Part shown: positions 1 to 64,000 of the stretch, piece after piece
How positions within the stretch are numbered: position 1 is the stretch's first letter
Layout of the letters: each line of letters opens with the position of its first letter
NCBI GenBank assembly: GCA_016928155.1
Contig: JAFGLG010000004.1
Span: 3,204-67,203, forward strand
Length of the DNA: 64,000 nucleotides
Direction: 5' to 3'
DNA from: Candidatus Woesearchaeota archaeon
GTDB lineage: Archaea > Nanobdellota > Nanobdellia > Woesearchaeales > JAFGLG01
Position numbers and translations under genes: made by a program
Notes under the pieces: model-generated
What the model was told of the DNA's origin: nothing
Database searches by the model: none
What the model saw: only the letters and a program-made list of their open reading frames with translations

Positions 1-99
1 CTCAACCCCTGTCTTCTCTACGATGTTCTTTATGTAGTCGCAGACCTGGTTGATCTTGCTTATGTCCGTGCTCGCTATTTTTATCCTTGCTTTCTGCAT
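1..99 (-). CDS. rps10: Ribosomal protein S10 (uS10), N-terminal part only
   Basis: The 33 codons visible begin [12 protein letters not shown] and continue with a [17 protein letters not shown] segment, which is the standard start of archaeal S10, a protein of the small-subunit head. The gene runs off the left edge of the window, so only the first third is seen. The start is the ATG at 97-99; the ATG at 108-110 is out of frame. It lies 57 bases downstream of the EF-1A stop, in the usual archaeal order EF-1A then S10, so it is probably co-transcribed with it. Confidence 0.93.
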
Positions 100-156
100 G
101 TTTGCACCATGGAAATATTGTATCCCCATGAAGGGAAAATAAATGATTAAAAAATT

Positions 157-1446
157 TTACTGAAGCTTCTTCTCCACAAGGTCTATGCACATTCCTGCAG
201 CTACTGTGGTTCCGCTGTCCCTGATTGCAAACCTGGACAGCTGCGGGATCTCTTTCTGCTTCTCGATGACCAGTGGCTGCATCGGCTTGATGACACATAT
301 TGCTGCATCGCCGTTCTTGACGAAGTCCGGGTTCTCCTGGAGCACTTCGCCTGTGGCCGGGTTCAGCTTCTTCAGTATCTTCTCGATCCTGCATGCGACC
401 TGTGCTGTGTGGATGTGGAACACCGGAGTGTATCCTATCGTGACAACAGAAGGATGCTGCAGTATGACCATCTGGGCTGTGAATTCTGTCGCGACTGTAG
501 GTGGATTGTCCACATGTCCGAGGACATCTCCTCTCGCTATGTCCTTTTTCGCTATTCCCCTGACATTGAAGCCCACATTGTCTCCTGGCTCTGCTTCAGT
601 CATCTGCTCGTGGTGCATCTCGATTGTCTTGCATTCTCCGACGATTCCCTTCCCTTCTCTTGCAGGGACCACTATGACCTTGTCTCCCACTTTCATGACG
701 CCTGTCTCTACCCTTCCTACTGGGACAACTCCGATGCCTGTGATGTTGTACACATCCTGGATCGGCAGCCTCAGCGGAAGCTGTGTGGGCTTCTCAGGCT
801 CTTTGAGGGTATCCATTGTCTCGAGCAGTGTCTTGCCTGTGTACCAGGGCATCTTGTCTGATTTCTTGACGACATTGTCGCCGACAAGTGACGCGATAGG
901 TACGAATGGTATCTCATCTGCCTTGTAGCCTACGCTCTTGAGCAGCTTCTTTGTCTCCTCGACGACCTCGTTGAATCTCTTCTCGTCGTACTTCATCATG
1001 TCCATCTTGTTCACAGCGACGATCATCTGGTTGACGCCGAGTGTCCTTGACAGGAAGACATGCTCCTTTGTCTGGGCTGAGACGCCGTCATTGGCTGCGA
1101 CTACAAGGACTCCTGCATCTGCCTGCGATGCTCCTGTAATCATGTTCTTGACGAAATCCCTGTGGCCTGGTGCGTCGATAATAGTGAAGTAGTATTTCGG
1201 TGTCTCGAATTTCTTGTGGGCCAGGTCTATTGTGACTCCCCTTTCTCTCTCTTCCTTCAGATTGTCCATGACAAATGCGAATTCGAATCCGCCTTTTCCA
1301 AGCTCTTGTGCTTTCTCTTTGAGCTTTCTCATGGTCTGTTCATCTATGGCTCCTGAGTCGAACAGGACCCTTCCTACTGTAGTTGATTTTCCATGATCAA
1401 CGTGTCCTATGAAGACCAAGTTGATGTGTACTTTTCCTTTTGCCAT
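157..1446 (-). CDS. tuf: Translation elongation factor 1-alpha (EF-Tu homologue)
   Basis: This 429-residue GTPase delivers aminoacyl-tRNA to the ribosome. The G1 motif GHVDHGKS is near residues 14-21, the G3 motif DAPGHRDF near 90-97 and the G4 motif NKMD near 146-149; domains 2 and 3 fill residues about 220-429. Length is normal for archaeal EF-1A. The start ATG is preceded by a strong Shine-Dalgarno (AAGGAGGAG) at 1452-1460. It has its own TATA box although it lies downstream of EF-2, so it is probably expressed both alone and by readthrough, ahead of rps10. Confidence 0.98.
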
Positions 1447-1498
1447 ATTTGACTCCTCCTTGTGTTTGATTGGATTTGGAAATTCCCCTTTTCAGCCC

Positions 1499-1506
1499 TT
1501 TATAAA
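1499..1506 (-). promoter_or_regulatory. TATA box of the EF-1A gene
   Basis: The palindromic octamer TTTATAAA lies about 55 bases upstream of the EF-1A start and is preceded on the minus strand by an AT-rich stretch. Transcription would begin near 1475, giving a short leader that carries the AAGGAGGAG ribosome-binding site. The assignment rests on sequence and spacing only. Confidence 0.7.
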
Positions 1507-1622
1507 TGGTTGGACCTAATAATTAAAAAATGGGTCCTTTTTATATCTTTCGCCCATATATGAGGATAAGGTCATTTATAAAGACCTTGACTTTCTCTGA
1601 TGTGCTTTTGCTGTTTACCTGT

Positions 1623-3800
1623 CTACTGGTTCTCAGCTAGGCCTTTCCTTGACCTGATATTGGAAATGATCTTGGCCTGCAGCTCCTCTGGCAGCTTCTC
1701 GAAATTCTGGTCCACCAGGAAATGTATCCCTCTCCCTTCTGTGGCGGATCTCAGGTCTGAGGTCATCCCGAACATCTCTGCTACTGGCATCTTTGCTTTC
1801 ACAACTACAGTTGAGCCCATCTGCTGCATGTCCAATAGCTGCCCTCTCTTGTTTGAGATGAGCTTTGAGAGCTCTCCCATGTATTGTTCCGGTGCTTCGA
1901 ACTGCATCAGCTGGACTGGCTCGAATATGAGGGGATTGGCTGTTCTCATCGCGTCCCTTATGCCCTCCCTGACAGCAGGGTACAGCTGGGCAGGTCCTCT
2001 GTGGATCGCGTCTTCGTGCAGCTTGCAGTCCTCCAGTATCACTTTGACTCCGATGCATGGCTCTCTCGAAAGAGGCCCTGCATTCATGACATCTTCGAAC
2101 ATGTCCATGATCATCTCGATTATCTCGCCGATGTGGACAACGCCTCTTGTGGCATCCACGAGCATGTTGCCGTTGAATATGTCCCTGACATTCCTTGATT
2201 CTTTTGCGTCCATGCCGAGTTCCTGGAGAGCTTTCCATGTATCCTGGTCTTTCTTCTTTATCCTTCCTGATGTGAGCTTGCCTTCCTTGATGGCCAGCTT
2301 GTAGTCATCAGTGAGCGGCTCGACCTTGAAATACAGCTTGTTGTGCTTGTTAGGGGATTTACCTTCTGCCGCCTGCGGGCTCGCTTTTGTTATGGTCTCC
2401 CTGTAGACGACAATAGGCGGGCTTGTAGAGACTTCTACGCCTTTCTCTGTCCTGATCCTGTTCTCTATTACCTCAAGGTGCAGCTCTCCCATGCCGCTCA
2501 TGAGATGCTCGCCTGTCTCGTCATTTATCTCTATGACTATTGTCGGATCCTCTTTCTGCACCTGACGGAGGACTTCGATGAGCTTCGGCAGATCAGAAGG
2601 CTTCTTTGCCTCGATGGCTTTTGTGACTACTGGCTCGAATATGTGTTTTATCTGCTCGAACGGCTCCATGGGCTCGACTGATACTGTCTCTCCGGGCATG
2701 GCCCCTTTCAGGCCGACCACTCCTATGATGTTCCCGGACACAGCTTCCTCGATCAGCTCCCTCTTCGCGCCGTTGTAGACTGATACCTGCTGGACCCTGA
2801 CATGCTGCTTTGCCCTGTTCAGGTAGACCATGTCACCTTTCCTTATCTTTCCGGAGAAGAGCCTTCCTGCGCATACCTCTCCTGCATGGGGATCGACGAC
2901 TATTTTTGTTACGACAAATGACAGCTGCCCCTCTGGATTGCATGCCAGAAGCGATTGTCCTTCTTTGCTCTCAGGATCACCTTTCCATATCTTCGGGATC
3001 CTGTATTTCTGCGCTTCCATCGGATTGGGATGGTGGTTTATGGACATGTTGAGTATGACTTCGTGGATGGGCGCTTTCTTCGCGAGAGCCTTTATCTTGT
3101 CCTCGTCTCCTGAGGTGTATGCATCGATTATCTCCTTGAATGTGATCCCCTTCTCCTTCATGTAGGGTATGGACAGCGCCCAGTTGTGGAATGCGGATCC
3201 GAATGCCACGCTTCCCAGCTCGACATTGACATGCCATTTGGTCCTGTAATCCGGCTCTGCGATCTGGTCTATGAGCTCGTTCATCTTTGTGATGACCTTG
3301 ATGAATCTCTGCTGCATCGCCTCTGGTGTCAGCTGGAGCTCTTTGATGAGCCTGTCCACCTTGTTTATGAAAAGCACTGGTTTGACTCTTTCCTTGAGGG
3401 CCTGCCTGAGCACTGTCTCTGTCTGCGGCATGATTCCTTCCACTGCGCAGCAGAGCACGATTGTCCCGTCGATCGCCCTCATGGCCCTGGTCACGTCTCC
3501 CCCGAAGTCCACGTGGCCCGGTGTGTCTATGAGGTTTATCAGGTATTCCTCTCCCTTGAACTCGTGCACCATCGATACGTTCGCTGCATCTATTGTGATT
3601 CCCCTGTTCTGTTCATCCTCGTGGAAATCAAGGACGCAGGCCTTTCCTGCGAGGTCCTCTGACATCATGCCTGCTCCTGCGAGCAGGTTGTCTGAGAATG
3701 TTGTCTTTCCGTGGTCGATATGCGCGCTTGTGCAGATGTTCCTTATGTGTGTCGGCTTCTTCATGAGCCTTAATACCTTGTCAGTCATCTTTTCTGCCAT
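1623..3800 (-). CDS. fusA: Translation elongation factor 2
   Basis: This 725-residue GTPase catalyses ribosomal translocation. The P-loop SAHIDHGKTT lies near residues 25-34, DTPGHVDF near 92-99 and NKVDRL near 146-151. The domain IV loop contains DAIHRGPAQ, which holds the histidine that archaea modify to diphthamide; no diphthamide biosynthesis gene is in the window. The start follows a GGTGAT ribosome-binding site and lies 8 bases after the ndk stop, so EF-2 is read from the rpl7ae-ndk transcript. EF-2 directly behind ndk is less usual than the common rps12-rps7-EF2 order. Confidence 0.98.
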   Translation of the reverse strand: MAEKMTDKVLRLMKKPTHIRNICTSAHIDHGKTTFSDNLLAGAGMMSEDLAGKACVLDFHEDEQNRGITIDAANVSMVHEFKGEEYLINLIDTPGHVDFGGDVTRAMRAIDGTIVLCCAVEGIMPQTETVLRQALKERVKPVLFINKVDRLIKELQLTPEAMQQRFIKVITKMNELIDQIAEPDYRTKWHVNVELGSVAFGSAFHNWALSIPYMKEKGITFKEIIDAYTSGDEDKIKALAKKAPIHEVILNMSINHHPNPMEAQKYRIPKIWKGDPESKEGQSLLACNPEGQLSFVVTKIVVDPHAGEVCAGRLFSGKIRKGDMVYLNRAKQHVRVQQVSVYNGAKRELIEEAVSGNIIGVVGLKGAMPGETVSVEPMEPFEQIKHIFEPVVTKAIEAKKPSDLPKLIEVLRQVQKEDPTIVIEINDETGEHLMSGMGELHLEVIENRIRTEKGVEVSTSPPIVVYRETITKASPQAAEGKSPNKHNKLYFKVEPLTDDYKLAIKEGKLTSGRIKKKDQDTWKALQELGMDAKESRNVRDIFNGNMLVDATRGVVHIGEIIEMIMDMFEDVMNAGPLSREPCIGVKVILEDCKLHEDAIHRGPAQLYPAVREGIRDAMRTANPLIFEPVQLMQFEAPEQYMGELSKLISNKRGQLLDMQQMGSTVVVKAKMPVAEMFGMTSDLRSATEGRGIHFLVDQNFEKLPEELQAKIISNIRSRKGLAENQ

Positions 3801-3808
3801 TATATCAC

Positions 3809-4288
3809 CTATAGTGTGTGTATGTCATGCACTGATTTGTATGAATGGAGCTCGTCGTCCTTGAAATACAGAATTATCTCTTGCTTGGCCTCCTCGATAG
3901 AGCCTGATGCGTGGATGAGGTTCTTTATTGATTTCCCTTTGGCATCAGTGTATTCATATGAATGGTGGGCGAAGTCTCCTCTTATCGTCCCGGGCATGGC
4001 CTTGCGCGGCTCTGTCGGCCCGACTATCTTCCTGACTGTCTCCACTGCATGAAGCCCTTCCAGCACCATCGCGATGACCGGGCCTTCTGTGATGTATTTC
4101 TCCAGTCCCGGATAGAATGCTTTCTGGATGTGCGCCGCATAATGTCTTTTTGCGAAATCAGGTGTTATCCAGATGAATTTCATCCCGACTATCTTCATCC
4201 CTGCGTCTTCGAATCTTGAGATTATCCTGCCAGAGAGCATTCTCTGGACGCAGTCAGGCTTCAGCAGCACCAGTGTTCTTTGCAGCAT
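3809..4288 (-). CDS. ndk: Nucleoside diphosphate kinase
   Basis: The enzyme transfers the gamma phosphate of NTPs to NDPs through a phosphohistidine. The protein begins MLQRTLVLLKPD, the normal NDK N-terminus, and carries the active-site region NLIHASGS with the catalytic histidine. At about 159 residues it is slightly longer than the usual 135-155, with a short C-terminal tail ending HDIHTL. A longer reading frame starts at 4372 but would overlap rpl24e and add a segment not typical of the family, so the ATG at 4286-4288 is preferred. It sits 8 bases behind rpl24e in the conserved rpl7ae-rps28e-rpl24e-ndk order. Confidence 0.95.
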   Translation of the reverse strand: MLQRTLVLLKPDCVQRMLSGRIISRFEDAGMKIVGMKFIWITPDFAKRHYAAHIQKAFYPGLEKYITEGPVIAMVLEGLHAVETVRKIVGPTEPRKAMPGTIRGDFAHHSYEYTDAKGKSIKNLIHASGSIEEAKQEIILYFKDDELHSYKSVHDIHTL

Positions 4289-4296
4289 TTTGCCCT

Positions 4297-4470
4297 CTAT
4301 GCCTTGCGGACAAATTTCTTTGTCCACCTTGTCTCTCTCGGTTTCCTCTTTAGCTTTGTGTTCTTCTGGCATTTTGATGAGCAGAAATAGATCATCTTGC
4401 CGTCATTCTTTATGAGCATCTTGCCTGTTCCGGCCTCGATTTGCTCTCCGCAGAAGCTGCATTTTGCCAT
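4297..4470 (-). CDS. rpl24e: Ribosomal protein L24e
   Basis: This is a 57-residue protein of the large subunit. It carries a CxxC...CxxxC zinc-binding pattern (CSFCGEQI near the start, then CSSKCQKN) followed by a basic tail ending KKFVRKA. The start was placed at MAKCSFCG (ATG 4468-4470), the standard N-terminus, rather than three codons upstream. It lies 11 bases after the rps28e stop. Confidence 0.95.
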   Translation of the reverse strand: MAKCSFCGEQIEAGTGKMLIKNDGKMIYFCSSKCQKNTKLKRKPRETRWTKKFVRKA

Positions 4471-4481
4471 TTGTATCACCT

Positions 4482-4772
4482 TCAGCTGCTTCCTCTTCCC
4501 CCTTTGCTCAGCTGTCTTGCTTCTATTTCAGTCTCTCTGAGCATCAGGATGTCCCCTTCCTGGACAGGCCCTTTGACATTTCGCCTCAGGACCTTGTTCT
4601 TGTCTCTCCCGTCTAGTATCCTGCATCTCACCTGGATGGCTTCCCCTCTTGTGCCGGTCCTGCCGATTATCTCTTCGACCTTGGCAGGCCATGCCATCGA
4701 GAAGACGATCCCTTTCTTGATCTCTTCGGCAACAGCCTCTTCCTTGCCTTTCATCTTCCTTATCGCTGCCAT
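4482..4772 (-). CDS. rps28e: Ribosomal protein S28e
   Basis: The C-terminal two thirds match S28e, with [36 protein letters not shown] and the ending [13 protein letters not shown]. The family is usually about 70 residues. Here about 25 lysine- and glutamate-rich residues precede the conserved fold, and the reading frame offers an ATG both at 4772 and a few codons later, so the exact start is uncertain. It follows the rpl7ae stop by 8 bases. Confidence 0.93.
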
Positions 4773-4780
4773 TTTGGACC

Positions 4781-5131
4781 TTACTCCTTCCCTGCAAGTT
4801 TTGCTATCTCTTTGATTATGTTCTTTGCTTCGCCTTCCTGCACTATCGCGACGCAGGATGTCTTGACGCCTACGCCTGCTGCTGCGCCTAGCTCTTCCTT
4901 GCTTCCGACTGCTACGCAGGGTATCCCCTTCTCGTCTGAAAGCAGTGGAAGATGCATCACGACTTCGGGAGGTGTCACATCTTTTGCGATCACAACAAGT
5001 TTTGCTGTGGATTTCTCTATCGCTTTTGTGACCTCATTTGTCCCTTTCTTGAGCTTGCCTGTTGTTTTTGCTAACTCTATCGCTTCAAAGACTTTTTCTT
5101 GTTGATCTTTTTCTAGTTCTATGGTTGGCAT
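4781..5131 (-). CDS. rpl7ae: Ribosomal protein L7ae, K-turn binding protein
   Basis: This 116-residue protein belongs to the L7Ae/L30e/Gadd45 fold. It has the [20 protein letters not shown] segment that contacts K-turns and the downstream [20 protein letters not shown]. In archaea it serves in the large subunit and in C/D, H/ACA and RNase P particles. The start has a strong GAGGTGA ribosome-binding site a few bases upstream. It is the first gene of the rpl7ae-rps28e-rpl24e-ndk-EF2 transcript. Confidence 0.97.
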
Positions 5132-5506
5132 TTGGTTTCACCTCATAGTAACTGCCTTATTTGATGAAATAAGCTCGAATTGAGCTGTTTTCCTATAATC
5201 GGGCACAATCCAGAAAGATTTGCCTCATTCCAGCGCATGACACCATTTTCTCGGCATCTGGCTATCATCAATCACAGGTGATATTTCAAAGAAAATAGGG
5301 GGTTAATAAATGTAGCGGATATCGGGGTATACAACGAGTTATATATGAAAATAAATGAAAACCTTATTTCCTTTGTCACTTATCATCTTTATTTCCTTTA
5401 TAAATTATTATCTTTATTTCCTTTATCGCCTTTATCACTTTATCAGCTGTCACCTTTATTGCTCCTCCCCTTTATCATCCAACCCTCATCCGCCCTTATA
5501 TCTCTT
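5132..5506. other. Intergenic region with a CTTTAT-rich low-complexity tract
   Basis: This 375-base gap separates rpl7ae from the end of the cis-prenyltransferase-like gene. It must hold the promoter of the translation operon (right-to-left), although no single TATA box stands out. From about 5360 to 5500 the plus strand is a run of short repeats of TTATTTCCTTTAT and CCTTTAT. Read from the minus strand this is purine-rich (ATAAAGG repeats). The short reading frames inside it have low-complexity composition, and I see no convincing gene. Confidence 0.6.
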
Positions 5507-6172
5507 TTATTCCAGGTCTTTCGGGCTGAATTCAGAAAAGCTTTTTTTCAGGAATCTCATTTCGCATTTAGGTGAATCCCATAGAAGGAATCCTCCTGAA
5601 GACTTCACATCCCCATAGATGAGCATGATGTCAGGAGGGATGAAGTATGAGCTGTACAGGTTGTCCTTTATCTCCTCTTCTGTTATGTCTTCTATCTGGA
5701 GCTTTCCCATGGTTGCCTTGCGTGTTATCATCCTGCATGCATCTATTATCTCCTCATGGCCGTCATAGTTGAGGCAGAGATTGAGGAAGTAGGAATCATA
5801 GTCTTTTGTCTCTTCAATGACTCGCTTAATGGTATTGACCACCTCGCCCCCGAGGTCATACCATTTGCCGAGTATGAATACCTTGACCTTGTTTGCCTTG
5901 ATGGTCTCATCAGTCTCGAGTTTTGCGAAGATGGAGTTCAGGCAATCTGTATTCTTCTCAGCCCCGGCCAGGTTTATTGTTATTATGGGTATCTCTTTTT
6001 CTGCCTGTGTTCTTATGATCTCGAATATCTTTTCTTTGCATTTTTCTGTATCCTTTTCGGGCATGTTGATTTCTGGTATGTTCAATGCTATTGCTATATG
6101 GTTCACCTTGCCCCTTTCGATCTTCCCCAAGCCTTTGAAGCCTGTGAGCCTCTGCATGTATTCTTTGAACAT
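5507..6172 (-). CDS. Degenerate cis-prenyltransferase (UppS-like) protein
   Basis: The 221-residue protein resembles undecaprenyl diphosphate synthase in its second half: LNLCLNYDGHEEIIDACR corresponds to the family LNYGGRxEI motif. PPDIMLIYGDVKSSGGFLLW corresponds to the PDLLIRTSGExRLSNFLLW motif, and the ending ECMR-FLKK-FSEF region matches the family C-terminus. The N-terminus keeps HIAIAL where active enzymes have HxAIIMDGNGRWA, so the catalytic aspartate and the GNGR phosphate-binding loop are absent. The RxSGE residues are also lost. It may be a non-catalytic subunit, like eukaryotic NgBR/Nus1, or have changed function. It diverges from the peptidase gene over a shared TATA box. Confidence 0.65.
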   Translation of the reverse strand: MFKEYMQRLTGFKGLGKIERGKVNHIAIALNIPEINMPEKDTEKCKEKIFEIIRTQAEKEIPIITINLAGAEKNTDCLNSIFAKLETDETIKANKVKVFILGKWYDLGGEVVNTIKRVIEETKDYDSYFLNLCLNYDGHEEIIDACRMITRKATMGKLQIEDITEEEIKDNLYSSYFIPPDIMLIYGDVKSSGGFLLWDSPKCEMRFLKKSFSEFSPKDLE

Positions 6173-6195
6173 GTTTTATAATATATTAAAAAAAC

Positions 6196-6203
6196 TTTAT
6201 AAA
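6196..6203. promoter_or_regulatory. Symmetric TATA box serving two divergent leaderless genes
   Basis: The palindrome TTTATAAA is the only TATA-like element between the start codons at 6172 (minus) and 6226 (plus). Its centre is about 27 bases from each ATG, the exact spacing at which archaeal transcription starts, so both mRNAs could begin at or next to their start codons. This supports ATG 6226 rather than the upstream TTG as the peptidase start. Confidence 0.7.
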
Positions 6204-6225
6204 GATTGCTGTTTTGGTCCAGAAG

Positions 6226-7095
6226 ATGCTTGACATTATTCTGTATTCCGCTGCCATCATGGCTCTGCTTATCAGCTCTGTGTCTGACCTGAAGATCAGG
6301 GAAGTTCCGGATTGGGTGAGTTACTCATTGATATTCTTGGCTCTCGCATCCCGGCTGATTTTTTCTCTGCATGAGCATGATTTCATCCCTTTCCTGCAGG
6401 GCTTGGTCGGATTCGCAGTGATGTTCCTCATCGCGCTGGCCATGTTCTATACAGGCCAGTGGGGCGGCGGTGATTCAAAGCTTCTCATGGGCATAGGCGC
6501 TGTCTTTGGCATCCCGTTCAGCCTCCAGCAGATCCCTCTGCTCGTCATATTCATTGTCAATCTGCTTTTCCTGGGAACAGTCTATGGTCTCATCTGGTCT
6601 GTAGCCCTGGTTGTCATCAGGTTCAGGGATTTCAGGAAAGAGTTCAAGGCATTGTTCAGGAAGAGGGTCTCTGTTATGAGCCTCAGGTATGTCCTGATCT
6701 TCTCCTTCTGCCTTTTCATACTTGTCTTCTTCACGAGGATACGTCTGCTTCAGGTGATGCTGCTGGCCCTTGCAGGCATTGCGATAATCACTTTTTTTGT
6801 GTCCATTGCTATCAAGGCAGTGGAGAATTCTTGCATGTACAAGCATCTTCCTCCTGAAAAGCTGACAGAAGGTGACTGGATTGCAGAGGATATCAAGGTC
6901 AGCGGCAGGCACATCTGCGGCCCTAAGGATCTCGGCATCTCGAAAGAGCAGATCAGGGAGCTTATCATGCTTAAGAAGCAGAAGAAGATAAGCAGGGTCC
7001 TGGTGAAAGAAGGCATCCCGTTTGTCCCTTCTTTCCTTTTCGCGATGATAGCGACGATGATGCTTGGCAACTGGCTTGCGTTAGTGATGAGGTGA
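6226..7095 (+). CDS. A24-family prepilin/preflagellin peptidase
   Basis: This membrane aspartyl protease cleaves class III signal peptides of archaeal pilins and archaellins. Both catalytic aspartates are visible: one in SDLKIREVPDW near residue 17 and the other in GGGDSKLL near residue 84. The protein has about six hydrophobic helices, then a long C-terminal cytoplasmic part (residues about 195-270) and a final hydrophobic helix. At 289 residues it is longer than FlaK (about 230), like several euryarchaeal EppA/PibD relatives. A possible substrate, a tiny hydrophobic protein with a KAQGEG motif, lies far away at 50385. Confidence 0.88.
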   Translation: MLDIILYSAAIMALLISSVSDLKIREVPDWVSYSLIFLALASRLIFSLHEHDFIPFLQGLVGFAVMFLIALAMFYTGQWGGGDSKLLMGIGAVFGIPFSLQQIPLLVIFIVNLLFLGTVYGLIWSVALVVIRFRDFRKEFKALFRKRVSVMSLRYVLIFSFCLFILVFFTRIRLLQVMLLALAGIAIITFFVSIAIKAVENSCMYKHLPPEKLTEGDWIAEDIKVSGRHICGPKDLGISKEQIRELIMLKKQKKISRVLVKEGIPFVPSFLFAMIATMMLGNWLALVMR

Positions 7096-7099
7096 GACT

Positions 7100-7324
7100 A
7101 TGATATACTTCGGATATTTTGGTATGGCCGCTCTTCTGGTTTCTTATGCTCTGCTCAATACGAGATATAATGTGCTCTTCGTGCCGATCGCGACCATTGC
7201 AAGCATTCTCCTCACTCTCCATGCCATACTTCTCACTGACATCCCGTTCATTGTCGTCAATGGATTCATTGTCATCTTATTGGCGGTCAAATGGTATAGG
7301 GGCGACAAGAGATCCCATCTATGA
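7100..7324 (+). CDS. Small membrane protein, possibly CBU_0592-like
   Basis: The 74-residue protein has three hydrophobic stretches (residues about 3-18, 25-45 and 48-65) and ends in a basic tail KWYRGDKRSHL. The order GYFGMAALLVSYALLN followed by a short loop and two more helices recalls the CBU_0592-like membrane family, whose function is unknown. It has a GAGGTGAG ribosome-binding site overlapping the end of the peptidase gene and starts 4 bases after it, so the two are co-transcribed. It ends 2 bases before the convergent gene at 7327. Confidence 0.6.
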   Translation: MIYFGYFGMAALLVSYALLNTRYNVLFVPIATIASILLTLHAILLTDIPFIVVNGFIVILLAVKWYRGDKRSHL

Positions 7325-7326
7325 TG

Positions 7327-7920
7327 TTATTTACTTTCAAAAACATTCTTCAGGTTTTCCATAGGCCCGGAATCCAGCGGTGAAGGTTCAAGTATTGGCT
7401 CTTCATACGTCTTCGGGCTCGGTATCATTCGGGTTATCAATCCGATCACAAGATAGAATATCGGAGCAAAGAGCAGCACCGCAAGACCGAGTTGTAGGCT
7501 GAGGTCAATTTTTCCGTATATCACTGGTGTGAAAAAAATAATGAAGTAGGCTATCATCCTTATCTTGCCGAGGACTTTGACTCCCTTCACCATCTTCAGA
7601 CCGAAGATTATCACCAGTGCGCCATAGATTATTATCAACGCAGAGATACCTATCTTAGCATAGAAATATATTGTCTTCTCGAACCATTGTGTTGTGCCCG
7701 CTAGCGTCCTTAACCAGTCAACACCGGCCCAGATCAGCACCACACCATTTGTTATTGCATTGCCGAGGCTTGTCCCTTTCTTCTCTTGGAAGAGCTCCGT
7801 GAATATCCACATGAGGTATACAGGAACAAGTATCCAGAGGAGTTCGGGGAACCTGAATGGCGCAGAGAACAGCTGGCCTGATATGCTGAGCATCTCTCCT
7901 ATGTAGCTTATCGCGCTCAT
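7327..7920 (-). CDS. Integral membrane protein of unknown function
   Basis: The 197-residue protein has about five hydrophobic segments. The first holds FPELLWILVPVYLMWIF. A conserved-looking loop, ELFQEKKGTSLGNAITNGV, is followed by three or four more helices and a soluble acidic and proline-rich tail from about residue 165. No enzymatic motif is visible. It overlaps the start of the upstream HIT gene stop by 4 bases (ATGA type), so it is translated from the CYTH-HAM1-HIT transcript. I cannot assign a function. Confidence 0.6.
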   Translation of the reverse strand: MSAISYIGEMLSISGQLFSAPFRFPELLWILVPVYLMWIFTELFQEKKGTSLGNAITNGVVLIWAGVDWLRTLAGTTQWFEKTIYFYAKIGISALIIIYGALVIIFGLKMVKGVKVLGKIRMIAYFIIFFTPVIYGKIDLSLQLGLAVLLFAPIFYLVIGLITRMIPSPKTYEEPILEPSPLDSGPMENLKNVFESK

Positions 7921-8375
7921 TTGATTGCTTCACGGATCTTTTTCTTGAATTTATCTATTTCCATATCGACATATTCGGTATGGCCCGCCTTGAATGGCTG
8001 GTCGTCTGTTATGAATCTCGGTACGATATGGTAATGTACATGCGGGACTTCCTGCCCTCCTGCTTTCTTGATATTGACAAATATGTTGAGTCCGTCGCAG
8101 AGCAGCCCTTCCTTGATGCCTTTGGCGACTTTCATCACTGCCTTCTGGAGCCTGCAGTGGCTCTCGTCATCCATCTGCAGAGGTGTCTCGGCATGCTTCT
8201 TCGGCATGACCAGTGCATGCCCTTTCGCTATCGGGTTTATGTCCAGCATTGCGAAATGCTCATCGTCCTCGTAGATCTTTGCGCATGGCATGTCTCCTTT
8301 TATTATCTTGCAGAACACACAATCTTTGATTGTGTGCTCGGAAATCTCAGATTTCCTTTGGATGCAGTCTGTCAT
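7917..8375 (-). CDS. HIT-family nucleotide hydrolase/transferase
   Basis: The 152-residue protein has the Fhit/HINT architecture. CVFCKIIKGDMP opens the fold near residue 19, DINPIAKGHALVMPKKHAE follows, and the catalytic triad is HVHYH near residue 121. Such proteins hydrolyse AMP-lysine, dinucleoside polyphosphates or adenylylated intermediates. About 17 residues precede the normal HIT start, but a clear GGAGGGG ribosome-binding site supports the ATG at 8375. It overlaps the genes on both sides by 4 bases, indicating translational coupling with HAM1 and the membrane protein. Confidence 0.92.
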   Translation of the reverse strand: MTDCIQRKSEISEHTIKDCVFCKIIKGDMPCAKIYEDDEHFAMLDINPIAKGHALVMPKKHAETPLQMDDESHCRLQKAVMKVAKGIKEGLLCDGLNIFVNIKKAGGQEVPHVHYHIVPRFITDDQPFKAGHTEYVDMEIDKFKKKIREAIK

Positions 8376-8905
8376 TTTTTCCCCTCCAGGTATTCTCTCA
8401 GCTTGTCGAGCGCCTTTCTCCTGTGGCTTATCTCGTTCTTGTTTTCCAGTTCAGAGAAGGGCTTTTCATATCCTTCAGGTATGAATATCGGATCAAAGGC
8501 GAATCTCCTGACAGGTGAAGGCTTGCATATCCTCCCTTCGACGCTGCCGACGAATATCTCTGTTGATTTTCCGTCTGTATAGCCGATGTATGCCTTGGCC
8601 CTGGCTTTCTTGTCCTTGTCCTTCACTAGATCATAGAGCCCTTCTGTGCCTAGCTTCTCGAAGAAGTGCTTGATGTAGGGCCCGGGCAGTCCATTTAGTC
8701 CTTCCATTTCCAAGGACACGTCCTCCACTATGCATGGTCTCATGAGATGTGCATATGCTTTTGCCAGTTTGTCATTGATGATCTCGTCAGCTTCTCCCTG
8801 TATCTCATCAATATCAAATTTTTCCTGTATCACGTCGAATCCGGAGAGTATCCTCTTAGCTTCTTCGTATTTGTTCTTGTTCCCTGTCACAAAGACAACC
8901 TGCAT
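8372..8905 (-). CDS. XTP/dITP pyrophosphatase (HAM1/RdgB)
   Basis: The enzyme removes non-canonical purine triphosphates such as dITP and XTP. It begins MQVVFVTGNKNKYEEAKRIL, the typical Ham1 N-terminus, and holds VEDVSLEMEGLNGLPGPYIKHF near residues 60-85 and the late SHRRKAL motif. The reading frame is open to a GTG at 8914 overlapping the upstream stop, but the ATG at 8903-8905 matches the family start. The neighbouring HIT gene and the MazG gene at 39087 suggest several nucleotide-sanitising enzymes in this small genome. Confidence 0.93.
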   Translation of the reverse strand: MQVVFVTGNKNKYEEAKRILSGFDVIQEKFDIDEIQGEADEIINDKLAKAYAHLMRPCIVEDVSLEMEGLNGLPGPYIKHFFEKLGTEGLYDLVKDKDKKARAKAYIGYTDGKSTEIFVGSVEGRICKPSPVRRFAFDPIFIPEGYEKPFSELENKNEISHRRKALDKLREYLEGKK

Positions 8906-8910
8906 GAGGA

Positions 8911-9468
8911 TCACTCAAGCCCTTCAAAGATGTAGCCTTTGCTCTCTGCGATTATTCTGGTGTATCCCCTTTGCTCGATCTCTTTGTCATGCACGCCGAT
9001 CTTCCTGAATATCTCCAGTGCCTTATTCTTTGCTTCTTCAGGGTTGTCTGTCTTTAGTTCTATCTCCAGGAAAGTGCCCAGTCCTTTTATGTTGTCTATG
9101 TTGATCTCGAAGTCATCCAGCTGTGCCATTATCCTGTCCTTGAATATGGTGAATATCTCTGTGAAGTTCATCTCGCGGAGCATGCTGTTCATCTCAGATG
9201 CGTTCTTTATCTCGACATAATGTTCTATCCAGTCCCCGTGCGCTCGGAGCTTCTTTAGGTTTATGCTTTTCTTGTCTACCTCATCCCTCACCCTGATTAT
9301 GAAGGCTCCGGGCTTCTGTATGCTCTGCTCTTGCCCGATGGGCTTGAAGTAATGGTCAACCTGTGTTGTTGATCCGCAGAAGAGTGTTCCTATGTCTAGA
9401 AGTTTCTGTTTCACCTCTTCTAGGCTTTCTATCCTGGCCCTGAGGCCGTATTTGTCAGGATGAGCCAT
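8911..9468 (-). CDS. CYTH-domain protein (CyaB/thiamine-triphosphatase fold)
   Basis: The 185-residue protein matches class IV adenylyl cyclase/CYTH proteins. It has the basic strand GAFIIRVRDE, a lysine/arginine strand INLKKLRAHG, a glutamate strand HYVEIKNASE, and a late FLEIELKTDNPEEAKNKA. The hallmark N-terminal ExExK motif is not present: the corresponding strand reads KYGLRARIES. Since ExExK binds the metal-triphosphate, activity may be changed or lost. It is the first gene of the minus-strand run and lies downstream of tRNA-Ala. The ATG at 9468 has no close ribosome-binding site. Confidence 0.8.
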   Translation of the reverse strand: MAHPDKYGLRARIESLEEVKQKLLDIGTLFCGSTTQVDHYFKPIGQEQSIQKPGAFIIRVRDEVDKKSINLKKLRAHGDWIEHYVEIKNASEMNSMLREMNFTEIFTIFKDRIMAQLDDFEINIDNIKGLGTFLEIELKTDNPEEAKNKALEIFRKIGVHDKEIEQRGYTRIIAESKGYIFEGLE

Positions 9469-9518
9469 ATGGCTTTCTTAAGAAGCTGCATATATAAATG
9501 TTATGGACCGGTCGGGAC

Positions 9519-9564
9519 TTTCGCCAGCATCATTTTGGTGTTTTGGCATCCATCTGTTGCTGTT
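9519..9564 (-). other. Intron 2 of tRNA-Ala in the T loop (position 59/60)
   Basis: The 46-base intron splits the T loop after UUCGAA. The central helix is UUCG/CGAA, the bulges are AAA and AGU, and a 4-bp outer helix CAGC/GCUG has one extra unpaired G. Removal restores the perfect T loop UUCGAAU between TCGGG and CCCGA. The 3' splice bulge AGU is the same as in intron 1. Confidence 0.87.
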
Positions 9565-9586
9565 TCGAACCCGAGGCCCCTACCAC

Positions 9587-9605
9587 TTTGGAGCTTTTCA
9601 GCCTT
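9587..9605 (-). other. Intron 1 of tRNA-Ala at the canonical 37/38 position
   Basis: The 19-base intron interrupts the anticodon loop after A37. Central helix UUGG/CCAA, 3-base bulges CAA and AGU, and an outer helix GGCU/AGCU closed by a GAAA tetraloop form a regular hBHBh' substrate for the archaeal splicing endonuclease. Confidence 0.9.
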
Positions 9606-9688
9606 GCCAAGGTAATGCTCTACCAGGCTGAGCTACCGGCCCAAGGATAATGACAAATGAAGGTCTTGGTTATTTTTTTTGCATTTTT

Positions 9689-9771
9689 GGGCCGGACAAT
9701 ATAAAGTATGGGCTTGAGCAAAGCGAAACCCATGAAAGTGTCAACTGATTTCTCAGTTGGGCTACCGGCCC
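9689..9771 (-). ncRNA. Candidate structured RNA that copies the tRNA-Ala 5' end
   Basis: On the minus strand the 83 bases fold into a three-way junction. P1 is GGGCCGG/CCGGCCC (7 perfect pairs). P2 is a 7-bp hairpin CAACTGA/TCAGTTG with a GAAA tetraloop, and P3 an 8-bp hairpin ATGGGTTT/AAGCCCAT with a 10-base loop. One P3 pair is U-G on this strand and would be a C-A mismatch on the other, which favours minus-strand transcription. Its first 11 bases, GGGCCGGTAGC, equal those of the tRNA-Ala 46 bases downstream. It cannot form a tRNA. A TATA-like box lies about 30 bases upstream. Function unknown. Confidence 0.55.
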
Positions 9772-9797
9772 ATTTGTAGCAGGATTTCCTTGAGCTG

Positions 9798-9809
9798 TAT
9801 TTATATTTA
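9798..9809 (-). promoter_or_regulatory. TATA-like element upstream of the structured RNA and tRNA-Ala
   Basis: Read on the minus strand the sequence is TAAATATAAATA, centred about 30 bases before the first base of the structured RNA. It is correctly placed to start transcription a few bases upstream of 9771. The tRNA-Ala has only a weak A-rich box of its own, so the two RNAs may be one transcript. Confidence 0.45.
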
Positions 9810-9891
9810 TCTGCTTTATTTAGAAAAAACATATATATGCTTGCTTTATGAGCACAGGTTATGGCTCATATGGGGCAGGCGGGATATCAAT

Positions 9892-11592
9892 ATGGATGAT
9901 CTGGATATAAAGAAGGAGATCAGGAATTTTTCATTGCATAATGCTGTCAAGTTCAATGGCAAGGCCTCTTCTGGTGCAGTTATCGGAAGGTTGGTTGGCA
10001 AGCACCCTGACATTAAGGCCCGGCTCAATGAGTATGGCAGGATCATCTCAGACATAATAAAGGAAGTCAATGCCATGGATCCTGATGCGCAGATGAAGGA
10101 GCTGGAAGAGAATGCGCCTGAATTGCTTGAGGAGAAGAAGGAAGTGAAGAAGAAGGATCTTCCGGAACTGAAGCTGATTAAGGATGAGGTCGTCATGAGG
10201 TTTGAGCCTAGCCCGAGCGGTCCGCTCCACATCGGCCATCTCTATCCTCTCGCTTTGAATCTCGAATATGTCAGGAGATACAAGGGGATCTTCTATCTCA
10301 GGATAGCTGACACGAATGCCGACAATATCGACCCTGGATCCTACAGTCTTATCCCTGAGAATGCAGGATGGTTCGCGAAGAGGGAGATAAAGCCCGTGAT
10401 CCAGTCTGACAGGATGGAGCTGTACTACAATTATGCGCTCAAGCTCATCGAGGAGGGCTACATGTATGTGTGCGGGTGCACAGCAGATGAGTTCAAGGAG
10501 CTCAAGGCGAAGAAGTCTGAATGCCCCTGCAGGAACCTGAAGGTCGGCGAGCAGGTGAAGAGATGGCACAGGATGTTCGACAGGGAGAAAGGATATCAGG
10601 AAGGCGAAGCTGTCGTCAGGTTCAAGACAGACATGAAGCATAAGAATCCTGCGATGCGTGATTTCCCGATGATTAGGATAAATGATTCTGAGCATGCGCG
10701 GCAGGGATCGAGGTATCGCGTATGGCCGCTCATGAACTTCTCCGTCGCTATAGACGACATGGACATGGCAGTCACCCACACACTGAGGGGCAAGGACCAT
10801 GCAGACAATGCGAAGAAGCAGGCCATGATACATCACGCCCTGGGATATCCGACGCCGTATGCGATCAGCGTCGGGAGGATAAATTTCCTGGGCTTCCCTG
10901 TATCATGCTCGCAGACGAAGGCCGGCATCAAGGAAGGCATGTACGAAGGCTGGGACGATGTCAGGATTCCGTTTGTCCCTGCACTGAAGAGGAGGGGTTA
11001 CCGGCCTGAGGCTTTCATCAGGTATGCGCTTGATGTCGGTGTCAGCGCAAATGACAAGAGTGTCGACATCAAAGATTTCTTCAAGACAATAGACTGCTTC
11101 AACAAGGAGGTCCTTGATCCCGTCTCACAGAGGTTTTTCTTTGTCAGGGATCCTGTCGGTATCGATATCTCAGGTTCTCCTGATCAGGAAGTCGAGCTTG
11201 ATCTTCATCCTGAGCACAGGAAAGGCGGCAGGAAGTTCATGACTTCCTCTTCATTCTGGGTTGAACAGCGGGATTTCGAGAAGTTCAGGGAAGGCAGCCT
11301 CTACCGCCTGATGGACTGCCTGAATTTCAGGAGGAGCGGGGATTCTTTCAGGTTCGTCTCTGCAGACTACCGTGATTTCAAGGACAACGGCGACATGATC
11401 ATCCATTGGCTTCCGCAGGATGAGACAGTTGATGTCGAGGTCCTCATGCCTGACAACACTGTGGCATCAGGTTTTGGTGAGAGAGGCATTGTTGGTCTTG
11501 ATGTCGGTGACATCATCCAGTTCGAGAGATTCGGATTCTGCAGGCTTGAGAATGCCTCAGGCAAGTATTTTTTTGTCTTCTGCCACAGATAG
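9892..11592 (+). CDS. gltX: Glutamyl-tRNA synthetase, archaeal type
   Basis: The 566-residue class I synthetase charges tRNA-Glu and, in archaea, normally also tRNA-Gln for later amidation. It has the HIGH motif in EPSPSGPLHIGHLYPLAL near residue 110 and the archaeal LRGKDHADNAKKQAM and EGWDDVRIPFVPALKRRGY blocks. The C-terminal beta-barrel anticodon domain follows. Where the family has an SKRK-type KMSKS loop the sequence reads CSQTKAGIK, an unusual change. A CxC...CPC element near residue 200 could bind zinc. The start is the ATG matching MDDLDIKKEI; a TATA box CATATATATG lies about 55 bases upstream. Confidence 0.93.
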   Translation: MDDLDIKKEIRNFSLHNAVKFNGKASSGAVIGRLVGKHPDIKARLNEYGRIISDIIKEVNAMDPDAQMKELEENAPELLEEKKEVKKKDLPELKLIKDEVVMRFEPSPSGPLHIGHLYPLALNLEYVRRYKGIFYLRIADTNADNIDPGSYSLIPENAGWFAKREIKPVIQSDRMELYYNYALKLIEEGYMYVCGCTADEFKELKAKKSECPCRNLKVGEQVKRWHRMFDREKGYQEGEAVVRFKTDMKHKNPAMRDFPMIRINDSEHARQGSRYRVWPLMNFSVAIDDMDMAVTHTLRGKDHADNAKKQAMIHHALGYPTPYAISVGRINFLGFPVSCSQTKAGIKEGMYEGWDDVRIPFVPALKRRGYRPEAFIRYALDVGVSANDKSVDIKDFFKTIDCFNKEVLDPVSQRFFFVRDPVGIDISGSPDQEVELDLHPEHRKGGRKFMTSSSFWVEQRDFEKFREGSLYRLMDCLNFRRSGDSFRFVSADYRDFKDNGDMIIHWLPQDETVDVEVLMPDNTVASGFGERGIVGLDVGDIIQFERFGFCRLENASGKYFFVFCHR

Positions 11593-11638
11593 CTCAGTTT
11601 TCTTTTTACAGACGGGAAAACGCAGTTTTTTCGAAAGA

Positions 11639-11646
11639 TTTATATA
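11639..11646 (+). promoter_or_regulatory. TATA box of the small histone-fold gene
   Basis: TTTATATA follows AAAGA and lies 50 bases upstream of the ATG at 11696. A start site near 11670 leaves a short leader with the ribosome-binding site GGGGTGA. Confidence 0.65.
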
Positions 11647-11695
11647 GTAGTTCGGGGGTTTTAGCAGTATTACTCAAATAAAATGGGGTGAAATT

Positions 11696-11857
11696 ATGTT
11701 AGTGGTAAAAGCTAAGATTAAGGATTATGCAAAGGGTTTTAACGTCGCTGGAGATTTTGCTGATGAGTTGAGCAAGAAATGTACTGAGATGATCAAGGCA
11801 GCCTGTACAAGGGCTGAGGCCAATGGCAGGAAGACAGTGATGGCAAAGGATCTGTAG
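11696..11857 (+). CDS. 53-residue histone-fold (DUF1931-like) DNA-binding protein
   Basis: The protein starts MLVVKAKIKDYAKGFNV and ends GRKTVMAKDL. A short first helix (VKAKIKDYAKG) and a long second helix (DFADELSKKCTEMIKAACTR) are followed by RKTVMAKD, which corresponds to the loop and start of the third histone-fold helix. Archaeal histones have about 66-70 residues, so here the third helix is missing or reduced. It has its own TATA box and a good GGGGTGA ribosome-binding site 5 bases before the ATG. It could be an abundant nucleoid protein or a small regulator; no other histone is in the window. Confidence 0.75.
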   Translation: MLVVKAKIKDYAKGFNVAGDFADELSKKCTEMIKAACTRAEANGRKTVMAKDL

Positions 11858-11863
11858 AATATT

Positions 11864-12550
11864 CTATTTCTTGCTTTTATTTTGTTTTAATGCGATGAGG
11901 CTTTTCTTTGCAGAGCCCAGTCTCTGCTTTATCCTCTCGATGTCCTCTATTTTGGTATCCTTTCTCTTCCTGAGCTCTTCGAAGTTTGCCTCCAGTATCA
12001 TGATGTGATTGTCTATTGCATCGACCTCGGCTTTTGTCAGCCTGGCCCTCTCATCTATCTTCTTCTCGAGCTCTTTCTTGAGTTCCTCCTGTATCCTTGT
12101 CCTGTCTGTATTCTGGGTTGCTGTCACGCTTGTCTTCATCTCCTGTATCGTCTTCCTGAACTCGTCTATCTGGCGCTCGTTCTGCTTGAGTTTATGCTCA
12201 TAGTTGTTCTGTATGATCTCGAATTTCTCGTGGAGCAGGGAAAGCTGCTCTGAGAGCTGTTTCATTGCCCCGACTTCCTCTTCCTGCCTTGCCATCACCC
12301 TGTGCTCTGTATTCATGATCTGGCTTACTGTGTCGTGGAGCTTCGCTATCTCCTTCTCTATCCTTTCCTTGGAGCTCCTCTTGTCTGAACTGACTTTTTT
12401 TACCTGCTCAAGCTGGTTTGCCAGTTTCTTCTTCAGGACCTCTTGGTATTGCCTTTTCCTAGAAACAGTTGCCAGTGCCTTCATGAAGGATCTGACTCTT
12501 GCTTTGTCGAGCTGTGGGTAATAGTAGTCAATCTTGTCTGCGACTGTCAT
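11864..12550 (-). CDS. Coiled-coil protein of unknown function
   Basis: After about 35 residues (MTVADKIDYYYPQLDKARVR) the 228-residue protein is almost entirely charged heptads rich in K, E, Q and R, predicting a long coiled coil. No transmembrane segment or enzymatic motif is visible. The gene lies 42 bases after the start of the methionine/proline-rich coiled-coil gene at 12593 and follows it on the same strand, so the two probably act together, perhaps as a structural or cell-division accessory pair. I do not recognise the family. Confidence 0.65.
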   Translation of the reverse strand: MTVADKIDYYYPQLDKARVRSFMKALATVSRKRQYQEVLKKKLANQLEQVKKVSSDKRSSKERIEKEIAKLHDTVSQIMNTEHRVMARQEEEVGAMKQLSEQLSLLHEKFEIIQNNYEHKLKQNERQIDEFRKTIQEMKTSVTATQNTDRTRIQEELKKELEKKIDERARLTKAEVDAIDNHIMILEANFEELRKRKDTKIEDIERIKQRLGSAKKSLIALKQNKSKK

Positions 12551-12592
12551 ATTTGGGCCTTGTTTGGGTGATGGATCTGTTTGGTCTGTGAT

Positions 12593-13315
12593 TTATTTGA
12601 AATTGAAGAACCCGCCTTTCTTTTCCTGCGGCTTTATGAGAGGAGGCAGCTTCTCTGGCATGGGTCTCGCCCCCGGAGCGCCCATCGGCGGTTGGCTCAT
12701 CTGCCCGAATCCCTGAGGTGCTTGTCCTGGCTGGTTCATCTGCATCCTTGATGGTTCCATCTGCATGCCGGATCCCATCGGCATTGGTTGCGACGGATAT
12801 CCTGGAGGAGAGCTTGGTCTGCTGGATAGTCCTCCCATAGGCATTGCGCTCATCGGTTCAGGCCCGTACATGTCAGGTCTGGGTGAGGGATGCGCCGGCG
12901 CTGTCGGCCCGAATGAACTCATTGAACTCGGGCCTGTATCGAAAGACGGCTGCGGCTTTGATGCTGCCGGCCTGGGCGCCTTGCTCTTGTCCATGAATTC
13001 CTTGAGCATGTTGGCCATCGTCAGTATTCCTTTGGCGATCTTCTCGTTTGTTCCCATCAGCTCATCCAGCTTGTCATAGAGCGGCTCTATCTTCTTTGCC
13101 ACTATCTGGCTTTCGCGCTCTTCTATCTTCATCTCATCGCTCGCCTGTTTGAAAAGGTTCATCATGGCATTCAGGCTGAGTGTCAGGTCATTTATGCTGC
13201 CCATGAGCTTCTTTCCAGAATCAGTTCCCGCAAGGGGATTTTTCTTGAGCTCCTCGACCTCTTTCCTTAGCTTGATTATTTCTTCATGAGGCACTAAATC
13301 ATAATCTTCATCCAT
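12593..13315 (-). CDS. Coiled-coil protein with Pro/Met/Gly-rich linker and GGFFNF tail
   Basis: The 240-residue protein has a helical N-terminal half with coiled-coil heptads (residues about 10-120). A disordered P/M/G/S/Q-rich stretch of about 100 residues follows (about 125-225), and it ends in a short conserved-looking hydrophobic tail KKGGFFNFK. The tail may be a docking motif. The start is at MDEDYDLV (ATG 13313-13315), three codons inside the longest frame, after GGTGG. It precedes the coiled-coil gene at 11864 in the same operon. Function unknown. Confidence 0.65.
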   Translation of the reverse strand: MDEDYDLVPHEEIIKLRKEVEELKKNPLAGTDSGKKLMGSINDLTLSLNAMMNLFKQASDEMKIEERESQIVAKKIEPLYDKLDELMGTNEKIAKGILTMANMLKEFMDKSKAPRPAASKPQPSFDTGPSSMSSFGPTAPAHPSPRPDMYGPEPMSAMPMGGLSSRPSSPPGYPSQPMPMGSGMQMEPSRMQMNQPGQAPQGFGQMSQPPMGAPGARPMPEKLPPLIKPQEKKGGFFNFK

Positions 13316-13576
13316 TGCCACCACCTTTTTTTAATGAAAACAGAGCCGAAACAAAGCCTCTTGGCTTAATTATTGGCTGTATGATATGATATGTTCCTAT
13401 ATTCCTTTCTTAAATTGCTTTATAAATGTTGTGGTGGATTATTCCCATTTTGATGGTAAAATTTAAATATCAATTTTATCATTATACCTCCAGGTTTCGT
13501 CTTATGGTGTTGTCTGCGATGAGAATGACTGGAATGGAAGACTGATTTCTGATATGGAGACTTTGGAGGAAAAGAC

Positions 13577-13669
13577 ATGAGCAAGGTTGTCACAAGGTGC
13601 CCGAAATGCCGTGCAAAGATTAGCGAAGAGGATATTGTCTGTCCGAAATGCGGCGCTGATGTTGCCTGA
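13577..13669 (+). CDS. 30-residue zinc-ribbon microprotein
   Basis: The frame encodes MSKVVTRCPKCRAKISEEDI followed by VCPKCGADVA. Two CPxC knuckles 14 residues apart form a complete zinc ribbon of the kind found in many archaeal regulators. A textbook GGAGGA ribosome-binding site lies 6 bases before the ATG, which strongly supports translation. It stands alone between the minus-strand coiled-coil and L11 genes. Function unknown; it could bind nucleic acid or a protein partner. Confidence 0.7.
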   Translation: MSKVVTRCPKCRAKISEEDIVCPKCGADVA

Positions 13670-13711
13670 ATGGGAAATGAAGGCGGGACAGTAGATAGAA
13701 TGGTTGATTGA

Positions 13712-14452
13712 CTATTTCTTCGGGGCTGCTGCAGGTTTGGCATCCCCTTCCGCTGCCTTCTTCTCTTCAGGCGCCAGCTCATTGATTATTGTCAGCGGGA
13801 TCTTTGCCTCTTTCAGTTTGCTCCTGATCTCAGACTTGGATTTGCCTTCCATTGATGAGATTATTGATTTTGCCGTCGCTTCGAACTCTGCTCTCTTATG
13901 CTTGATTTCTTCCTCGAGTTTCTTCCTCTCATCTTCCATCTGTTGGACCTCTTCTGCTGAGAGCTCTGTCTTCTCTTCCTTGATCTCCTTGTCGAACCTG
14001 CCGGCATCCACATCCTTGATTGCCTCGCGGGCCCTCTTTCCTTCAATCATGACACCCATGGAATCGCATGTACCCATGATCTCCTTGATTTTCTGCTTGA
14101 GATCTTTCCCGAGGAGGGCGTCTTCCTTCATCTTTGCGACCTTGATGATGTTCTCAATCCTTACGTCTGCCACGAATTCAGTCGGGTTCCCTGATCCCTT
14201 CTCAAGGTGGGCTTCTTTCAGGATGAGCGCTGATGCAGGCGGGGTGCCTACTGTGATCGTGTATTCTTTTGTGCTCTTGTCGATTATTATCTTGACAGGC
14301 ACCTGCATGCCTTTGAAGCCTGCTGTCTTCTTGTTTATGTCAGCTATGACCTGGCCTATATTGAGTCCCATTGGGCCTAATGCTGGCCCTAATGGAGGCG
14401 CAGCTGTCGCTTTTCCGCCTTCGATCAATGCTTCCACTGTATCCTTAGCCAT
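13712..14452 (-). CDS. rpl11: Ribosomal protein L11 (uL11) with a long C-terminal extension
   Basis: Residues 1 to about 158 are a full archaeal L11: the PPLGPALGPMGLNIGQVI loop binds the GTPase centre rRNA, and KIKEIMGTCDSMGVMIEGK closes the RNA-binding domain. About 88 extra residues follow. They make a charged coiled coil (TELSAEEVQQMEDERKKLEE), a helical KSKSEIRSKLKEAKIPLT segment and an alanine/lysine tail ending KPAAAPKK. Archaeal L11 normally stops near 160 residues. A minus-strand TATA-like element CAAATATAAATAG lies just upstream, so it has its own promoter although it sits behind Spt5 and SecE. Confidence 0.95.
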   Translation of the reverse strand: MAKDTVEALIEGGKATAAPPLGPALGPMGLNIGQVIADINKKTAGFKGMQVPVKIIIDKSTKEYTITVGTPPASALILKEAHLEKGSGNPTEFVADVRIENIIKVAKMKEDALLGKDLKQKIKEIMGTCDSMGVMIEGKRAREAIKDVDAGRFDKEIKEEKTELSAEEVQQMEDERKKLEEEIKHKRAEFEATAKSIISSMEGKSKSEIRSKLKEAKIPLTIINELAPEEKKAAEGDAKPAAAPKK

Positions 14453-14744
14453 GATTTACGCAGAAACTAGGAACTATTTATATTTGTTTTGTATATCAAG
14501 GCTCTGTCAGGAGAATCAGCGTAGAGCGTGACTTTGCAACTTTTCACACTTTTTATATATGTTCTAGTGATTTAATTTCAATATTGATGGTATATTTTTG
14601 TAAAAAAGATTCATGATATCTGCAACTGATCAGGCATGGACCCCGGGAACAGACATGGATCAGAAAAATGAGTATGGATAAGAGGATCATATTGCGGCCA
14701 GTCACCCATAACGACATTTCATCAATAAAGGGGATAGAAAAAGA
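14453..14744. other. Intergenic region between L11 and Spt5
   Basis: The gap holds the L11 promoter near 14470-14490 and then about 200 bases without a convincing gene. A possible box C (TTGATGA) and box D (CTGA) are present on the minus strand, but the inner boxes are poor, so I do not call an sRNA. No tRNA or clear open frame was found. Confidence 0.5.
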
Positions 14745-15239
14745 TTATTCCTCTTCCCCTGTCTCATCATCCCTTCTGATGACCTTGATGGCATCCATCT
14801 TGACAGTGATAGGGATGGGTACTGCTGCCTCAAGAAGCTCGACAACAACCTCTTCCTTCTGCCGGTTGATACGGGTGACCTTGCATTTCTCTCTCTTGAA
14901 CGGGCCTGAGATGATCTCTGCGATATCATTCTGCTTGACATTCATCTGCACCTTGACCTGCTCAAGCATGTGCTCGATCTCCTTGTAGTCGATCTCTTTT
15001 GGGAGGATACCTCGGGCATAAGGGATTCCTGTGGTGGCCTGCTCTGCATCCTGCCTTGTCGCAGCCTCCACGAACACATACCCCCTCATCCCGTGGGGCC
15101 TGACGAGCGAGAATACGTTCAGCCCTTTCTTCTCGGCATTTGTCGATACGAAATCAAGGACCTGGTCTTCCCTGTTCGCTGTGGTCCTCAAGGCATAAAG
15201 ATGGGTGTCAGCTTTCTGTTCTGCTTGCTCTGCTTCCAT
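14745..15239 (-). CDS. spt5: Transcription elongation factor Spt5 (NusG)
   Basis: The 164-residue protein has an NGN domain at residues about 12-95 (HLYALRTTANREDQVLDF through RPHGMRGYVFVEAATRQD). A KOW domain follows at about 105-155 (AEIISGPFKREKCKVTRINR). With Spt4 it clamps RNA polymerase for processive elongation. It directly follows secE with a 1-base gap, the conserved archaeal secE-spt5 pair, and precedes L11 as in most archaea. Confidence 0.96.
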   Translation of the reverse strand: MEAEQAEQKADTHLYALRTTANREDQVLDFVSTNAEKKGLNVFSLVRPHGMRGYVFVEAATRQDAEQATTGIPYARGILPKEIDYKEIEHMLEQVKVQMNVKQNDIAEIISGPFKREKCKVTRINRQKEEVVVELLEAAVPIPITVKMDAIKVIRRDDETGEEE

Positions 15240-15240
15240 T

Positions 15241-15426
15241 TTATCCTCCGAACAATGTGGACTTTATCATGGTTATTATGAAACCGAGAAGTCCGATTAT
15301 GATGATGCCGAGGCCCGATACCTTGACTATCGTCTTGAATTCGAGCATTGTCGGCTTCTTCGTCACTTTGAGCACTCGCCAGCACTCTGCGAGATATGTC
15401 TTTGTCTTGAACCAAAATTCTGCCAT
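15241..15426 (-). CDS. secE: Protein translocase subunit SecE (Sec61-gamma)
   Basis: The 61-residue protein has an amphipathic helix (FWFKTKTYLAECWRVLKVTK), the conserved KPTMLEF hinge and one transmembrane helix (GLGIIIIGLLGFIITMI). It stabilises the SecYE channel. ATG 15426 gives the family start MAEFWFK; an AGGTGA ribosome-binding site precedes it. It lies between ftsZ and spt5. Confidence 0.93.
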   Translation of the reverse strand: MAEFWFKTKTYLAECWRVLKVTKKPTMLEFKTIVKVSGLGIIIIGLLGFIITMIKSTLFGG

Positions 15427-15449
15427 TGTCTTCACCTGATCTGTATTGA

Positions 15450-16559
15450 CTAATCCACAAATTCTATCCCGAGTTCATTCTCGATGTCTTTCTTGAATTT
15501 CCTGCGCACGGTCCTCTGCCCGAATATCTGGCTTGACTTGACACCCGTGATTATGAGCAGTGTCCTTATGACATTCGAGAGGTCCTCTGATATCTGGGCG
15601 CCCCAGATCACCCTTGCATCCTCATCGAGCTTCTCTGATATGGTCTCCACGATCCTGCGGGCCTCCTCGAGCGTCATGTCAGGTCCGCCTGCCACATTGA
15701 TGAGCGCACCATTGGCACCTGTTATGTCGACATCAAGCAGCGGGTTGTTGAGCGCCTTCTCCACAGCATCTATCGCCCTGTTCTCTGTATCGCTCTCGCC
15801 GACGCCGATGAGCGCAACCCCTCCGTTGCCCATCACGGCCCTGATGTCCGCGAAATCCAGGTTGACCAGCCCTGCTTTTGTGACCAGCTCTGCTATCCCC
15901 TTGACTGCATTTGTGAGTATCTCATCTGCCACCTTGAACGCAGTATGCAGCGGGAGGTCCGGGGCCAGCTCAAGCAGCTTGTCGTTTGGTATGACTATCA
16001 GTGTGTCGACGAGGCTCTCCATCTTCTCAAGCCCGAGCACTGCATTCTCATATCGCCTTGCGCCTTCCATCGCGAAAGGCATTGTCACGATTCCCACCAC
16101 TAGTGAACCGAGCTTCTTCGCCACTTCTGCGACCACAGGCGCTGAGCCTGTTCCTGTGCCTCCGCCGAGGCCGCATGTGATGAATACCATGTCCGCCCCT
16201 GCTATTGCGGACTTGATGTCATGCTCATTCTCTTTTGCCGCTTCTTCGCCTATTTTTGGGTTTGATCCGGCTCCGAGGCCTCTTGTGGTCTCTTTGCCTA
16301 TGAGCAGTTTCTTGTCAGCTGATGTATAGAGCAGGTCCTGGGCATCGGTGTTTATGGCGACGGTCTCAGCGCCGGAGATGCCTATCTCAGTCATCCTGTT
16401 GATTGTGTTGTTGCCTCCTCCTCCGCATCCGACCACTTTTATTGTGGCCCTCTGCTTGGAGAGCACTTCCTCAAGCTCTGCATCGATCATGTTTGCCGAA
16501 TTGTGCGGTCTGCTGAATTCGACCGGCCTCTCTGAGGCATTCTTGATGATTGTTTCCAC
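15450..16559 (-). CDS. ftsZ: Cell division GTPase FtsZ
   Basis: The 369-residue tubulin homologue polymerises into the division ring. The GTP-binding T1 loop reads GCGGGGNNTI near residue 44, the signature GLGGGTGTGSAP lies near 130-141, and the catalytic T7 region LVNLDFADIRAVM lies near 235-247. The C-terminus ends GIEFVD, close to the archaeal FtsZ1/2 ending. It is the first gene of the ftsZ-secE-spt5 unit with only 14 bases to secE. The start ATG is followed by an N-terminal extension of about 30 residues, common in archaeal FtsZ. Confidence 0.97.
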   Translation of the reverse strand: METIIKNASERPVEFSRPHNSANMIDAELEEVLSKQRATIKVVGCGGGGNNTINRMTEIGISGAETVAINTDAQDLLYTSADKKLLIGKETTRGLGAGSNPKIGEEAAKENEHDIKSAIAGADMVFITCGLGGGTGTGSAPVVAEVAKKLGSLVVGIVTMPFAMEGARRYENAVLGLEKMESLVDTLIVIPNDKLLELAPDLPLHTAFKVADEILTNAVKGIAELVTKAGLVNLDFADIRAVMGNGGVALIGVGESDTENRAIDAVEKALNNPLLDVDITGANGALINVAGGPDMTLEEARRIVETISEKLDEDARVIWGAQISEDLSNVIRTLLIITGVKSSQIFGQRTVRRKFKKDIENELGIEFVD

Positions 16560-16627
16560 TTTGGCCCACCTCTATTTGAAGATCAGTGATTTTGATGGCT
16601 TTTTTGATGATAAACTTATATATAAAC

Positions 16628-17440
16628 CTATTCTTTCAGCCCTTCAGGCTCTTCAGTGTTGCTCAGGCCTTTCCCTTTCTGCTCTTCTCTCGGATCTCGT
16701 TTCTTCTCTTGCTTCTGCTCTAGTTTCTGCTCTTGCTTCTGCTCTAGTTTCTTCTCTTGTTTCTGCTCTTGTTCCGGATCTTGCTTGGCGGTGATTTTGA
16801 CTTCCAGGTTAGTGATGTTTCTGAGCTTCTTTTCGAATTCTGTTATCACTTCATGCGGCAGCTGGATGCCTTTCTTGAACTCGACAGATGCATTTTTCCC
16901 GTCGGCTGATACAACGAACGACTCTTCCTTGACCCGTAGCAGTGTAGTTATGTAAGAACTGATCTGCTTTGCCTTGTCATCTATCTTCCCGAGCACCTTT
17001 ACAAGGTATTTCACATTCTTTCCGGATAGGGGATGGTTGAAGTCGACTATCGTCCTCCCGCCGCTCACTGTCTTGACTGTCCCCATCATGCCGTCGATAT
17101 TCACCTCGAGGCCGGGCATAGGGTTGATGTTCTGCTTCTTGAATTTTGACGTCGATATGAGCTGGATGAGCTTTGCGCTCTTCTTGCCGAATGCGTTCTC
17201 GGCATCTAGCTTGATCTGGTGCTCGCCGACATCCTTGCCGACAAGCGCATCTTCGAGACCCTGGAGCATCATGCCTTCTCCAACGCATATGATGACAGGA
17301 CCGTATTTCATCTTCTCGTCATGGATGCCTTTCTCCTTCGCATCCTTCTCGATGGTTGTGTCGAAGAGTATGCTGTCTCCTGCCTCTTCATCCAGGTATC
17401 CTGAATATTCTATCTCAATGAAGTCTCCTTTTTTTATCAT
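16628..17440 (-). CDS. FKBP-type peptidyl-prolyl isomerase (SlyD-like) with a repeated charged tail
   Basis: The protein begins MIKKGDFIEIEYSGYLDEEAG. It has an FKBP domain split by an insert-in-flap chaperone domain (NAFGKKSAKLIQLI through GRTIVDFNHPLSGK), as in archaeal long FKBPs. A further domain of about 90 residues starts DKAKQISSYITTLLRVKEES, as in FKBP29-type proteins. The last 45 residues are a low-complexity K/E/Q tract of QEQKQEKKLE units. The start was placed at ATG 17438-17440 because the upstream 32 codons of the open frame are not conserved. Confidence 0.9.
   Translation of the reverse strand: MIKKGDFIEIEYSGYLDEEAGDSILFDTTIEKDAKEKGIHDEKMKYGPVIICVGEGMMLQGLEDALVGKDVGEHQIKLDAENAFGKKSAKLIQLISTSKFKKQNINPMPGLEVNIDGMMGTVKTVSGGRTIVDFNHPLSGKNVKYLVKVLGKIDDKAKQISSYITTLLRVKEESFVVSADGKNASVEFKKGIQLPHEVITEFEKKLRNITNLEVKITAKQDPEQEQKQEKKLEQKQEQKLEQKQEKKRDPREEQKGKGLSNTEEPEGLKE
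16680..16790 (-). repeat. Short tandem repeat coding the FKBP K/E/Q tail
   Basis: On the plus strand the units TTGCTTCTGCTCTAG and TTTCTGCTC recur several times with small changes. They encode alternating EQKQEKKLEQKQ residues. The near-identity of the units suggests recent slippage and probable length variation between strains. Confidence 0.75.
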
Positions 17441-17610
17441 CTTTCTACCCCTATTTAGCTGATATTGTGTTTTGCGTGATACCAGAATTGGGATTGTTTT
17501 AAATGATTTTTGCTGCCATTTATAAATTTTACGCAAAAAGAAGAAGGATTTAGTACTATAAAATAGTAATATCAGTTAGATTTTTATATTATTGTCCTAA
17601 ACCTTGTATC

Positions 17611-18423
17611 ATGGTTATTGCGAAAAAATCTGGGAGATCAGCTTCTGAACCCATAGAATTGCCTGAATATTTTGCTTACCTGATGGGTCTCCAAAGGAAT
17701 CTCAGGAAAGCGCTTGTCCTTGGCTCAGATTCACCATACACAAGATCTATTCTGAAGAATGGCCTGTCATCAGCCCTCACAGCTGTGGGCAAGGAGCTGA
17801 ACCATGCAAGCTCCCGCAGTGTGATGTCCCGGGAGGAATGGGATGCTGCAGAGAAGAAAGCTTATTCTATTGATGTCCGTGTTGATGGCTTGTATTCCTT
17901 CCATCAGGACCTTATCAGGTATCGTTCGAATTTCGGCAGGATAGGCCGGACTTCTGCGGCAGATTGTGCAGCAGGTCTCATGGATACAGTGACACATGTC
18001 GTGAACATAGAGGATTACATCATGAGATTGCTGGATGATCCGTCAAAACCTTTCTACACATATGGATATATCATGGATAATGTCCATCCTGACATTGACC
18101 CGGATCTTTTTTCAGGGGTCCGGCATGATCCGTTGATGCTTAATGTGCTTTTCTTCCTGCAGAACAGTGAGACTGTCAGGCCTCAGCCGAATGATCAGCC
18201 TCCGAAGGTATACCCTCACGGGGTCAATGATGGGTGGGGGTGCCCGGAAGAATGGGATGCATTCAGGTATATGCTTGTCGCCGGGAGAAATGCTGAAGAT
18301 GACACAAAGCTGACACAGGATGAGTTCAGTGGTCTGCTGAACAGGATGAAGAGCATGGATCTCATAAGGACAATGCATAAGTCAAGGCTTGAGATACACA
18401 AGAATTATCGGAAGGATATCTGA
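17611..18423 (+). CDS. Protein of unknown function, 270 residues
   Basis: The gene has an isolated promoter region and an ATG followed by MVIAKKSGRSASEPIELPEY. It looks soluble and mostly helical, with a conserved-looking acidic block (HPDIDPDLFSGVRHDPLM) and a tryptophan-rich block (NDGWGCPEEWDAFRYM). No signal peptide, transmembrane helix or known motif is visible. It is convergent with cmk, with a 13-base gap. The even codon use and good length support a real gene, but I do not recognise it. Confidence 0.6.
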   Translation: MVIAKKSGRSASEPIELPEYFAYLMGLQRNLRKALVLGSDSPYTRSILKNGLSSALTAVGKELNHASSRSVMSREEWDAAEKKAYSIDVRVDGLYSFHQDLIRYRSNFGRIGRTSAADCAAGLMDTVTHVVNIEDYIMRLLDDPSKPFYTYGYIMDNVHPDIDPDLFSGVRHDPLMLNVLFFLQNSETVRPQPNDQPPKVYPHGVNDGWGCPEEWDAFRYMLVAGRNAEDDTKLTQDEFSGLLNRMKSMDLIRTMHKSRLEIHKNYRKDI

Positions 18424-18436
18424 ATCATGTCTGGGT

Positions 18437-19000
18437 TCAGCGGTTTCTTTTTGGCCAGTTCCTTTTTGGAGCAGCCTCATCTATCTTGTCCAGGATTGCC
18501 TTCGCGACCTCTTCCGCTGTCCTGTGTGTCGTGTCGATGATAAGGTCATAGTTGCTCTTGTCAAGATAATCAAAACCATAATACCTTATCCAGCGCTCCC
18601 TGTTTATCTCTTCTCTGGCTTTCAGGCTTTTCATGGCTTCATTTTTATCCTCGAAGCTTTCCTCTTCTCTTTTCTGTTTCACCCGTCTGTCGACTCTTAC
18701 TGCAAGGTCTGCGTCTATGAACACCTTGAATGCGTGTGGTATGAAATGCGCCCCCAGCCAGGTGTCGATGACGATATTTTCCCGCTCTCCGAGCCTTGAC
18801 TGCTTCTCATCGATCAGGGCGTCTATTTTCCTGTCTTTGGCCTCAAGTTCTCCGAGTTCCAGTATCGAGATGCTCTTCTCGCGCGCGATCTCGCGCTGCA
18901 GGTCCCCGATGGATGCATGCGCATATCCGAGTTTGGATGCAAGAATTTTTGCCACCGAGCTCTTTCCGGATCCGCCTGTTCCGCTGACAGTTATTATCAT
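18437..19000 (-). CDS. cmk: Cytidylate kinase, archaeal type
   Basis: The enzyme phosphorylates CMP/dCMP. The P-loop is GTGGSGKSS near residue 7, followed by LGYAHASIGDLQREIA and the archaeal IDTWLGAHFIPHAFKVFI segment with the KEREE-like lid (KQKREEESFEDK). ATG 18998-19000 begins MIITVSGTGG; a TATA box lies 21-28 bases upstream, so the message is probably leaderless. At 187 residues its length is normal, with an unusual basic, tryptophan-containing end (PKRNWPKRNR). Confidence 0.9.
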   Translation of the reverse strand: MIITVSGTGGSGKSSVAKILASKLGYAHASIGDLQREIAREKSISILELGELEAKDRKIDALIDEKQSRLGERENIVIDTWLGAHFIPHAFKVFIDADLAVRVDRRVKQKREEESFEDKNEAMKSLKAREEINRERWIRYYGFDYLDKSNYDLIIDTTHRTAEEVAKAILDKIDEAAPKRNWPKRNR

Positions 19001-19023
19001 ACCCAAGAATTCAGCTCTGTATT

Positions 19024-19063
19024 ATAAATAGTTTATGGGATTAATAAATAGTTTATGGGATTA
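19024..19063 (-). repeat. Perfect 20-base tandem duplication carrying a TATA box
   Basis: The unit ATAAATAGTTTATGGGATTA occurs twice, back to back, at 19024-19043 and 19044-19063. On the minus strand each copy contains CTATTTAT. The copy nearer cmk, joined to the flanking bases, forms TTTATAAT at 19021-19028 at the right spacing for the cmk start. The far copy supplies the TAA stop codon of the MaoC-like gene. Confidence 0.9.
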
Positions 19064-19933
19064 TTCGACAAACAGGGTTGTCTTGACCTCAGCGAATACC
19101 TTGTCCCCTATGCTCATTGTGACTGGTGAGACGATTATGGTGCCGGTCCCTTTCTTCCTGCGTCTCTCTGCGCCCGATACGCAGTAGACCCCGATGTCAC
19201 GCCCTCTCCAGTCGAAGGGGAATATCTTGGCGCCGAAACCCATGTAGACGATCTTCCTGCCGTCCATCTCTTCAGGGTCTGCCCTCTTCATGAGATACCC
19301 TGATGTGAATGGCAGTGCTGCTGTGCCCATCACAAGGTCTGCTTCTGTGAATCCTGTCCGCTCTTTCAGCTTTCCGAGCTGTTCCTGGTTGAGCTCGCAT
19401 GCATCCAGTAGGCGCACTGGATATTCGCTGGTCAGGTCAGTTACATGACGGAGTTCTTGCGGGACCTCTGGTCTGACTCCGCCGTTTGCAGAAGAATAGG
19501 TGAATCTGAAGTCTGCTTTCTGTTTTTTTGTGGCATCATCGAATATGCCGACTCCGATTTCGCATTCCAGTCCGTCGTTGCCTGTCTCTGCTACGATGAA
19601 CTGCAGGTCCCTTGAGGGATATGCCGGAGCCATGTTTCTCATTGTTACAGAAGTCAGATGAAGGCCGGCCATCCTTGGGTACATGGCCTTGACAGCCACC
19701 TCTGCAAGCGTCAGCATCTGCATCCCGGGCATGACGACATCCTCTAACCCGTATTTTTGAGCGCATGCGCATTCCCTGTGGACTGGATTGGTATCTCCTG
19801 TGAGATTGCAGACTGATGCAAAGCTGCCTGGGGTGGGCGTGTATACGAATGACATATCAGCCAATTGTTTTGGGAAGAGCATTGCAGAAGGTGACAATAA
19901 GGGGCTATATAAATTTTGACTAATTTCACTCAT
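19061..19933 (-). CDS. MaoC-like hot-dog fold dehydratase/hydratase
   Basis: The 290-residue protein holds the hydratase-2 motif in the first hot-dog half. CNLTGDTNPVHRECACAQKY carries the catalytic aspartate and histidine, and it is followed by GLEDVVMPGMQML. A second half without the motif follows, giving a double hot-dog. Relatives hydrate enoyl thioesters. No other fatty-acid gene is in the window, so the substrate is unclear. It has a TATA box TTTTATATATG about 45 bases upstream in a divergent region shared with the gene at 20014. Its stop codon lies inside a tandem repeat. Confidence 0.75.
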   Translation of the reverse strand: MSEISQNLYSPLLSPSAMLFPKQLADMSFVYTPTPGSFASVCNLTGDTNPVHRECACAQKYGLEDVVMPGMQMLTLAEVAVKAMYPRMAGLHLTSVTMRNMAPAYPSRDLQFIVAETGNDGLECEIGVGIFDDATKKQKADFRFTYSSANGGVRPEVPQELRHVTDLTSEYPVRLLDACELNQEQLGKLKERTGFTEADLVMGTAALPFTSGYLMKRADPEEMDGRKIVYMGFGAKIFPFDWRGRDIGVYCVSGAERRRKKGTGTIIVSPVTMSIGDKVFAEVKTTLFVE

Positions 19934-20013
19934 TCTGATCTTTCAGCAGTCCGGAGCCATCAGTCCCAAAACATATATAAAACAGTATATAAATATGGGA
20001 GTAGGGTAATATC

Positions 20014-20475
20014 ATGATGAAGGCAAGGACAAAGTCAAAAGAGGTTCAGGATATCAATCAGCAGCTGAAGGATTATAAGGAAGAGTTCGGATCTAGGATC
20101 CTCGAATCAGGCCTTGATGCATCGACGCATAAGTTCAAGCATATGATGGATGACCTCTATGATTATCTTTCTGTCCAGTATGCCCCTGAGCCTGAGCTTG
20201 AGACAAGGATTGATATGAAGCTTGATAATCTGGGCAGCAGGATCTCGACACTCTCGAAGAAAGGTGAACTTTTTCTCTCCTCGATTGAAGGCCTTTCAGA
20301 TTCTCTTTATGACTGGGAGCACCCGCCTGCCCCTAAGCCGGTGGAGGCTCCGAAGCATCGCTTTGAGCAGATAGATATGCCGCTCACAGGGACAAGATTT
20401 GAGCCAATGAAGGATTCTGGACCATCCTTATTGCAGAGGATCATTGATTTCTTTAAGAAGCTCTTTAAAAAGTGA
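20014..20475 (+). CDS. Small helical protein of unknown function
   Basis: The 153-residue protein begins with a charged helical region (SKEVQDINQQLKDYKEEFGS), continues with an acidic and helical middle, and has a proline linker (EHPPAPKPVEAPK). It ends in a strongly amphipathic basic helix (LLQRIIDFFKKLFKK) that could bind membranes. A TATA box GTATATAAAT lies about 25 bases before the ATG. No known family is recognised. The basic hydrophobic tail suggests membrane or ribosome association, which is inference. Confidence 0.6.
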   Translation: MMKARTKSKEVQDINQQLKDYKEEFGSRILESGLDASTHKFKHMMDDLYDYLSVQYAPEPELETRIDMKLDNLGSRISTLSKKGELFLSSIEGLSDSLYDWEHPPAPKPVEAPKHRFEQIDMPLTGTRFEPMKDSGPSLLQRIIDFFKKLFKK

Positions 20476-20595
20476 ACTTCCCCGCCCCAAAAGATTTAAA
20501 TATACCTGATTTCGGATTTCTTGTTGGTGATTAGGGGGTTTGATTGTGGGTCTTATTGCTATATGCTGGTGGTTCAGCATGAGTATATGGCAATT

Positions 20596-20658
20596 GCATA
20601 GCATGATCACAACGTTTTGCATAGCATGATAACAATGTTGCTTAGCATGATCACAACG
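20596..20658 (+). repeat. Three direct repeats upstream of the thermosome gene
   Basis: Near-identical 19-base units GCATAGCATGATCACAACG start at 20596, 20619 (GCATAGCATGATAACAATG) and 20640 (GCTTAGCATGATCACAACG). They are spaced 23 and 21 bases apart, about two helical turns. They end 29 bases before the thermosome ATG. They could be an operator array or a leader element; no inverted-repeat array of the CRISPR type is present. Confidence 0.75.
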
Positions 20659-20687
20659 ATGGATAATTTAACAATGAGGTGAGTTAT

Positions 20688-22319
20688 ATGACAAAAGAAG
20701 TGCAGCCTATTTTCATTTTGCCTGAAGGCACTCAGAGGAGTTCCGGAAGGAATGCCCAGCGGAACAACATCATGGCAGCTAAGCTTGTGGCTGAGACTGT
20801 CCGCACGACTCTTGGTCCGAAAGGCATGGACAAGATGCTTGTGGATTCTTTGGGTGATGTTGTTGTCACGAATGATGGGGTCACGATTCTTGAGGAGATG
20901 CAGATTGAGCATCCCGCTGCCAAGATGATTGTCGAGGTGGCAAAGACCCAGGAGGATGAGGTCGGCGACGGTACGACGACTGCTGTGGTCATTGCCGGCG
21001 AGCTCCTTAAGCAGGCTGAGGACCTGCTCGACCAGGATATCCACCCGACTGTACTTGCAAGAGGTTACAGGCTGGCCGCTGAGAGGTCACAGGAGATACT
21101 AAACCAGATTGCAGAGAAGGTGACTGAGAAGGATACAGACATGCTGAAGAAGATTGCCATGACTGCCATGACAGGCAAGGGCGCCGAGTCTGCGAAGGAG
21201 AAGCTCTCTGAACTCACTGTGCAGGCCATCAAGCAGGTCATGGAGAAGTCCGAGGATAGGATCAGGATTGACCGGGATGACATTAAGATAGAGAAGAAGA
21301 TCGGGAATACAGTGGAATCTTCCTCTCTTATAAGGGGTATTGTGCTCGACAAGGAGAAGGTGCATTCAGGGATGCCCTCGGTCGTTGTCGATGCAAGGAT
21401 CGCTCTGATCGACTCAGCGGTCGAGATAAAGAATACTGAGATAGACGCCAAGATCCAGATAACTGATCCTGGTCAGATGCAGGCTTTCATTGATATGGAA
21501 GAGAAGATGCTGAGGAACATGGTCAATAGGATTGTTGACAGCGGTGCCAATGTGGTGTTCTGTCAGAAGGGTATAGATGACATAGCCCAGCATTTCCTTG
21601 CGAAGTCCGGCATCTATGCTGCCAGGCGTGTGAAGAAGTCTGATATGGAGAAGCTAGCCAGGGCCACTGGCGCCAAGATTGTCACAAACCTTGATGACTT
21701 GGGGAAGAATGATCTGGGTAGGTCTGGCAGGGTCGAGGAGCACAAGATCGGCGACGAGGAGATGACTTTTGTCTCTGAATGCAAGAATCCGAAGTCTGTG
21801 ACTATTCTTGTGCGTGGGGGCACAGAGCATGTTGTTGATGAGGTCAAGCGCGCAATGGAGGATGCCATCGGTGATATTGCTGCTGCCTTGAAAAATGGCA
21901 AGGTTGTCGGCGGCGCCGGCGCTCCTGAGATTGAGCTTGCGAAGTCACTGAGGGAATATGCCACCTCGTTGTCAGGGAGGGAGCAGCTTGCTGTGCAGGC
22001 CTTTGCCAATGCAATGGAGATCATCCCGAGGACTTTGGCAGAGAATGCAGGGCTTGATCCTATTGATGTCCTGACTGAGATGAAGGCTGCCCATGATAAG
22101 AAGCAGAAGTGGGCTGGCATCGATGTCTTCACCGGCAGGGTCATGGATGCCTGGAAGAGAGGCGTGATTGAGCCGTTGAAGATCAAGACCCAGGCTGTAT
22201 CCAGTGCATCTGATGTTGCTATAATGATATTGAGGATCGATGATGTGATCGCTTCAAGCGGCAGCAGGAAGAGCGAGGTCCCCCCGCCGGGGATGCCCCC
22301 TGGAGGTATGGGATATTAG
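20688..22319 (+). CDS. thsA: Thermosome (group II chaperonin) subunit
   Basis: The ATP-driven protein-folding ring subunit has 543 residues. It shows [14 protein letters not shown] near residue 45, [10 protein letters not shown] near 65, the [15 protein letters not shown] ATPase motif near 91-105 and the late GGGAPE-equivalent [15 protein letters not shown]. It ends in the flexible GMPPGGMGY tail. The ATG follows GAGGTGAG. A TATA element ATTTAAATATA near 20494-20504 would give a leader of about 160 bases that contains the triple repeat. Confidence 0.97.
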
Positions 22320-22328
22320 AAGCAGATG

Positions 22329-23141
22329 TCAGCAGGTCAGGCCGAACAGCACATGATCATATTTTTCTTTCATTTGGCTGATATCAGGCAGATTCAGGCC
22401 TATTATTAGCTCTTCCCTTTCTGGGATGAACTTAAGATTCTCAAACTCTTGCTGTATCAGTATCTCCGGATTGTCTTCTATCAGCATCATGAGCTCTGTC
22501 TCATTGTCAGGCAGCTCGTAGATCTCAAGCGGTCTTATGGGGAGGTCTGCCTCAGATTCATAGTAATAATATTCGCCCCTGTCCATCTCGACAAATTCTT
22601 TCCTGTCAGGTGAGACGAGTCTCTGTATGGTTCTGCCTTCATGCTCGTATTCATACCTGTACTGTCTTGCATTGTCCCGTATTCTTGCAAGGTTTGGCTC
22701 CAGCGTCTTCTTCGGGCCGCTCTCGCTTGTATAGAGATACTCATCACCTTTGCTTATGAGCACTCCGGCATTGACCCAATCCTGAAGCACGAAATCTGTT
22801 GCGTGGGTTTTCTTGTCCAGCTTGAAGCTCCAGATGGTGCTAAGCTTCTTGGTTTTCAGGTCATATGAATACACATTGGCCTCATTGGCGCATTCCTTGA
22901 TATAGTTTGGATACAGAAGAAGTGCGAATCCCTTTGGCTGCCTGTAATAGTATGCCCCGCTCACAAAAGCGATGCTGCGTGAGTCAGGTGAGAAGACCAT
23001 GTTGCTTATGATGCCTGAATCATATCTCATGTTTATCTTGTCATAGCAGCAGAGATATTTGTCTGCGAGGAGCAGTGTTAGCACGAGGACAGAGATCAGA
23101 ATCAGCCAGTTCTTTATCCTCCTCTTTGTCATGAATCTCAT
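22329..23141 (-). CDS. Membrane-anchored outer protein with a beta-propeller-like start
   Basis: One N-terminal transmembrane helix (IKNWLILISVLVLTLLLADKY) anchors a 240-residue outer domain. The phrase MVFSPDSRSIAFVSG is typical of TolB/WD40 blades, but only one or two clear blades are seen, so a full propeller is not proven. The start overlaps the dtdA stop by 4 bases (ATGA), which means coupling to dtdA. It converges on the thermosome gene with a 9-base gap. Function unknown. Confidence 0.6.
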   Translation of the reverse strand: MRFMTKRRIKNWLILISVLVLTLLLADKYLCCYDKINMRYDSGIISNMVFSPDSRSIAFVSGAYYYRQPKGFALLLYPNYIKECANEANVYSYDLKTKKLSTIWSFKLDKKTHATDFVLQDWVNAGVLISKGDEYLYTSESGPKKTLEPNLARIRDNARQYRYEYEHEGRTIQRLVSPDRKEFVEMDRGEYYYYESEADLPIRPLEIYELPDNETELMMLIEDNPEILIQQEFENLKFIPEREELIIGLNLPDISQMKEKYDHVLFGLTC

Positions 23142-23995
23142 TTTGTTTCTGTTGTCTTATGGATTTCTTTTGTCTTCATATATTCCAGACCCATTGAGTC
23201 GAGCATCTGGATTATCCTGTCTTTCTGGTCCTTGAGGCCCTTCCAGTCAAGGAATATCATGTCCACCTTTTCAGATGTCTTGTCTATGACCTGGCGCACC
23301 ATGCCCTCGTCAAGATTCTCCAGGTTGTATTTGGGACATACATGCCCGAAGCAAAAGTCGCTCCTGTGCATCAGCTCTGTGAATACGGGAGTATGGTGCA
23401 GGCCTCCTATCCCGAATGCTGCCTTGCATTCCGGCACCGGATTTGATATTATGTAGATGATTGTCTCAGCTATCGCTTTCCCGCACTGCTCATCCCCCCA
23501 GTCTTCCTCTGAGCTGCCGATCTCTATGAACATGACAGGTTTCTTGATTTCTGGTCCATGATGTGTGCATTCCTGTATGATTTCGACAGGGAGTTCCTTT
23601 GCGAGCTCCTTGAGCTTGAAGAGCGCCATCCTGAGATGTCTTGCAGGCGCGATGCACAATGTCTTATCCCTTCCTCCGAGATCTCCTTTCCCCCAGTTCC
23701 CGGGACTGTGCACTGAAAGGCTTTTGATTCCGGATGCGCTCATGTGCTTTGTTGCAAAGATTATCATATCTTCTGGCATCTGCTCGTCATAGTTCTCGCA
23801 ATAAACTGGTCTTGTGTCTGTTGTGTAGAATCTTGCATTGTCTATCCCTTTGACATGGAATACCCTGTGCCCGAACCTGTCTTCATCAGTCTCAATGCAC
23901 TCTTTCATCTCTTTGAGTCTTGCAAGGATGTTCAAGGATGCTGCATCCTGCGTTGAGAATAACACTCCAAAGCTTCTTATTTCTGGCATAAACAT
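23138..23995 (-). CDS. dtdA: D-aminoacyl-tRNA deacylase, archaeal DtdA (GEK1) type
   Basis: The zinc enzyme frees tRNAs wrongly charged with D-amino acids. Family motifs are FATKHMSASGIKSLSVHSPG near residue 83, ECTHHGPEIKKPVMFIEIGS near 144 and GIGGLHHTPVFTELM near 200. Length is normal at 285 residues. ATG 23995 is preferred; a minus-strand TATA box at 24021-24032 places transcription start near 24000, so the mRNA is leaderless. It is followed by an overlapping membrane-anchored gene. Confidence 0.93.
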   Translation of the reverse strand: MFMPEIRSFGVLFSTQDAASLNILARLKEMKECIETDEDRFGHRVFHVKGIDNARFYTTDTRPVYCENYDEQMPEDMIIFATKHMSASGIKSLSVHSPGNWGKGDLGGRDKTLCIAPARHLRMALFKLKELAKELPVEIIQECTHHGPEIKKPVMFIEIGSSEEDWGDEQCGKAIAETIIYIISNPVPECKAAFGIGGLHHTPVFTELMHRSDFCFGHVCPKYNLENLDEGMVRQVIDKTSEKVDMIFLDWKGLKDQKDRIIQMLDSMGLEYMKTKEIHKTTETK

Positions 23996-24001
23996 CCCCA
24001 A

Positions 24002-24117
24002 TCAAGGCACCTTTATAAAGGTATTTATATATAATAAGTATTTTATCAAGTAAAAAATATAACCAAAATATAATAAAATAAATATATTTATATATAAGTA
24101 AATTAGTGCCTGTCCAA
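24002..24117. promoter_or_regulatory. Divergent AT-rich promoter region between dtdA and the giant surface gene
   Basis: Two TATA boxes face outward: ATATAAATAC (24021-24032, minus) for dtdA and TTTATATATA (24087-24096, plus) for the surface gene, each about 25-30 bases from a start codon. A palindrome CCTTTATAAAGG lies at 24010-24021. The middle is almost pure A/T. Confidence 0.65.
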
Positions 24118-27100
24118 ATGTACAAATCAGGCAAATTCAGTCAATATCTAGTCATTTTTCTAGCATTGGCCCTTCTTTCCGCATTGGCATCTGCTGAATT
24201 TGGCGTGATCCCGGTTGAGAATCTATCAGACCCAAATCTGAATTCTTCTGGGATCCCCACAGACAATGAGACATCGCCTGACAATCCCGCTCTGATTCCT
24301 GAAAACCATGAACCTCCGGTGCCGACACCGGATGATCCAGGCTTTCTTGATAACACTACAAACGATAAGGATAATGTGACAATCAATTATGGTAATACAA
24401 CAGTTGATTATGGTAATATGACAGATGATGACAATATAAATGCCTCCAATGATAGTGGTTTTGGAATATTGCCTGTTGCAGATGAAGAGGCTGAACTGCC
24501 GCCGATTACTGGACAGATAATCATCCTTTCGCCCATTGACACAGATGACGACGGGGATCCTGATGTGACTGACTGCGCACCATATGACCCAAACATACTT
24601 TCTCCAAGATATGGGCTCCATATCAACAGGAGCATCACATTATGCACTGGCACATATAATATATATGACCCTGATAACACAGGCATTTTTACATTCAGCG
24701 ACAATGTGACTCTTGACTGCAATGGTTCTGTTCTTGTTGGTAACAGGACTGGCAGAGGCATTTATCTAAACACTAAGAGCAATATAAATATCAGCAATTG
24801 TGGGTTCAGGGATTATACATATGGTTTTTATGGCTATACAAGCTCAGGCATTTCCGTGAATAACACTTTTTCAGACTTCAATAGTTATGGTTTTTATTAT
24901 TATGGAGGCAGCGGGAACCGCATTGAAAGCTCAGTTGCCAGGAATAACACAAATCCAGGATTTTATATTTATAGTTCCTCAAATTTCAACATCTCCGGCT
25001 CTGCAGCATATAACAATAACAATGATGGTTTCATGATTAGTGAATACAGCAGTAACGTCATGATCCTGAACTCCTCTTCTTATGACAATAACCGGTACGG
25101 ATTTAGTAGTTATAGTTATTCAGCAACAATCGAGAACTCAGCTGCTTATGATACTAAAGGTCGACAGGATACAGGATTCTACCTTGATCGTTCAGGCAAT
25201 AGGATAATCGGCTGCAGTGCATATAATAATACTCAGTATGGCATATATTCTTCCTATTTTTCCAGCCAGAACTTATCCCACAATGTGCTTATGGACAACA
25301 GGATGTTGGATCTTGGGTTGGATATAAATAGTATCTCAGAATGCAATTCTGTGATCCAAAACAACACTGGCTCTGGAAATAGGCCGATCATGTTCCTAAA
25401 TGGGCAGTCCAGCCTGGAAGATATTGAGGTTTCCCAGCTGATAATGTGCAATGCAGATGGCTCGAACATCACGAATGTGACTGTTTATGGCTCTGGTCTG
25501 CATGATAATAACTGGATTTATCTTGTTTATACCGACAATGCTGAACTGAGGGATGTCAGGTCACATGGTAATTACTATGGCCTGTTTGCAGATTACAGCA
25601 ACAATAATATCATTGTCGATTCAAGCTTCTCCGGTAGCAGCCAGTATGGCCTTTTCTTGACAAACTCCCAGAACAACAGGGTCTATCACAATAATTTTTC
25701 AGATAACCACATACAAGCATCGTCAGACCATGCTTCTAATATTTTCTACAGCAATGATTCTGGCACGCCTGAAGGGAACTACTGGAGCGATGTCTTCACC
25801 AGTTATCTTAATATCACAGACAGCAATGCCGACAGCTATGGGGATACTGGGCCACATTATCCATATAATCAGGAGAATTTCGGGAATGTCAGGGGCTCTG
25901 TTGCAGATTATGGTCCGGTTATCGACGGTTACTCCCCGCAGCCATGCCTGCGTGTTGAGGCAGACAACACTGTCATCAGCAGTGACGCTCTTCTCTGCCC
26001 GGGCACTTATTATGTGAAGGATGCTGATCTTAATGGTATCCTGAGCATAACGGGTGACAATGTCGTGATAGACTGCAACGGCGCTGTCTTTGAGGGGGAT
26101 GGCTATGCCTCTAACAGGCGTACAAGGGGGGTTAGACTGAGTGGGAAGACCAATATCACTTTTATAGACTGCGATTTCACAAGGTATTATTATGCGGTCT
26201 CATCAGAATCATCATCAGGGATAAATATCGTTGATTCTGAGATGTACACCAATTATTATGCCATCTACACTTATTCAAGCACAGGTCTTAATATTACCAA
26301 TAACACATTGCATAACAACGTTTATGGATTATACTCAGCTTCGACTTACAACAGCATCTTCATAAACAACACAATCAGGGACAATAGTTATGTGGATTTC
26401 AATTTTGCCGCGGGTTCTGCCACACACTGCAACAACACTGTCCTTGACAACACAGGATTCAGCGGCCTTCCGATCAGGTATTATCATGATCAGTCTTTGG
26501 AGCTCAGGGACGGGGAATATTCGCAGCTTATCCTGTGCAATATGGACAATTCTAACATAACAAATATCACGATAAATGGAGGATATCGCAGGAATATGCT
26601 GTCAGCATTCTTCACTGATTACGCTGTTTTCTCTGGCATCAAGGCTGACAGTACGCTTAACGGGATCTATCTGCAGTACAGCAATGATAATCTGATAACA
26701 GGCTCCAGCGCAGATAATTTCGCCAGCTTTGGATTCGGTCTTTACTTGAGCCACGGGAACAATATCTCAAACAGTCATGCTGACAGAGGGGGCAGCGTGA
26801 CCAGCCAGGGTTTCTATCTCTCATCCTCGCACCATAATATCTTCTCTTCCAACAATGCAACCGGCAATGCGAATAAGGGTGTGAGGGTTTTCAGGTCTGA
26901 CAACAATACATTTGTGGATAACAATATCAATAATAACCAGTATGGCATCCATATTAATGAGAGCTCTCTGAACAATTTCTCCCACAGCTCTGTCCAGAAC
27001 AACACTTATTATGATGTTTATATAGAATCGAAGAATCCCTCGAATTGTGATAATGATTACACCAACATAACCATTTCCGGGGGTCACGCCCTGGATTATT

Positions 27101-30100
27101 TTTCCGCGCCGGTAAGCCTGCAGGATCAGGAGTTCTATCAGATAATCCTCTGCGGTGCTGGAGGTTCAAATCTCACTAATCTCACGATTGATGGCTATTC
27201 TGCAAAGAACAATAATGGCTTGACACTGTTACATTCCGATAATAGTGTTGTGCAGGGGATAAGATCAACAGGCAATTACAACGGCATAAGGGTCCATGAC
27301 AGCGACAATCTGACTATAAGGGATTCAGTGTTTGAAAGCAATCGGTATGGGATATACCATGTTCTGAGCGATAACGGCAACATTACAAACAACACAATCA
27401 CCATGAATTATGGCTCCTACCCTTATGGGATCAATCTTTGGAAATCTTCATATAATATGATAACCGGCAATAATATCAGGGATTCAGGCTATAGCGGCTA
27501 TTCTGGGATTATTTTGAATACAGGATCAGATAAGAATGTCATTGTGGGCAATCATTTCAGAAATCTAAGCATGTCAAGTGCCTTGCCGGGCAGTATAAGA
27601 TTGCAGCTCTCGAAAGACAACAACGTCACACAAAATGATATGCAGGATGTGAATTCAGGCATCTATATGTACAATGCTTCCGGTTCTTCAGTATTCAATA
27701 ATACCCTCTTAATCAGCGGCTACACATCATATTATGCATTCGGCATGGAGAGGCTGTCCAGGAACAATAATATTTTTGGGAACAATCTTAGCGGTTGGAG
27801 CGCGGGCGGCGTTTATGTTTATAATTCATCTTCAAACAGCATAAAGGATGTGCATGTGAAAGGGAAGTCATCTGCATATGGCATTAACTCTTATTGGTCA
27901 TGGAACAATACTTTCAGCAATTTTTCAATAGAGAAATATATTACTGGCATCATGCTTCAGTATTCAGACAACAATTCCTTTTCCGGTTTCTCATCTGACA
28001 ATAACACAAAAAATGGCCTTTGGCTCAGCAACAGCAAAGGCAATAGGGTTTCAGATGGTTTTTTGTCAGAAAACAATGAGTATGACATGATCATCGGGAC
28101 AGTCCTGCCAGAGCACTGCAATAACATTGTTGACAATATCACAGGCTCTGGCAACCGGCCTGTTCTATTCTACAACTCTTCTGTGCATCTGTCTAATTCT
28201 GTAGCTTCAGAGCTGATTCTCTGCAATGCTGACTATGCGGACATCTCGAATGTGACGATTCTTGGCTCAGACACCTTGCAGAACAATTACCTTTACATAG
28301 GGCAGACAGATCATGCACAGATTGAGTATATCCGTTCTGATGGGAATTTCTATGGGATATATATGGAATACAGCACAGATAATGATTTCCTGGATTCTTC
28401 GACTTATAATAATTATCAATACAATCTTTATGCCGCTTATTCTGATCACAACATGATACATGGCTCTGCATCTTGGTACCCCTCAAGGACTAAGACCTCC
28501 TACTACATATATCGCAGCAGGAACAACACAATAGCAGGAACAAGCATTTACAATTCAAGTTCGGCTATATATCTGTCTCATTCAAACGATACCATAATAG
28601 AGGAAAATGACATCTATCAGAACACTTATGGTATAAATCTGCAGTATTCGAACAACAATGTCGTGCTGAACAACAATATAACAAGACAATTTTCATACGG
28701 GCAGTATTTGAGCTCATCATCAGGGAATCATATCGTGAACAATTCCATATACTCTAATCTATACCCGATTTATTTGACATCTGTATCCAGCAATAACAAT
28801 ATCAGTTATAACAATGTAACCAGGAATAGCTATGGTATGTACACAAATTCACCCGACAACATATTCAGCCATAATTATATTTTCAATAATTCAAATTATG
28901 GTATAGAGGTTTATGGTACAGGTTATAATCATATTATGGGAAATAACATATCAATGAATCCCATGGGTATCTATCTGTATTATGCCAAAGATAATTCTGT
29001 GAATGACAATACCATTTATGATAACACCCAGCTGGACCTCTTTTTGCAGACATCTAACAGGACGCATTGCCAGAATGATATCTATGATAACACAGGCTCC
29101 GCAGGCAGGCCGATATTTTATATCAATGATGATTCTGCCTTGAACAATGCAGATTCTGCCTTATTGATATTGTGCGGGGCCGATAATGCCACTGTATCAA
29201 ATGTCACTGTGAAGGGCTCAGATACAATTCAGAACAACCTGGTCTATGTGGTCCGCAGCAGGGATGTTATTTTTAGGGATGTGGCATCCGACAATAACTA
29301 TTTTGGTTTCTATGATGAGTACGGATCAGGCAACTCTTATCTGAACTGCACTGCCGTGAACAACTCAGACAATGGGTTTTATCTGAACGGTAATTATCAC
29401 ACAATAAACAGCTCTGAAGCTATATCAAACAATTATGGTGTTTATGTTTTTTATGGAAATGGCCATCAGCTGCACAATAATATTATTGCAGATAATGCAG
29501 AAGGTGCCAGGATTTATTATTCGAACAATTCAGTCATAGCCGGCAATAACCTCACTGATAACACAAATTACGGCATTTACATGAGAGGGAGCATATGGCA
29601 GCGCACAAATTTTTCAGTTCATAAAAATAACATATCCAACAGCAACAGGGGTATCTATTTTGATTCCATTGAGGATTCCCATATCACTAACAACACAATA
29701 TATGACAATTATTATGGGGTTTATGTCACTAATTCTGATAACCTCACATTTTATTATAATAGTTTCATAAACAACACCCAGCAGGCCTATGCCAGCAATG
29801 CCAACAACAGGTTCTACAGGAACTCGACCCCTCATGGAAATTATTGGGGCGATATCAGGCAGAAAGGTCTTCATATCGTGGATATGGACTCTGACAACTT
29901 TGGCGATCATGGTATGGATTATCCTTACAGCCAGGCCAATGGCGGAGATGTGAACCAGTATGTCGTCGACTATGGGCCTATGATGGGGGATTATGACTCG
30001 CCCCCCTGCTACACGCCGACCGGCGATGACACCATGATTGATTTCAGCATTGTGCTGTGCCGCGACAATTACACTATCGCTGACTCGAATTCAAACGGGC

Positions 30101-33100
30101 TTTTTCTCATATCTGACAATGTTGCGCTTGACTGTAATGGCTCTGTTTTCAGTTCATCATCGAATCCTGCAAATGGTTTGGGGATTAGCTTATGGAACAA
30201 GAGAAACATAACGATCAGGAACTGCATCTTCAGGGATTATAGCCAGGGGATTGCTCTGCAATATAGCAGCAACATAAGTGTCATCAACTCGACAATACAG
30301 AAAAACCAGTCCACCAATCTGCAGTATGGCATATACATATATCACACAAATGATAGTGTCATCAATGGCACAAGAGCAAGTGGGATCACCTCTAATGGGT
30401 TCAGGCTTGACAATTCTGACAGGAATGTGATCGATATGTTCGAGGCAGTGAATGTGACAAACCATGGCCTTGTGATTGTCAACAGTGACAATAATTCTGT
30501 AACTGATTCAGTTTTTACAGGGAACCTTAACGGCATTTATCTGGCAGCAGGAGAACACAATACAATCTCTGGGAATCTTATGCAGGAAAATCATCTTTAT
30601 GACTTCAACATTGACTACGGGATTTCTGCATGCAGGAACAATATCACAGGTAATGTGGGCTCTGGCGGAAGGGATATCCTGTTCTTCAACGGATCTGTCA
30701 GTCTGCAGAACATGATAGCATCAGAGATAATTCTTTGCAAGGCAGATTTCTCAGATCTTACTAATGTGACCATCTTGGGTTCTGATACCATGAAAAACAA
30801 TGGCATGTTTATCATCAACACCAGCTGGAGCAGCTTTGAAGATATCAACTCATCTGATAATTATCATGGTCTGATGATCTACGGCGGGACAGGGAATGAT
30901 TTTTCAGGCATAACCGGATCGGACAATGCTGATGACGGGCTTTCTGTGTCCCATAGTGACAATAACAGCATATCAGGTTCAGATTTCTCCCGGAACATTG
31001 TATATGGTGTCGACTTATATGAGAGCGATTTCAATTACATAAATGCTGACTGCACTGACAATAATTATGGCATCGTTATCCGACACTCGCATAATAATAC
31101 GATTGACAGGTCTGTTGCCAGGGATAATGCATATAGGGGCATTGAGCTGGAGTGGAGCAACGACAACAGGATATTGGACAGTCAGATTTTCAGTAATCCT
31201 ATGGGGATATACCTTACAGATGTCTCAGGCACAGTCATCAATGATACCATCTCCTGTATGAACAGCGATTATGATATCTATGAGCGTTACACGATATGGA
31301 CATTCAACAACTCAGGCAATAATAATCATTGTTCCAATGTCTATCTATGGGCAGATGAGGGGATGCCGCTTGGCTGCACTGATATCTGCGGGATAGACTC
31401 GCTCGGGATGGAATGCGAGATTGACGGTTCCTGGCAGGACTGCTCCGATGCTGTCTGGGATGCAGGTATATCAAGGATGAGGATCCAGTGTCTGTCGAAT
31501 CTCGGGAGCATAACAAAAGCGGAATTCAATCTGACAAATGCAGAGGATGCTGACACAATATTCTTTGGACCGAACTTCACCTCGTATTTCGGCGGTTATT
31601 ATGAATATGACAACGCAGATTATATCGTGAGGGAATCAGGCGACTGGTTCGCCTCTGCCGCCTGCTATGATGATTATGGTTATAATGCCAGTTTCAACCA
31701 GACATGGTATGTGCCATTTGGAGAACTGGTTCCATATCTTGTCAACCCTGTATCCAACAGCGAGATTGCACAATATGCTTATGAGGATATCAGGATAGGT
31801 GTGCGTTGCGAAGGAGGAGAATGCGGTGATATAAGGGCCACTCTGGATCCAAGGAATGACTCTGCCAATATCCGTGGTCAGAGCGCGGGATCATCTCAGG
31901 ATAAGGGAAATGGGCCTGTCACAGCAGCGTTCCATGTGAATTCCTATGCACCCTCTCTGAAGTGGACATCAGCGGACATGGGCCATGTATCTGATTCAGC
32001 ATTGGTCGTTGAAGAGATAAACGGCCGATTCTTTGTATTCGGCACTATCTATGATGACCCTTATGATACAATATTTGCTCTGGATGCTGCAGATGGCAGA
32101 TCAGTATGGAATTACTCCACACAGGAACAGGGATGCATTGCGACAACTCCTGTAGCAGGTGACATAGATAATGACGGCGATATTGAGGTTATAGCATACG
32201 ACTGGTGCGGGTATATCTATATACTGAATGCAGAGGATGGTACAGAAGAGCTCTTGGCTTATGATGAAGATTTCTGGGGTGGTTATTCGGCTCCATCCCT
32301 TTATGATATTGATGGGGATTCATATCTTGAGATCTTCCTTCCTAATGATGGCGGCGGACCAAGTGGATATGGCACAGAGATAAAGGTGATGAATTACACA
32401 GGAGAATATGAGATGGTTATGGACAGCAACATGAGCTCTCTTGTATATTATCTTGAGACCATGGCCTCATTTGGTGACATTGACCTTGATGATGAACCTG
32501 AGATAGTGGTTGCATCAGGGAGGTATGTTTTTGCGTATGATTCAGATGGTTCAAAGCTCTGGCAGTTTGATTCGCAAGGCATCTCAGAATTCTGGTACAC
32601 AAGTGCTATTATTGGTGATTTTGATCTTGATGGCAGTGAAGAGGTCGCTGTATCAGGAAACAGTTATTTTTACATCCTTAATGGCTCCAATGGGGCATTG
32701 CTTGACAAGAAAGGTGTCTATTCCGGATACAACCAGATAGCTGTCGGGAACCTCAATGGGAATGAATACCCTGATATTGTGGTCGGTGATGATTCTGCTG
32801 TGACGGTTTATGCATTTGAATATAAGCCAGGGGAGTTTGTGACAGGAGGCTGTTCAGGTTTTGCCACACCTTGTTCATTGATTTATTCCTGCGGGCCTGT
32901 ATGTAAATCTTCATATTGTGAATCCCAGGAGGGGTGCGAGTGTACGGCATGCATCATCATTAAGTCAGATAATGCTACTGAAAACTGCAACAGTTCGGGT
33001 GAAGGAGATGATGTCAATACTACAGCACCCATACCAATCCGTAATCAGGAATGTAGTGGGAATGCCATACAATGCGATTCCTTCTTGGACCCTGTTTTAT

Positions 33101-34764
33101 GTGAACAGCAGTTAGGCTGCAACTGGAGATTCATCAACTATGAGAACAGGACAGGCATTGTCAAGCTCTGGGAATATGATGCAGGAGGGACATGGATGGA
33201 GACCGGATTCTCCATCGGCGATGCCGATGGGGATGGTGATCAGGATATATTTTTTGTCACGAGCGACAATTATCTCACCATCTTGAATGGCTCTGGCCAG
33301 GAGCTCTCACTTGCTCTTCTTCCTGATGAAGGGGGATCTGGCTCGGGGGACAACTATATGCAGGTCCCTGCCCTCGCAGATATGGATTATGATGGCGATC
33401 TGGAAGTCGTGGCATACCACAGGTATGGTGCTGTGAGCTCATTTGACCTCAATGGCTCAGCATCTGATTGGCCTGCATTGAATGGCAATAATTATCACAC
33501 AGGCGAATATTTAGGATTCAGGATTGATAGTCTTGCATTCAGCCCAGACAAATTCTCCTTGACATATGATGTATTCTGCTTGGCAGAATTCAGCAGCAAT
33601 GCATCTGTTGTCAATTTTACTGTAACCTCACCGGAGGGTATTATTATTATTGACAGCCAGCCGGGATCAGCTCTGACCGAGAATGAGTACCGGTCGCCGG
33701 TCTTCCGCATCGACTCATGGGGTGACTACACTTGCCAGGTAGAAGCGGCAGATGCCCAGGGTATATCAATATCAAGACAGATAGAGAAGAAGACAGGTGT
33801 CATCCAGGGTGCGATACCTATGGATTCAGGCGTGCCTTTCTATACGATAAGCACAAATCCATCAGTGAATTGCTATGATCTGAAGGATGGCGAATCATGT
33901 GAATTCGCATGGAGGACATATGCGACCGGCAATATAGGGTCTGTCTGGGAGTTCTTCGGCATCTTTGAATCAGTCAATTATCCTGGATTCGGACCGCTAA
34001 GCTTCAGCCCTGCATCATTCGCTGTCCTTGATGTCAATTCATCCAACAGCTCCAGTTTCAATATCACAATCACAGAGAGCAAACCATCTGGAAATGGAAA
34101 TCAGACTGATGGAGGGTCTCCGGTTATATTGAAAGCAGGATACATACCAGTATGCGGCGACGGCAACTGCGTCACAGGTGAGGACTGCAGGAGATGTCCG
34201 GCTGATTGCGGGGCTTGCCCAAGAGACGAAGATGATGTTACAAAATCAGGTTACATTGAGGAATGTGGTAATAATCTGTGCGGGAATGGAGAGGATTGCA
34301 GGAATTGTCCTAAGGACTGCGGCGCTTGCGAACTGCCGGATATGAAGATTGTTGGGCCGAACAGGGCAGAGCTCGGGGAGCTTATCAGCATCCTGATAAC
34401 TGATATGGAGGATAATCCTCTGGCTTTTGCCGAGATTCAGGTATTATACGATTCAGGAAGATCTGAAAAATACACCACTGATGAATCAGGTAAGCTTCAG
34501 TTCACTGCATCAGAAGAGGGCAATATCCTGCTCAATGCAAAGATGGAAGGCTACAGGGTGGCCAAGAAAAATATGGATATAACCAGCTTGGTCAAAGCAG
34601 AGAAACCAGGGATAATGGCTTTTTTTGCTTCCATGAACTGGTGGTGGCTGATAATACTCATAGTCAGTGGGACAATGATAGGATATTATATGTATAGTTA
34701 CAGGAAGAAGACCCAGGATTTCATTGATGACATGGACAAGAAACTGGAGAAGCTGATGAAATGA
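24118..34764 (+). CDS. Giant anchored surface protein, beta-helix (NosD/PbH1) repeats, 3,548 residues
   Basis: A signal peptide (YLVIFLALALLSALASA) is followed by an Asn/Asp-rich region. Three long right-handed beta-helix modules come next (residues about 170-610, 620-1960 and 1970-2420), full of SxxNxIxxN-type coils. Each opens with a Cys-containing TLC-x-GTY cap and DCNGS strand, and modules 1 and 2 end in GNYWxD...DYGP. Six spacers with an L-I-L-C-x-A-D/M-D core interrupt the coils. Residues about 2610-3120 form an FG-GAP/PQQ-like propeller (VAGDIDNDGDIEV, IGDADGDGDQDIF) with a Cys-rich insert. Two CGxxxCxxGEDCxxCPxDCG repeats, a beta-sandwich domain, a transmembrane helix and the YMYSYR tail end it. 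It is probably a glycosylated adhesin or S-layer-associated stalk. Confidence 0.85.
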   Translation: MYKSGKFSQYLVIFLALALLSALASAEFGVIPVENLSDPNLNSSGIPTDNETSPDNPALIPENHEPPVPTPDDPGFLDNTTNDKDNVTINYGNTTVDYGNMTDDDNINASNDSGFGILPVADEEAELPPITGQIIILSPIDTDDDGDPDVTDCAPYDPNILSPRYGLHINRSITLCTGTYNIYDPDNTGIFTFSDNVTLDCNGSVLVGNRTGRGIYLNTKSNINISNCGFRDYTYGFYGYTSSGISVNNTFSDFNSYGFYYYGGSGNRIESSVARNNTNPGFYIYSSSNFNISGSAAYNNNNDGFMISEYSSNVMILNSSSYDNNRYGFSSYSYSATIENSAAYDTKGRQDTGFYLDRSGNRIIGCSAYNNTQYGIYSSYFSSQNLSHNVLMDNRMLDLGLDINSISECNSVIQNNTGSGNRPIMFLNGQSSLEDIEVSQLIMCNADGSNITNVTVYGSGLHDNNWIYLVYTDNAELRDVRSHGNYYGLFADYSNNNIIVDSSFSGSSQYGLFLTNSQNNRVYHNNFSDNHIQASSDHASNIFYSNDSGTPEGNYWSDVFTSYLNITDSNADSYGDTGPHYPYNQENFGNVRGSVADYGPVIDGYSPQPCLRVEADNTVISSDALLCPGTYYVKDADLNGILSITGDNVVIDCNGAVFEGDGYASNRRTRGVRLSGKTNITFIDCDFTRYYYAVSSESSSGINIVDSEMYTNYYAIYTYSSTGLNITNNTLHNNVYGLYSASTYNSIFINNTIRDNSYVDFNFAAGSATHCNNTVLDNTGFSGLPIRYYHDQSLELRDGEYSQLILCNMDNSNITNITINGGYRRNMLSAFFTDYAVFSGIKADSTLNGIYLQYSNDNLITGSSADNFASFGFGLYLSHGNNISNSHADRGGSVTSQGFYLSSSHHNIFSSNNATGNANKGVRVFRSDNNTFVDNNINNNQYGIHINESSLNNFSHSSVQNNTYYDVYIESKNPSNCDNDYTNITISGGHALDYFSAPVSLQDQEFYQIILCGAGGSNLTNLTIDGYSAKNNNGLTLLHSDNSVVQGIRSTGNYNGIRVHDSDNLTIRDSVFESNRYGIYHVLSDNGNITNNTITMNYGSYPYGINLWKSSYNMITGNNIRDSGYSGYSGIILNTGSDKNVIVGNHFRNLSMSSALPGSIRLQLSKDNNVTQNDMQDVNSGIYMYNASGSSVFNNTLLISGYTSYYAFGMERLSRNNNIFGNNLSGWSAGGVYVYNSSSNSIKDVHVKGKSSAYGINSYWSWNNTFSNFSIEKYITGIMLQYSDNNSFSGFSSDNNTKNGLWLSNSKGNRVSDGFLSENNEYDMIIGTVLPEHCNNIVDNITGSGNRPVLFYNSSVHLSNSVASELILCNADYADISNVTILGSDTLQNNYLYIGQTDHAQIEYIRSDGNFYGIYMEYSTDNDFLDSSTYNNYQYNLYAAYSDHNMIHGSASWYPSRTKTSYYIYRSRNNTIAGTSIYNSSSAIYLSHSNDTIIEENDIYQNTYGINLQYSNNNVVLNNNITRQFSYGQYLSSSSGNHIVNNSIYSNLYPIYLTSVSSNNNISYNNVTRNSYGMYTNSPDNIFSHNYIFNNSNYGIEVYGTGYNHIMGNNISMNPMGIYLYYAKDNSVNDNTIYDNTQLDLFLQTSNRTHCQNDIYDNTGSAGRPIFYINDDSALNNADSALLILCGADNATVSNVTVKGSDTIQNNLVYVVRSRDVIFRDVASDNNYFGFYDEYGSGNSYLNCTAVNNSDNGFYLNGNYHTINSSEAISNNYGVYVFYGNGHQLHNNIIADNAEGARIYYSNNSVIAGNNLTDNTNYGIYMRGSIWQRTNFSVHKNNISNSNRGIYFDSIEDSHITNNTIYDNYYGVYVTNSDNLTFYYNSFINNTQQAYASNANNRFYRNSTPHGNYWGDIRQKGLHIVDMDSDNFGDHGMDYPYSQANGGDVNQYVVDYGPMMGDYDSPPCYTPTGDDTMIDFSIVLCRDNYTIADSNSNGLFLISDNVALDCNGSVFSSSSNPANGLGISLWNKRNITIRNCIFRDYSQGIALQYSSNISVINSTIQKNQSTNLQYGIYIYHTNDSVINGTRASGITSNGFRLDNSDRNVIDMFEAVNVTNHGLVIVNSDNNSVTDSVFTGNLNGIYLAAGEHNTISGNLMQENHLYDFNIDYGISACRNNITGNVGSGGRDILFFNGSVSLQNMIASEIILCKADFSDLTNVTILGSDTMKNNGMFIINTSWSSFEDINSSDNYHGLMIYGGTGNDFSGITGSDNADDGLSVSHSDNNSISGSDFSRNIVYGVDLYESDFNYINADCTDNNYGIVIRHSHNNTIDRSVARDNAYRGIELEWSNDNRILDSQIFSNPMGIYLTDVSGTVINDTISCMNSDYDIYERYTIWTFNNSGNNNHCSNVYLWADEGMPLGCTDICGIDSLGMECEIDGSWQDCSDAVWDAGISRMRIQCLSNLGSITKAEFNLTNAEDADTIFFGPNFTSYFGGYYEYDNADYIVRESGDWFASAACYDDYGYNASFNQTWYVPFGELVPYLVNPVSNSEIAQYAYEDIRIGVRCEGGECGDIRATLDPRNDSANIRGQSAGSSQDKGNGPVTAAFHVNSYAPSLKWTSADMGHVSDSALVVEEINGRFFVFGTIYDDPYDTIFALDAADGRSVWNYSTQEQGCIATTPVAGDIDNDGDIEVIAYDWCGYIYILNAEDGTEELLAYDEDFWGGYSAPSLYDIDGDSYLEIFLPNDGGGPSGYGTEIKVMNYTGEYEMVMDSNMSSLVYYLETMASFGDIDLDDEPEIVVASGRYVFAYDSDGSKLWQFDSQGISEFWYTSAIIGDFDLDGSEEVAVSGNSYFYILNGSNGALLDKKGVYSGYNQIAVGNLNGNEYPDIVVGDDSAVTVYAFEYKPGEFVTGGCSGFATPCSLIYSCGPVCKSSYCESQEGCECTACIIIKSDNATENCNSSGEGDDVNTTAPIPIRNQECSGNAIQCDSFLDPVLCEQQLGCNWRFINYENRTGIVKLWEYDAGGTWMETGFSIGDADGDGDQDIFFVTSDNYLTILNGSGQELSLALLPDEGGSGSGDNYMQVPALADMDYDGDLEVVAYHRYGAVSSFDLNGSASDWPALNGNNYHTGEYLGFRIDSLAFSPDKFSLTYDVFCLAEFSSNASVVNFTVTSPEGIIIIDSQPGSALTENEYRSPVFRIDSWGDYTCQVEAADAQGISISRQIEKKTGVIQGAIPMDSGVPFYTISTNPSVNCYDLKDGESCEFAWRTYATGNIGSVWEFFGIFESVNYPGFGPLSFSPASFAVLDVNSSNSSSFNITITESKPSGNGNQTDGGSPVILKAGYIPVCGDGNCVTGEDCRRCPADCGACPRDEDDVTKSGYIEECGNNLCGNGEDCRNCPKDCGACELPDMKIVGPNRAELGELISILITDMEDNPLAFAEIQVLYDSGRSEKYTTDESGKLQFTASEEGNILLNAKMEGYRVAKKNMDITSLVKAEKPGIMAFFASMNWWWLIILIVSGTMIGYYMYSYRKKTQDFIDDMDKKLEKLMK

Positions 34765-34807
34765 CAAAAATGAATCTTAAAATGAATCTTGATTTGAGGG
34801 GAGTGAT

Positions 34808-37800
34808 TTGATACTTATCAGGCCATTGTTTGTCTTATTGTTCGGGATTCTCATAGCATTGGCCATGTTCTCGCCTCTGTTCAGCAGTCCGACTGGCATG
34901 GGTTTTGGGATTATGCCTGTAACTGAGGATTCAACAGATGATATTGCAGTTTCAGATGATTTATTCTTGAACAGCACAGGAGAAAACAACACAGAACCTG
35001 ATAGGCCAGATGGATCCGATGTGGATATGGCAGCAAAGCTGTCAGATGATGATCTGACAGATGAAGAACTTGGAGGACAAGAGACTGGAGTTGAGCAGGA
35101 AGAAGTATCATCCCTCACTTTTGTTCATCAAGGGTTCGGTGTCATGGATCTTCCCACACATTCTGCACCTTTGCTAAAATCCCAGTACAGCACAAACCAT
35201 ACTGACGAATACCTGATATGCTACAATCAGTCGACAGATGATTCTGACGGGAACAATGTAACAAATATCTATAATTTTATGCTTCATGACAAAAGCCTCT
35301 TCTCATTGATCATGCCTTTTGACACTAATTCCACTACTAACACAAGAGATTATTCCCCTTATGGGAATGATGGAACATTAGGCTCAGGCAGCAATGCTCC
35401 TGAATGGATTGAAGCTGGTTTTGTTGGCGGAGCTTACAGGTTTGATGGCAATGATTATATCAATCTTACAGGCTCTATTCCGGCTCTTGAAGGTGAGAGC
35501 TTCACTATCGAGGTTTGGGTGAATGGGAGTGATTGGAATTGCCCGACGAGCTGGTGTCCGATTGTCACCCAGATAGGCCCGGGTTATGAAGGGTACTCAT
35601 TATACATTTATTTTGATGGATCACATGGATATCCATCATTCTTTGCATATGACGGGGTGGACTCTGCATCAATCAGTTCCTCTATATCTATCGCGACAGG
35701 TGGCTGGCACCATCTGGCTGCTTTGGGAGACGGATCCAATATCACTCTTTTTGTGGATGGACAGCTGGAAGCATCCGATGTCTATCCGGGTTCAGGCTGG
35801 TCAGCCACGCCATCAATAGGTTATGATCCGGTGTCTCCAGAGTATTTTAGGGGATCGATCGATGAGGTCAGGGTATGGGACCGCCCCCTGAGCAGTGAGC
35901 AGATTTCTGAGAATTACAATAGCGGCTCTGGCAGGTTTGACAGGATAGTTGCAGAAGAGACTGAAGTGGGAGATATCTGGACATGCAATGTCACGCCGAA
36001 TGATGATACTGGTGACGGCACGACTCTCACGAGCAATTCAGTGACCATAACACAGATCCCTTGCTTGAATATAAGCGGGGATGATATCATAATAGCAAGA
36101 AGCAGTACCCTCTGCAGCGCTGAATATCATATCGATGATTCGGACAGCAATGGGGCCGTGCATGTTGGCGCAGACAATATTGAGATTGACTGCAATGGTT
36201 CGAGACTGATTGGGAGCGATTCAGGATTGGGTTTCAACATATCTGATTTCGAGAATGTGACAATTAGGGATTGCATCATTGCAAACTATTCATGGGATAT
36301 CTTCTCAGAGAATTCGAGCAATCTTGTTATTATGCATTCAAGGCTTAATGGATCGGTCTTTGTCAACTGGACTGAGGGCTCGACATTGGATCTTATCAAC
36401 ACATCGTCAAAGACAAATAGTGTGAACGGAAACGCTGTGCTCAATAAGACCTGGTACTACCAGACATATGTGTCCCATTATGGAACTCCCCTACCAGGAG
36501 CCTCGGCAAATATCAGTGATATAGATAGTGTCATGATAGCCTCTGACATCACAGACATCACTGGTTACACCGCTGCAAGGACTCTGAGTGAATATGTGCA
36601 GGATTCTGTCTCCATAAAATATTACAGCAATTATTCGGTGAATATCAGTTTTGGAGAGAATCTTGTCCTGGGTGATGAATTCAACATGACACATAATCAC
36701 GTGCATTCTGTCGATATCCCGTGTATTTATCCTTTTGATGGGCTGATAATCAATTCAGATACATTGCTTTGTTCCGGATCATATGACCTCGCTGATACAG
36801 GGAACAATGGTTTGGTAATAATGAACAGGAGTAATATCATATTGGACTGCAATGGCTCCTCTTTCAGGGGTACAGATTCAGGTTATGCGATATATTCTTA
36901 CAGGAAAAACAGCACTGTCATCAGGAACTGCATCCTGAGGGATTATGATTATGGGGTCTATATCAATGGAGGATCCGGGATAAAAATTGAGAACATGACT
37001 TCTTATGATAATTACTATTATGGTTATTACCTGAATAATTTGCAGAACATCTCAGTGAGTGATTCGATCGCTTCAGGCAACAGGGTCTGGGGATTCAGGT
37101 TTAATAATATCGATGATGGTGTTTTCACTAATCTCAATGCGACTGGAAGCAATGTCTTTGGATTTAGTTTTGAACAGTGTGATAATAATCTTATAAGTCA
37201 CTGCAAAGCATATGATAATGACAATAGCGGTTTCCATATTTGGTATAGCAATAATAACAATATCACGAATTGCAGGTCATTTGGCAATATTGATGGCCAA
37301 CAATTTGATCTCTCCTATTCTTCAAACAATACATTATCATATTCCACTGCAGTTGGTAATGGGGGGTTGTTCTCTTCAGGTGTATATATAAACACCCCGA
37401 ATTTCGGTCCGCATGGAGGCAATACTGTTTACAGATGCAATATCAGTAATGCAGCCAGGGGCATTGTTCTTGCCAATAATATCATCGACAATAAGATCAT
37501 CAGCTGTAATGTTTTTGGTAATAGTCGTCATGGGATTGAGATAAGCAGGACAAACCATACGCAGATAATAAATGCATCTTCTTATGGGAATGGGATGAAT
37601 GGCCTTTATTCTTCAGGATATAATCTGACCGTGATAGATTCTGGATTCAGGGACAACAGTGATAATGGGATGTATTTCGCAAATGCTGATCAGGGCCATA
37701 TCTCCAATTCGGATGCATGCAGCAATCTTGACGATGGTATCCGGGTATACAGGTCAAAAAATATGACATTCACAGATGTCACAACCGATAATAACAATAA

Positions 37801-38899
37801 TGGATTTTATGTCATGGATTTATCTGCTGATATCAATATAACGAATTCCTCAATCAGCAATAATACACTGTATGGGATCTGGTTCCGGAATAGTTCAGAC
37901 AATAATATCTATTCCAATCATTTCATAAACAACACAATACAGGCATCATCAGACAACATCACAAACCGATTTTATGAGAACTCCACAGGAACCCCGAGAG
38001 GCAACTATTGGGATGACATATTCGAGAATGATATTCTCATATCAGATATGGACCATGATGGCTTCGGTGATTCAGGCGATGAGTATCCTTATAATGGGAC
38101 AAACAGGGGTGAGGTTTCAGGATTGGTCAATGATTATGGTCCGATGATTGGGGTGAGCAGCTACTGCGGGGACAATGTATGTGATCCTGATGAATCCTGC
38201 AGCTCCTGCCCTGAAGACTGCGGGAAATGCCCTACAGGAGGCTCTCCGATCGTCCTCAAAGGTCCGGGCACTTATTTTCCATGGTGCGGCGATAATATCT
38301 GTAATGATGGTGAGACATGTGCCATCTGCCCGCAGGACTGCGGCAATTGCAATGATGGTGATGGGGGAGGAGGTTATATAGAGATATGCGGGAATAACCT
38401 ATGCGGCAACAGCGAGCACTGCGGTAATTGCCCGGCGGATTGCGGAGAATGCATCCTTCCCAAGATCAGGATAATATCTCCGGAAAAGGCCTTTGTTAAG
38501 GATGTCTTTGAGATAAGAGTGGTGGACATGTCAGACATGCCGGTGCCTTATGCTGAGGTGACTGCTGTGTATGAATCAGGTGCAAGCGAAAGATTCACAG
38601 TGAACAATAATGGCATCTATTATTTTGAGGCAAAGGAATCAGGCCTGGTCCTTTTCAATGCATTCAAGACAGGATATCAGGCTGCAAAGATGGACATAGG
38701 CATAGAGGATATCCAGAAACCTGTGATTATCCCTCCTACATTCTACGAGAAGGTATCAGCCATAAATTGGTGGTTCCTTATCCTTGTAGTGTTTCTGATT
38801 GTCGGGAATATCAGCTATTACATATACAGCTACAGGCAGAGAGCCACAGATGAGATAGAAAGGATTGAGAAAAAACTTGAGGAGCTGAGCAGGGAATGA
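34808..38899 (+). CDS. Anchored surface protein: LamG plus beta-helix modules, 1,363 residues
   Basis: The TTG start follows a strong GAGGGGAGTG ribosome-binding site; the next ATG would cut the signal sequence (PLFVLLFGILIALAMF). A LamG/concanavalin-like domain at residues about 170-374 (SFTIEVWVNGSDW, WHHLAALGDGSNITLFVDG, GSIDEVRVWDRPLS) may bind sugars. A short beta-helix cap, a beta-sandwich insert (about 537-637) and a beta-helix module (about 637-1114) closed by GNYWDDIFEND follow. Three CGDNxCxxxExCxxCPxDCG repeats, a beta-sandwich domain, a transmembrane helix and the tail YIYSYRQRATDEIERIEKKL end it. The last third is clearly homologous to the upstream giant protein. Its stop overlaps the AbrB-like gene. 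Confidence 0.85.
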   Translation: MILIRPLFVLLFGILIALAMFSPLFSSPTGMGFGIMPVTEDSTDDIAVSDDLFLNSTGENNTEPDRPDGSDVDMAAKLSDDDLTDEELGGQETGVEQEEVSSLTFVHQGFGVMDLPTHSAPLLKSQYSTNHTDEYLICYNQSTDDSDGNNVTNIYNFMLHDKSLFSLIMPFDTNSTTNTRDYSPYGNDGTLGSGSNAPEWIEAGFVGGAYRFDGNDYINLTGSIPALEGESFTIEVWVNGSDWNCPTSWCPIVTQIGPGYEGYSLYIYFDGSHGYPSFFAYDGVDSASISSSISIATGGWHHLAALGDGSNITLFVDGQLEASDVYPGSGWSATPSIGYDPVSPEYFRGSIDEVRVWDRPLSSEQISENYNSGSGRFDRIVAEETEVGDIWTCNVTPNDDTGDGTTLTSNSVTITQIPCLNISGDDIIIARSSTLCSAEYHIDDSDSNGAVHVGADNIEIDCNGSRLIGSDSGLGFNISDFENVTIRDCIIANYSWDIFSENSSNLVIMHSRLNGSVFVNWTEGSTLDLINTSSKTNSVNGNAVLNKTWYYQTYVSHYGTPLPGASANISDIDSVMIASDITDITGYTAARTLSEYVQDSVSIKYYSNYSVNISFGENLVLGDEFNMTHNHVHSVDIPCIYPFDGLIINSDTLLCSGSYDLADTGNNGLVIMNRSNIILDCNGSSFRGTDSGYAIYSYRKNSTVIRNCILRDYDYGVYINGGSGIKIENMTSYDNYYYGYYLNNLQNISVSDSIASGNRVWGFRFNNIDDGVFTNLNATGSNVFGFSFEQCDNNLISHCKAYDNDNSGFHIWYSNNNNITNCRSFGNIDGQQFDLSYSSNNTLSYSTAVGNGGLFSSGVYINTPNFGPHGGNTVYRCNISNAARGIVLANNIIDNKIISCNVFGNSRHGIEISRTNHTQIINASSYGNGMNGLYSSGYNLTVIDSGFRDNSDNGMYFANADQGHISNSDACSNLDDGIRVYRSKNMTFTDVTTDNNNNGFYVMDLSADINITNSSISNNTLYGIWFRNSSDNNIYSNHFINNTIQASSDNITNRFYENSTGTPRGNYWDDIFENDILISDMDHDGFGDSGDEYPYNGTNRGEVSGLVNDYGPMIGVSSYCGDNVCDPDESCSSCPEDCGKCPTGGSPIVLKGPGTYFPWCGDNICNDGETCAICPQDCGNCNDGDGGGGYIEICGNNLCGNSEHCGNCPADCGECILPKIRIISPEKAFVKDVFEIRVVDMSDMPVPYAEVTAVYESGASERFTVNNNGIYYFEAKESGLVLFNAFKTGYQAAKMDIGIEDIQKPVIIPPTFYEKVSAINWWFLILVVFLIVGNISYYIYSYRQRATDEIERIEKKLEELSRE

Positions 38900-39090
38900 C
38901 ATCGATAAAAAGGAAGCTTTACAGGAGAGGATCCAGCTTTGAGACAACCATACCCATGCCTCTTCTGTTCGCCCTGGACAGGGATAAGAAACATAATGTC
39001 ATATTCAATTATGAGAAAGAGACCAATCGATGGTACCTCGAGTTTGAGACCTCAGATAAGAGGCCTAAGAAGGATAAGGAGAAAAAATGA
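38896..39090 (+). CDS. AbrB/SpoVT-like small DNA-binding protein
   Basis: The 64-residue protein MTSIKRKLYRRGSSFETTIP followed by MPLLFALD matches the swapped-hairpin AbrB pattern (a basic strand, then an ETTIP-type loop and a leucine-rich helix). A second strand pair NVIFNYEKETNRWYLEFE and a lysine-rich tail follow. It overlaps the surface-protein stop and the MazG start by 4 bases each, so it is translationally coupled to both. Such proteins usually repress their own operon. Confidence 0.7.
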   Translation: MTSIKRKLYRRGSSFETTIPMPLLFALDRDKKHNVIFNYEKETNRWYLEFETSDKRPKKDKEKK

Positions 39091-39470
39091 AGGAATTCCA
39101 GGAATTGTTGGATGTTGTAGAGAAGCTTCATGGCCCTGATGGCTGTGAATGGGACAAGAGACAGACATTAGAGTCATTCTATCCTTTCATCCTTGAGGAG
39201 GCAGAAGAGGTCGTGGAAGCCATCGGTAAGGAGGATCCTGAAGCGATGAAAGAGGAGCTCGGTGATCTTCTCTGGAACATACTTTTCGCCTGCAAGCTTG
39301 CCCAGAAGCAGGATCTCTTCAGTATTGAGGATGTTCTGATAGCTTCGAGAGACAAGATGATCAGGCGCCACCCTCATGTATTCAGCGATGAGAAGACAAA
39401 GGATATTGATAAGATAAAGGAGAGGTGGCAGGAGATTAAGAAGGAGGAAAAATGGAAGAGAAAAAATTGA
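39087..39470 (+). CDS. mazG: MazG-type nucleotide pyrophosphohydrolase
   Basis: The 127-residue all-alpha NTP pyrophosphatase has the metal-binding ILEEAEEVVEAI and KEELGDLLWNIL helices (E-x-x-E...E-x-x-D), and the MIRRHPHVF motif near residue 92. It hydrolyses abnormal or surplus NTPs. It is a single-domain form, half the size of E. coli MazG. It overlaps the AbrB-like gene by 4 bases and the nuclease gene by 19. Confidence 0.93.
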   Translation: MKEFQELLDVVEKLHGPDGCEWDKRQTLESFYPFILEEAEEVVEAIGKEDPEAMKEELGDLLWNILFACKLAQKQDLFSIEDVLIASRDKMIRRHPHVFSDEKTKDIDKIKERWQEIKKEEKWKRKN

Positions 39471-40726
39471 GGATTACATTTCATGGGGCTGCACAGGAAG
39501 TAGGAAGGTCTTGCATTGAGGTTGCATCAGACAACTATCGCATCATCTTTGATGCAGGCATCAAGTTCGGCGAGGAAGGCACAGAATATCCTGTGAAGAT
39601 GAAGGATGTAGACAAGATTGATGCAGTGTTCGTGAGCCATGCTCATCTCGACCACACTGGATATCTTCCGCATCTTATGAAGGCAGGACTTGACTGCCCA
39701 GTATATATGACGCATGGCACAAGGGTTCTCACAAAGATATTGCTTAAGGATTCATATGGCATTGATCTGCTGAAGAACCAGCTTCAGTATCACAAGGCTG
39801 ATATGAAGCGGGTATTTTCCAGGACAAAGATTCTCGATTATGGAAGGGAAGAGCTGCAGGAAAGCATGAGGTTCAGGATGGATAGTGCGGGCCATATCCC
39901 TGGCAGTGCTATCACGACAGTTGATATGGATGGCAGGAAGATAATGTACACAGGTGACATCAGGCTGAGCGATACTCTTCTGCTGGAGAAGGCGAATGTG
40001 CAGGGCAGTCCTGATGTCCTCATCTGCGAGACGACTTATGGGAACAAGTTGCAGAATGACAGGCAGGGCGAGATCAGGGAATTCATCCAGGCGATCAGGA
40101 AGACTTTAAAGGATGGCGGTTCAGTGATAATCCCTGTCTTTGCAGTCGGCAGGGCTCAGGAAGTGATCATGATGATCTATGATAAGTTCAATGTGCCGGT
40201 CTACATGGACGGCATGGGGATTGAGGTGTGCGAGAAGATGCTGGCAATGCCTGAATTTGTCAGGGACAAGAGCCTTCTCAAGACCGCTTTCAGCAGAGTG
40301 AAGGTCATCAAGAGCTGGAAGGATAGGAAGGATGTCATGAAGGAGAAGGCAATATTCGTGACAACATCGGGGATGCTCACCGGTGGCCCTGTGATAGAAT
40401 ATCTCAAGCATCATTACTTTGACGAGCGCACAGCCATCTTCCTCACAGGCTACCAGGTTGAAGGCACTAATGGGAGGACATTGCTTGAAGAGGGAAAGGT
40501 CTCTCTTGATGGCATGACTGTTAAGGTGAAATGCAAAGTGAGGAAATTTGATTTTTCAGCCCATGCTGACTCAAAGGCATTGAAGGATATGATACTGAAA
40601 TTGAGGCCGAAACACCTCTGCCTCGTCCATGGCGAGCCGGAATCTGGCCAGGCAATCAAGGATTTTGCAGAGAAGAGAGGGATGAAAGTGTATCTCCAGA
40701 AACCAGGAGACACGATAAGGATATAG
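39452..40726 (+). CDS. Beta-CASP metallo-beta-lactamase ribonuclease (aCPSF/RNase J class)
   Basis: The 424-residue RNase has the metallo-beta-lactamase motifs: HAHLDHTGYLP near residue 62, DSAGHIPGSAI near 145, and MYTGDIRLSDTLL near 166. The beta-CASP motifs are ICETTYGN, GRAQEV, TTSGMLTGGP and the final FSAHADSK and VHGEPES histidines. It lacks the N-terminal KH domains of aCPSF1, so it belongs to the shorter aCPSF2/aRNase J group used in RNA processing and decay. AAGGAGGA precedes the ATG inside mazG. Confidence 0.93.
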   Translation: MEEKKLRITFHGAAQEVGRSCIEVASDNYRIIFDAGIKFGEEGTEYPVKMKDVDKIDAVFVSHAHLDHTGYLPHLMKAGLDCPVYMTHGTRVLTKILLKDSYGIDLLKNQLQYHKADMKRVFSRTKILDYGREELQESMRFRMDSAGHIPGSAITTVDMDGRKIMYTGDIRLSDTLLLEKANVQGSPDVLICETTYGNKLQNDRQGEIREFIQAIRKTLKDGGSVIIPVFAVGRAQEVIMMIYDKFNVPVYMDGMGIEVCEKMLAMPEFVRDKSLLKTAFSRVKVIKSWKDRKDVMKEKAIFVTTSGMLTGGPVIEYLKHHYFDERTAIFLTGYQVEGTNGRTLLEEGKVSLDGMTVKVKCKVRKFDFSAHADSKALKDMILKLRPKHLCLVHGEPESGQAIKDFAEKRGMKVYLQKPGDTIRI

Positions 40727-40734
40727 AGGTGATC

Positions 40735-41088
40735 ATGATGCTGAAGGAGATAAAGAGGATTTTTGAGAAGAGGAAGCAGAACCTCCAGAAGAGGCTCTCT
40801 AATAGGATCAGCCCAAAGGATAAGTTCAAGACAGAGGGGGCGATTGAGGAGATTGATATGTTCATCTCTACCCTGGATCACTTCCATGATTACTTGTCGA
40901 AGCAGAAGCTTCTTTCTGATCATCTTGATGATTATCACGAGAAGTCAGGCATTAAGGAGATTTTCAGGAAGCTCATGAGGGAGAAGCAGGACAGGTATGA
41001 CAATATCAAGAAAGGCCTGCCCCATACCAAGCTGACTGATATTGACACATCGATTGATATACCCGAGCCGGAAGAGGTAAGAAAATGA
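40735..41088 (+). CDS. Small basic helical protein of unknown function
   Basis: The 117-residue protein is rich in Lys, Arg, Asp and Glu. It looks like two or three helices (EIKRIFEKRKQNLQKRLSNR; DMFISTLDHFHDYLSKQKLL) with a proline-ended tail PEPEEVRK. The ATG follows GAGGTGATC just after the nuclease stop, and its end overlaps the P-ATPase start by 4 bases. Coupling to the nuclease and ATPase shows that it is a real gene. I do not recognise the family. Confidence 0.6.
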   Translation: MMLKEIKRIFEKRKQNLQKRLSNRISPKDKFKTEGAIEEIDMFISTLDHFHDYLSKQKLLSDHLDDYHEKSGIKEIFRKLMREKQDRYDNIKKGLPHTKLTDIDTSIDIPEPEEVRK

Positions 41089-43715
41089 GATACTATGCCC
41101 AAGAGATTGATAAGGTCTATGACGACCTGAAGACTGGTGAGCATGGGCTTAAATCCCTGGATGTCCAGCAGAGGCTCCAGAAGCACGGCCCCAATGAGAT
41201 TAAGGAGACCAAGAAGATATCTCCTGTTAAGATATTCTTGGATCAGTTCATGGATTTCATCATATGGATCCTTATTGGTGCAACAATAATCTCGTTTGTC
41301 ATTGGTGAGACTGTTGATGCTATTGTCATACTTATCATCCTGATAATCAATGCCATCCTTGGTTTTGTCCAGGAATACAAGGCAGAGAAGGCCATTGAAG
41401 CCCTCAAGAAGCTGACGAGCCTGAAGGCGACTGTATTGAGGGATGGGAAAGAGGTCCAGGTCGGCACAAAGGATCTTGTTCCTGGTGATATCATAATCCT
41501 GGAAGAGGGCTCTAAGGTCCCTGCAGACGCAAGGCTGGTTTCATTGGCGAACATGGAGATTGATGAATCTGCGCTCACAGGAGAATCGACTCCTGTGACA
41601 AAATATATCAGGACTCTGGATGAGAAGACTGCTCTTGCTGAGCGCATCAATATGATCTTCTCTGGCACTATTGTCACCAAAGGGAAAGGGAAAGCAGTTG
41701 TCACAGGCACTGGCATGGAGACAGAGATAGGCAGGATTGCGAAGATGATACAGGAGACTGATGATAAGCAGACGCCTCTCCAGATGAAATTGGACAGGTT
41801 CGGCAAGATGCTGGGCTATCTCGTCCTTGCCATATGTTTTGTCGTCTTCATAATAGGCTATCTGTCAGGTGAAGGCACCTTGATGGAGGTGTTCCTGGCT
41901 GCTGTGGCTCTTGCTGTGGCTGCTGTTCCTGAAGGCCTGCCTGCAGTTGTCACCATCTCGCTTGGGTTGGGTGTCCAGAGGATGGTGAAGAAGAAGGCCT
42001 TGGTGAGGAAGCTTGCGAGTGTCGAGACTCTTGGCAGCACGACTGTGATCTGCACTGATAAGACCGGCACTCTCACTCTCAACAAGATGACTGTTGAGAA
42101 GATGTATGTCAATGATAGGATAATTGATGTCTCAGGCCTTGGCTATTCCACAGAAGGGAAATTTTCTGTGGACGGCAAGGAGGCTGATCATAAGGTGATT
42201 GAGCTTATTCTGAGCATCGGCGCATTGTGCAATGACGCATCCATCCAGGGTGATCAGCAGATTGGTGACCCGACTGAGGTTGCTCTCATCGTATCTGCGG
42301 CTAAGGCTGGCATTTTCAAGGATGCATTGAACGCCCAGTATCCCAGGAAGGATGAGCTTCCTTTTGATTCTGTTAGGAAGATAATGACTACTGAGCATGA
42401 GATAAAGGGTGCTCGATATGCTTATACTAAAGGGGCCCCCGATGAGCTGCTCAAGAGATGCGCCTACATCCTGAAGGATGGTACTGAGATGAGGATAAGC
42501 GAAGCAGACAAGCAGAGAATCCTTGGCATGAATGAGCAGTTTGCCAACAAGGCATTGAGGGTGCTCGGCTTTGCTTACAAGAAGCTCACAGGTGATCTCA
42601 ACGAGCAGAGCCTTACTTTTGTCGGCCTTCAGGGCATGATCGACTTGCCCAGGGAAGAGGCAAAGCAGGCGATTGGGAGATGCGCTACTGCCGGCATCAA
42701 GGTTGTCATGATAACAGGTGATCATGTCCTCACTGCAAAGGCTGTTGCTGAGAAGCTCGGCCTGAAGGGGAAGGCGATGACAGGGCATGATATCGATGCT
42801 TCTGCTAACATCGATGATTTTGTTGAAGATGTCAATATCTATGCGAGAGTGTCTCCGAAGCACAAGGTCAGGATTGTTGAAGCCTTGCAGCGCAAGGGGC
42901 ATATTGTCGCGATGACAGGTGATGGTGTCAATGATGCGCCTGCCCTGAAGATGGCGGATATAGGCGTTTGCGTCGGTTCTGGCACTGATGTGGCTAAAGA
43001 GGCTTCTAAGATGGTTCTCATGGATGACAATTTCGCTTCGATTGTGAATGCTGTAGAGGAGGGCAGGAACATCTATGATAATATCAAGAAATCCATCTTT
43101 TATCTTCTGTCCTGCAACACAGGTGAGGTTCTCACGATTTTCGTCGCCATCCTGATGAAATTCTCTCTCCCTTTGCTGGCCATCCAGATACTCTGGATGA
43201 ATCTTGTGACAGATGGCCTGCCGGCATTGGCGCTGGCTGTGGATCCTCCGGCTGAGGATATCATGAAGAGGAAGCCGAGGAATCCGAAGGAGTACATAAT
43301 CACGAGGATGAATGGGATCTTCCTGGTCATTGTCGGCGTTGTGATGATGATAGGGACATTGTATGTATTCAGGATGTTCTATGATTCAGGCATGGAGTAT
43401 GCAAGGACAATGGCCTTCACGACAATCGTGTTGTTCCAGATGGTCAACATCTTCAACACAAGGTCTGATCATGAGTCTGCTTTCAGGCATTTCTTCAGGA
43501 ACAGGTGGCTCTGGGGAGCTATTGCAGTCTCACTGCTGCTGCACTTCATGGTCGTCTACAGCCCATTGAGCTCTTATTTCAAGACTGTGCCTCTTGGATT
43601 TGCTGATCTTGGCATCTCTCTTGGGATTGCTGCGAGCCTGTTGGTTGTTGGGGAGATTGTGAAGATGTTCATGAGGAAGTACTCCAACAGGGCAGAAGGG
43701 ACTTATTATTCCTGA
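41085..43715 (+). CDS. P-type ATPase, Ca2+-transporting (P2A) class
   Basis: The 876-residue pump has an N-terminal cation-ATPase domain, the actuator TGES motif near residue 165 and the phosphorylation site ICDKTGTLTLNKMT near 323. The nucleotide-binding KGAPDELLKRC and hinge MTGDGVNDAPALK follow. M4 reads VPEGLPAVVTISLGLGVQRM, M5 NTGEVLTIFVAIL and M6 WMNLVTDGLPALALAVDPP, which carry the calcium-site residues of SERCA/PacL pumps. Ten transmembrane helices fit. It probably exports Ca2+. It is the last gene of the coupled run starting with the surface protein, followed by a T-rich terminator region. Confidence 0.93.
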   Translation: MRYYAQEIDKVYDDLKTGEHGLKSLDVQQRLQKHGPNEIKETKKISPVKIFLDQFMDFIIWILIGATIISFVIGETVDAIVILIILIINAILGFVQEYKAEKAIEALKKLTSLKATVLRDGKEVQVGTKDLVPGDIIILEEGSKVPADARLVSLANMEIDESALTGESTPVTKYIRTLDEKTALAERINMIFSGTIVTKGKGKAVVTGTGMETEIGRIAKMIQETDDKQTPLQMKLDRFGKMLGYLVLAICFVVFIIGYLSGEGTLMEVFLAAVALAVAAVPEGLPAVVTISLGLGVQRMVKKKALVRKLASVETLGSTTVICTDKTGTLTLNKMTVEKMYVNDRIIDVSGLGYSTEGKFSVDGKEADHKVIELILSIGALCNDASIQGDQQIGDPTEVALIVSAAKAGIFKDALNAQYPRKDELPFDSVRKIMTTEHEIKGARYAYTKGAPDELLKRCAYILKDGTEMRISEADKQRILGMNEQFANKALRVLGFAYKKLTGDLNEQSLTFVGLQGMIDLPREEAKQAIGRCATAGIKVVMITGDHVLTAKAVAEKLGLKGKAMTGHDIDASANIDDFVEDVNIYARVSPKHKVRIVEALQRKGHIVAMTGDGVNDAPALKMADIGVCVGSGTDVAKEASKMVLMDDNFASIVNAVEEGRNIYDNIKKSIFYLLSCNTGEVLTIFVAILMKFSLPLLAIQILWMNLVTDGLPALALAVDPPAEDIMKRKPRNPKEYIITRMNGIFLVIVGVVMMIGTLYVFRMFYDSGMEYARTMAFTTIVLFQMVNIFNTRSDHESAFRHFFRNRWLWGAIAVSLLLHFMVVYSPLSSYFKTVPLGFADLGISLGIAASLLVVGEIVKMFMRKYSNRAEGTYYS

Positions 43716-43902
43716 TTTTTTCTTGTTTTTTTATCTTCTTTTTTTATCTTCTTGTCTTACTCTATTCTTCATGTTTTGTTATCTTCTTTTTTCTTCTTGT
43801 CTTATTTTCATTTTTCCCTGTTTAATTATGTTTTTCTTGTTTTGTTATATCTTTCTTGTTTTGTTATATCTTTCATATTTTATTGCATTCTTTCCTGAAA
43901 AG
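43716..43902 (+). terminator. T-rich terminator region after the P-ATPase gene
   Basis: The 190 bases after the stop contain many T runs (up to T7-T8) in short repeats of TTTTTATCTTC and TTTCTTGTTTTGTTATATC. Archaeal transcription ends at such T tracts. A 61-codon open frame here is pure low complexity and not a gene. Confidence 0.65.
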
Positions 43903-43910
43903 ATTTAAAT
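43903..43910 (+). promoter_or_regulatory. TATA box of the elp3 gene
   Basis: ATTTAAAT, preceded by AAAG, lies 24-31 bases upstream of the ATG at 43934. The spacing predicts a leaderless message. Confidence 0.7.
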
Positions 43911-43933
43911 ACACCGCAATTTAACTTATTTAT

Positions 43934-45622
43934 ATGGCAGTCCAGGACTACTTTTTTGGAGAATTGATTGAGTATATCAAGAGGAATAGGCCTGACAAGG
44001 ATCAGCTGATGAAAGAGAAGGTCAAGCTCTGCTCAAAATATCACATCAAGGATATTCCTACTGATATCCGGATATACATGAATGCGATGAAAGAAGATGC
44101 CCACATCATCAGGAAGTATTTGATCACCAAGCCGACAAGAACCATTTCAGGGGTCTCGGTTGTGGCAATAATGACAAAGCCGGCAAAGTGCCCTCATGGC
44201 AGATGCATCTTCTGCCCTGGAGGCACTGAATCTTTTTTCGGTGATGTACCCCAGTCTTATACTGGCAGGGAACCGGCGACAATGCGCGCCATCAGGGCAA
44301 ATTTTGATCCATATCTGCAGGTATTCAATCGTCTTGAGCAGTATGTCGTCCTCGGCCAGATGCCGGAGAAGATTGAGCTGATTGTCATGGGAGGCACTTT
44401 CCCATCGATGCCTATAAGGTATCAGGATGAGTTCATCGCCTATGCATACAAGGCCATGAATGATTTCTCTCAGGTTTTTGGAGACAGGTTTGATCTTGAG
44501 AGGTTCAAGGTATTCTTTGAGCTGCCGGCTGATGTCAATAGCCCTGGACGCACTCTGAAGATCCAGGAGAAGATCCTGAAGATGAAAGGCAAGGCAGTTC
44601 TTGGGAAGGAGCAGTCAAGGAATGAGAGATCTGCAGTGAGATGTGTCGGCCTGACTATCGAGACAAGGCCGGATTATGGCAGGCTTAAGCATGGCAATCA
44701 GATGCTGAAGCTTGGCTGTACACGTGTTGAGCTTGGCGTCCAGACCACAAGAGAGAAATTTTTGGTGAGCAGTGAGAGAGGCCACACGCTCAAGGATTCT
44801 GTTGATTCGATCAGGATTCTGAAGGATCTTGGTTTTAAGCTTAATTTCCATTTCATGCTCGGCCTTCCCGGCTCTGATCAGGGAACAGACTTGGAGATGC
44901 TCAGAGAGCTCTTCTCAGATCCTGGATTCAGGCCTGATATGTTGAAGATATACCCATGCATGGTGATGCCTGGCACAAGGCTCTATGATCTCTATCTCGC
45001 AAAGAAGTACAAGCCGATCACTACAGGAGAAGCAGTCGACATAATAGCTTCTTTCAAGGGATTTGTCCCTGAATACTGCCGGATAATGAGGGTTCAGAGG
45101 GATATTCCTACAAATGTCACAAAAGCAGGTGTTGATAGGACCAATCTTCGCCAGTATGTGGTTGACGAGATGAAAGATAGAGGCACCAGATGCCGATGCA
45201 TAAGATGCAGAGAAGCAGGAAGGGCTGCCAGGATTGGGCGGATCAGCATCATGTCAAGAGAGTATGATTCATCCGGAGGGAAAGAATTCTTCATTTCTGC
45301 TGAGGATAAGAAGAATGATGTGCTTGTCGGATTCTGCAGGATGCGGTTTCCTTCAGGATCAGAGAGGAAGGAGATCACAAAAGACGCAGCCTTGATCAGG
45401 GAGCTTCATGTCTATGGCACCCAGCTCCGGCTTGGAAAGAGATCCGGTTCATCCATGCAGCATAAGGGATATGGCCAGAGGCTGCTCAGGAAGGCTGAAG
45501 ATCTGGCAAAGAGGCATGGGAAGAAGAAGATTGTCGTCATCAGCGGTGTCGGTGCCAGGGAGTATTACAAGAAGCTGGGCTACAGGAGGCAAGGGCCTTA
45601 TATGGTCAGATATATTCATTGA
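43934..45622 (+). CDS. elp3: Elp3, tRNA U34 carboxymethyl-transferase (radical SAM plus GNAT)
   Basis: The 562-residue enzyme makes cm5U at the tRNA wobble base. The radical-SAM domain has the Elp3-type cluster motif CPHGRCIFCPGG near residue 91, TIETRPDY near 242 and HFMLGLPGSDQ near 312. The C-terminal GNAT acetyl-CoA domain spans about 440-562, with ELHVYGTQLRLG, a QHKGYGQRLLRKAE pyrophosphate loop and the end GYRRQGPYM. Length is typical. It stands alone under a leaderless promoter. Confidence 0.96.
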   Translation: MAVQDYFFGELIEYIKRNRPDKDQLMKEKVKLCSKYHIKDIPTDIRIYMNAMKEDAHIIRKYLITKPTRTISGVSVVAIMTKPAKCPHGRCIFCPGGTESFFGDVPQSYTGREPATMRAIRANFDPYLQVFNRLEQYVVLGQMPEKIELIVMGGTFPSMPIRYQDEFIAYAYKAMNDFSQVFGDRFDLERFKVFFELPADVNSPGRTLKIQEKILKMKGKAVLGKEQSRNERSAVRCVGLTIETRPDYGRLKHGNQMLKLGCTRVELGVQTTREKFLVSSERGHTLKDSVDSIRILKDLGFKLNFHFMLGLPGSDQGTDLEMLRELFSDPGFRPDMLKIYPCMVMPGTRLYDLYLAKKYKPITTGEAVDIIASFKGFVPEYCRIMRVQRDIPTNVTKAGVDRTNLRQYVVDEMKDRGTRCRCIRCREAGRAARIGRISIMSREYDSSGGKEFFISAEDKKNDVLVGFCRMRFPSGSERKEITKDAALIRELHVYGTQLRLGKRSGSSMQHKGYGQRLLRKAEDLAKRHGKKKIVVISGVGAREYYKKLGYRRQGPYMVRYIH

Positions 45623-45676
45623 TCAGTTGCATCATTTTTCAGAAAATTTAATAAATGGGTTCTCGCATGAAGAATT

Positions 45677-46312
45677 ATGTCAATATACAAACCGCTTATG
45701 ATCTCTGATTTTTCTCAGGCAGTTCATGTACCAATGGATGGCATAATCGCAGTCAGAGAATGCCTGCCGGAGATTGATGAGGATGTTGATAGGATTCTCA
45801 TCTCTCCTGCTTGTCTTGATGCAAGGATCAAGGCTCTTGCAGATCAGATAAGGGATCATTATCATGATCATGGCGAACTGGTCATGATTACATTGCTTGA
45901 CGGGGCCAGGCCTTTTTCAGATGCTCTTCAGAGATGCATCGGGGATATCCCGGGAACCAATGTCAGAAGGGACACTTTGAGGGTCAAGTCATATGATGGC
46001 ACTGCCTCTACTGGAAGATATGAGGTGCTTAAGCATCTTGATATTGATATCAAGGGGAAGCATGCATTGGTGATTGAGGATATCATAGACACTGGAGGCA
46101 CCTTGGTGTTTGTCAATGATTATCTTCGGAGAAAGGATCCGGGTTCAATACAATGGGCAGCTCTTCTCGACAAGAAGGTTAGGCCTCAGATGCCGAGGAT
46201 AAAAGCTGACTTCACTGGTTTCATAATACCCCACGAGTTTGTCATCGGCTTCGGCCTTGACAAGGATGATGATTATCGCGATCTACCGTATGTCGGGGTC
46301 TATGGTGGTTAG
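45677..46312 (+). CDS. hpt: Purine (hypoxanthine-guanine) phosphoribosyltransferase
   Basis: The 211-residue type I PRTase has the PRPP-binding loop VIEDIIDTGGTLV near residue 136. It also has the catalytic segment RVKSYDGTASTGRYE and the HGPRT ending GFGLDKDDDYRDLPYVGVY. It salvages hypoxanthine or guanine to IMP or GMP. The tail identifies the HPRT rather than the APRT or GPT branch. It converges on glnA with a 4-base overlap of the two 3' ends. Confidence 0.92.
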   Translation: MSIYKPLMISDFSQAVHVPMDGIIAVRECLPEIDEDVDRILISPACLDARIKALADQIRDHYHDHGELVMITLLDGARPFSDALQRCIGDIPGTNVRRDTLRVKSYDGTASTGRYEVLKHLDIDIKGKHALVIEDIIDTGGTLVFVNDYLRRKDPGSIQWAALLDKKVRPQMPRIKADFTGFIIPHEFVIGFGLDKDDDYRDLPYVGVYGG

Positions 46313-47634
46313 ACAATGGGGAGATATGTGTTAAGCTCCCATTTTGTTACTTGAGTCCGGTATGAATCCCATTCCTTCATCTTGGCTTTGATGTATTTTT
46401 TCTTGGTTTCTGCGCCTAGTTTATCAGTGATTGTGCCTTGCTCGAAAAGCAGCACCGCATCATGGAGGCTTCCTGGAAGCATCTCGATGCCTTTCTGGAC
46501 CCGCTCTTCATAATTGAATTTGTATACGTCATCACTCTGCGGATCATCCAGGATCAGTTTCCTTTTGATGCCGTCAAGGCCTGCCCAGAGCATCATGGCA
46601 AATGCCATGTAAGGGTTGCAGCTCGGATCCGGGCATCTTATCTCTGCTCTTGTGCTCTGCTCTCTTCCGGGGCTGTATCGGGGTATCCTGATGAGGGCGC
46701 TCCTGTTCTTCTGCCCCCAGCATATGTAGACTGGAGCTTCATATCCGGGAACCAGCCGTTTGTACGAGTTCACTGTCGGGTTGGTCACTGCAGTGATATG
46801 CTTGATATGCTTGAACTGCCCTGATATGAATGATTTGGCTGTGTCAGACAATTTGTGGCTGTCCTTTTCATCGAAGAATATGTTCTTTCCTGATCTGTCG
46901 AAGAGGCTCTGATGCACATGCATCCCGCTCCCGTTTATTCCGAATATGGGTTTCGGCATGAATGATGCGAATGTTCCGTGTCTTTGTGCGATGGATTTTA
47001 TCGCTGACTTCATGATTATTACCCTGTCTGCGGTCTCAAGAGCCCCTCCATACTTGAAGTCTATCTCATGCTGGCCGTCTGCGACTTCGTGATGGCTCAT
47101 CTCGACATCTATGCCCATCGCAGTGACGGCCTTGACCATCTCTCTTCTTATCAGAACAGCTTGATCCCGGGTGCTGTTGTCGAAATAGCCGGCTGTATCG
47201 TGGGGTATGGGCTCTGGGTTCTGCTTGTCACCGTTACGGAAAAGGAAGAACTCGAGCTCTGGTCCGACCATGTACTCGTATCCCATCAAGTTGGCGTCTG
47301 ATATGGCTCGTTTGAGGATGAATCTTGGATCGCCCTCAAAAGGCTTTCCATCCGGTGTGAAGATATCACACATCATCTGCGCTATCCTTGCCTGCTCCCA
47401 GGCCACTGGATTGTATGTGGATGGGTCTGGCATGAGATACATGTCGCTCTCAGATATCCTCGTGAATCCCTCTATTGAGCTTCCGTCGAACCATATGCCT
47501 TTCTCGAATGCTTCAGGCACCCGTTCGCTTGTTATGGTCACGCTTTTGATCTGACCGAGGAAATCAGTGAAGATGAGATTGATCTCCTCTATGCTGTCAT
47601 CCTTGATTTTCTGCAGGACATCTCTTGTTTCCAT
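46309..47634 (-). CDS. glnA: Glutamine synthetase, type I
   Basis: The ATP-dependent enzyme makes glutamine from glutamate and ammonia. Motifs are WFDGSSIEGF near residue 49, the catalytic GPELEFFLFRNGD and MSHHEVADGQHEIDF, the ATP-binding FMPKPIFGINGSGMHVHQSL and the glutamate-site NPTVNSYKRLVPGYEAP. At 441 residues it fits the archaeal GSI-alpha form without the adenylylation tyrosine region. ATG 47632-47634 follows GAGGTGG; a longer frame upstream has no support. It diverges from an Lrp-type gene. Confidence 0.96.
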   Translation of the reverse strand: METRDVLQKIKDDSIEEINLIFTDFLGQIKSVTITSERVPEAFEKGIWFDGSSIEGFTRISESDMYLMPDPSTYNPVAWEQARIAQMMCDIFTPDGKPFEGDPRFILKRAISDANLMGYEYMVGPELEFFLFRNGDKQNPEPIPHDTAGYFDNSTRDQAVLIRREMVKAVTAMGIDVEMSHHEVADGQHEIDFKYGGALETADRVIIMKSAIKSIAQRHGTFASFMPKPIFGINGSGMHVHQSLFDRSGKNIFFDEKDSHKLSDTAKSFISGQFKHIKHITAVTNPTVNSYKRLVPGYEAPVYICWGQKNRSALIRIPRYSPGREQSTRAEIRCPDPSCNPYMAFAMMLWAGLDGIKRKLILDDPQSDDVYKFNYEERVQKGIEMLPGSLHDAVLLFEQGTITDKLGAETKKKYIKAKMKEWDSYRTQVTKWELNTYLPIV

Positions 47635-47695
47635 TATGCCACCTCGCAATGAGAGGCTTTGTCTAATTAACATATTTAATATTTTCTATGATTAT

Positions 47696-47711
47696 TGTTA
47701 ACAAAATAACA
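47696..47711. promoter_or_regulatory. Palindrome in the glnA-lrp intergenic region, candidate Lrp operator
   Basis: TGTTAACAAAATAACA is an inverted repeat (TGTTA, 6 bases, TAACA). Half-site-like TTAACAAAAT recurs at the Lrp-type start codon, and TGTTAATA lies near 47737. The site lies between the two divergent starts and next to an AAATATTTATATTTG TATA region for the lrp side. Confidence 0.5.
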
Positions 47712-47777
47712 TAAAAAATAAAAAAATATTTATATTTGTTAATATTTTACCTGAAAAGCAAAGTGAAGATTAACAAA

Positions 47778-48221
47778 ATGACACCGGACAGGATTGACAG
47801 GAAGATACTTAATCTGCTTCTTCAGGATTCCAGGAGCAGTTACAGGGACATTGCAAAGAAGGTTGATGTCTCAGTAGTGACTGTGATGAACAGGATAAAG
47901 AGACTGGAAGCTGATGGGATTATCAGGCAATACACCGCTTTTCTGGACTATGACAAGATCGGATATGATATCACTGTGATTGTCGAACTGCGGGTTGAGA
48001 AAGGCAGGCTTTTCCAGGTTGAGAAGAGGCTCGCTGGCATCCCGAATGTCGTGGCAGTCTATGATATCACAGGTCATTTTGATGTGCTTGTCATTGCAAA
48101 GTTCAGGAACAGGAAATCGCTGGATGTTTTCCTCAAGCAGATCCAGTCTTATGATTTTGTGCAGAGGACAGAAACAAAGCTGGTTCTCAATATAATGAAA
48201 GAGAGATTCCTGGACATCTGA
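47778..48221 (+). CDS. Lrp/AsnC-family transcription regulator
   Basis: The 147-residue protein has an AsnC-type helix-turn-helix at the start (RIDRKILNLLLQDSRSSYRD, VSVVTVMNRIKRLEADGII) and a RAM effector domain (VIVELRVEKGRLFQVEKRLA, VYDITGHFDVLVIAKFRNR). It is divergent from glnA, so it is likely to regulate glnA and itself in response to an amino acid such as glutamine. The ATG at 47778 is preferred; an in-frame GTG at 47763 is possible. Confidence 0.92.
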   Translation: MTPDRIDRKILNLLLQDSRSSYRDIAKKVDVSVVTVMNRIKRLEADGIIRQYTAFLDYDKIGYDITVIVELRVEKGRLFQVEKRLAGIPNVVAVYDITGHFDVLVIAKFRNRKSLDVFLKQIQSYDFVQRTETKLVLNIMKERFLDI

Positions 48222-48256
48222 GATGGGGATTCTCATCGTATCAATATCAAAGGCGA

Positions 48257-49225
48257 TCATATGCTGGTGTTGCCATTGGAGGAATAATAAGCCCCACCAT
48301 TCTTCCTCTCGCAGCTGAGTCTTCCTGATTCAAGCAGTTCCCTGACATAATTGTTTGTCCTGAACCCGAGGTCTTTTGTCATCTGGAGAGGGGTTGCCGA
48401 GCCTTGCTCAAGATATATGATGATGCATTCCATCCTTGCTTGCGGGCTCTGCTTGGTGTAGAATGACTGTGATTGCTTGTAGAGGTCTATCAGGTGTCTT
48501 CTTCCATGATCTGTCATTTCCTTCAATGAGTATCTTGTGTCCCAGCCGTTTGCCAGGCAGAGCACTGGCATTAGAAAATCCTCGAAGAGTTTGCATCCTG
48601 CTGCACTTGGCAGATATCTTGTCTCTCTCCTGTTGACTGGATTTCTCTGCAATAATCCTGCTTCGACAAGTCCGTCAATGCTCTGGTAGAATGAAGGGTA
48701 TGTTGTGTCTAATGTATGGAATAGGTCTGTGCTCTTTGTTATCCCATTGCTTATCTGATAGAGCAGGTACATCCTTCTGACTGGCAGGCCGCAGGTCGGG
48801 TCCTCATTCACATTGCACCCGCTGCTTCCCAGGATGGAATGCATGCTGGAATTCATGTCTAGAGCAGTCTGAAGGGCGATCTTTGCTGCATCCCTTATGT
48901 TCTCCTGCCGCATCCTGTAGGCAAATACTGGCTGGCCGAATTTCTGGCGGAATTCATGGTCGCTTTCCTGTTCCCTGAATTCGATCGGCTTGTGTACATC
49001 AGCTTTTTCTTCATTTTCCGCATCAGCTCCAAGTCTTCTCAGATGCCTTGTGATTGTCCTCCTTGTGGGTTCAGCCCTTGCGCCGTTGAAAAGCGCTGCA
49101 TATGATTCCCAGATCTCAGGTCCCGGTGTGAATTGGGATGGCACTAGTTCTGCCAGGAGAAGGCTGATGACTTCGCTGTTGAAGTGTCTGAATATGGAAA
49201 AATCATCTGGTGTTGGATGGGACAT
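48257..49225 (-). CDS. Winged-helix transcription regulator-like protein
   Basis: The 322-residue soluble protein appears to contain three DNA-binding modules. The first is an N-terminal one (NGARAEPTRRTITRHLRRLG). A middle winged helix spans about 150-215 (MYLLYQISNGITKSTDLFHT, SFYQSIDGLVEAGLLQRNPV, RRETRYLPSAAG), and a C-terminal one covers about 275-320 (ATPLQMTKDLGFRTNNYVRELLESG). No ligand domain is recognised. It ends 36 bases after the Lrp-type gene on the opposite strand. The target is unknown. Confidence 0.65.
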   Translation of the reverse strand: MSHPTPDDFSIFRHFNSEVISLLLAELVPSQFTPGPEIWESYAALFNGARAEPTRRTITRHLRRLGADAENEEKADVHKPIEFREQESDHEFRQKFGQPVFAYRMRQENIRDAAKIALQTALDMNSSMHSILGSSGCNVNEDPTCGLPVRRMYLLYQISNGITKSTDLFHTLDTTYPSFYQSIDGLVEAGLLQRNPVNRRETRYLPSAAGCKLFEDFLMPVLCLANGWDTRYSLKEMTDHGRRHLIDLYKQSQSFYTKQSPQARMECIIIYLEQGSATPLQMTKDLGFRTNNYVRELLESGRLSCERKNGGAYYSSNGNTSI

Positions 49226-49305
49226 GGCAAAAGTGGCTATGAAGGACCTTTATAAGCATTATTATAGAGCATTATATTTATAAGTAAGAAAATAATTCAT
49301 GCTTC

Positions 49306-50259
49306 ATGCCATGGGAACTCAAGAGATGGGAGAATTCTGATGATATTGAATTCAAGCCGGCTTTCATTGAAAGATACTCAGCCCTGACTGATTTTGACAA
49401 GTTCAAGGAATATTCATTGTCTTTTCTCAGGAAATCAATCAGGATAAACACTCTTAAGAAGCCGGTCTCTGAGATTAGGGACAGGCTTATCAGCAAGGGT
49501 TGGGAGCTCGAGCAGATTCCCTGGTGCAAAGAAGGTTTCTGGATAAGGGGAGAGCGCCGTGATGTGGGAAATCTCTCTGAGCATATCCTTGGATATTTCT
49601 ATGTTCAGGAAGCTGCTTCCATGATACCTCCTATTGTCCTCCAGCCAGAACCAGGTGAACTGGTGCTTGATATGGCTGCTGCGCCTGGCTCCAAGACGAC
49701 CCAGATTGCTGCGATGATGCAGAACAGGGGCCTTCTCATCGCGAATGAGGTCGACGGATTGAGGATCAAGGCTCTCGGCATCAATCTCATGCGCTCAGGT
49801 GTCCTGAATGCAGTAATCACTAAGATGGATGGCCTGAATTTTGCGAACAAGGATATCAGGTTTGACAGGATCCTGCTTGATGCCCCGTGTTCTGCAACAG
49901 GCACGATAAGGAAATCATTGAAGACCATAAGCATGTGGAATCCGCAGAGCCTGAAGCGTTTGCCTGCCCTGCAGAAGAAGCTTATCCAGACAGCTTTCAA
50001 CTCGCTCAGGCCCGGGGGCACTCTTGTGTACAGCACCTGCACTCTTGAGCCTGAGGAAGACGAAGGCGTCATTGATCATCTGCTCAGGGATAATCCCGAT
50101 GCAAGGATCATGCCGATAGAGCTCGACATAGAAAGGAGCGATCCAGTGATAGAATTCGAGGGCCGGGCTTATAGTGATGAAGTCAAGAAATGCCTGCGCA
50201 TCTGGCCCCAGGATAATGATACAGAGGGATTTTTTGTTGCTAAGATAATGAAGAATTGA
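49306..50259 (+). CDS. RNA (cytosine-5) methyltransferase, NOP2/Sun (Trm4) family
   Basis: The 317-residue SAM-dependent enzyme makes m5C in tRNA or rRNA. The SAM loop is LVLDMAAAPGSKTTQIAAMM near residue 122. The two catalytic cysteines lie in DAPCSATGTIRK and YSTCTLEPEEDEGV, and the family ending is EGFFVAKI. It has no PUA domain. A TATA box TATTTATA at 49275-49282 lies 24-31 bases before the ATG, so the message is leaderless. Confidence 0.94.
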   Translation: MPWELKRWENSDDIEFKPAFIERYSALTDFDKFKEYSLSFLRKSIRINTLKKPVSEIRDRLISKGWELEQIPWCKEGFWIRGERRDVGNLSEHILGYFYVQEAASMIPPIVLQPEPGELVLDMAAAPGSKTTQIAAMMQNRGLLIANEVDGLRIKALGINLMRSGVLNAVITKMDGLNFANKDIRFDRILLDAPCSATGTIRKSLKTISMWNPQSLKRLPALQKKLIQTAFNSLRPGGTLVYSTCTLEPEEDEGVIDHLLRDNPDARIMPIELDIERSDPVIEFEGRAYSDEVKKCLRIWPQDNDTEGFFVAKIMKN

Positions 50260-50384
50260 TAATTTCTTCTATCTGACTAGGTACAACATCACTTACGCAA
50301 GGGGTGGGTGGTCGGGGGTACTGGATGGTGGGCGAGTTCCAAAAATTGGAAAAATATTTAATGGTCAAGATCATACCTCATTTC

Positions 50385-50516
50385 ATGATGAGAATAAGAT
50401 TGAAGACTCTTTGCAGTCTGCTGAAAGATAGGAAGGCCCAGGGTGAAGGATTGTTCATCTTTGTGATGATCTTTGTGATTATCCTCATCATAATTGTCCT
50501 TATCTGGAAATTTTAG
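50385..50516 (+). CDS. 43-residue hydrophobic protein with a class III-like signal motif
   Basis: The protein has a basic N-terminus (MRIRLKTLCSLLKDRKAQGE), then a 20-residue hydrophobic helix and a WKF end. KAQGEG followed at once by a hydrophobic helix resembles sites cut by A24 peptidases in archaeal pilins, though the usual Q-x-S-x-E spacing is not exact. A TATA-like AAATATTTAA lies about 30 bases upstream of ATG 50385, which supports this start. The protein is far smaller than a normal pilin; it could be a minimal pilin-like subunit or a small membrane protein. Confidence 0.5.
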   Translation: MMRIRLKTLCSLLKDRKAQGEGLFIFVMIFVIILIIIVLIWKF

Positions 50517-50526
50517 GCCTTGATAG

Positions 50527-51117
50527 TTAATGGAATATCGGCTTATGGGGCAGTTTGTATCTCGTCCGCAATCTTATCTCTCCTTCAGAGAGATGCGGAT
50601 ACATGATGTGCTCCATCTCGTGTGTAAGCACTTCATAGAAGGCTTCGCCGTGCAGCCTTTCATCTATCTGTATCACGCCAAGCCCTGTGAATGCCCTTCC
50701 CAGCACTCCTTGTCCCAGCACATATTGCGGCACTTTCTCTACCTGGACATTGGTTGGCCAGAAATTGGTGTTTGACATGAACTTCATGCCATATGAATCA
50801 TCCTTTTCATGATGGTAATTGACTGGCTTGTATACCATCTGGAATCCCAGATGCTCGATTATATTCTCTTTTCTGATGGCGTGATAGACACTGCCCTGTA
50901 TCTCTTCTATTGTCTGTTCCTGCATATCAATCTCTTTCTGTTCCTCTGCAGATTTTTGCCCTATAGGCATACCTTTTTCCTTGACACTGATCACCTGCAT
51001 CTCCCGGAGAATTTCAGGATACATTATTAGGCCTGTGTGAGTTGGGTTTGTACAGATCACTCTATGCACAGCTTGCACTATCTCCTCTAATTCTGATGCC
51101 TGTGACTCAAAACCCAT
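50527..51117 (-). CDS. Putative zinc metallopeptidase (HExxH) of unknown family
   Basis: The 196-residue protein has VLTHEMEHIMYPHLSEGEIR near residue 165, an HExxH zinc motif (HEMEH) with downstream acidic residues that may complete the site. The rest is soluble, with an N-terminal helical half (VISVKEKGMPIGQKSAEEQK) and a beta-rich middle. No signal peptide is seen, so it would act in the cytoplasm. The family is not recognised. It lies 10 bases from the tiny hydrophobic gene on the other strand. Confidence 0.6.
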   Translation of the reverse strand: MGFESQASELEEIVQAVHRVICTNPTHTGLIMYPEILREMQVISVKEKGMPIGQKSAEEQKEIDMQEQTIEEIQGSVYHAIRKENIIEHLGFQMVYKPVNYHHEKDDSYGMKFMSNTNFWPTNVQVEKVPQYVLGQGVLGRAFTGLGVIQIDERLHGEAFYEVLTHEMEHIMYPHLSEGEIRLRTRYKLPHKPIFH

Positions 51118-51155
51118 GATTGCAGAAGAAATGAGATTATCGGTTATAGGGATTG

Positions 51156-51683
51156 TTATCTTTCAGGCCACTGGAATGAGACAGTTTGGCCACTCTCGAT
51201 GCCGTTGTTCTCGCAGTATCCTGCATTTACTTCCACGACATAAAGGACATCTTCCATTGGCCCGTACTTTTCGCATTCTGCTTCATAGCACGGAGGCACT
51301 TTCTCCTCGATGTGTATTATCCTTTTATGCGGATCAAGGAATATCATGTCAAGAGGTATTAGCGTGTTCCTCATCCAGAAATGATATACTGCCGGCCTGT
51401 CGAATACAAAGAGCATCCCCTCTTCTTCGGACAGTGATTCTCTGTACATCATTCCCTGTGCGCGCAGCTCTGGTGTGTCAGCCACCTCTGCTGCTATGCA
51501 CCTCTCCGGGAAGCATATCTGGATCGTGTTCTCTGTTGCATTGCTAGCCACACTGCCGGGTATCTCATTGTTTGTTTCTGCGCACCCGGCCAGGCATAGG
51601 TATGCCAGCATGAGTATCATCATCTTTCTTGTCAGTTTTGCTGATTTTGGGAGTTTTTTTGCTTTTGCCTGTTTTTTGCCCAT
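51156..51683 (-). CDS. DUF192-family secreted lipoprotein
   Basis: The 175-residue protein has a basic N-terminus, a hydrophobic signal and a lipobox-like LCLAGCAE with the cysteine near residue 34. The DUF192 domain spans about 55-170 and shows LRAQGMMYRESLSEEEGMLF, the central FWMRNTLIPLDMIFLD and a VVEVNAGYCENNGI end. DUF192 proteins are small extracytoplasmic beta-barrels of unclear role. The start may also be the inner MMILMLAY methionine. It diverges from PEP synthase across a 200-base gap. Confidence 0.88.
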   Translation of the reverse strand: MGKKQAKAKKLPKSAKLTRKMMILMLAYLCLAGCAETNNEIPGSVASNATENTIQICFPERCIAAEVADTPELRAQGMMYRESLSEEEGMLFVFDRPAVYHFWMRNTLIPLDMIFLDPHKRIIHIEEKVPPCYEAECEKYGPMEDVLYVVEVNAGYCENNGIESGQTVSFQWPER

Positions 51684-51833
51684 TCAGGCCTATTTTATTT
51701 AAAAATATAAAAAGTTATCCTAAAAAACCTGAAAACAGTCCGCCAAGGCTTATAAACCTTAAATTATGTAGATTGGATACAGATTGGCCATTAGAAAACT
51801 TTAAATATTGCTACTGCCCGAATTATTGATTGA

Positions 51834-51846
51834 GATATTTATATCC
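51834..51846 (+). promoter_or_regulatory. TATA box and leader of the PEP synthase gene
   Basis: GATATTTATATCC is a symmetric TATA element 41 bases before the ATG at 51887. The leader holds the ribosome-binding site GAGGTAGG. The other 150 bases back to 51684 are AT-rich with no gene seen. Confidence 0.65.
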
Positions 51847-51886
51847 ATATTTAAACTTCAACAAACAAAAAAAGAGGTAGGATATT

Positions 51887-54346
51887 ATGGACAAATCAAA
51901 GGCTTTTATCTTGTGGTTCGACCAGATCGGTATTGAGGATGTTCCGCTTGTTGGCGGGAAGAATGCTTCTTTGGGGGAGATGTTCAGGAATCTCACACCT
52001 AAAGGTGTGCTTGTCCCTAACGGATTTGCAATAACTGCTGATGCTTATCATTATTTTGTAGACAAGAATAACCTGAGGCAGAAGATCAAGGACACTTTGA
52101 AGGGTCTTGACACCCATGACGTCAAGAATATCCAGGTGAGAGGCAAGAAGGTGAGGAATCTTCTTGAAAAAGCAACTTTCCCTGAGGATCTGAAGAAGGA
52201 TATCCTGGCCCAGTACAGGAACCTCTGCGGAGCCTATAACCGGGACAGGTCTGATATTGACGTCGCTGTGAGGAGCAGCGCAACAGCTGAGGACTTGCCG
52301 GATGCTTCCTTTGCCGGCCAGCAGGAGACATACCTGAACATCCATGGTGATGAGGCTGTGCTTGAGGCCTGCAGGAAATGCTTTGCATCATTGTTCACTG
52401 ACAGGGCCATCTCATATCGTGAGGACAAGGGCTTTGACCACTTCTCTATCGGACTTTCGATTGGTGTCCAGAAGATGGTGCGCTCTGATCTTGCATCTTC
52501 TGGAGTGATGTTCTCTATTGATACAGAATCAGGTTTCAGGGATGCCTGCTTTGTGACAGCAGCTTATGGCCTCGGAGAGAATGTCGTGCAGGGCGCTGTC
52601 AATCCTGATGAATATTATGTGTTCAAGCCCACATTGCGCCACGGCAAGAGATCGATCATCTCTAAGCATATCGGCTCTAAGAAGATGAGGATGATCTATA
52701 CTGATAAGGTCCAGAAGGACGGCAAATATACAGCGAACATTGATGTGCCTGAGGCAGACCAGAAGAGGTTTGTCCTCTCTGATGATGAGATCCTCACTTT
52801 GGCTCATTGGGCTGTTGCCATCGAGGACCATTACTCGCAGAAGGCCGGCAAGTTCAAGCCCATGGACATGGAATGGGCCAAGGATGGCCAGACAGGCAAG
52901 CTTTTCATTGTGCAGGCAAGGCCTGAGACTGTCGCTTCAAGGAAGGACTTCAGTGTCTATGAGGAATATCACATCAAGGAGAAGCCTAAGGCCTTGGCCA
53001 AAGGCCATTCTGTCGGCACAAAGGTCGGTCAGGGAGAGGCCAATGTCATATTGAGCGCAAAGGATATTGACAGGTTCAGGAAGGGCCAGGTCCTTGTTAC
53101 TGAGATGACTGACCCTGATTGGGAGCCGATCATGAAGATTGCAAGCGCCATCATCACGAACAGGGGCGGAAGGACCTGCCATGCTGCTATCATCAGCAGG
53201 GAGCTTGGCATCCCATGTGTCGTCGGCACAAATAACGGGACTGATGTCATAAAATCTGGCCAGAAGGTCACTGTATCCTGCGCAGAGGGTGATGTGGGCC
53301 TTGTCTATGACGGCATGATACCCTTTGAGAAGAAGGTTGTCGACCTGAAGAAGATCCCGGCCACAAAGACCAAGATAATGATGAATGTGGGGACGCCTGA
53401 TCAGGCTTTCAATTTCTCGATGATCCCGAGCGATGGTGTGGGTCTTGCAAGGATGGAGTTCATCATCAACTCTTTCATCAGGATACATCCTCTCGCCCTC
53501 ATCCATCCAGAGAAGGTGGCAGATGAGAAGGTCAGGAAAGAGATTGATGAGCACACTGCTGCCTGGGATGACAAGAAGCAGTTCTTTGTTGATCAGCTCG
53601 CTTACGGCATTGCGATGATCGGCGCTGCTTTCTATCCGAAGGATGTCATTGTCAGGATGTCTGACTTCAAGTCTAATGAGTATGCTAACCTCATGGGAGG
53701 CCATTACTTCGAGCCTAAGGAGGACAATCCCATGATAGGCTGGAGAGGGGCTTCAAGATATTACAATCCCAGGTATAGTGAAGGTTTTGCGCTCGAATGC
53801 AAAGCCATGCTTAAGGTCAGGGATGAGATGGGCCTGACCAATGTAAAGGTCATGATCCCGTTCTGCAGGACTGTTGATGAGGGCCAGAAAGTGATTGATG
53901 AGATGAGGAAGAACGGCCTGGTTAGGGGAGAGAATGGATTGCAGGTTTATGTCATGTGTGAGATCCCCGCCAATGTCATCCTTGCTGACCAGTTCTGTGA
54001 CATCTTTGACGGTTTCAGCATAGGCTCGAATGATCTTACCCAGCTCACTTTGGGGCTGGATAGGGATTCTGAGATTGTTTCATCGATATATGACGAGAGG
54101 AATGATGCTGTCAAGCGTCTCATCTATGAGGTGATCAAGACAGCGAAGCACAGGCACAGGAAGATTGGCATCTGCGGCCAGGCTCCGAGCGATTATCCTG
54201 AGTTCGCCCAGTTCCTTGTCGAGTGCGGCATCGATTCCATCTCTCTCAATCCGGATACTGTCATCAAGACAAGGATCAAGATAGCCCAGAAGGAGAAAGA
54301 GCTTGGCATCAATCCGGATGCAGTCATCCAGCATGTCTATAATTGA
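51887..54346 (+). CDS. ppsA: Phosphoenolpyruvate synthase
   Basis: The 819-residue enzyme converts pyruvate and ATP to PEP, AMP and phosphate. It begins with VPLVGGKNASLGEM in the ATP-grasp domain, with AVRSSATAEDLPDASFAGQQ near residue 127. The phosphohistidine domain has GGRTCHAAIISRELGIPCVV near 430. The C-terminal TIM barrel has IGWRGASRY near 620 and FSIGSNDLTQLTLGLDRD near 708. It lies directly ahead of GAPDH and PGK on the same strand and fits a gluconeogenic role. Confidence 0.97.
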   Translation: MDKSKAFILWFDQIGIEDVPLVGGKNASLGEMFRNLTPKGVLVPNGFAITADAYHYFVDKNNLRQKIKDTLKGLDTHDVKNIQVRGKKVRNLLEKATFPEDLKKDILAQYRNLCGAYNRDRSDIDVAVRSSATAEDLPDASFAGQQETYLNIHGDEAVLEACRKCFASLFTDRAISYREDKGFDHFSIGLSIGVQKMVRSDLASSGVMFSIDTESGFRDACFVTAAYGLGENVVQGAVNPDEYYVFKPTLRHGKRSIISKHIGSKKMRMIYTDKVQKDGKYTANIDVPEADQKRFVLSDDEILTLAHWAVAIEDHYSQKAGKFKPMDMEWAKDGQTGKLFIVQARPETVASRKDFSVYEEYHIKEKPKALAKGHSVGTKVGQGEANVILSAKDIDRFRKGQVLVTEMTDPDWEPIMKIASAIITNRGGRTCHAAIISRELGIPCVVGTNNGTDVIKSGQKVTVSCAEGDVGLVYDGMIPFEKKVVDLKKIPATKTKIMMNVGTPDQAFNFSMIPSDGVGLARMEFIINSFIRIHPLALIHPEKVADEKVRKEIDEHTAAWDDKKQFFVDQLAYGIAMIGAAFYPKDVIVRMSDFKSNEYANLMGGHYFEPKEDNPMIGWRGASRYYNPRYSEGFALECKAMLKVRDEMGLTNVKVMIPFCRTVDEGQKVIDEMRKNGLVRGENGLQVYVMCEIPANVILADQFCDIFDGFSIGSNDLTQLTLGLDRDSEIVSSIYDERNDAVKRLIYEVIKTAKHRHRKIGICGQAPSDYPEFAQFLVECGIDSISLNPDTVIKTRIKIAQKEKELGINPDAVIQHVYN

Positions 54347-54424
54347 TTTGTTGATTTTATTTATTTGATTATTTTATTTGTTTGATTATTTTATTTTTTA
54401 GTCTTTGTCAAGAGGGGTGAAGTC

Positions 54425-55420
54425 ATGGTAAGAGTTGCAATAAATGGTTTTGGCAGGATCGGAAGGCAGGTCTTTCAGGCTGGCCACGCTGATCCTGAGA
54501 TTGAATGGGTCGCTATCAATGATCTTTCAGAGCCGAAGGTCCTGGCTTATCTTCTGAAGCATGATTCTGTGCATGGCCAGAGGGGTTATGATATCTCATA
54601 TACTGAGCATAGCTTGATTGTGAATGGAAGGGAGATCAGGATATTTGCTGAGAGGGATCCCGAAAATCTTCCTTGGAAGGAATTGGGTGTCGACGTGGTT
54701 GCAGAGTGCACTGGCTTCTATAGGGATAGGGAAGGTGCTGGCAAGCATCTCAAGGCCGGCGCAAAGAAGGTCCTCATTTCAGCTCCTGCCAAGAGCCCTG
54801 ACATCACTCTGGTCAAGGGTGTCAATGAGCATGAATATGACGGATCAAAGCATCATATTGTCAGCAATGCATCCTGCACTACAAACTGCCTCGCGCCGAT
54901 TGTCAAGGTGCTTAATGACAATTTCGGGGTCAGGAGGGGGTATATGGTGACCACTCATGCTTACACTGCTGACCAGAAGCTCGTCGACTCCCCTCACAAG
55001 GATTTGAGGAGGGGAAGGAGCGCTGCTGTCAATATCACCCCCACGAGTTCAGGGGCTGCTGTCGCTGTTGCTGAAGTGATTCCTCAGCTCAAGGGGAAGC
55101 TCAATGGATTTGCTCTGAGGGTCCCTGTGCCTGATGGCAGCTATGTTGTGTTCACTTGCGAGCTGGATAAGGAGGCCACCAAGGAGCGCATAAATGATCT
55201 TTTCAGCAAGGTTGGCAATAATCATCTTAAGTCTGTTTTGGAGTATACTGAAGATGAGCTTGTCAGCAGTGATATCATCGGGAATCCTCATTCCTGTGTT
55301 TTCGACTCTGCTTTTACAGACGTCATAGGGGGTAATTTTGTTACTGTATGCGCCTGGTATGACAATGAGTGGGGTTACTCTAATAGGATGGTTGATATGC
55401 TGAAGCATCTGGTGAGATGA
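54425..55420 (+). CDS. gap: Glyceraldehyde-3-phosphate dehydrogenase, type I (bacterial-like)
   Basis: The 331-residue enzyme oxidises glyceraldehyde-3-phosphate to 1,3-bisphosphoglycerate. The Rossmann start VRVAINGFGRIGRQVFQAG and the catalytic site NASCTTNCLAPI, with THAYTADQ and NMTP-like NITPTSSGAA, belong to class I GAPDH. Most archaea instead use a distant class II enzyme, so transfer from bacteria is likely. The C-terminal WYDNEWGYSNRMVDM is also class I. The gene follows a GAGGGGTGA ribosome-binding site and is followed after 16 bases by pgk. Confidence 0.97.
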   Translation: MVRVAINGFGRIGRQVFQAGHADPEIEWVAINDLSEPKVLAYLLKHDSVHGQRGYDISYTEHSLIVNGREIRIFAERDPENLPWKELGVDVVAECTGFYRDREGAGKHLKAGAKKVLISAPAKSPDITLVKGVNEHEYDGSKHHIVSNASCTTNCLAPIVKVLNDNFGVRRGYMVTTHAYTADQKLVDSPHKDLRRGRSAAVNITPTSSGAAVAVAEVIPQLKGKLNGFALRVPVPDGSYVVFTCELDKEATKERINDLFSKVGNNHLKSVLEYTEDELVSSDIIGNPHSCVFDSAFTDVIGGNFVTVCAWYDNEWGYSNRMVDMLKHLVR

Positions 55421-55436
55421 ACTTGTGGTGGAACTG

Positions 55437-56711
55437 ATGGGATATCTCAGGCTTAAGGATCTGCAGTACAAGGGTAAGAAGGTTATTGTCAGGATGGATC
55501 TTGACGTGCCTTTTGACAGGCAGGGCAACATAGCTGATGATTCAAGGCTTGAGAAGGCTCTTCCCACATTGCATTATCTTCTTGAGCATGATGCCAAGGT
55601 AATAATTATGGGGCATGTTGGCAGGCCTAAAGGTCAGGTTGTTGATTCTCTCAGGACTGACAAGGTGGCTTTGAGGATCAAGCGGCTTCTGGACAACAGG
55701 TATGATGTGAAGAAGCTACATGACTGCATTGGTGTGGAGCACGAGATTGGCTCAATGAAGCCGGGATGTGTTGCTGTTCTTGAGAATCTGAGGTTTCACG
55801 AAGAGGAGAAGAGCAATGATGAAGGATTCGCGAGGAAGCTCGCTGGTCTGGCTGATATCTATGTCAATGAGTCTTTTGCAACAGCCCATAGGGATAATGC
55901 ATCAGTTACAGGCGTGCCTAAGTTCATACCCGGTGTCATGGGTCTTAGGTTCGAGCAGGAGCTCAGGATGCTTTCCATGATTCATTCGCCTGACAGGCCG
56001 TTTGTCGTCATAATGGGAGGCCTGAAGATATCTGATAAGATTAAGGTTATAGAGACCCTGCTTGAGAAGGCAGATGTCCTGCTTATTTGCGGGGCAATGG
56101 CGAATACTTTCCTGAAGGCCCAGGGCAAGGGGATAGGCAAGTCGGTTTATGATGAGGCTTCTGTTGATTTTGCCAGGTCATTGCTTTCAAAGAACAAGCT
56201 TGTTGAATACCCTAATTTCGACCAGAAGATTTACAAGGTGATCCTGCCTGTTGATCTGATCTGCGCTGAGAAGCTTGAGGAGGATTCGAAGACAAGGCTC
56301 TGCACTCCGAACAATGTCCCTAAGGATTATTATATCGTCGATATTGGGCCAAGGACTATTGCTTTGTATGAGGAGATAATACTCAATAGCCAGATGGTAT
56401 TCTGGAACGGCCCGGCAGGATTCTTTGAGGTAGAGGATTTCGCTTTCGGCACTAATGAGCTTGCTAAGTTCATGGCCCAGACAACTGCCAGGACAATTGT
56501 AGGAGGCGGTGACACTGCTGAAGCTATCTATCGCATGAAGCTTGAGAGGAATTTCACCCATGTCTCGACTGGAGGCGGTGCTTCCCTGAAGTTCATCGAA
56601 GATAGTCAGTTGCCTGCTGTAAAAGCTCTTGAGGATTCCTGCAGCTCCAACAAAGAAGCCTTCAGGGATCTTAGGATTGCTGATTCTCTGCATCCTGAAC
56701 TGCTTCATTGA
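55437..56711 (+). CDS. pgk: Phosphoglycerate kinase
   Basis: The 424-residue enzyme catalyses ATP-linked interconversion of 3-phosphoglycerate and 1,3-bisphosphoglycerate, the step next to GAPDH. Seen are VIVRMDLDVPFDRQGNI near residue 17, IIMGHVGRPKG near 59 (family LxSHLGRPKG), VNESFATAHRDNASVTG near 143 and the nucleotide loop IVGGGDTAEAIYR with HVSTGGGASLKFIE. Residue changes such as GHVGRP are typical of archaeal forms. ATG 55437 follows a GGTGG site. Confidence 0.96.
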   Translation: MGYLRLKDLQYKGKKVIVRMDLDVPFDRQGNIADDSRLEKALPTLHYLLEHDAKVIIMGHVGRPKGQVVDSLRTDKVALRIKRLLDNRYDVKKLHDCIGVEHEIGSMKPGCVAVLENLRFHEEEKSNDEGFARKLAGLADIYVNESFATAHRDNASVTGVPKFIPGVMGLRFEQELRMLSMIHSPDRPFVVIMGGLKISDKIKVIETLLEKADVLLICGAMANTFLKAQGKGIGKSVYDEASVDFARSLLSKNKLVEYPNFDQKIYKVILPVDLICAEKLEEDSKTRLCTPNNVPKDYYIVDIGPRTIALYEEIILNSQMVFWNGPAGFFEVEDFAFGTNELAKFMAQTTARTIVGGGDTAEAIYRMKLERNFTHVSTGGGASLKFIEDSQLPAVKALEDSCSSNKEAFRDLRIADSLHPELLH

Positions 56712-56800
56712 GATAAGTGGATTGTTGGTTATGCAGATTTTATTGCATATTTTTCTTACTGAGCATCTCATAATCTGTTTCTTCCTGAAAATCCCATACC

Positions 56801-58360
56801 CTATTTCTTCCTGAGCATCTCATCCAGTCTCCTGTGCAGGTCAGATATCATCTCTGCTGCCTGGCTCCTGTATGAGTAGATGTAGTTTGATATGAATCCG
56901 ATGCTGACAAGCCCTATCAGGAAGAACCACATCACTTCTTTCCTGATGTCTCCCCTCTTGATTGGAGGTACTTTTTCCAGCATTTTTCCTATGACAGGCA
57001 TTTCTCTTATTTTTGATACTATCTTTGGTTCTTCTTCGTATTTTTCCCTCTCTTCGGTCTCATTTCCAGAGAACCCGGTTATATTGGATTTTATCTCTTC
57101 TTTCACTCTTCCAGGAGTGGTCATGCCTCCGCCCCCCATGCTCCCTCCGCCACCTGGTTTCTGGGCCTGTTTTTTCTCGGCGAGAGAGAATGCGCTGAAC
57201 GAGCTGACATCGACGCATAGATGGTTTCCGTCAGCATAGCTCGCAAGCTCTGCATTGGCGCTTATGCATCTGCCAGTGCTGAAAGAGTAGCTGCATGTCA
57301 GTATGTACGCGTCTGCCGGATCGCTGAATGTGAATTTTGTCATGTCGAAGCATATTGTGGCATTTGAGTGGTTGAATTCAGGCTGTACGGCGACTGTCTT
57401 CTTGAACCTGTATATGTCTGTATCCTGCAGGGTCACATCCTCATCATACCTGAGTAGCAGGAGTATGTTGTCGGTTACCGGCACCCTTTTTATGATGAGA
57501 TGATGGTCTGTCGAGTCCAGCCTCAGTATGTAGTAGTCTGTATTGAGGCTGAAGTTTGCTGTCTTGTTGGATGTCCTGTTCTCTAGGGTTGTAATGCCTG
57601 TGACATTGCCGAAGTTGTTGAATCCGGTGTCTGAGAGGCTTATGTTGTACTCATTCCCGTTTGTGCTGTTGGTTATGTTTAGCGACATGTTGACTTTCCT
57701 GAGATAATTCTGTATTGACACTATTATGCTCTCTGTGACATTGTTCTCGCCGTCGCTTACTGTGACATTCACTGAATAGTTCCCTGCATCAGCATATCCT
57801 GTCTGCCATTGCCCTGTTGAGTTTAATGGATAGCTGTAGTGGAAGGTCAATGGGTCGTTTTCCGGGTCGCTTGCATTCACTGTTATATTGACAAGATCTC
57901 CTTCTGTTGCTGTTATGTTTGAGATATCTGTGAAGTAGGGCGGGTCATTGTAGTCCACTAGGAAGGTGTAGGTGTCGCTGGTTGAGCTGGCCCCTCTTGT
58001 GTCAGTGCAGTTTATGCGCCAATAGTATTGCTGTTCTATGAGACTGCCCCAGTTGTACTGATATGTCCCGCTGATCAGTAATCCTGTTATGTTGAGCAGT
58101 GTCGTCGGATCGCTCTGGTTGTCCCCATAGATGTCACAGTATATCCCGTCCCCGTCAGGATCGGACAGGGTATAGTTCAATGTTGCCTGCAGGTCTGTCA
58201 CGGTTGTGTCGTTTGCTGGTGTGTTTAGTGTTATTGCCGGAGGCTCATGCACTGAGAAGAATGCATTGGTGATTGTCGAGGAGCCGTATGATATGGGTAT
58301 GACTAGCAAGATCATCAAAAGCATGATATACAGTTTTCCTTTGCTAATCTTTGGTATCAT
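56801..58360 (-). CDS. Anchored surface protein with cadherin/Ig-like domains
   Basis: The 519-residue protein has a signal sequence (LYIMLLMILLVIPISYG) and two or more Ig/cadherin-like domains at residues about 35-210 (NYTLSDPDGDGIYCDIYGDN; ITVNASDPENDPLTFHYSYP). A further beta domain and a Gly/Pro linker (GGGGSMGGGGMTTPG) follow near 410. Near 468-490 is a transmembrane helix followed by YIYSYRSQAAEMISDLHRRL. This tail matches those of the surface proteins at 24118 and 34808. Many Asn-x-Ser/Thr sites suggest glycosylation. It ends the minus-strand surface run. Confidence 0.8.
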   Translation of the reverse strand: MIPKISKGKLYIMLLMILLVIPISYGSSTITNAFFSVHEPPAITLNTPANDTTVTDLQATLNYTLSDPDGDGIYCDIYGDNQSDPTTLLNITGLLISGTYQYNWGSLIEQQYYWRINCTDTRGASSTSDTYTFLVDYNDPPYFTDISNITATEGDLVNITVNASDPENDPLTFHYSYPLNSTGQWQTGYADAGNYSVNVTVSDGENNVTESIIVSIQNYLRKVNMSLNITNSTNGNEYNISLSDTGFNNFGNVTGITTLENRTSNKTANFSLNTDYYILRLDSTDHHLIIKRVPVTDNILLLLRYDEDVTLQDTDIYRFKKTVAVQPEFNHSNATICFDMTKFTFSDPADAYILTCSYSFSTGRCISANAELASYADGNHLCVDVSSFSAFSLAEKKQAQKPGGGGSMGGGGMTTPGRVKEEIKSNITGFSGNETEEREKYEEEPKIVSKIREMPVIGKMLEKVPPIKRGDIRKEVMWFFLIGLVSIGFISNYIYSYRSQAAEMISDLHRRLDEMLRKK

Positions 58361-58364
58361 ATGC

Positions 58365-59213
58365 TCACTCTGCTTTCACCTGTATGAATGCCTGGTACAT
58401 CGGCCTTCCTAGCTTTGTCATGCCTCCTGATGTGTAGAGGTTCTTGTATTCGAGCACCCATTCTTTCTCTTTCTCATCGTCGACCTCACTCGAATCTATC
58501 CCGATCACATAATTCCCTGGCTCTGCGAATTCTGTCGCTGTTATCTTGAGTGTTATCTTCTTTGTGCCGTCGATTCTGTAGATGGGGAAGTTTGGCTCAA
58601 GGATGAATTCTTCAGGCCCTATATCAACCTCAAAGTACTTGGTTGCCTCATCTGGATCCTGCTGCACTGATTTGGCTCCTCCTGGAAGCTCATATCCTGT
58701 TGTGATTGATCCGGATGCTGGATATACCACATTGAGGTTCATGCCCTGATATGTCTCCACAAGGTATCCGCTCTTTATCCAGAATATTGCCTCTGACACC
58801 CCTCCCGGTTTCAGCACTGTGACTGAATCTGCAGGATAGACGCTGAATCCCTGTGCGCCGAACCTGTCTTTTGGAGGGCTCTGCAGCATCGGCACTCCGA
58901 TATCCTCAAAGTGTGGGAACCATTCTGGCTGCTGCCAGTACTCTTCTCCTATTGTACTGAGGTCCTGGAGCTTCCCGGATATGACAAGGATTCTCATTTG
59001 GTAGAAATCCTCTGGAAATCCAGGCAGGTTCTTGAACATCGCCTCTGGAAGATAGTTTGGCCTCTCTGATTTTGAGGTTCCGTTCTCTGCTGCTGCTATC
59101 CTTTGTGCAAGCACATCACTGTAAGGTGTGTCATCCACTTTGTCTGGTGGGCCAGCACATCCAGTGATAAGCATTGCTGCTATCGCTATTAGCAATATGA
59201 TTCTGTTTCTCAT
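58365..59213 (-). CDS. Secreted lipoprotein of unknown function
   Basis: The 282-residue protein has a signal peptide with a lipobox (AAMLITGCAGPP), so the cysteine near residue 19 is probably lipid-modified. A short disordered stretch and a beta-rich domain follow (GFSVYPADSVTVLKPGGVSE; EPGNYVIGIDSSEVD). It starts at an ATG with an AGAGGAGGAG ribosome-binding site that directly abuts a long hairpin at 59227-59279, and ends 4 bases before the 56801-58360 gene start. It is probably part of the same cell-surface operon. Confidence 0.7.
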   Translation of the reverse strand: MRNRIILLIAIAAMLITGCAGPPDKVDDTPYSDVLAQRIAAAENGTSKSERPNYLPEAMFKNLPGFPEDFYQMRILVISGKLQDLSTIGEEYWQQPEWFPHFEDIGVPMLQSPPKDRFGAQGFSVYPADSVTVLKPGGVSEAIFWIKSGYLVETYQGMNLNVVYPASGSITTGYELPGGAKSVQQDPDEATKYFEVDIGPEEFILEPNFPIYRIDGTKKITLKITATEFAEPGNYVIGIDSSEVDDEKEKEWVLEYKNLYTSGGMTKLGRPMYQAFIQVKAE

Positions 59214-59226
59214 TGTTTCTCCTCCT

Positions 59227-59279
59227 CTTAAGGAAAATTAAGCCAGGGTATCAGTAAGATACCCAGCCGTTTCCTTAAG
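59227..59279 (-). terminator. Nested hairpin between two secreted-protein genes
   Basis: Outer arms CTTAAGGAAA (59227-59236) and TTTCCTTAAG (59270-59279) are a perfect 10-bp inverted repeat. Inside it, GGGTATC (59246-59252) and GATACCC (59258-59264) form a second 7-bp stem with a 5-base loop. One arm overlaps the stop region of the upstream gene, and the other sits just ahead of the lipoprotein ribosome-binding site. It could end, pause or protect the mRNA, or mask the start. Confidence 0.7.
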
Positions 59280-59820
59280 ACTGGGTACCGTTTGTTGTTA
59301 TTGTCCTCGTGGTTGAATCTGTATATGTGCATCCTGAATAGTCTGCTGCCATATACCACACGACTCCATTGCCTGCCGCGAAGTTGTTCTGCACTGCCAC
59401 AGGTGTTGTTGACATTGCACTTCCTCCAGACTCTGCTCCTGTGAATGTCTGAGCTCCTGTCAATGACATGCATGCCGGCAGTGCTGTATTCAGTGCAACT
59501 GACAGGTTGATGGTCACAGTTCCTGTGTTGTTGTACTGGAATATTGGTGTGCCATCAGACTGGCATGTTCCTCCTACAACACATGCACTTATGTTGAACT
59601 CTGTTCCGCTTGTGCTGTTGAATTCTATGTCTGTTGTTGCTGCTCCTCCACCAGTTGATTCTACAGCTACCTGTCCTGGCAATGTCAGCGTGAATGCTAT
59701 GTTGCTCGGGACATTGAAGTGCGCTATCGTTGTTATGTACTCTGACTGTGACATCGCGACTGGCAGCATCAATAGCAGGAATGCTCCGGCCACGATCAAT
59801 GCATTTTTGTTCATTTTCAT
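59275..59820 (-). CDS. Small secreted beta-rich protein, paralogue of the 59891 C-terminus
   Basis: The 181-residue protein has a signal peptide (LIVAGAFLLLMLPVAMSQSE) and then a single beta-sandwich-like domain with FTLTLPGQVAVESTGGG, FQYNNTGTVTINLSVALN and a Thr-rich end (TDSTTRTITTNGTQS). No anchor is visible, so it is released or held by other proteins. The same strand order (LPGQ, then F-Q-N-T-G then N-x-S then a WxY/WMW strand and a T-x-R-T-L/I-T end) appears in the gene at 59891. It may be an abundant surface subunit. Confidence 0.7.
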   Translation of the reverse strand: MKMNKNALIVAGAFLLLMLPVAMSQSEYITTIAHFNVPSNIAFTLTLPGQVAVESTGGGAATTDIEFNSTSGTEFNISACVVGGTCQSDGTPIFQYNNTGTVTINLSVALNTALPACMSLTGAQTFTGAESGGSAMSTTPVAVQNNFAAGNGVVWYMAADYSGCTYTDSTTRTITTNGTQS

Positions 59821-59890
59821 TTTTTATTCCTCCGTTGTTTGTTTTTCACTCATTTCCTGTCGAACTCTTGGATCCTTTTTCTTTATCACC

Positions 59891-60913
59891 TCATGTCTTG
59901 TGTGTGAGGGTCCTGTTTGTGGTGTCGCTCACTGTGACTCCGTTGAAGTCTACCCACATCCACACATCTCTTGTCTCGCTTGTTGCTATGTTTGAATAGG
60001 TTATCCAGGGTGTTGTTGTTATTGTCGTTGCGCCTGTCGGATCATTGTCTGTATCTCCTTTCAGCACTATGTTTGCTGGCATGCTTGCATTCAGGTATAG
60101 GCTCCAGTTCAATGCGATACTCCCTGTGTTCTGGAACTGGAAAAACGGCAAGGTATCATTCTGGCAGTCTGTGCTTTCTCCTACGCATGGAACAGTATTT
60201 GGTGAATTGTATCCTGTTGCATTGAAGAACATTACTCCTGTTGTTGGATAAGGTGCTGATGTATTGGATAATACAGGGCTCTGTCCTGGCAGTGTTATTG
60301 TGAATGAAAGAACAGGAGTCACTGTCACATTATATGTGACATTGAAATAGAGCACATCCCAAGTTATGTCAAAGTAGCCATTGGCCCCTGCTCCGGAATG
60401 CACCAGTTCTGACTTTGCCAGTGCTGCGTCTGATGCGAAGAAGTTGCTGCATGTCCAGCTCTCGAGTGAAGTGACATCGGTGCATGTCATTGCTCCTGGT
60501 TCTGTTGTTCCTGGGCAGGTTGTTGTGACTGCTGTGTAGCTTGCTCCGTGGTCTGCATCAACGCTTATGTCACATGTTTGTATTTCTGCTGTAGCTGACC
60601 ACCATTTGTAGCAGAGCATCACTTTTGTTATTTCAGAGCAGTCAGTGACTGATGTGTTTGTGGAATTTATCCTCAATCCTGCCCAATACCCAGAACCTTG
60701 CTTCCTGACCTGATGTACCTCATAGGTTGTATCATCATAGAATAGCGCTGTTCCTGGGTATGTGTTGTCGCATACTGTGCCCCATGTGCCTGCTGATGCT
60801 GCTGCTTGCTGTGCGCGACAGTTGTTGATCCTTAGGTTCTGCATGACAAGCCCTGCAGCTGTTGATAATAGGATCATTGATATTAATGAATAGATGATGA
60901 TTTTATTGTTCAT
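59891..60913 (-). CDS. Secreted two-domain beta protein, paralogue of the 59275 gene
   Basis: The 340-residue protein has a short signal (IYSLISMILLSTAAGLVMQN). Its N-terminal domain has paired cysteines (residues about 25-195, with DCSEITKVMLCYKWWSATAE). The C-terminal domain (about 200-340) is homologous to the 59275 protein: FTITLPGQSPV, FFQFQNTGSIALNWSLYLNA and DTTNRTLTHKT. Its start overlaps the stop of the tandem AbrB gene by 11 bases, so the two are coupled. No anchor is visible. Confidence 0.7.
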   Translation of the reverse strand: MNNKIIIYSLISMILLSTAAGLVMQNLRINNCRAQQAAASAGTWGTVCDNTYPGTALFYDDTTYEVHQVRKQGSGYWAGLRINSTNTSVTDCSEITKVMLCYKWWSATAEIQTCDISVDADHGASYTAVTTTCPGTTEPGAMTCTDVTSLESWTCSNFFASDAALAKSELVHSGAGANGYFDITWDVLYFNVTYNVTVTPVLSFTITLPGQSPVLSNTSAPYPTTGVMFFNATGYNSPNTVPCVGESTDCQNDTLPFFQFQNTGSIALNWSLYLNASMPANIVLKGDTDNDPTGATTITTTPWITYSNIATSETRDVWMWVDFNGVTVSDTTNRTLTHKT

Positions 60914-61223
60914 TCCTGCACCCCTTTATCATGAGCCTTCCGTCTTCATCGAGCATGAATATGATTTTTTCAGATTTCTTCCATCCCTTCAGTTCTACAA
61001 GTGTCTTTGGTATTGTGAGGAGGTATTGTCTTCTTTGAGGATATTGCAGTACTGAGAATACTCCGCTTTTCTCTGCCTGCCTGTCAAGATGCACTGCTTT
61101 GCCATCCATTGAGAAGCTGATGATGTCTTTCTCTTTCCATCGCATTAACAGAACGAGATTCTTCGGAATAGTCAGTATGTACTGTTTGCTGTTCGGATAC
61201 TGAAGTCTGCTGCTATTGCTCAT
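60903..61223 (-). CDS. Tandem AbrB-like DNA-binding protein
   Basis: The 106-residue protein contains two copies of one AbrB-type swapped-hairpin unit. Residues about 6-50 read LQYPNSKQYILTIPKNLVLL and on to MRWKEKDIISF, and about 58-100 read LQYPQRRQYLLTIPKTLVEL and on to KGWKKSEKIIF. A single chain could thus mimic the usual dimer. It is the first gene of the run to the secreted proteins, and overlaps the next by 11 bases. It probably controls the surface genes. Confidence 0.8.
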   Translation of the reverse strand: MSNSSRLQYPNSKQYILTIPKNLVLLMRWKEKDIISFSMDGKAVHLDRQAEKSGVFSVLQYPQRRQYLLTIPKTLVELKGWKKSEKIIFMLDEDGRLMIKGCRNEQ

Positions 61224-61404
61224 TTATTCAGCCATTACAATTATTTTTATATATAATTTTAATATACCTTTCTGTAAATTAATATATAAAGATTGTGGTA
61301 TATTTTATATATAACCAATTTATTTATAATATGGTAAATATATATAATTTTATATTTAATATATAAGATATAAAAATAGATATAAAAATAGATATATCAC
61401 TTTC
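61224..61404. promoter_or_regulatory. A/T-only promoter region ahead of the tandem AbrB gene
   Basis: This 180-base gap is nearly pure A/T with many overlapping TATATA and TTTATAT elements, and short repeats such as AAAATAGATAT in its distal part. It lies between the stop of the large surface gene and the AbrB start, so it serves as terminator for one and promoter for the other. No single box can be chosen. Confidence 0.6.
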
Positions 61405-64000
61405 CTAGAATTTTTTCATCTTTTCTGGATCATGGTTCAGATACACATTCAGCACAATGGATATGCATGTCAGCAGTAAAATATAAAGCATCCACCTGAA
61501 TCTTGCCGATCCTAATTTGTCAACAAGATAATATCCAGTCTTTTTGGCATTGCTCACAACTGGGCTCAGCATCTGCTCAATAAGTTCTATATCTTTCGGT
61601 TCTTCAATCCCTGCTTCAGTTTCTGCACATTTTCTCTGTTCAAGCTCTTTCAGCTGCCATGCCTCTGATATTCCATTAGTCTCATGCAGCTCGGCAGATT
61701 CATTCATCAGTCTTTTTGAGTCAGGATCGCAGTTATAGATGAAGTAACAGTCTCTTGTCTGAACTCCATCAGTGCATTCGCTCCATTCAGTGCATCCATA
61801 ATATTTTGCACTGCACAGTCCTGTATAACCCCCGCCTCCTCCTGCGCCTCCGCTTCCTCCGCCTGTTCCGGATCCTCCTTCATCAATCTTTTTTGCGGCA
61901 AATGCTGGATCTCCTGGATAAACTGTAACATTGATTGTCTGATATTTTGTCATATTGATTATATTGTCCCATAACCCTAGGCAGTCTCGTCCAGTGAAAT
62001 TGTAGTCAGCGCACTTGAATACTTCAACACCATAGTTGTACTGGTTTTGCAGTGTCACAATCACATACTCATAATTTGTCAGTGCAGGCAGGTATGATCC
62101 CATCTCAAGATATTGTGTTCCATCTGAAAATCCGAGAAGATAATCAAGTCCTAAGAAATCCTCGAGGAATCCCTGGTTTGCCACATACTTGAAGTCTAGC
62201 ATCTGGATGAGTGGGTTATTGTGTGGATAAACAAATATGTCATATTCTGCGCCATAATCAAATGTCAGGTTATATAGCTCATCATCGACTGCTATCAGAT
62301 CTCCTGTGCTGTTGTAGACTCTGATGTCTGCAGGCCATGTATTATTATTGACATCGAATATCTTGCCATTGAAACTATAGTTTGTGATGATCTGGATTGT
62401 CTTATTCGCTGTCCTTCCATATTGGTCAGCTGCGATGATTGTATAATCCCCTTCTGCAGTACCTGAGTTTAGCCATATTATGCTGAACTCTCCAGCTCCA
62501 TCTGTGGTTGTAAGGTTTGTATAGATAACACTTGTTGCATTGGTGATATTGATTGTGACATTGGCATTCAGGCTGAATCCTGTTCCATTTATCTCCACTT
62601 CAATATCTGGAGCATAGATATCATATCCTGTGGATATCTCAGCCTGTACATCTGTCACTGTGAAACGGGTATCTGATTCATTCCGATTACCATCATTGTC
62701 TGTGGCTATTATTGTTATATTATATTCCCCAAGCATTGTTGTATCGCTGAACACTCCACCCCAGAGTCCTGATGTTGAGTTGTACACGAGATTTATCTCT
62801 TCATAGGTGCTGTCCCAAGTCACATTTGCAATCACTGTTCCCATATTATTATGATATGGATCAGTGACATTGATTATGATGCTCACGCTATCATTCTGGT
62901 CAATGCTTGATCCGGATGAAGGCTCCAGGATATCTACTGCAGGTGCTGTCACATCCTGTATTGTGAAATTTGTCTCTGTCACATTCCAATTTCCATAGAC
63001 ATCAGTAGCATTCAAGCTTATATCATACAATCCAGGCCAGGAGGTATTGGTAAACACATACTCATAACACCACTCAGTGCCATTGAACACAAGCTCAGCA
63101 GATTCATATGTGCTGTCCCAACTGACATTGGCAGCAATCGTCACATTCTCATCAACACAGGCAATTATCATAACATCATCAGACTGATTGAACACATCAC
63201 CGGCAGGCTCCACAGTTATAAAAATCGGAGGATCAGTATCAACAACTGGATTAGCAAGAGTCTTATTAATATTTGACACACCCGTATCATTCACATTACC
63301 TACATGATCTCTAGTGTGGATAGTGATAATATAATTCGTATCCGACAACAAACCAGTCACATTAACAAAATTAACAGGCGCCGACAAATTAGCAACCCAA
63401 CTATCATTAATAAAGATTACAGTACCATTAAAGTCAGCATCAACAGGATTACTCCAATTCCAGAAAATACTAGAGTTAGTCTGTGATAGCGACTGAAGAT
63501 TAGCAATCGATCCAGGTGGAGTAGTGTCAGGATAAACAACCTCTATGACAGCAACAAACACCTCGACACTGTTGTTGTATTGGTCAGTTGCTGTAAGGTT
63601 CAAAGTGTAGTTTCCATCAGCAAGGCCTAGTGGAACCGTATAAGTAAGTGGCAATACACTTGAATTCTGCACAACATGAGGCCCCTGTACATCAACAATC
63701 ACTCCACTCCAATTGTAAAGCAAGAAAGTCACATTTATTGGATACTCATCCGATGTCAGGTTGACTGAAATGTTCTCCTCAGACCCATTATTCAGCACAG
63801 GACTGATAGGTTCTGATGTGATGTTTGTCAGGTTAGGAGGTATCATATCAATGACATCCTGTATGGTGAAATTTGTGTATGTTCTGTTCCAATTGCCTAG
63901 TTCATCAGTTGCATTCAAAGTGATATTATACACACCAATCCAAGTAGTATTAGTAAAGATATACTCATAACACCACTCAGTGCCATTGAACACAAGCTCA
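61405..64000 (-). CDS. Large anchored surface protein with Ig/FN3 repeats, N-terminus off the window
   Basis: About 864 residues are visible and the frame is open to the right edge. Ig-like domains repeat with the motif VFNGTEWCYEY and ISLNATDVYGNWNVTETNFT. An FN3 domain (SNPVDADFNGTVIFINDSW) lies between copies, followed by further beta domains. A Gly/Ser linker and a short Cys module YYGCTEWSECTDGVQTRDCY, similar to thrombospondin type 1, follow. The protein ends in one transmembrane helix and a short basic tail (PEKMKKF) without the Y-S-Y-R motif. Many N-x-S/T sites suggest glycosylation. Confidence 0.8.
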   Translation of the reverse strand, partial: ELVFNGTEWCYEYIFTNTTWIGVYNITLNATDELGNWNRTYTNFTIQDVIDMIPPNLTNITSEPISPVLNNGSEENISVNLTSDEYPINVTFLLYNWSGVIVDVQGPHVVQNSSVLPLTYTVPLGLADGNYTLNLTATDQYNNSVEVFVAVIEVVYPDTTPPGSIANLQSLSQTNSSIFWNWSNPVDADFNGTVIFINDSWVANLSAPVNFVNVTGLLSDTNYIITIHTRDHVGNVNDTGVSNINKTLANPVVDTDPPIFITVEPAGDVFNQSDDVMIIACVDENVTIAANVSWDSTYESAELVFNGTEWCYEYVFTNTSWPGLYDISLNATDVYGNWNVTETNFTIQDVTAPAVDILEPSSGSSIDQNDSVSIIINVTDPYHNNMGTVIANVTWDSTYEEINLVYNSTSGLWGGVFSDTTMLGEYNITIIATDNDGNRNESDTRFTVTDVQAEISTGYDIYAPDIEVEINGTGFSLNANVTINITNATSVIYTNLTTTDGAGEFSIIWLNSGTAEGDYTIIAADQYGRTANKTIQIITNYSFNGKIFDVNNNTWPADIRVYNSTGDLIAVDDELYNLTFDYGAEYDIFVYPHNNPLIQMLDFKYVANQGFLEDFLGLDYLLGFSDGTQYLEMGSYLPALTNYEYVIVTLQNQYNYGVEVFKCADYNFTGRDCLGLWDNIINMTKYQTINVTVYPGDPAFAAKKIDEGGSGTGGGSGGAGGGGGYTGLCSAKYYGCTEWSECTDGVQTRDCYFIYNCDPDSKRLMNESAELHETNGISEAWQLKELEQRKCAETEAGIEEPKDIELIEQMLSPVVSNAKKTGYYLVDKLGSARFRWMLYILLLTCISIVLNVYLNHDPEKMKKF
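63058..63097 (-). repeat. 40-base repeat inside the surface gene, copy 1
   Basis: The 40 bases are identical to 63961-64000 at the window edge, and both encode the LVFNGTEWCYEY part of an Ig-like domain. Such identity in DNA suggests recent domain duplication or gene conversion. Confidence 0.9.
63961..64000 (-). repeat. 40-base repeat inside the surface gene, copy 2
   Basis: This copy is identical over 40 bases to 63058-63097 and may continue past the window edge. The flanking bases differ slightly at first (AGATATAC against ACACATAC). Confidence 0.9.

Follow-up and report, generated by a model that had tools for sequence, protein, structure and literature searches.

A tRNA-Ala(GGC) gene with bulge-helix-bulge introns in the anticodon and T loops, and related T-loop introns across Woesearchaeales

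The window analysed in this work, a 64,000-nucleotide stretch of the genome of a Candidatus Woesearchaeota archaeon, harbours a tRNA-Ala(GGC) gene that is interrupted twice, at 37/38 in the anticodon loop and at 59/60 in the T loop (Table 1). Both introns had been proposed in a preliminary description made from the letters alone, and the exact gene sequence bears them out; the span given at the time, 9505-9643, was one base off, and the gene runs along the minus strand from G1 at 9642 to the discriminator A73 at 9504. The anticodon-loop intron reads AGGCTGAAAAGCTCCAAAG and the T-loop intron ACAGCAACAGATGGATGCCAAAACACCAAAATGATGCTGGCGAAAG. Excision of both yields a canonical tRNA-Ala with G3-U70, anticodon GGC and T loop UUCGAAU, all of which had been anticipated and are present in the 74-nt product. 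The predicted spliced molecule is GGGCCGG TA GCTC AGCCTGGTA GAGC A TTACC TTGGCAT GGTAG GGGCC TCGGG TTCGAAT CCCGA CCGGTCC A, and its predicted 59/60 splice junction is GGGTTCGAA^TCCCGA (here and below, a caret marks the joint). The assumption of a DPANN host is supported by four relatives of the GluRS in named genomes, all of Candidatus Woesearchaeota, with 51-54% identity.

Table 1. Positions of the tRNA-Ala(GGC) gene and its parts, of the neighbouring element, and of other genes considered in this study. Positions without a locus label are those of the window.
Feature	Position	Strand	Remarks
tRNA-Ala(GGC) gene, unspliced	9504..9642	(-)	139 nt; mature form 74 nt without CCA
Exon 1, acceptor 5' strand to A37, with anticodon GGC	9605..9642	(-)	from the gene sequence
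Intron 1, anticodon loop, 37/38	9586..9604	(-)	19 nt; from the sequence and the fold of the arm
Exon 2, base 38 to A59, with T stem and T54-A59	9564..9585	(-)	from the mature-tRNA search and the sequence
Intron 2, T loop, 59/60	9518..9563	(-)	46 nt; from the fold and from the covariation between base 57 and the intron across the order
Exon 3, U60 to A73	9504..9517	(-)	from the mature-tRNA search and the sequence
Structured element	9689..9771	(-)	83 nt; just upstream of the tRNA-Ala(GGC) gene
EndA gene	L031, 1264-1788		174 aa
Class-II, G73 gene, same genome	L036, 1490-1604	(-)	
Class-II, G73 gene, same genome	L024, 1501-1614	(+)	
Class-II, G73 gene, same genome	L041, 1435-1548	(+)	
Class-II, G73 gene, same genome	L044, 1490-1604	(-)	
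Class-II, G73 genes elsewhere in Woesearchaeales	many in L230-L269		

A bulge-helix-bulge (BHB) motif consists of two 3-nt bulges at the exon-intron joints with a 4-bp helix between them, and in its strict form, hBHBh', an inner helix lies directly adjacent to the 5' bulge. Both introns of the tRNA-Ala(GGC) gene have the two 3-nt bulges and the 4-bp central helix of a BHB. That at 37/38 is of the strict form, with TTGG/CCAA as the central helix, CA^A and AG^U as the 5' and 3' bulges, and an inner helix, GGCT/AGCT, that adjoins the 5' bulge without a gap. At 59/60, AA^A (5') and AG^U (3') bulges flank the central helix TTCG/CGAA, and a single unpaired G across from the 5' bulge displaces the 5-bp inner helix. 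The preliminary description had called both folds proper, which is accurate for the 37/38 intron and, because of this unpaired G, slightly generous for the other; it had rightly read AGU in both 3' bulges. An equally good BHB arises in about 0.02% of shuffled 46-nt inserts. When the whole pre-tRNA is folded, the minimum-energy structure includes the T-arm BHB, with the anticodon arm in another fold; the anticodon-arm BHB is obtained by folding this arm by itself.

The gene was missed by ARAGORN and by Rfam at the gathering score, and at normal thresholds neither reported any tRNA in the window. RF00005 gives only 17.2 bits on the locus, and a covariance model built from other T-loop-intron tRNAs finds it with an E value of 4.8e-6. 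When the mature tRNA was used to query the genome (1.48 Mb in 17 contigs, 99.7% complete), its own locus came back as three ordered pieces (1-41, 39-60 and 61-74), and the remaining matches were parts of tRNA-Lys, tRNA-Ala(TGC) and further tRNAs. A second, intact tRNA-Ala(GGC), whose possible existence had been raised in the preliminary description, was thus looked for genome-wide, and none was found.

Just upstream of the gene lies a structured element (Table 1; z -4.5). It starts with GGGCCGGTAGCC and ends with CCGGCCC, like the acceptor ends of tRNA-Ala and tRNA-Lys, and has no other tRNA arms; it is perhaps the relic of a deleted tRNA. A hairpin within it, GGGTTTCGCTTYGCTCAAGCCC, is found again in slightly altered form in several genomes of Woesearchaeales (L271, L272, L273 and L274) and matched no Rfam family. 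The copy in L274 is apparently located in an insert inside a tRNA T arm.

The tRNA-Ala(GGC) gene is not the only one of its kind in this genome, where weak Rfam tRNA matches end after TTCRAA. A signature derived from the genome, GGTYCRAA-N12-42-GRAARTCC, matches 15 places in it, as against one for the reversed pattern used as a control. Fourteen of these places are tRNA genes, and with one tRNA that falls outside the pattern (L024) the genome has 14-15 T-loop-intron tRNA genes. The fourteen comprise Ala(GGC), Ala(TGC), His, Asp, Lys(TTT), Arg(GCG), Arg(TCT), Ser(CGA), Leu(GAG), L042, which also has a long insert in the anticodon arm, three class-II genes and one truncated copy. One pattern match (L037) lies within a coding sequence and was discarded as a false positive. 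Once the insert is taken out, ARAGORN recognises 13 of the 16 candidates, as against only five, with wrong ends, when it is left in. Of the two tRNA-His(GTG) genes in the genome, one is uninterrupted and the other has a T-loop intron (L007 and L023/L048). The truncated copy, L047, is a class-II gene that has kept its T-loop intron and lost its normal 5' part, and is apparently a pseudogene.

The expectation that a T-loop intron would be unusual in DPANN does not hold within this order, where such introns are common: the signature is present in 276 of 352 species and in 188 of 220 genera. In well-assembled genomes sampled at the class level, we counted 2.83 matches per genome for the order, this genome excluded (76 genomes), versus 0.41 for the reversed control, and 0.63 versus 0.34 for the rest of the class. 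The pattern leaves the partner of base 57 free, and that partner covaries with the exon base, G57 going with C in 24 cases versus seven with T, and A57 with T in 76 versus three with C. The association is strong (Fisher 6e-15, or 8e-13 in loci confirmed as tRNA), with the reservation that the loci of the order are related by descent, so that these p-values overstate their independence.

Excision yields a tRNA that ends at the predicted base in 96 of 118 loci of the order; two of the 118 give one unspliced. Among the 96 confirmed loci, the central BHB pairs are complete (4/4) in 84. The inner helix follows the 5' bulge directly in 26 and at a distance of 1 nt in 35, i.e. in 61 altogether, compared with about 12 for shuffles, and the other 35 have no inner helix of at least 3 bp at either offset. 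RNAalifold found the cloverleaf and the T-arm BHB unaided when applied to one T-loop-intron family. A common 3' end, YGRAAR^U, which pairs with T54-R57, characterises the T-loop introns of the order that we studied. ARAGORN tolerates a T-loop excision displaced by up to about 4 nt, which makes shifted-excision controls in this range uninformative, and the exact cut site therefore rests on BHB geometry.

Similar introns are found in different tRNAs. In genome G056, the T-loop introns of two tRNAs labelled Pro(CGG) and Trp(CCA) have a similarity of 0.69, compared with a maximum of 0.27 in 4000 shuffled intron pairs, and their exons are unrelated. These ARAGORN isotype labels may err where other introns are present, but the dissimilarity of the exons is independent of the label. 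The Ser(CGA) and His(GTG) introns of our genome belong to one TATTRGYG...GAAAG family, as do those of G056. The presence of related introns in different tRNAs points to intron spread, and T-loop introns may thus have passed from tRNA to tRNA. Such spread would be made easy by the T loop itself, which in almost all tRNAs already provides one half of the splice site. Intron transposition has been reported for Thermoproteales (PMC4090602).

Many T-loop introns of the order are found in class-II, G73 tRNA genes that have the variable arm of tRNA-Ser (Table 1). The anticodons of this seryl-type family are mostly N-A-N, with A35 in 53 of 57 loops (GAA, GAT, GAG, CAG, AAG and GAC), and correspond to Phe, Ile, Leu and Val codons. 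The anticodon stems covary, with 8-12 double changes per pair, which argues that the family is not simply decaying. One genome (G304) has at least 13 seryl-type genes beside ordinary, intronless tRNA-Ser genes. The members of the family are possibly missense tRNAs or non-translational RNAs. In two related class-II genes (L068 and L142) the T-loop intron can pair with the anticodon arm of its own tRNA; for the class-II family the permutation p value of this complementarity is 0.003, a value driven by these two genes.

The preliminary description proposed to identify the type of splicing endonuclease, and gene content points to an alpha type. The genome encodes one RtcB and one EndA with N and C domains (PF02778 and PF01974) and conserved catalytic Tyr/His/Lys motifs, VYDRGVKPGEDHARW (VYDRG..GEDHARW) and AKNRVAHSTKK. 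The best solved relative of this EndA is the catalytic alpha subunit of Nanoarchaeum equitans (3iey_A, 8e-38), and it aligns over its full length of 174 aa with the alpha4 enzyme of M. jannaschii (1A79, 7.5e-31). No beta subunit was detected in the genome with the PF01974 or PF02778 profiles. A weak second PF02778 match was ruled out as a beta subunit, as the region encodes an apparent CysRS and a NUDIX protein. None of the 29 EndAs of the order that we aligned has an insertion of the size of a CSL or ASL (11-18 residues), and an EndA match, nearly always single, is present in 60 of 61 genomes of the order tested. Judged by its sequence, EndA is of the alpha type, encoded by a single alpha gene, and would be expected to form a homotetramer.

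In the literature, relaxed BHB cleavage is associated with (alpha beta)2 and epsilon2 enzymes, specifically with their loops, and EndA types devoid of a specificity loop are reported to require strict BHBs (PMC6379350, PMC12397907). The relaxed endonuclease suggested in the preliminary description thus receives no support from the enzyme gene content, with a single alpha-type EndA and neither specificity loop nor beta subunit detected; at the same time, many of the substrates are not strict BHBs. A relaxed EndA may still be at work, since many T-loop introns, including that of tRNA-Ala(GGC), deviate from the strict form. The mixture of strict, 1-nt-offset and weaker BHBs points either to an alpha-only EndA of greater tolerance than related enzymes or to an unrecognised partner. 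The puzzle would then be the reverse of the expected one, namely an enzyme with no sign of the relaxed type and substrates that nevertheless appear partly relaxed.

We consider that the locus is very probably a functional, apparently single-copy tRNA-Ala(GGC) gene, with two BHB introns removed by EndA and RtcB. The T stem would serve in the precursor as the outer helix of the 59/60 BHB, with T54-R57 of the universal T loop paired to a YGAA close to the intron's 3' end. The predicted EndA cuts follow A59 and precede U60; RtcB would then ligate the exons, and removal of the 37/38 intron is expected to proceed likewise. Weighing against this reading are the unpaired G of the T-loop BHB, given the reported need of loop-less EndAs for strict BHBs, and the lack of the anticodon-arm BHB in the minimum-energy structure of the whole precursor. 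An alternative is that the gene has been disrupted and is silent, with tRNA-Ala(TGC), which is present in the genome (L025/L040), reading the alanine GCY codons; that ARAGORN and Rfam are blind to the gene at normal thresholds would be in keeping with this. However, all arms, G3-U70 and A73 are intact, tRNA-Ala(TGC) itself has a T-loop intron, and T-loop introns have covarying splice sites across the order, all of which make a silent copy very unlikely. As for self-splicing, a group I intron has a conserved catalytic core and exceeds about 200 nt. Archaea do contain group I introns (PMC6125680), but the two introns of tRNA-Ala(GGC) fall well below this size at 19 and 46 nt, have no Rfam match and present a BHB at both sites, so that the probability of group I or other self-splicing introns is close to nil.

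Two other proposals bear on why T-loop introns have accumulated or persist rather than on whether they are spliced. The EndA of this clade might be of disguised broad specificity, whether as an alpha4 form with unrecognised adaptations or as an alpha/beta form whose beta subunit has diverged beyond the reach of Pfam, in which case T-loop introns could have accumulated. This would refine the splicing of tRNA-Ala(GGC) by EndA and RtcB, and we regard it as conceivable but somewhat less likely than not. The Nanoarchaeum equitans EndA, whose catalytic subunit scores ahead of the M. jannaschii alpha4 enzyme, is a broad-specificity heteromer, and the T-loop introns with an offset or without an inner helix argue in the same direction; the lack of a beta gene in the profile searches, the aligned EndAs devoid of an insertion and the single match in nearly all genomes argue against it. 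It has also been proposed for archaeal tRNA introns generally that they break attachment sites for the integrases of viruses and plasmids at tRNA 3' ends (discussed in PMC3293823). The 59/60 intron does sit in the 3' part of the gene, and persistence of T-loop introns for this reason would be compatible with splicing, but the likeness of introns between different tRNAs is equally explained by the spread of neutral introns, and we find this account rather unlikely. More tentatively than for the disguised enzyme, and with doubts of our own, we propose that Woesearchaeales have spreading, largely site-specific BHB introns that use the T-loop UUCRAA as half of the splice site, that their alpha-only EndA has gained tolerance of imperfect BHBs without a CSL or ASL, and that the same introns occur in the seryl-type N-A-N family, whose members might be conditional missense tRNAs or non-translational RNAs.

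The 59/60 position itself is already known from other archaea, being among the positions of non-canonical BHB tRNA introns in Thermoproteales and others (reviewed in PMC4090602). The introns described here resemble the Thermoproteales type in their BHB sites, in the occurrence of several introns per tRNA, in the 59/60 position and in the similarity of introns across isotypes. In contrast, the lineages of that type mostly have (alpha beta)2 EndAs, whose beta subunit and CSL were not found in Woesearchaeales, where one alpha-type EndA was detected, and the introns here share a 3' end paired to T54-R57. The epsilon2 enzyme of ARMAN-2 and the crenarchaeal (alpha beta)2 EndAs likewise serve genomes with unusual tRNA intron sites, but they have a specificity loop (ASL of 11 aa, CSL of 15-18 aa; PMC12397907) and a beta unit, neither of which is seen here. 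The M. jannaschii alpha4 EndA is similar in its full-length alignment and in having no long insertion; the difference lies in the substrates, as some T-loop BHBs of the genome have a weak inner helix or a nucleotide left unpaired. As for the nearest solved relative, that of Nanoarchaeum equitans, Pfam profiles found no counterpart of its beta subunit, NEQ261. We found no report of T-loop introns in Woesearchaeota in a search limited to open-licence papers, which makes this absence weak evidence; in the literature searched, the lineage, the scale and the enzyme context of these 59/60 introns appear undescribed.

As ARAGORN and Rfam miss T-loop-intron genes or misplace their ends, errors are likely in the tRNA counts and identities of Woesearchaeota genomes, and in the quality measures derived from them. 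Published work connects broad sets of introns to (alpha beta)2 or epsilon2 endonucleases that have special loops; an order of about 350 species in which T-loop introns occur and only a plain alpha-type EndA has been detected directly tests this rule of co-evolution. Together, the landing site shared by T loops and the likeness of introns across tRNAs make Woesearchaeales a natural system for the spread of tRNA introns.
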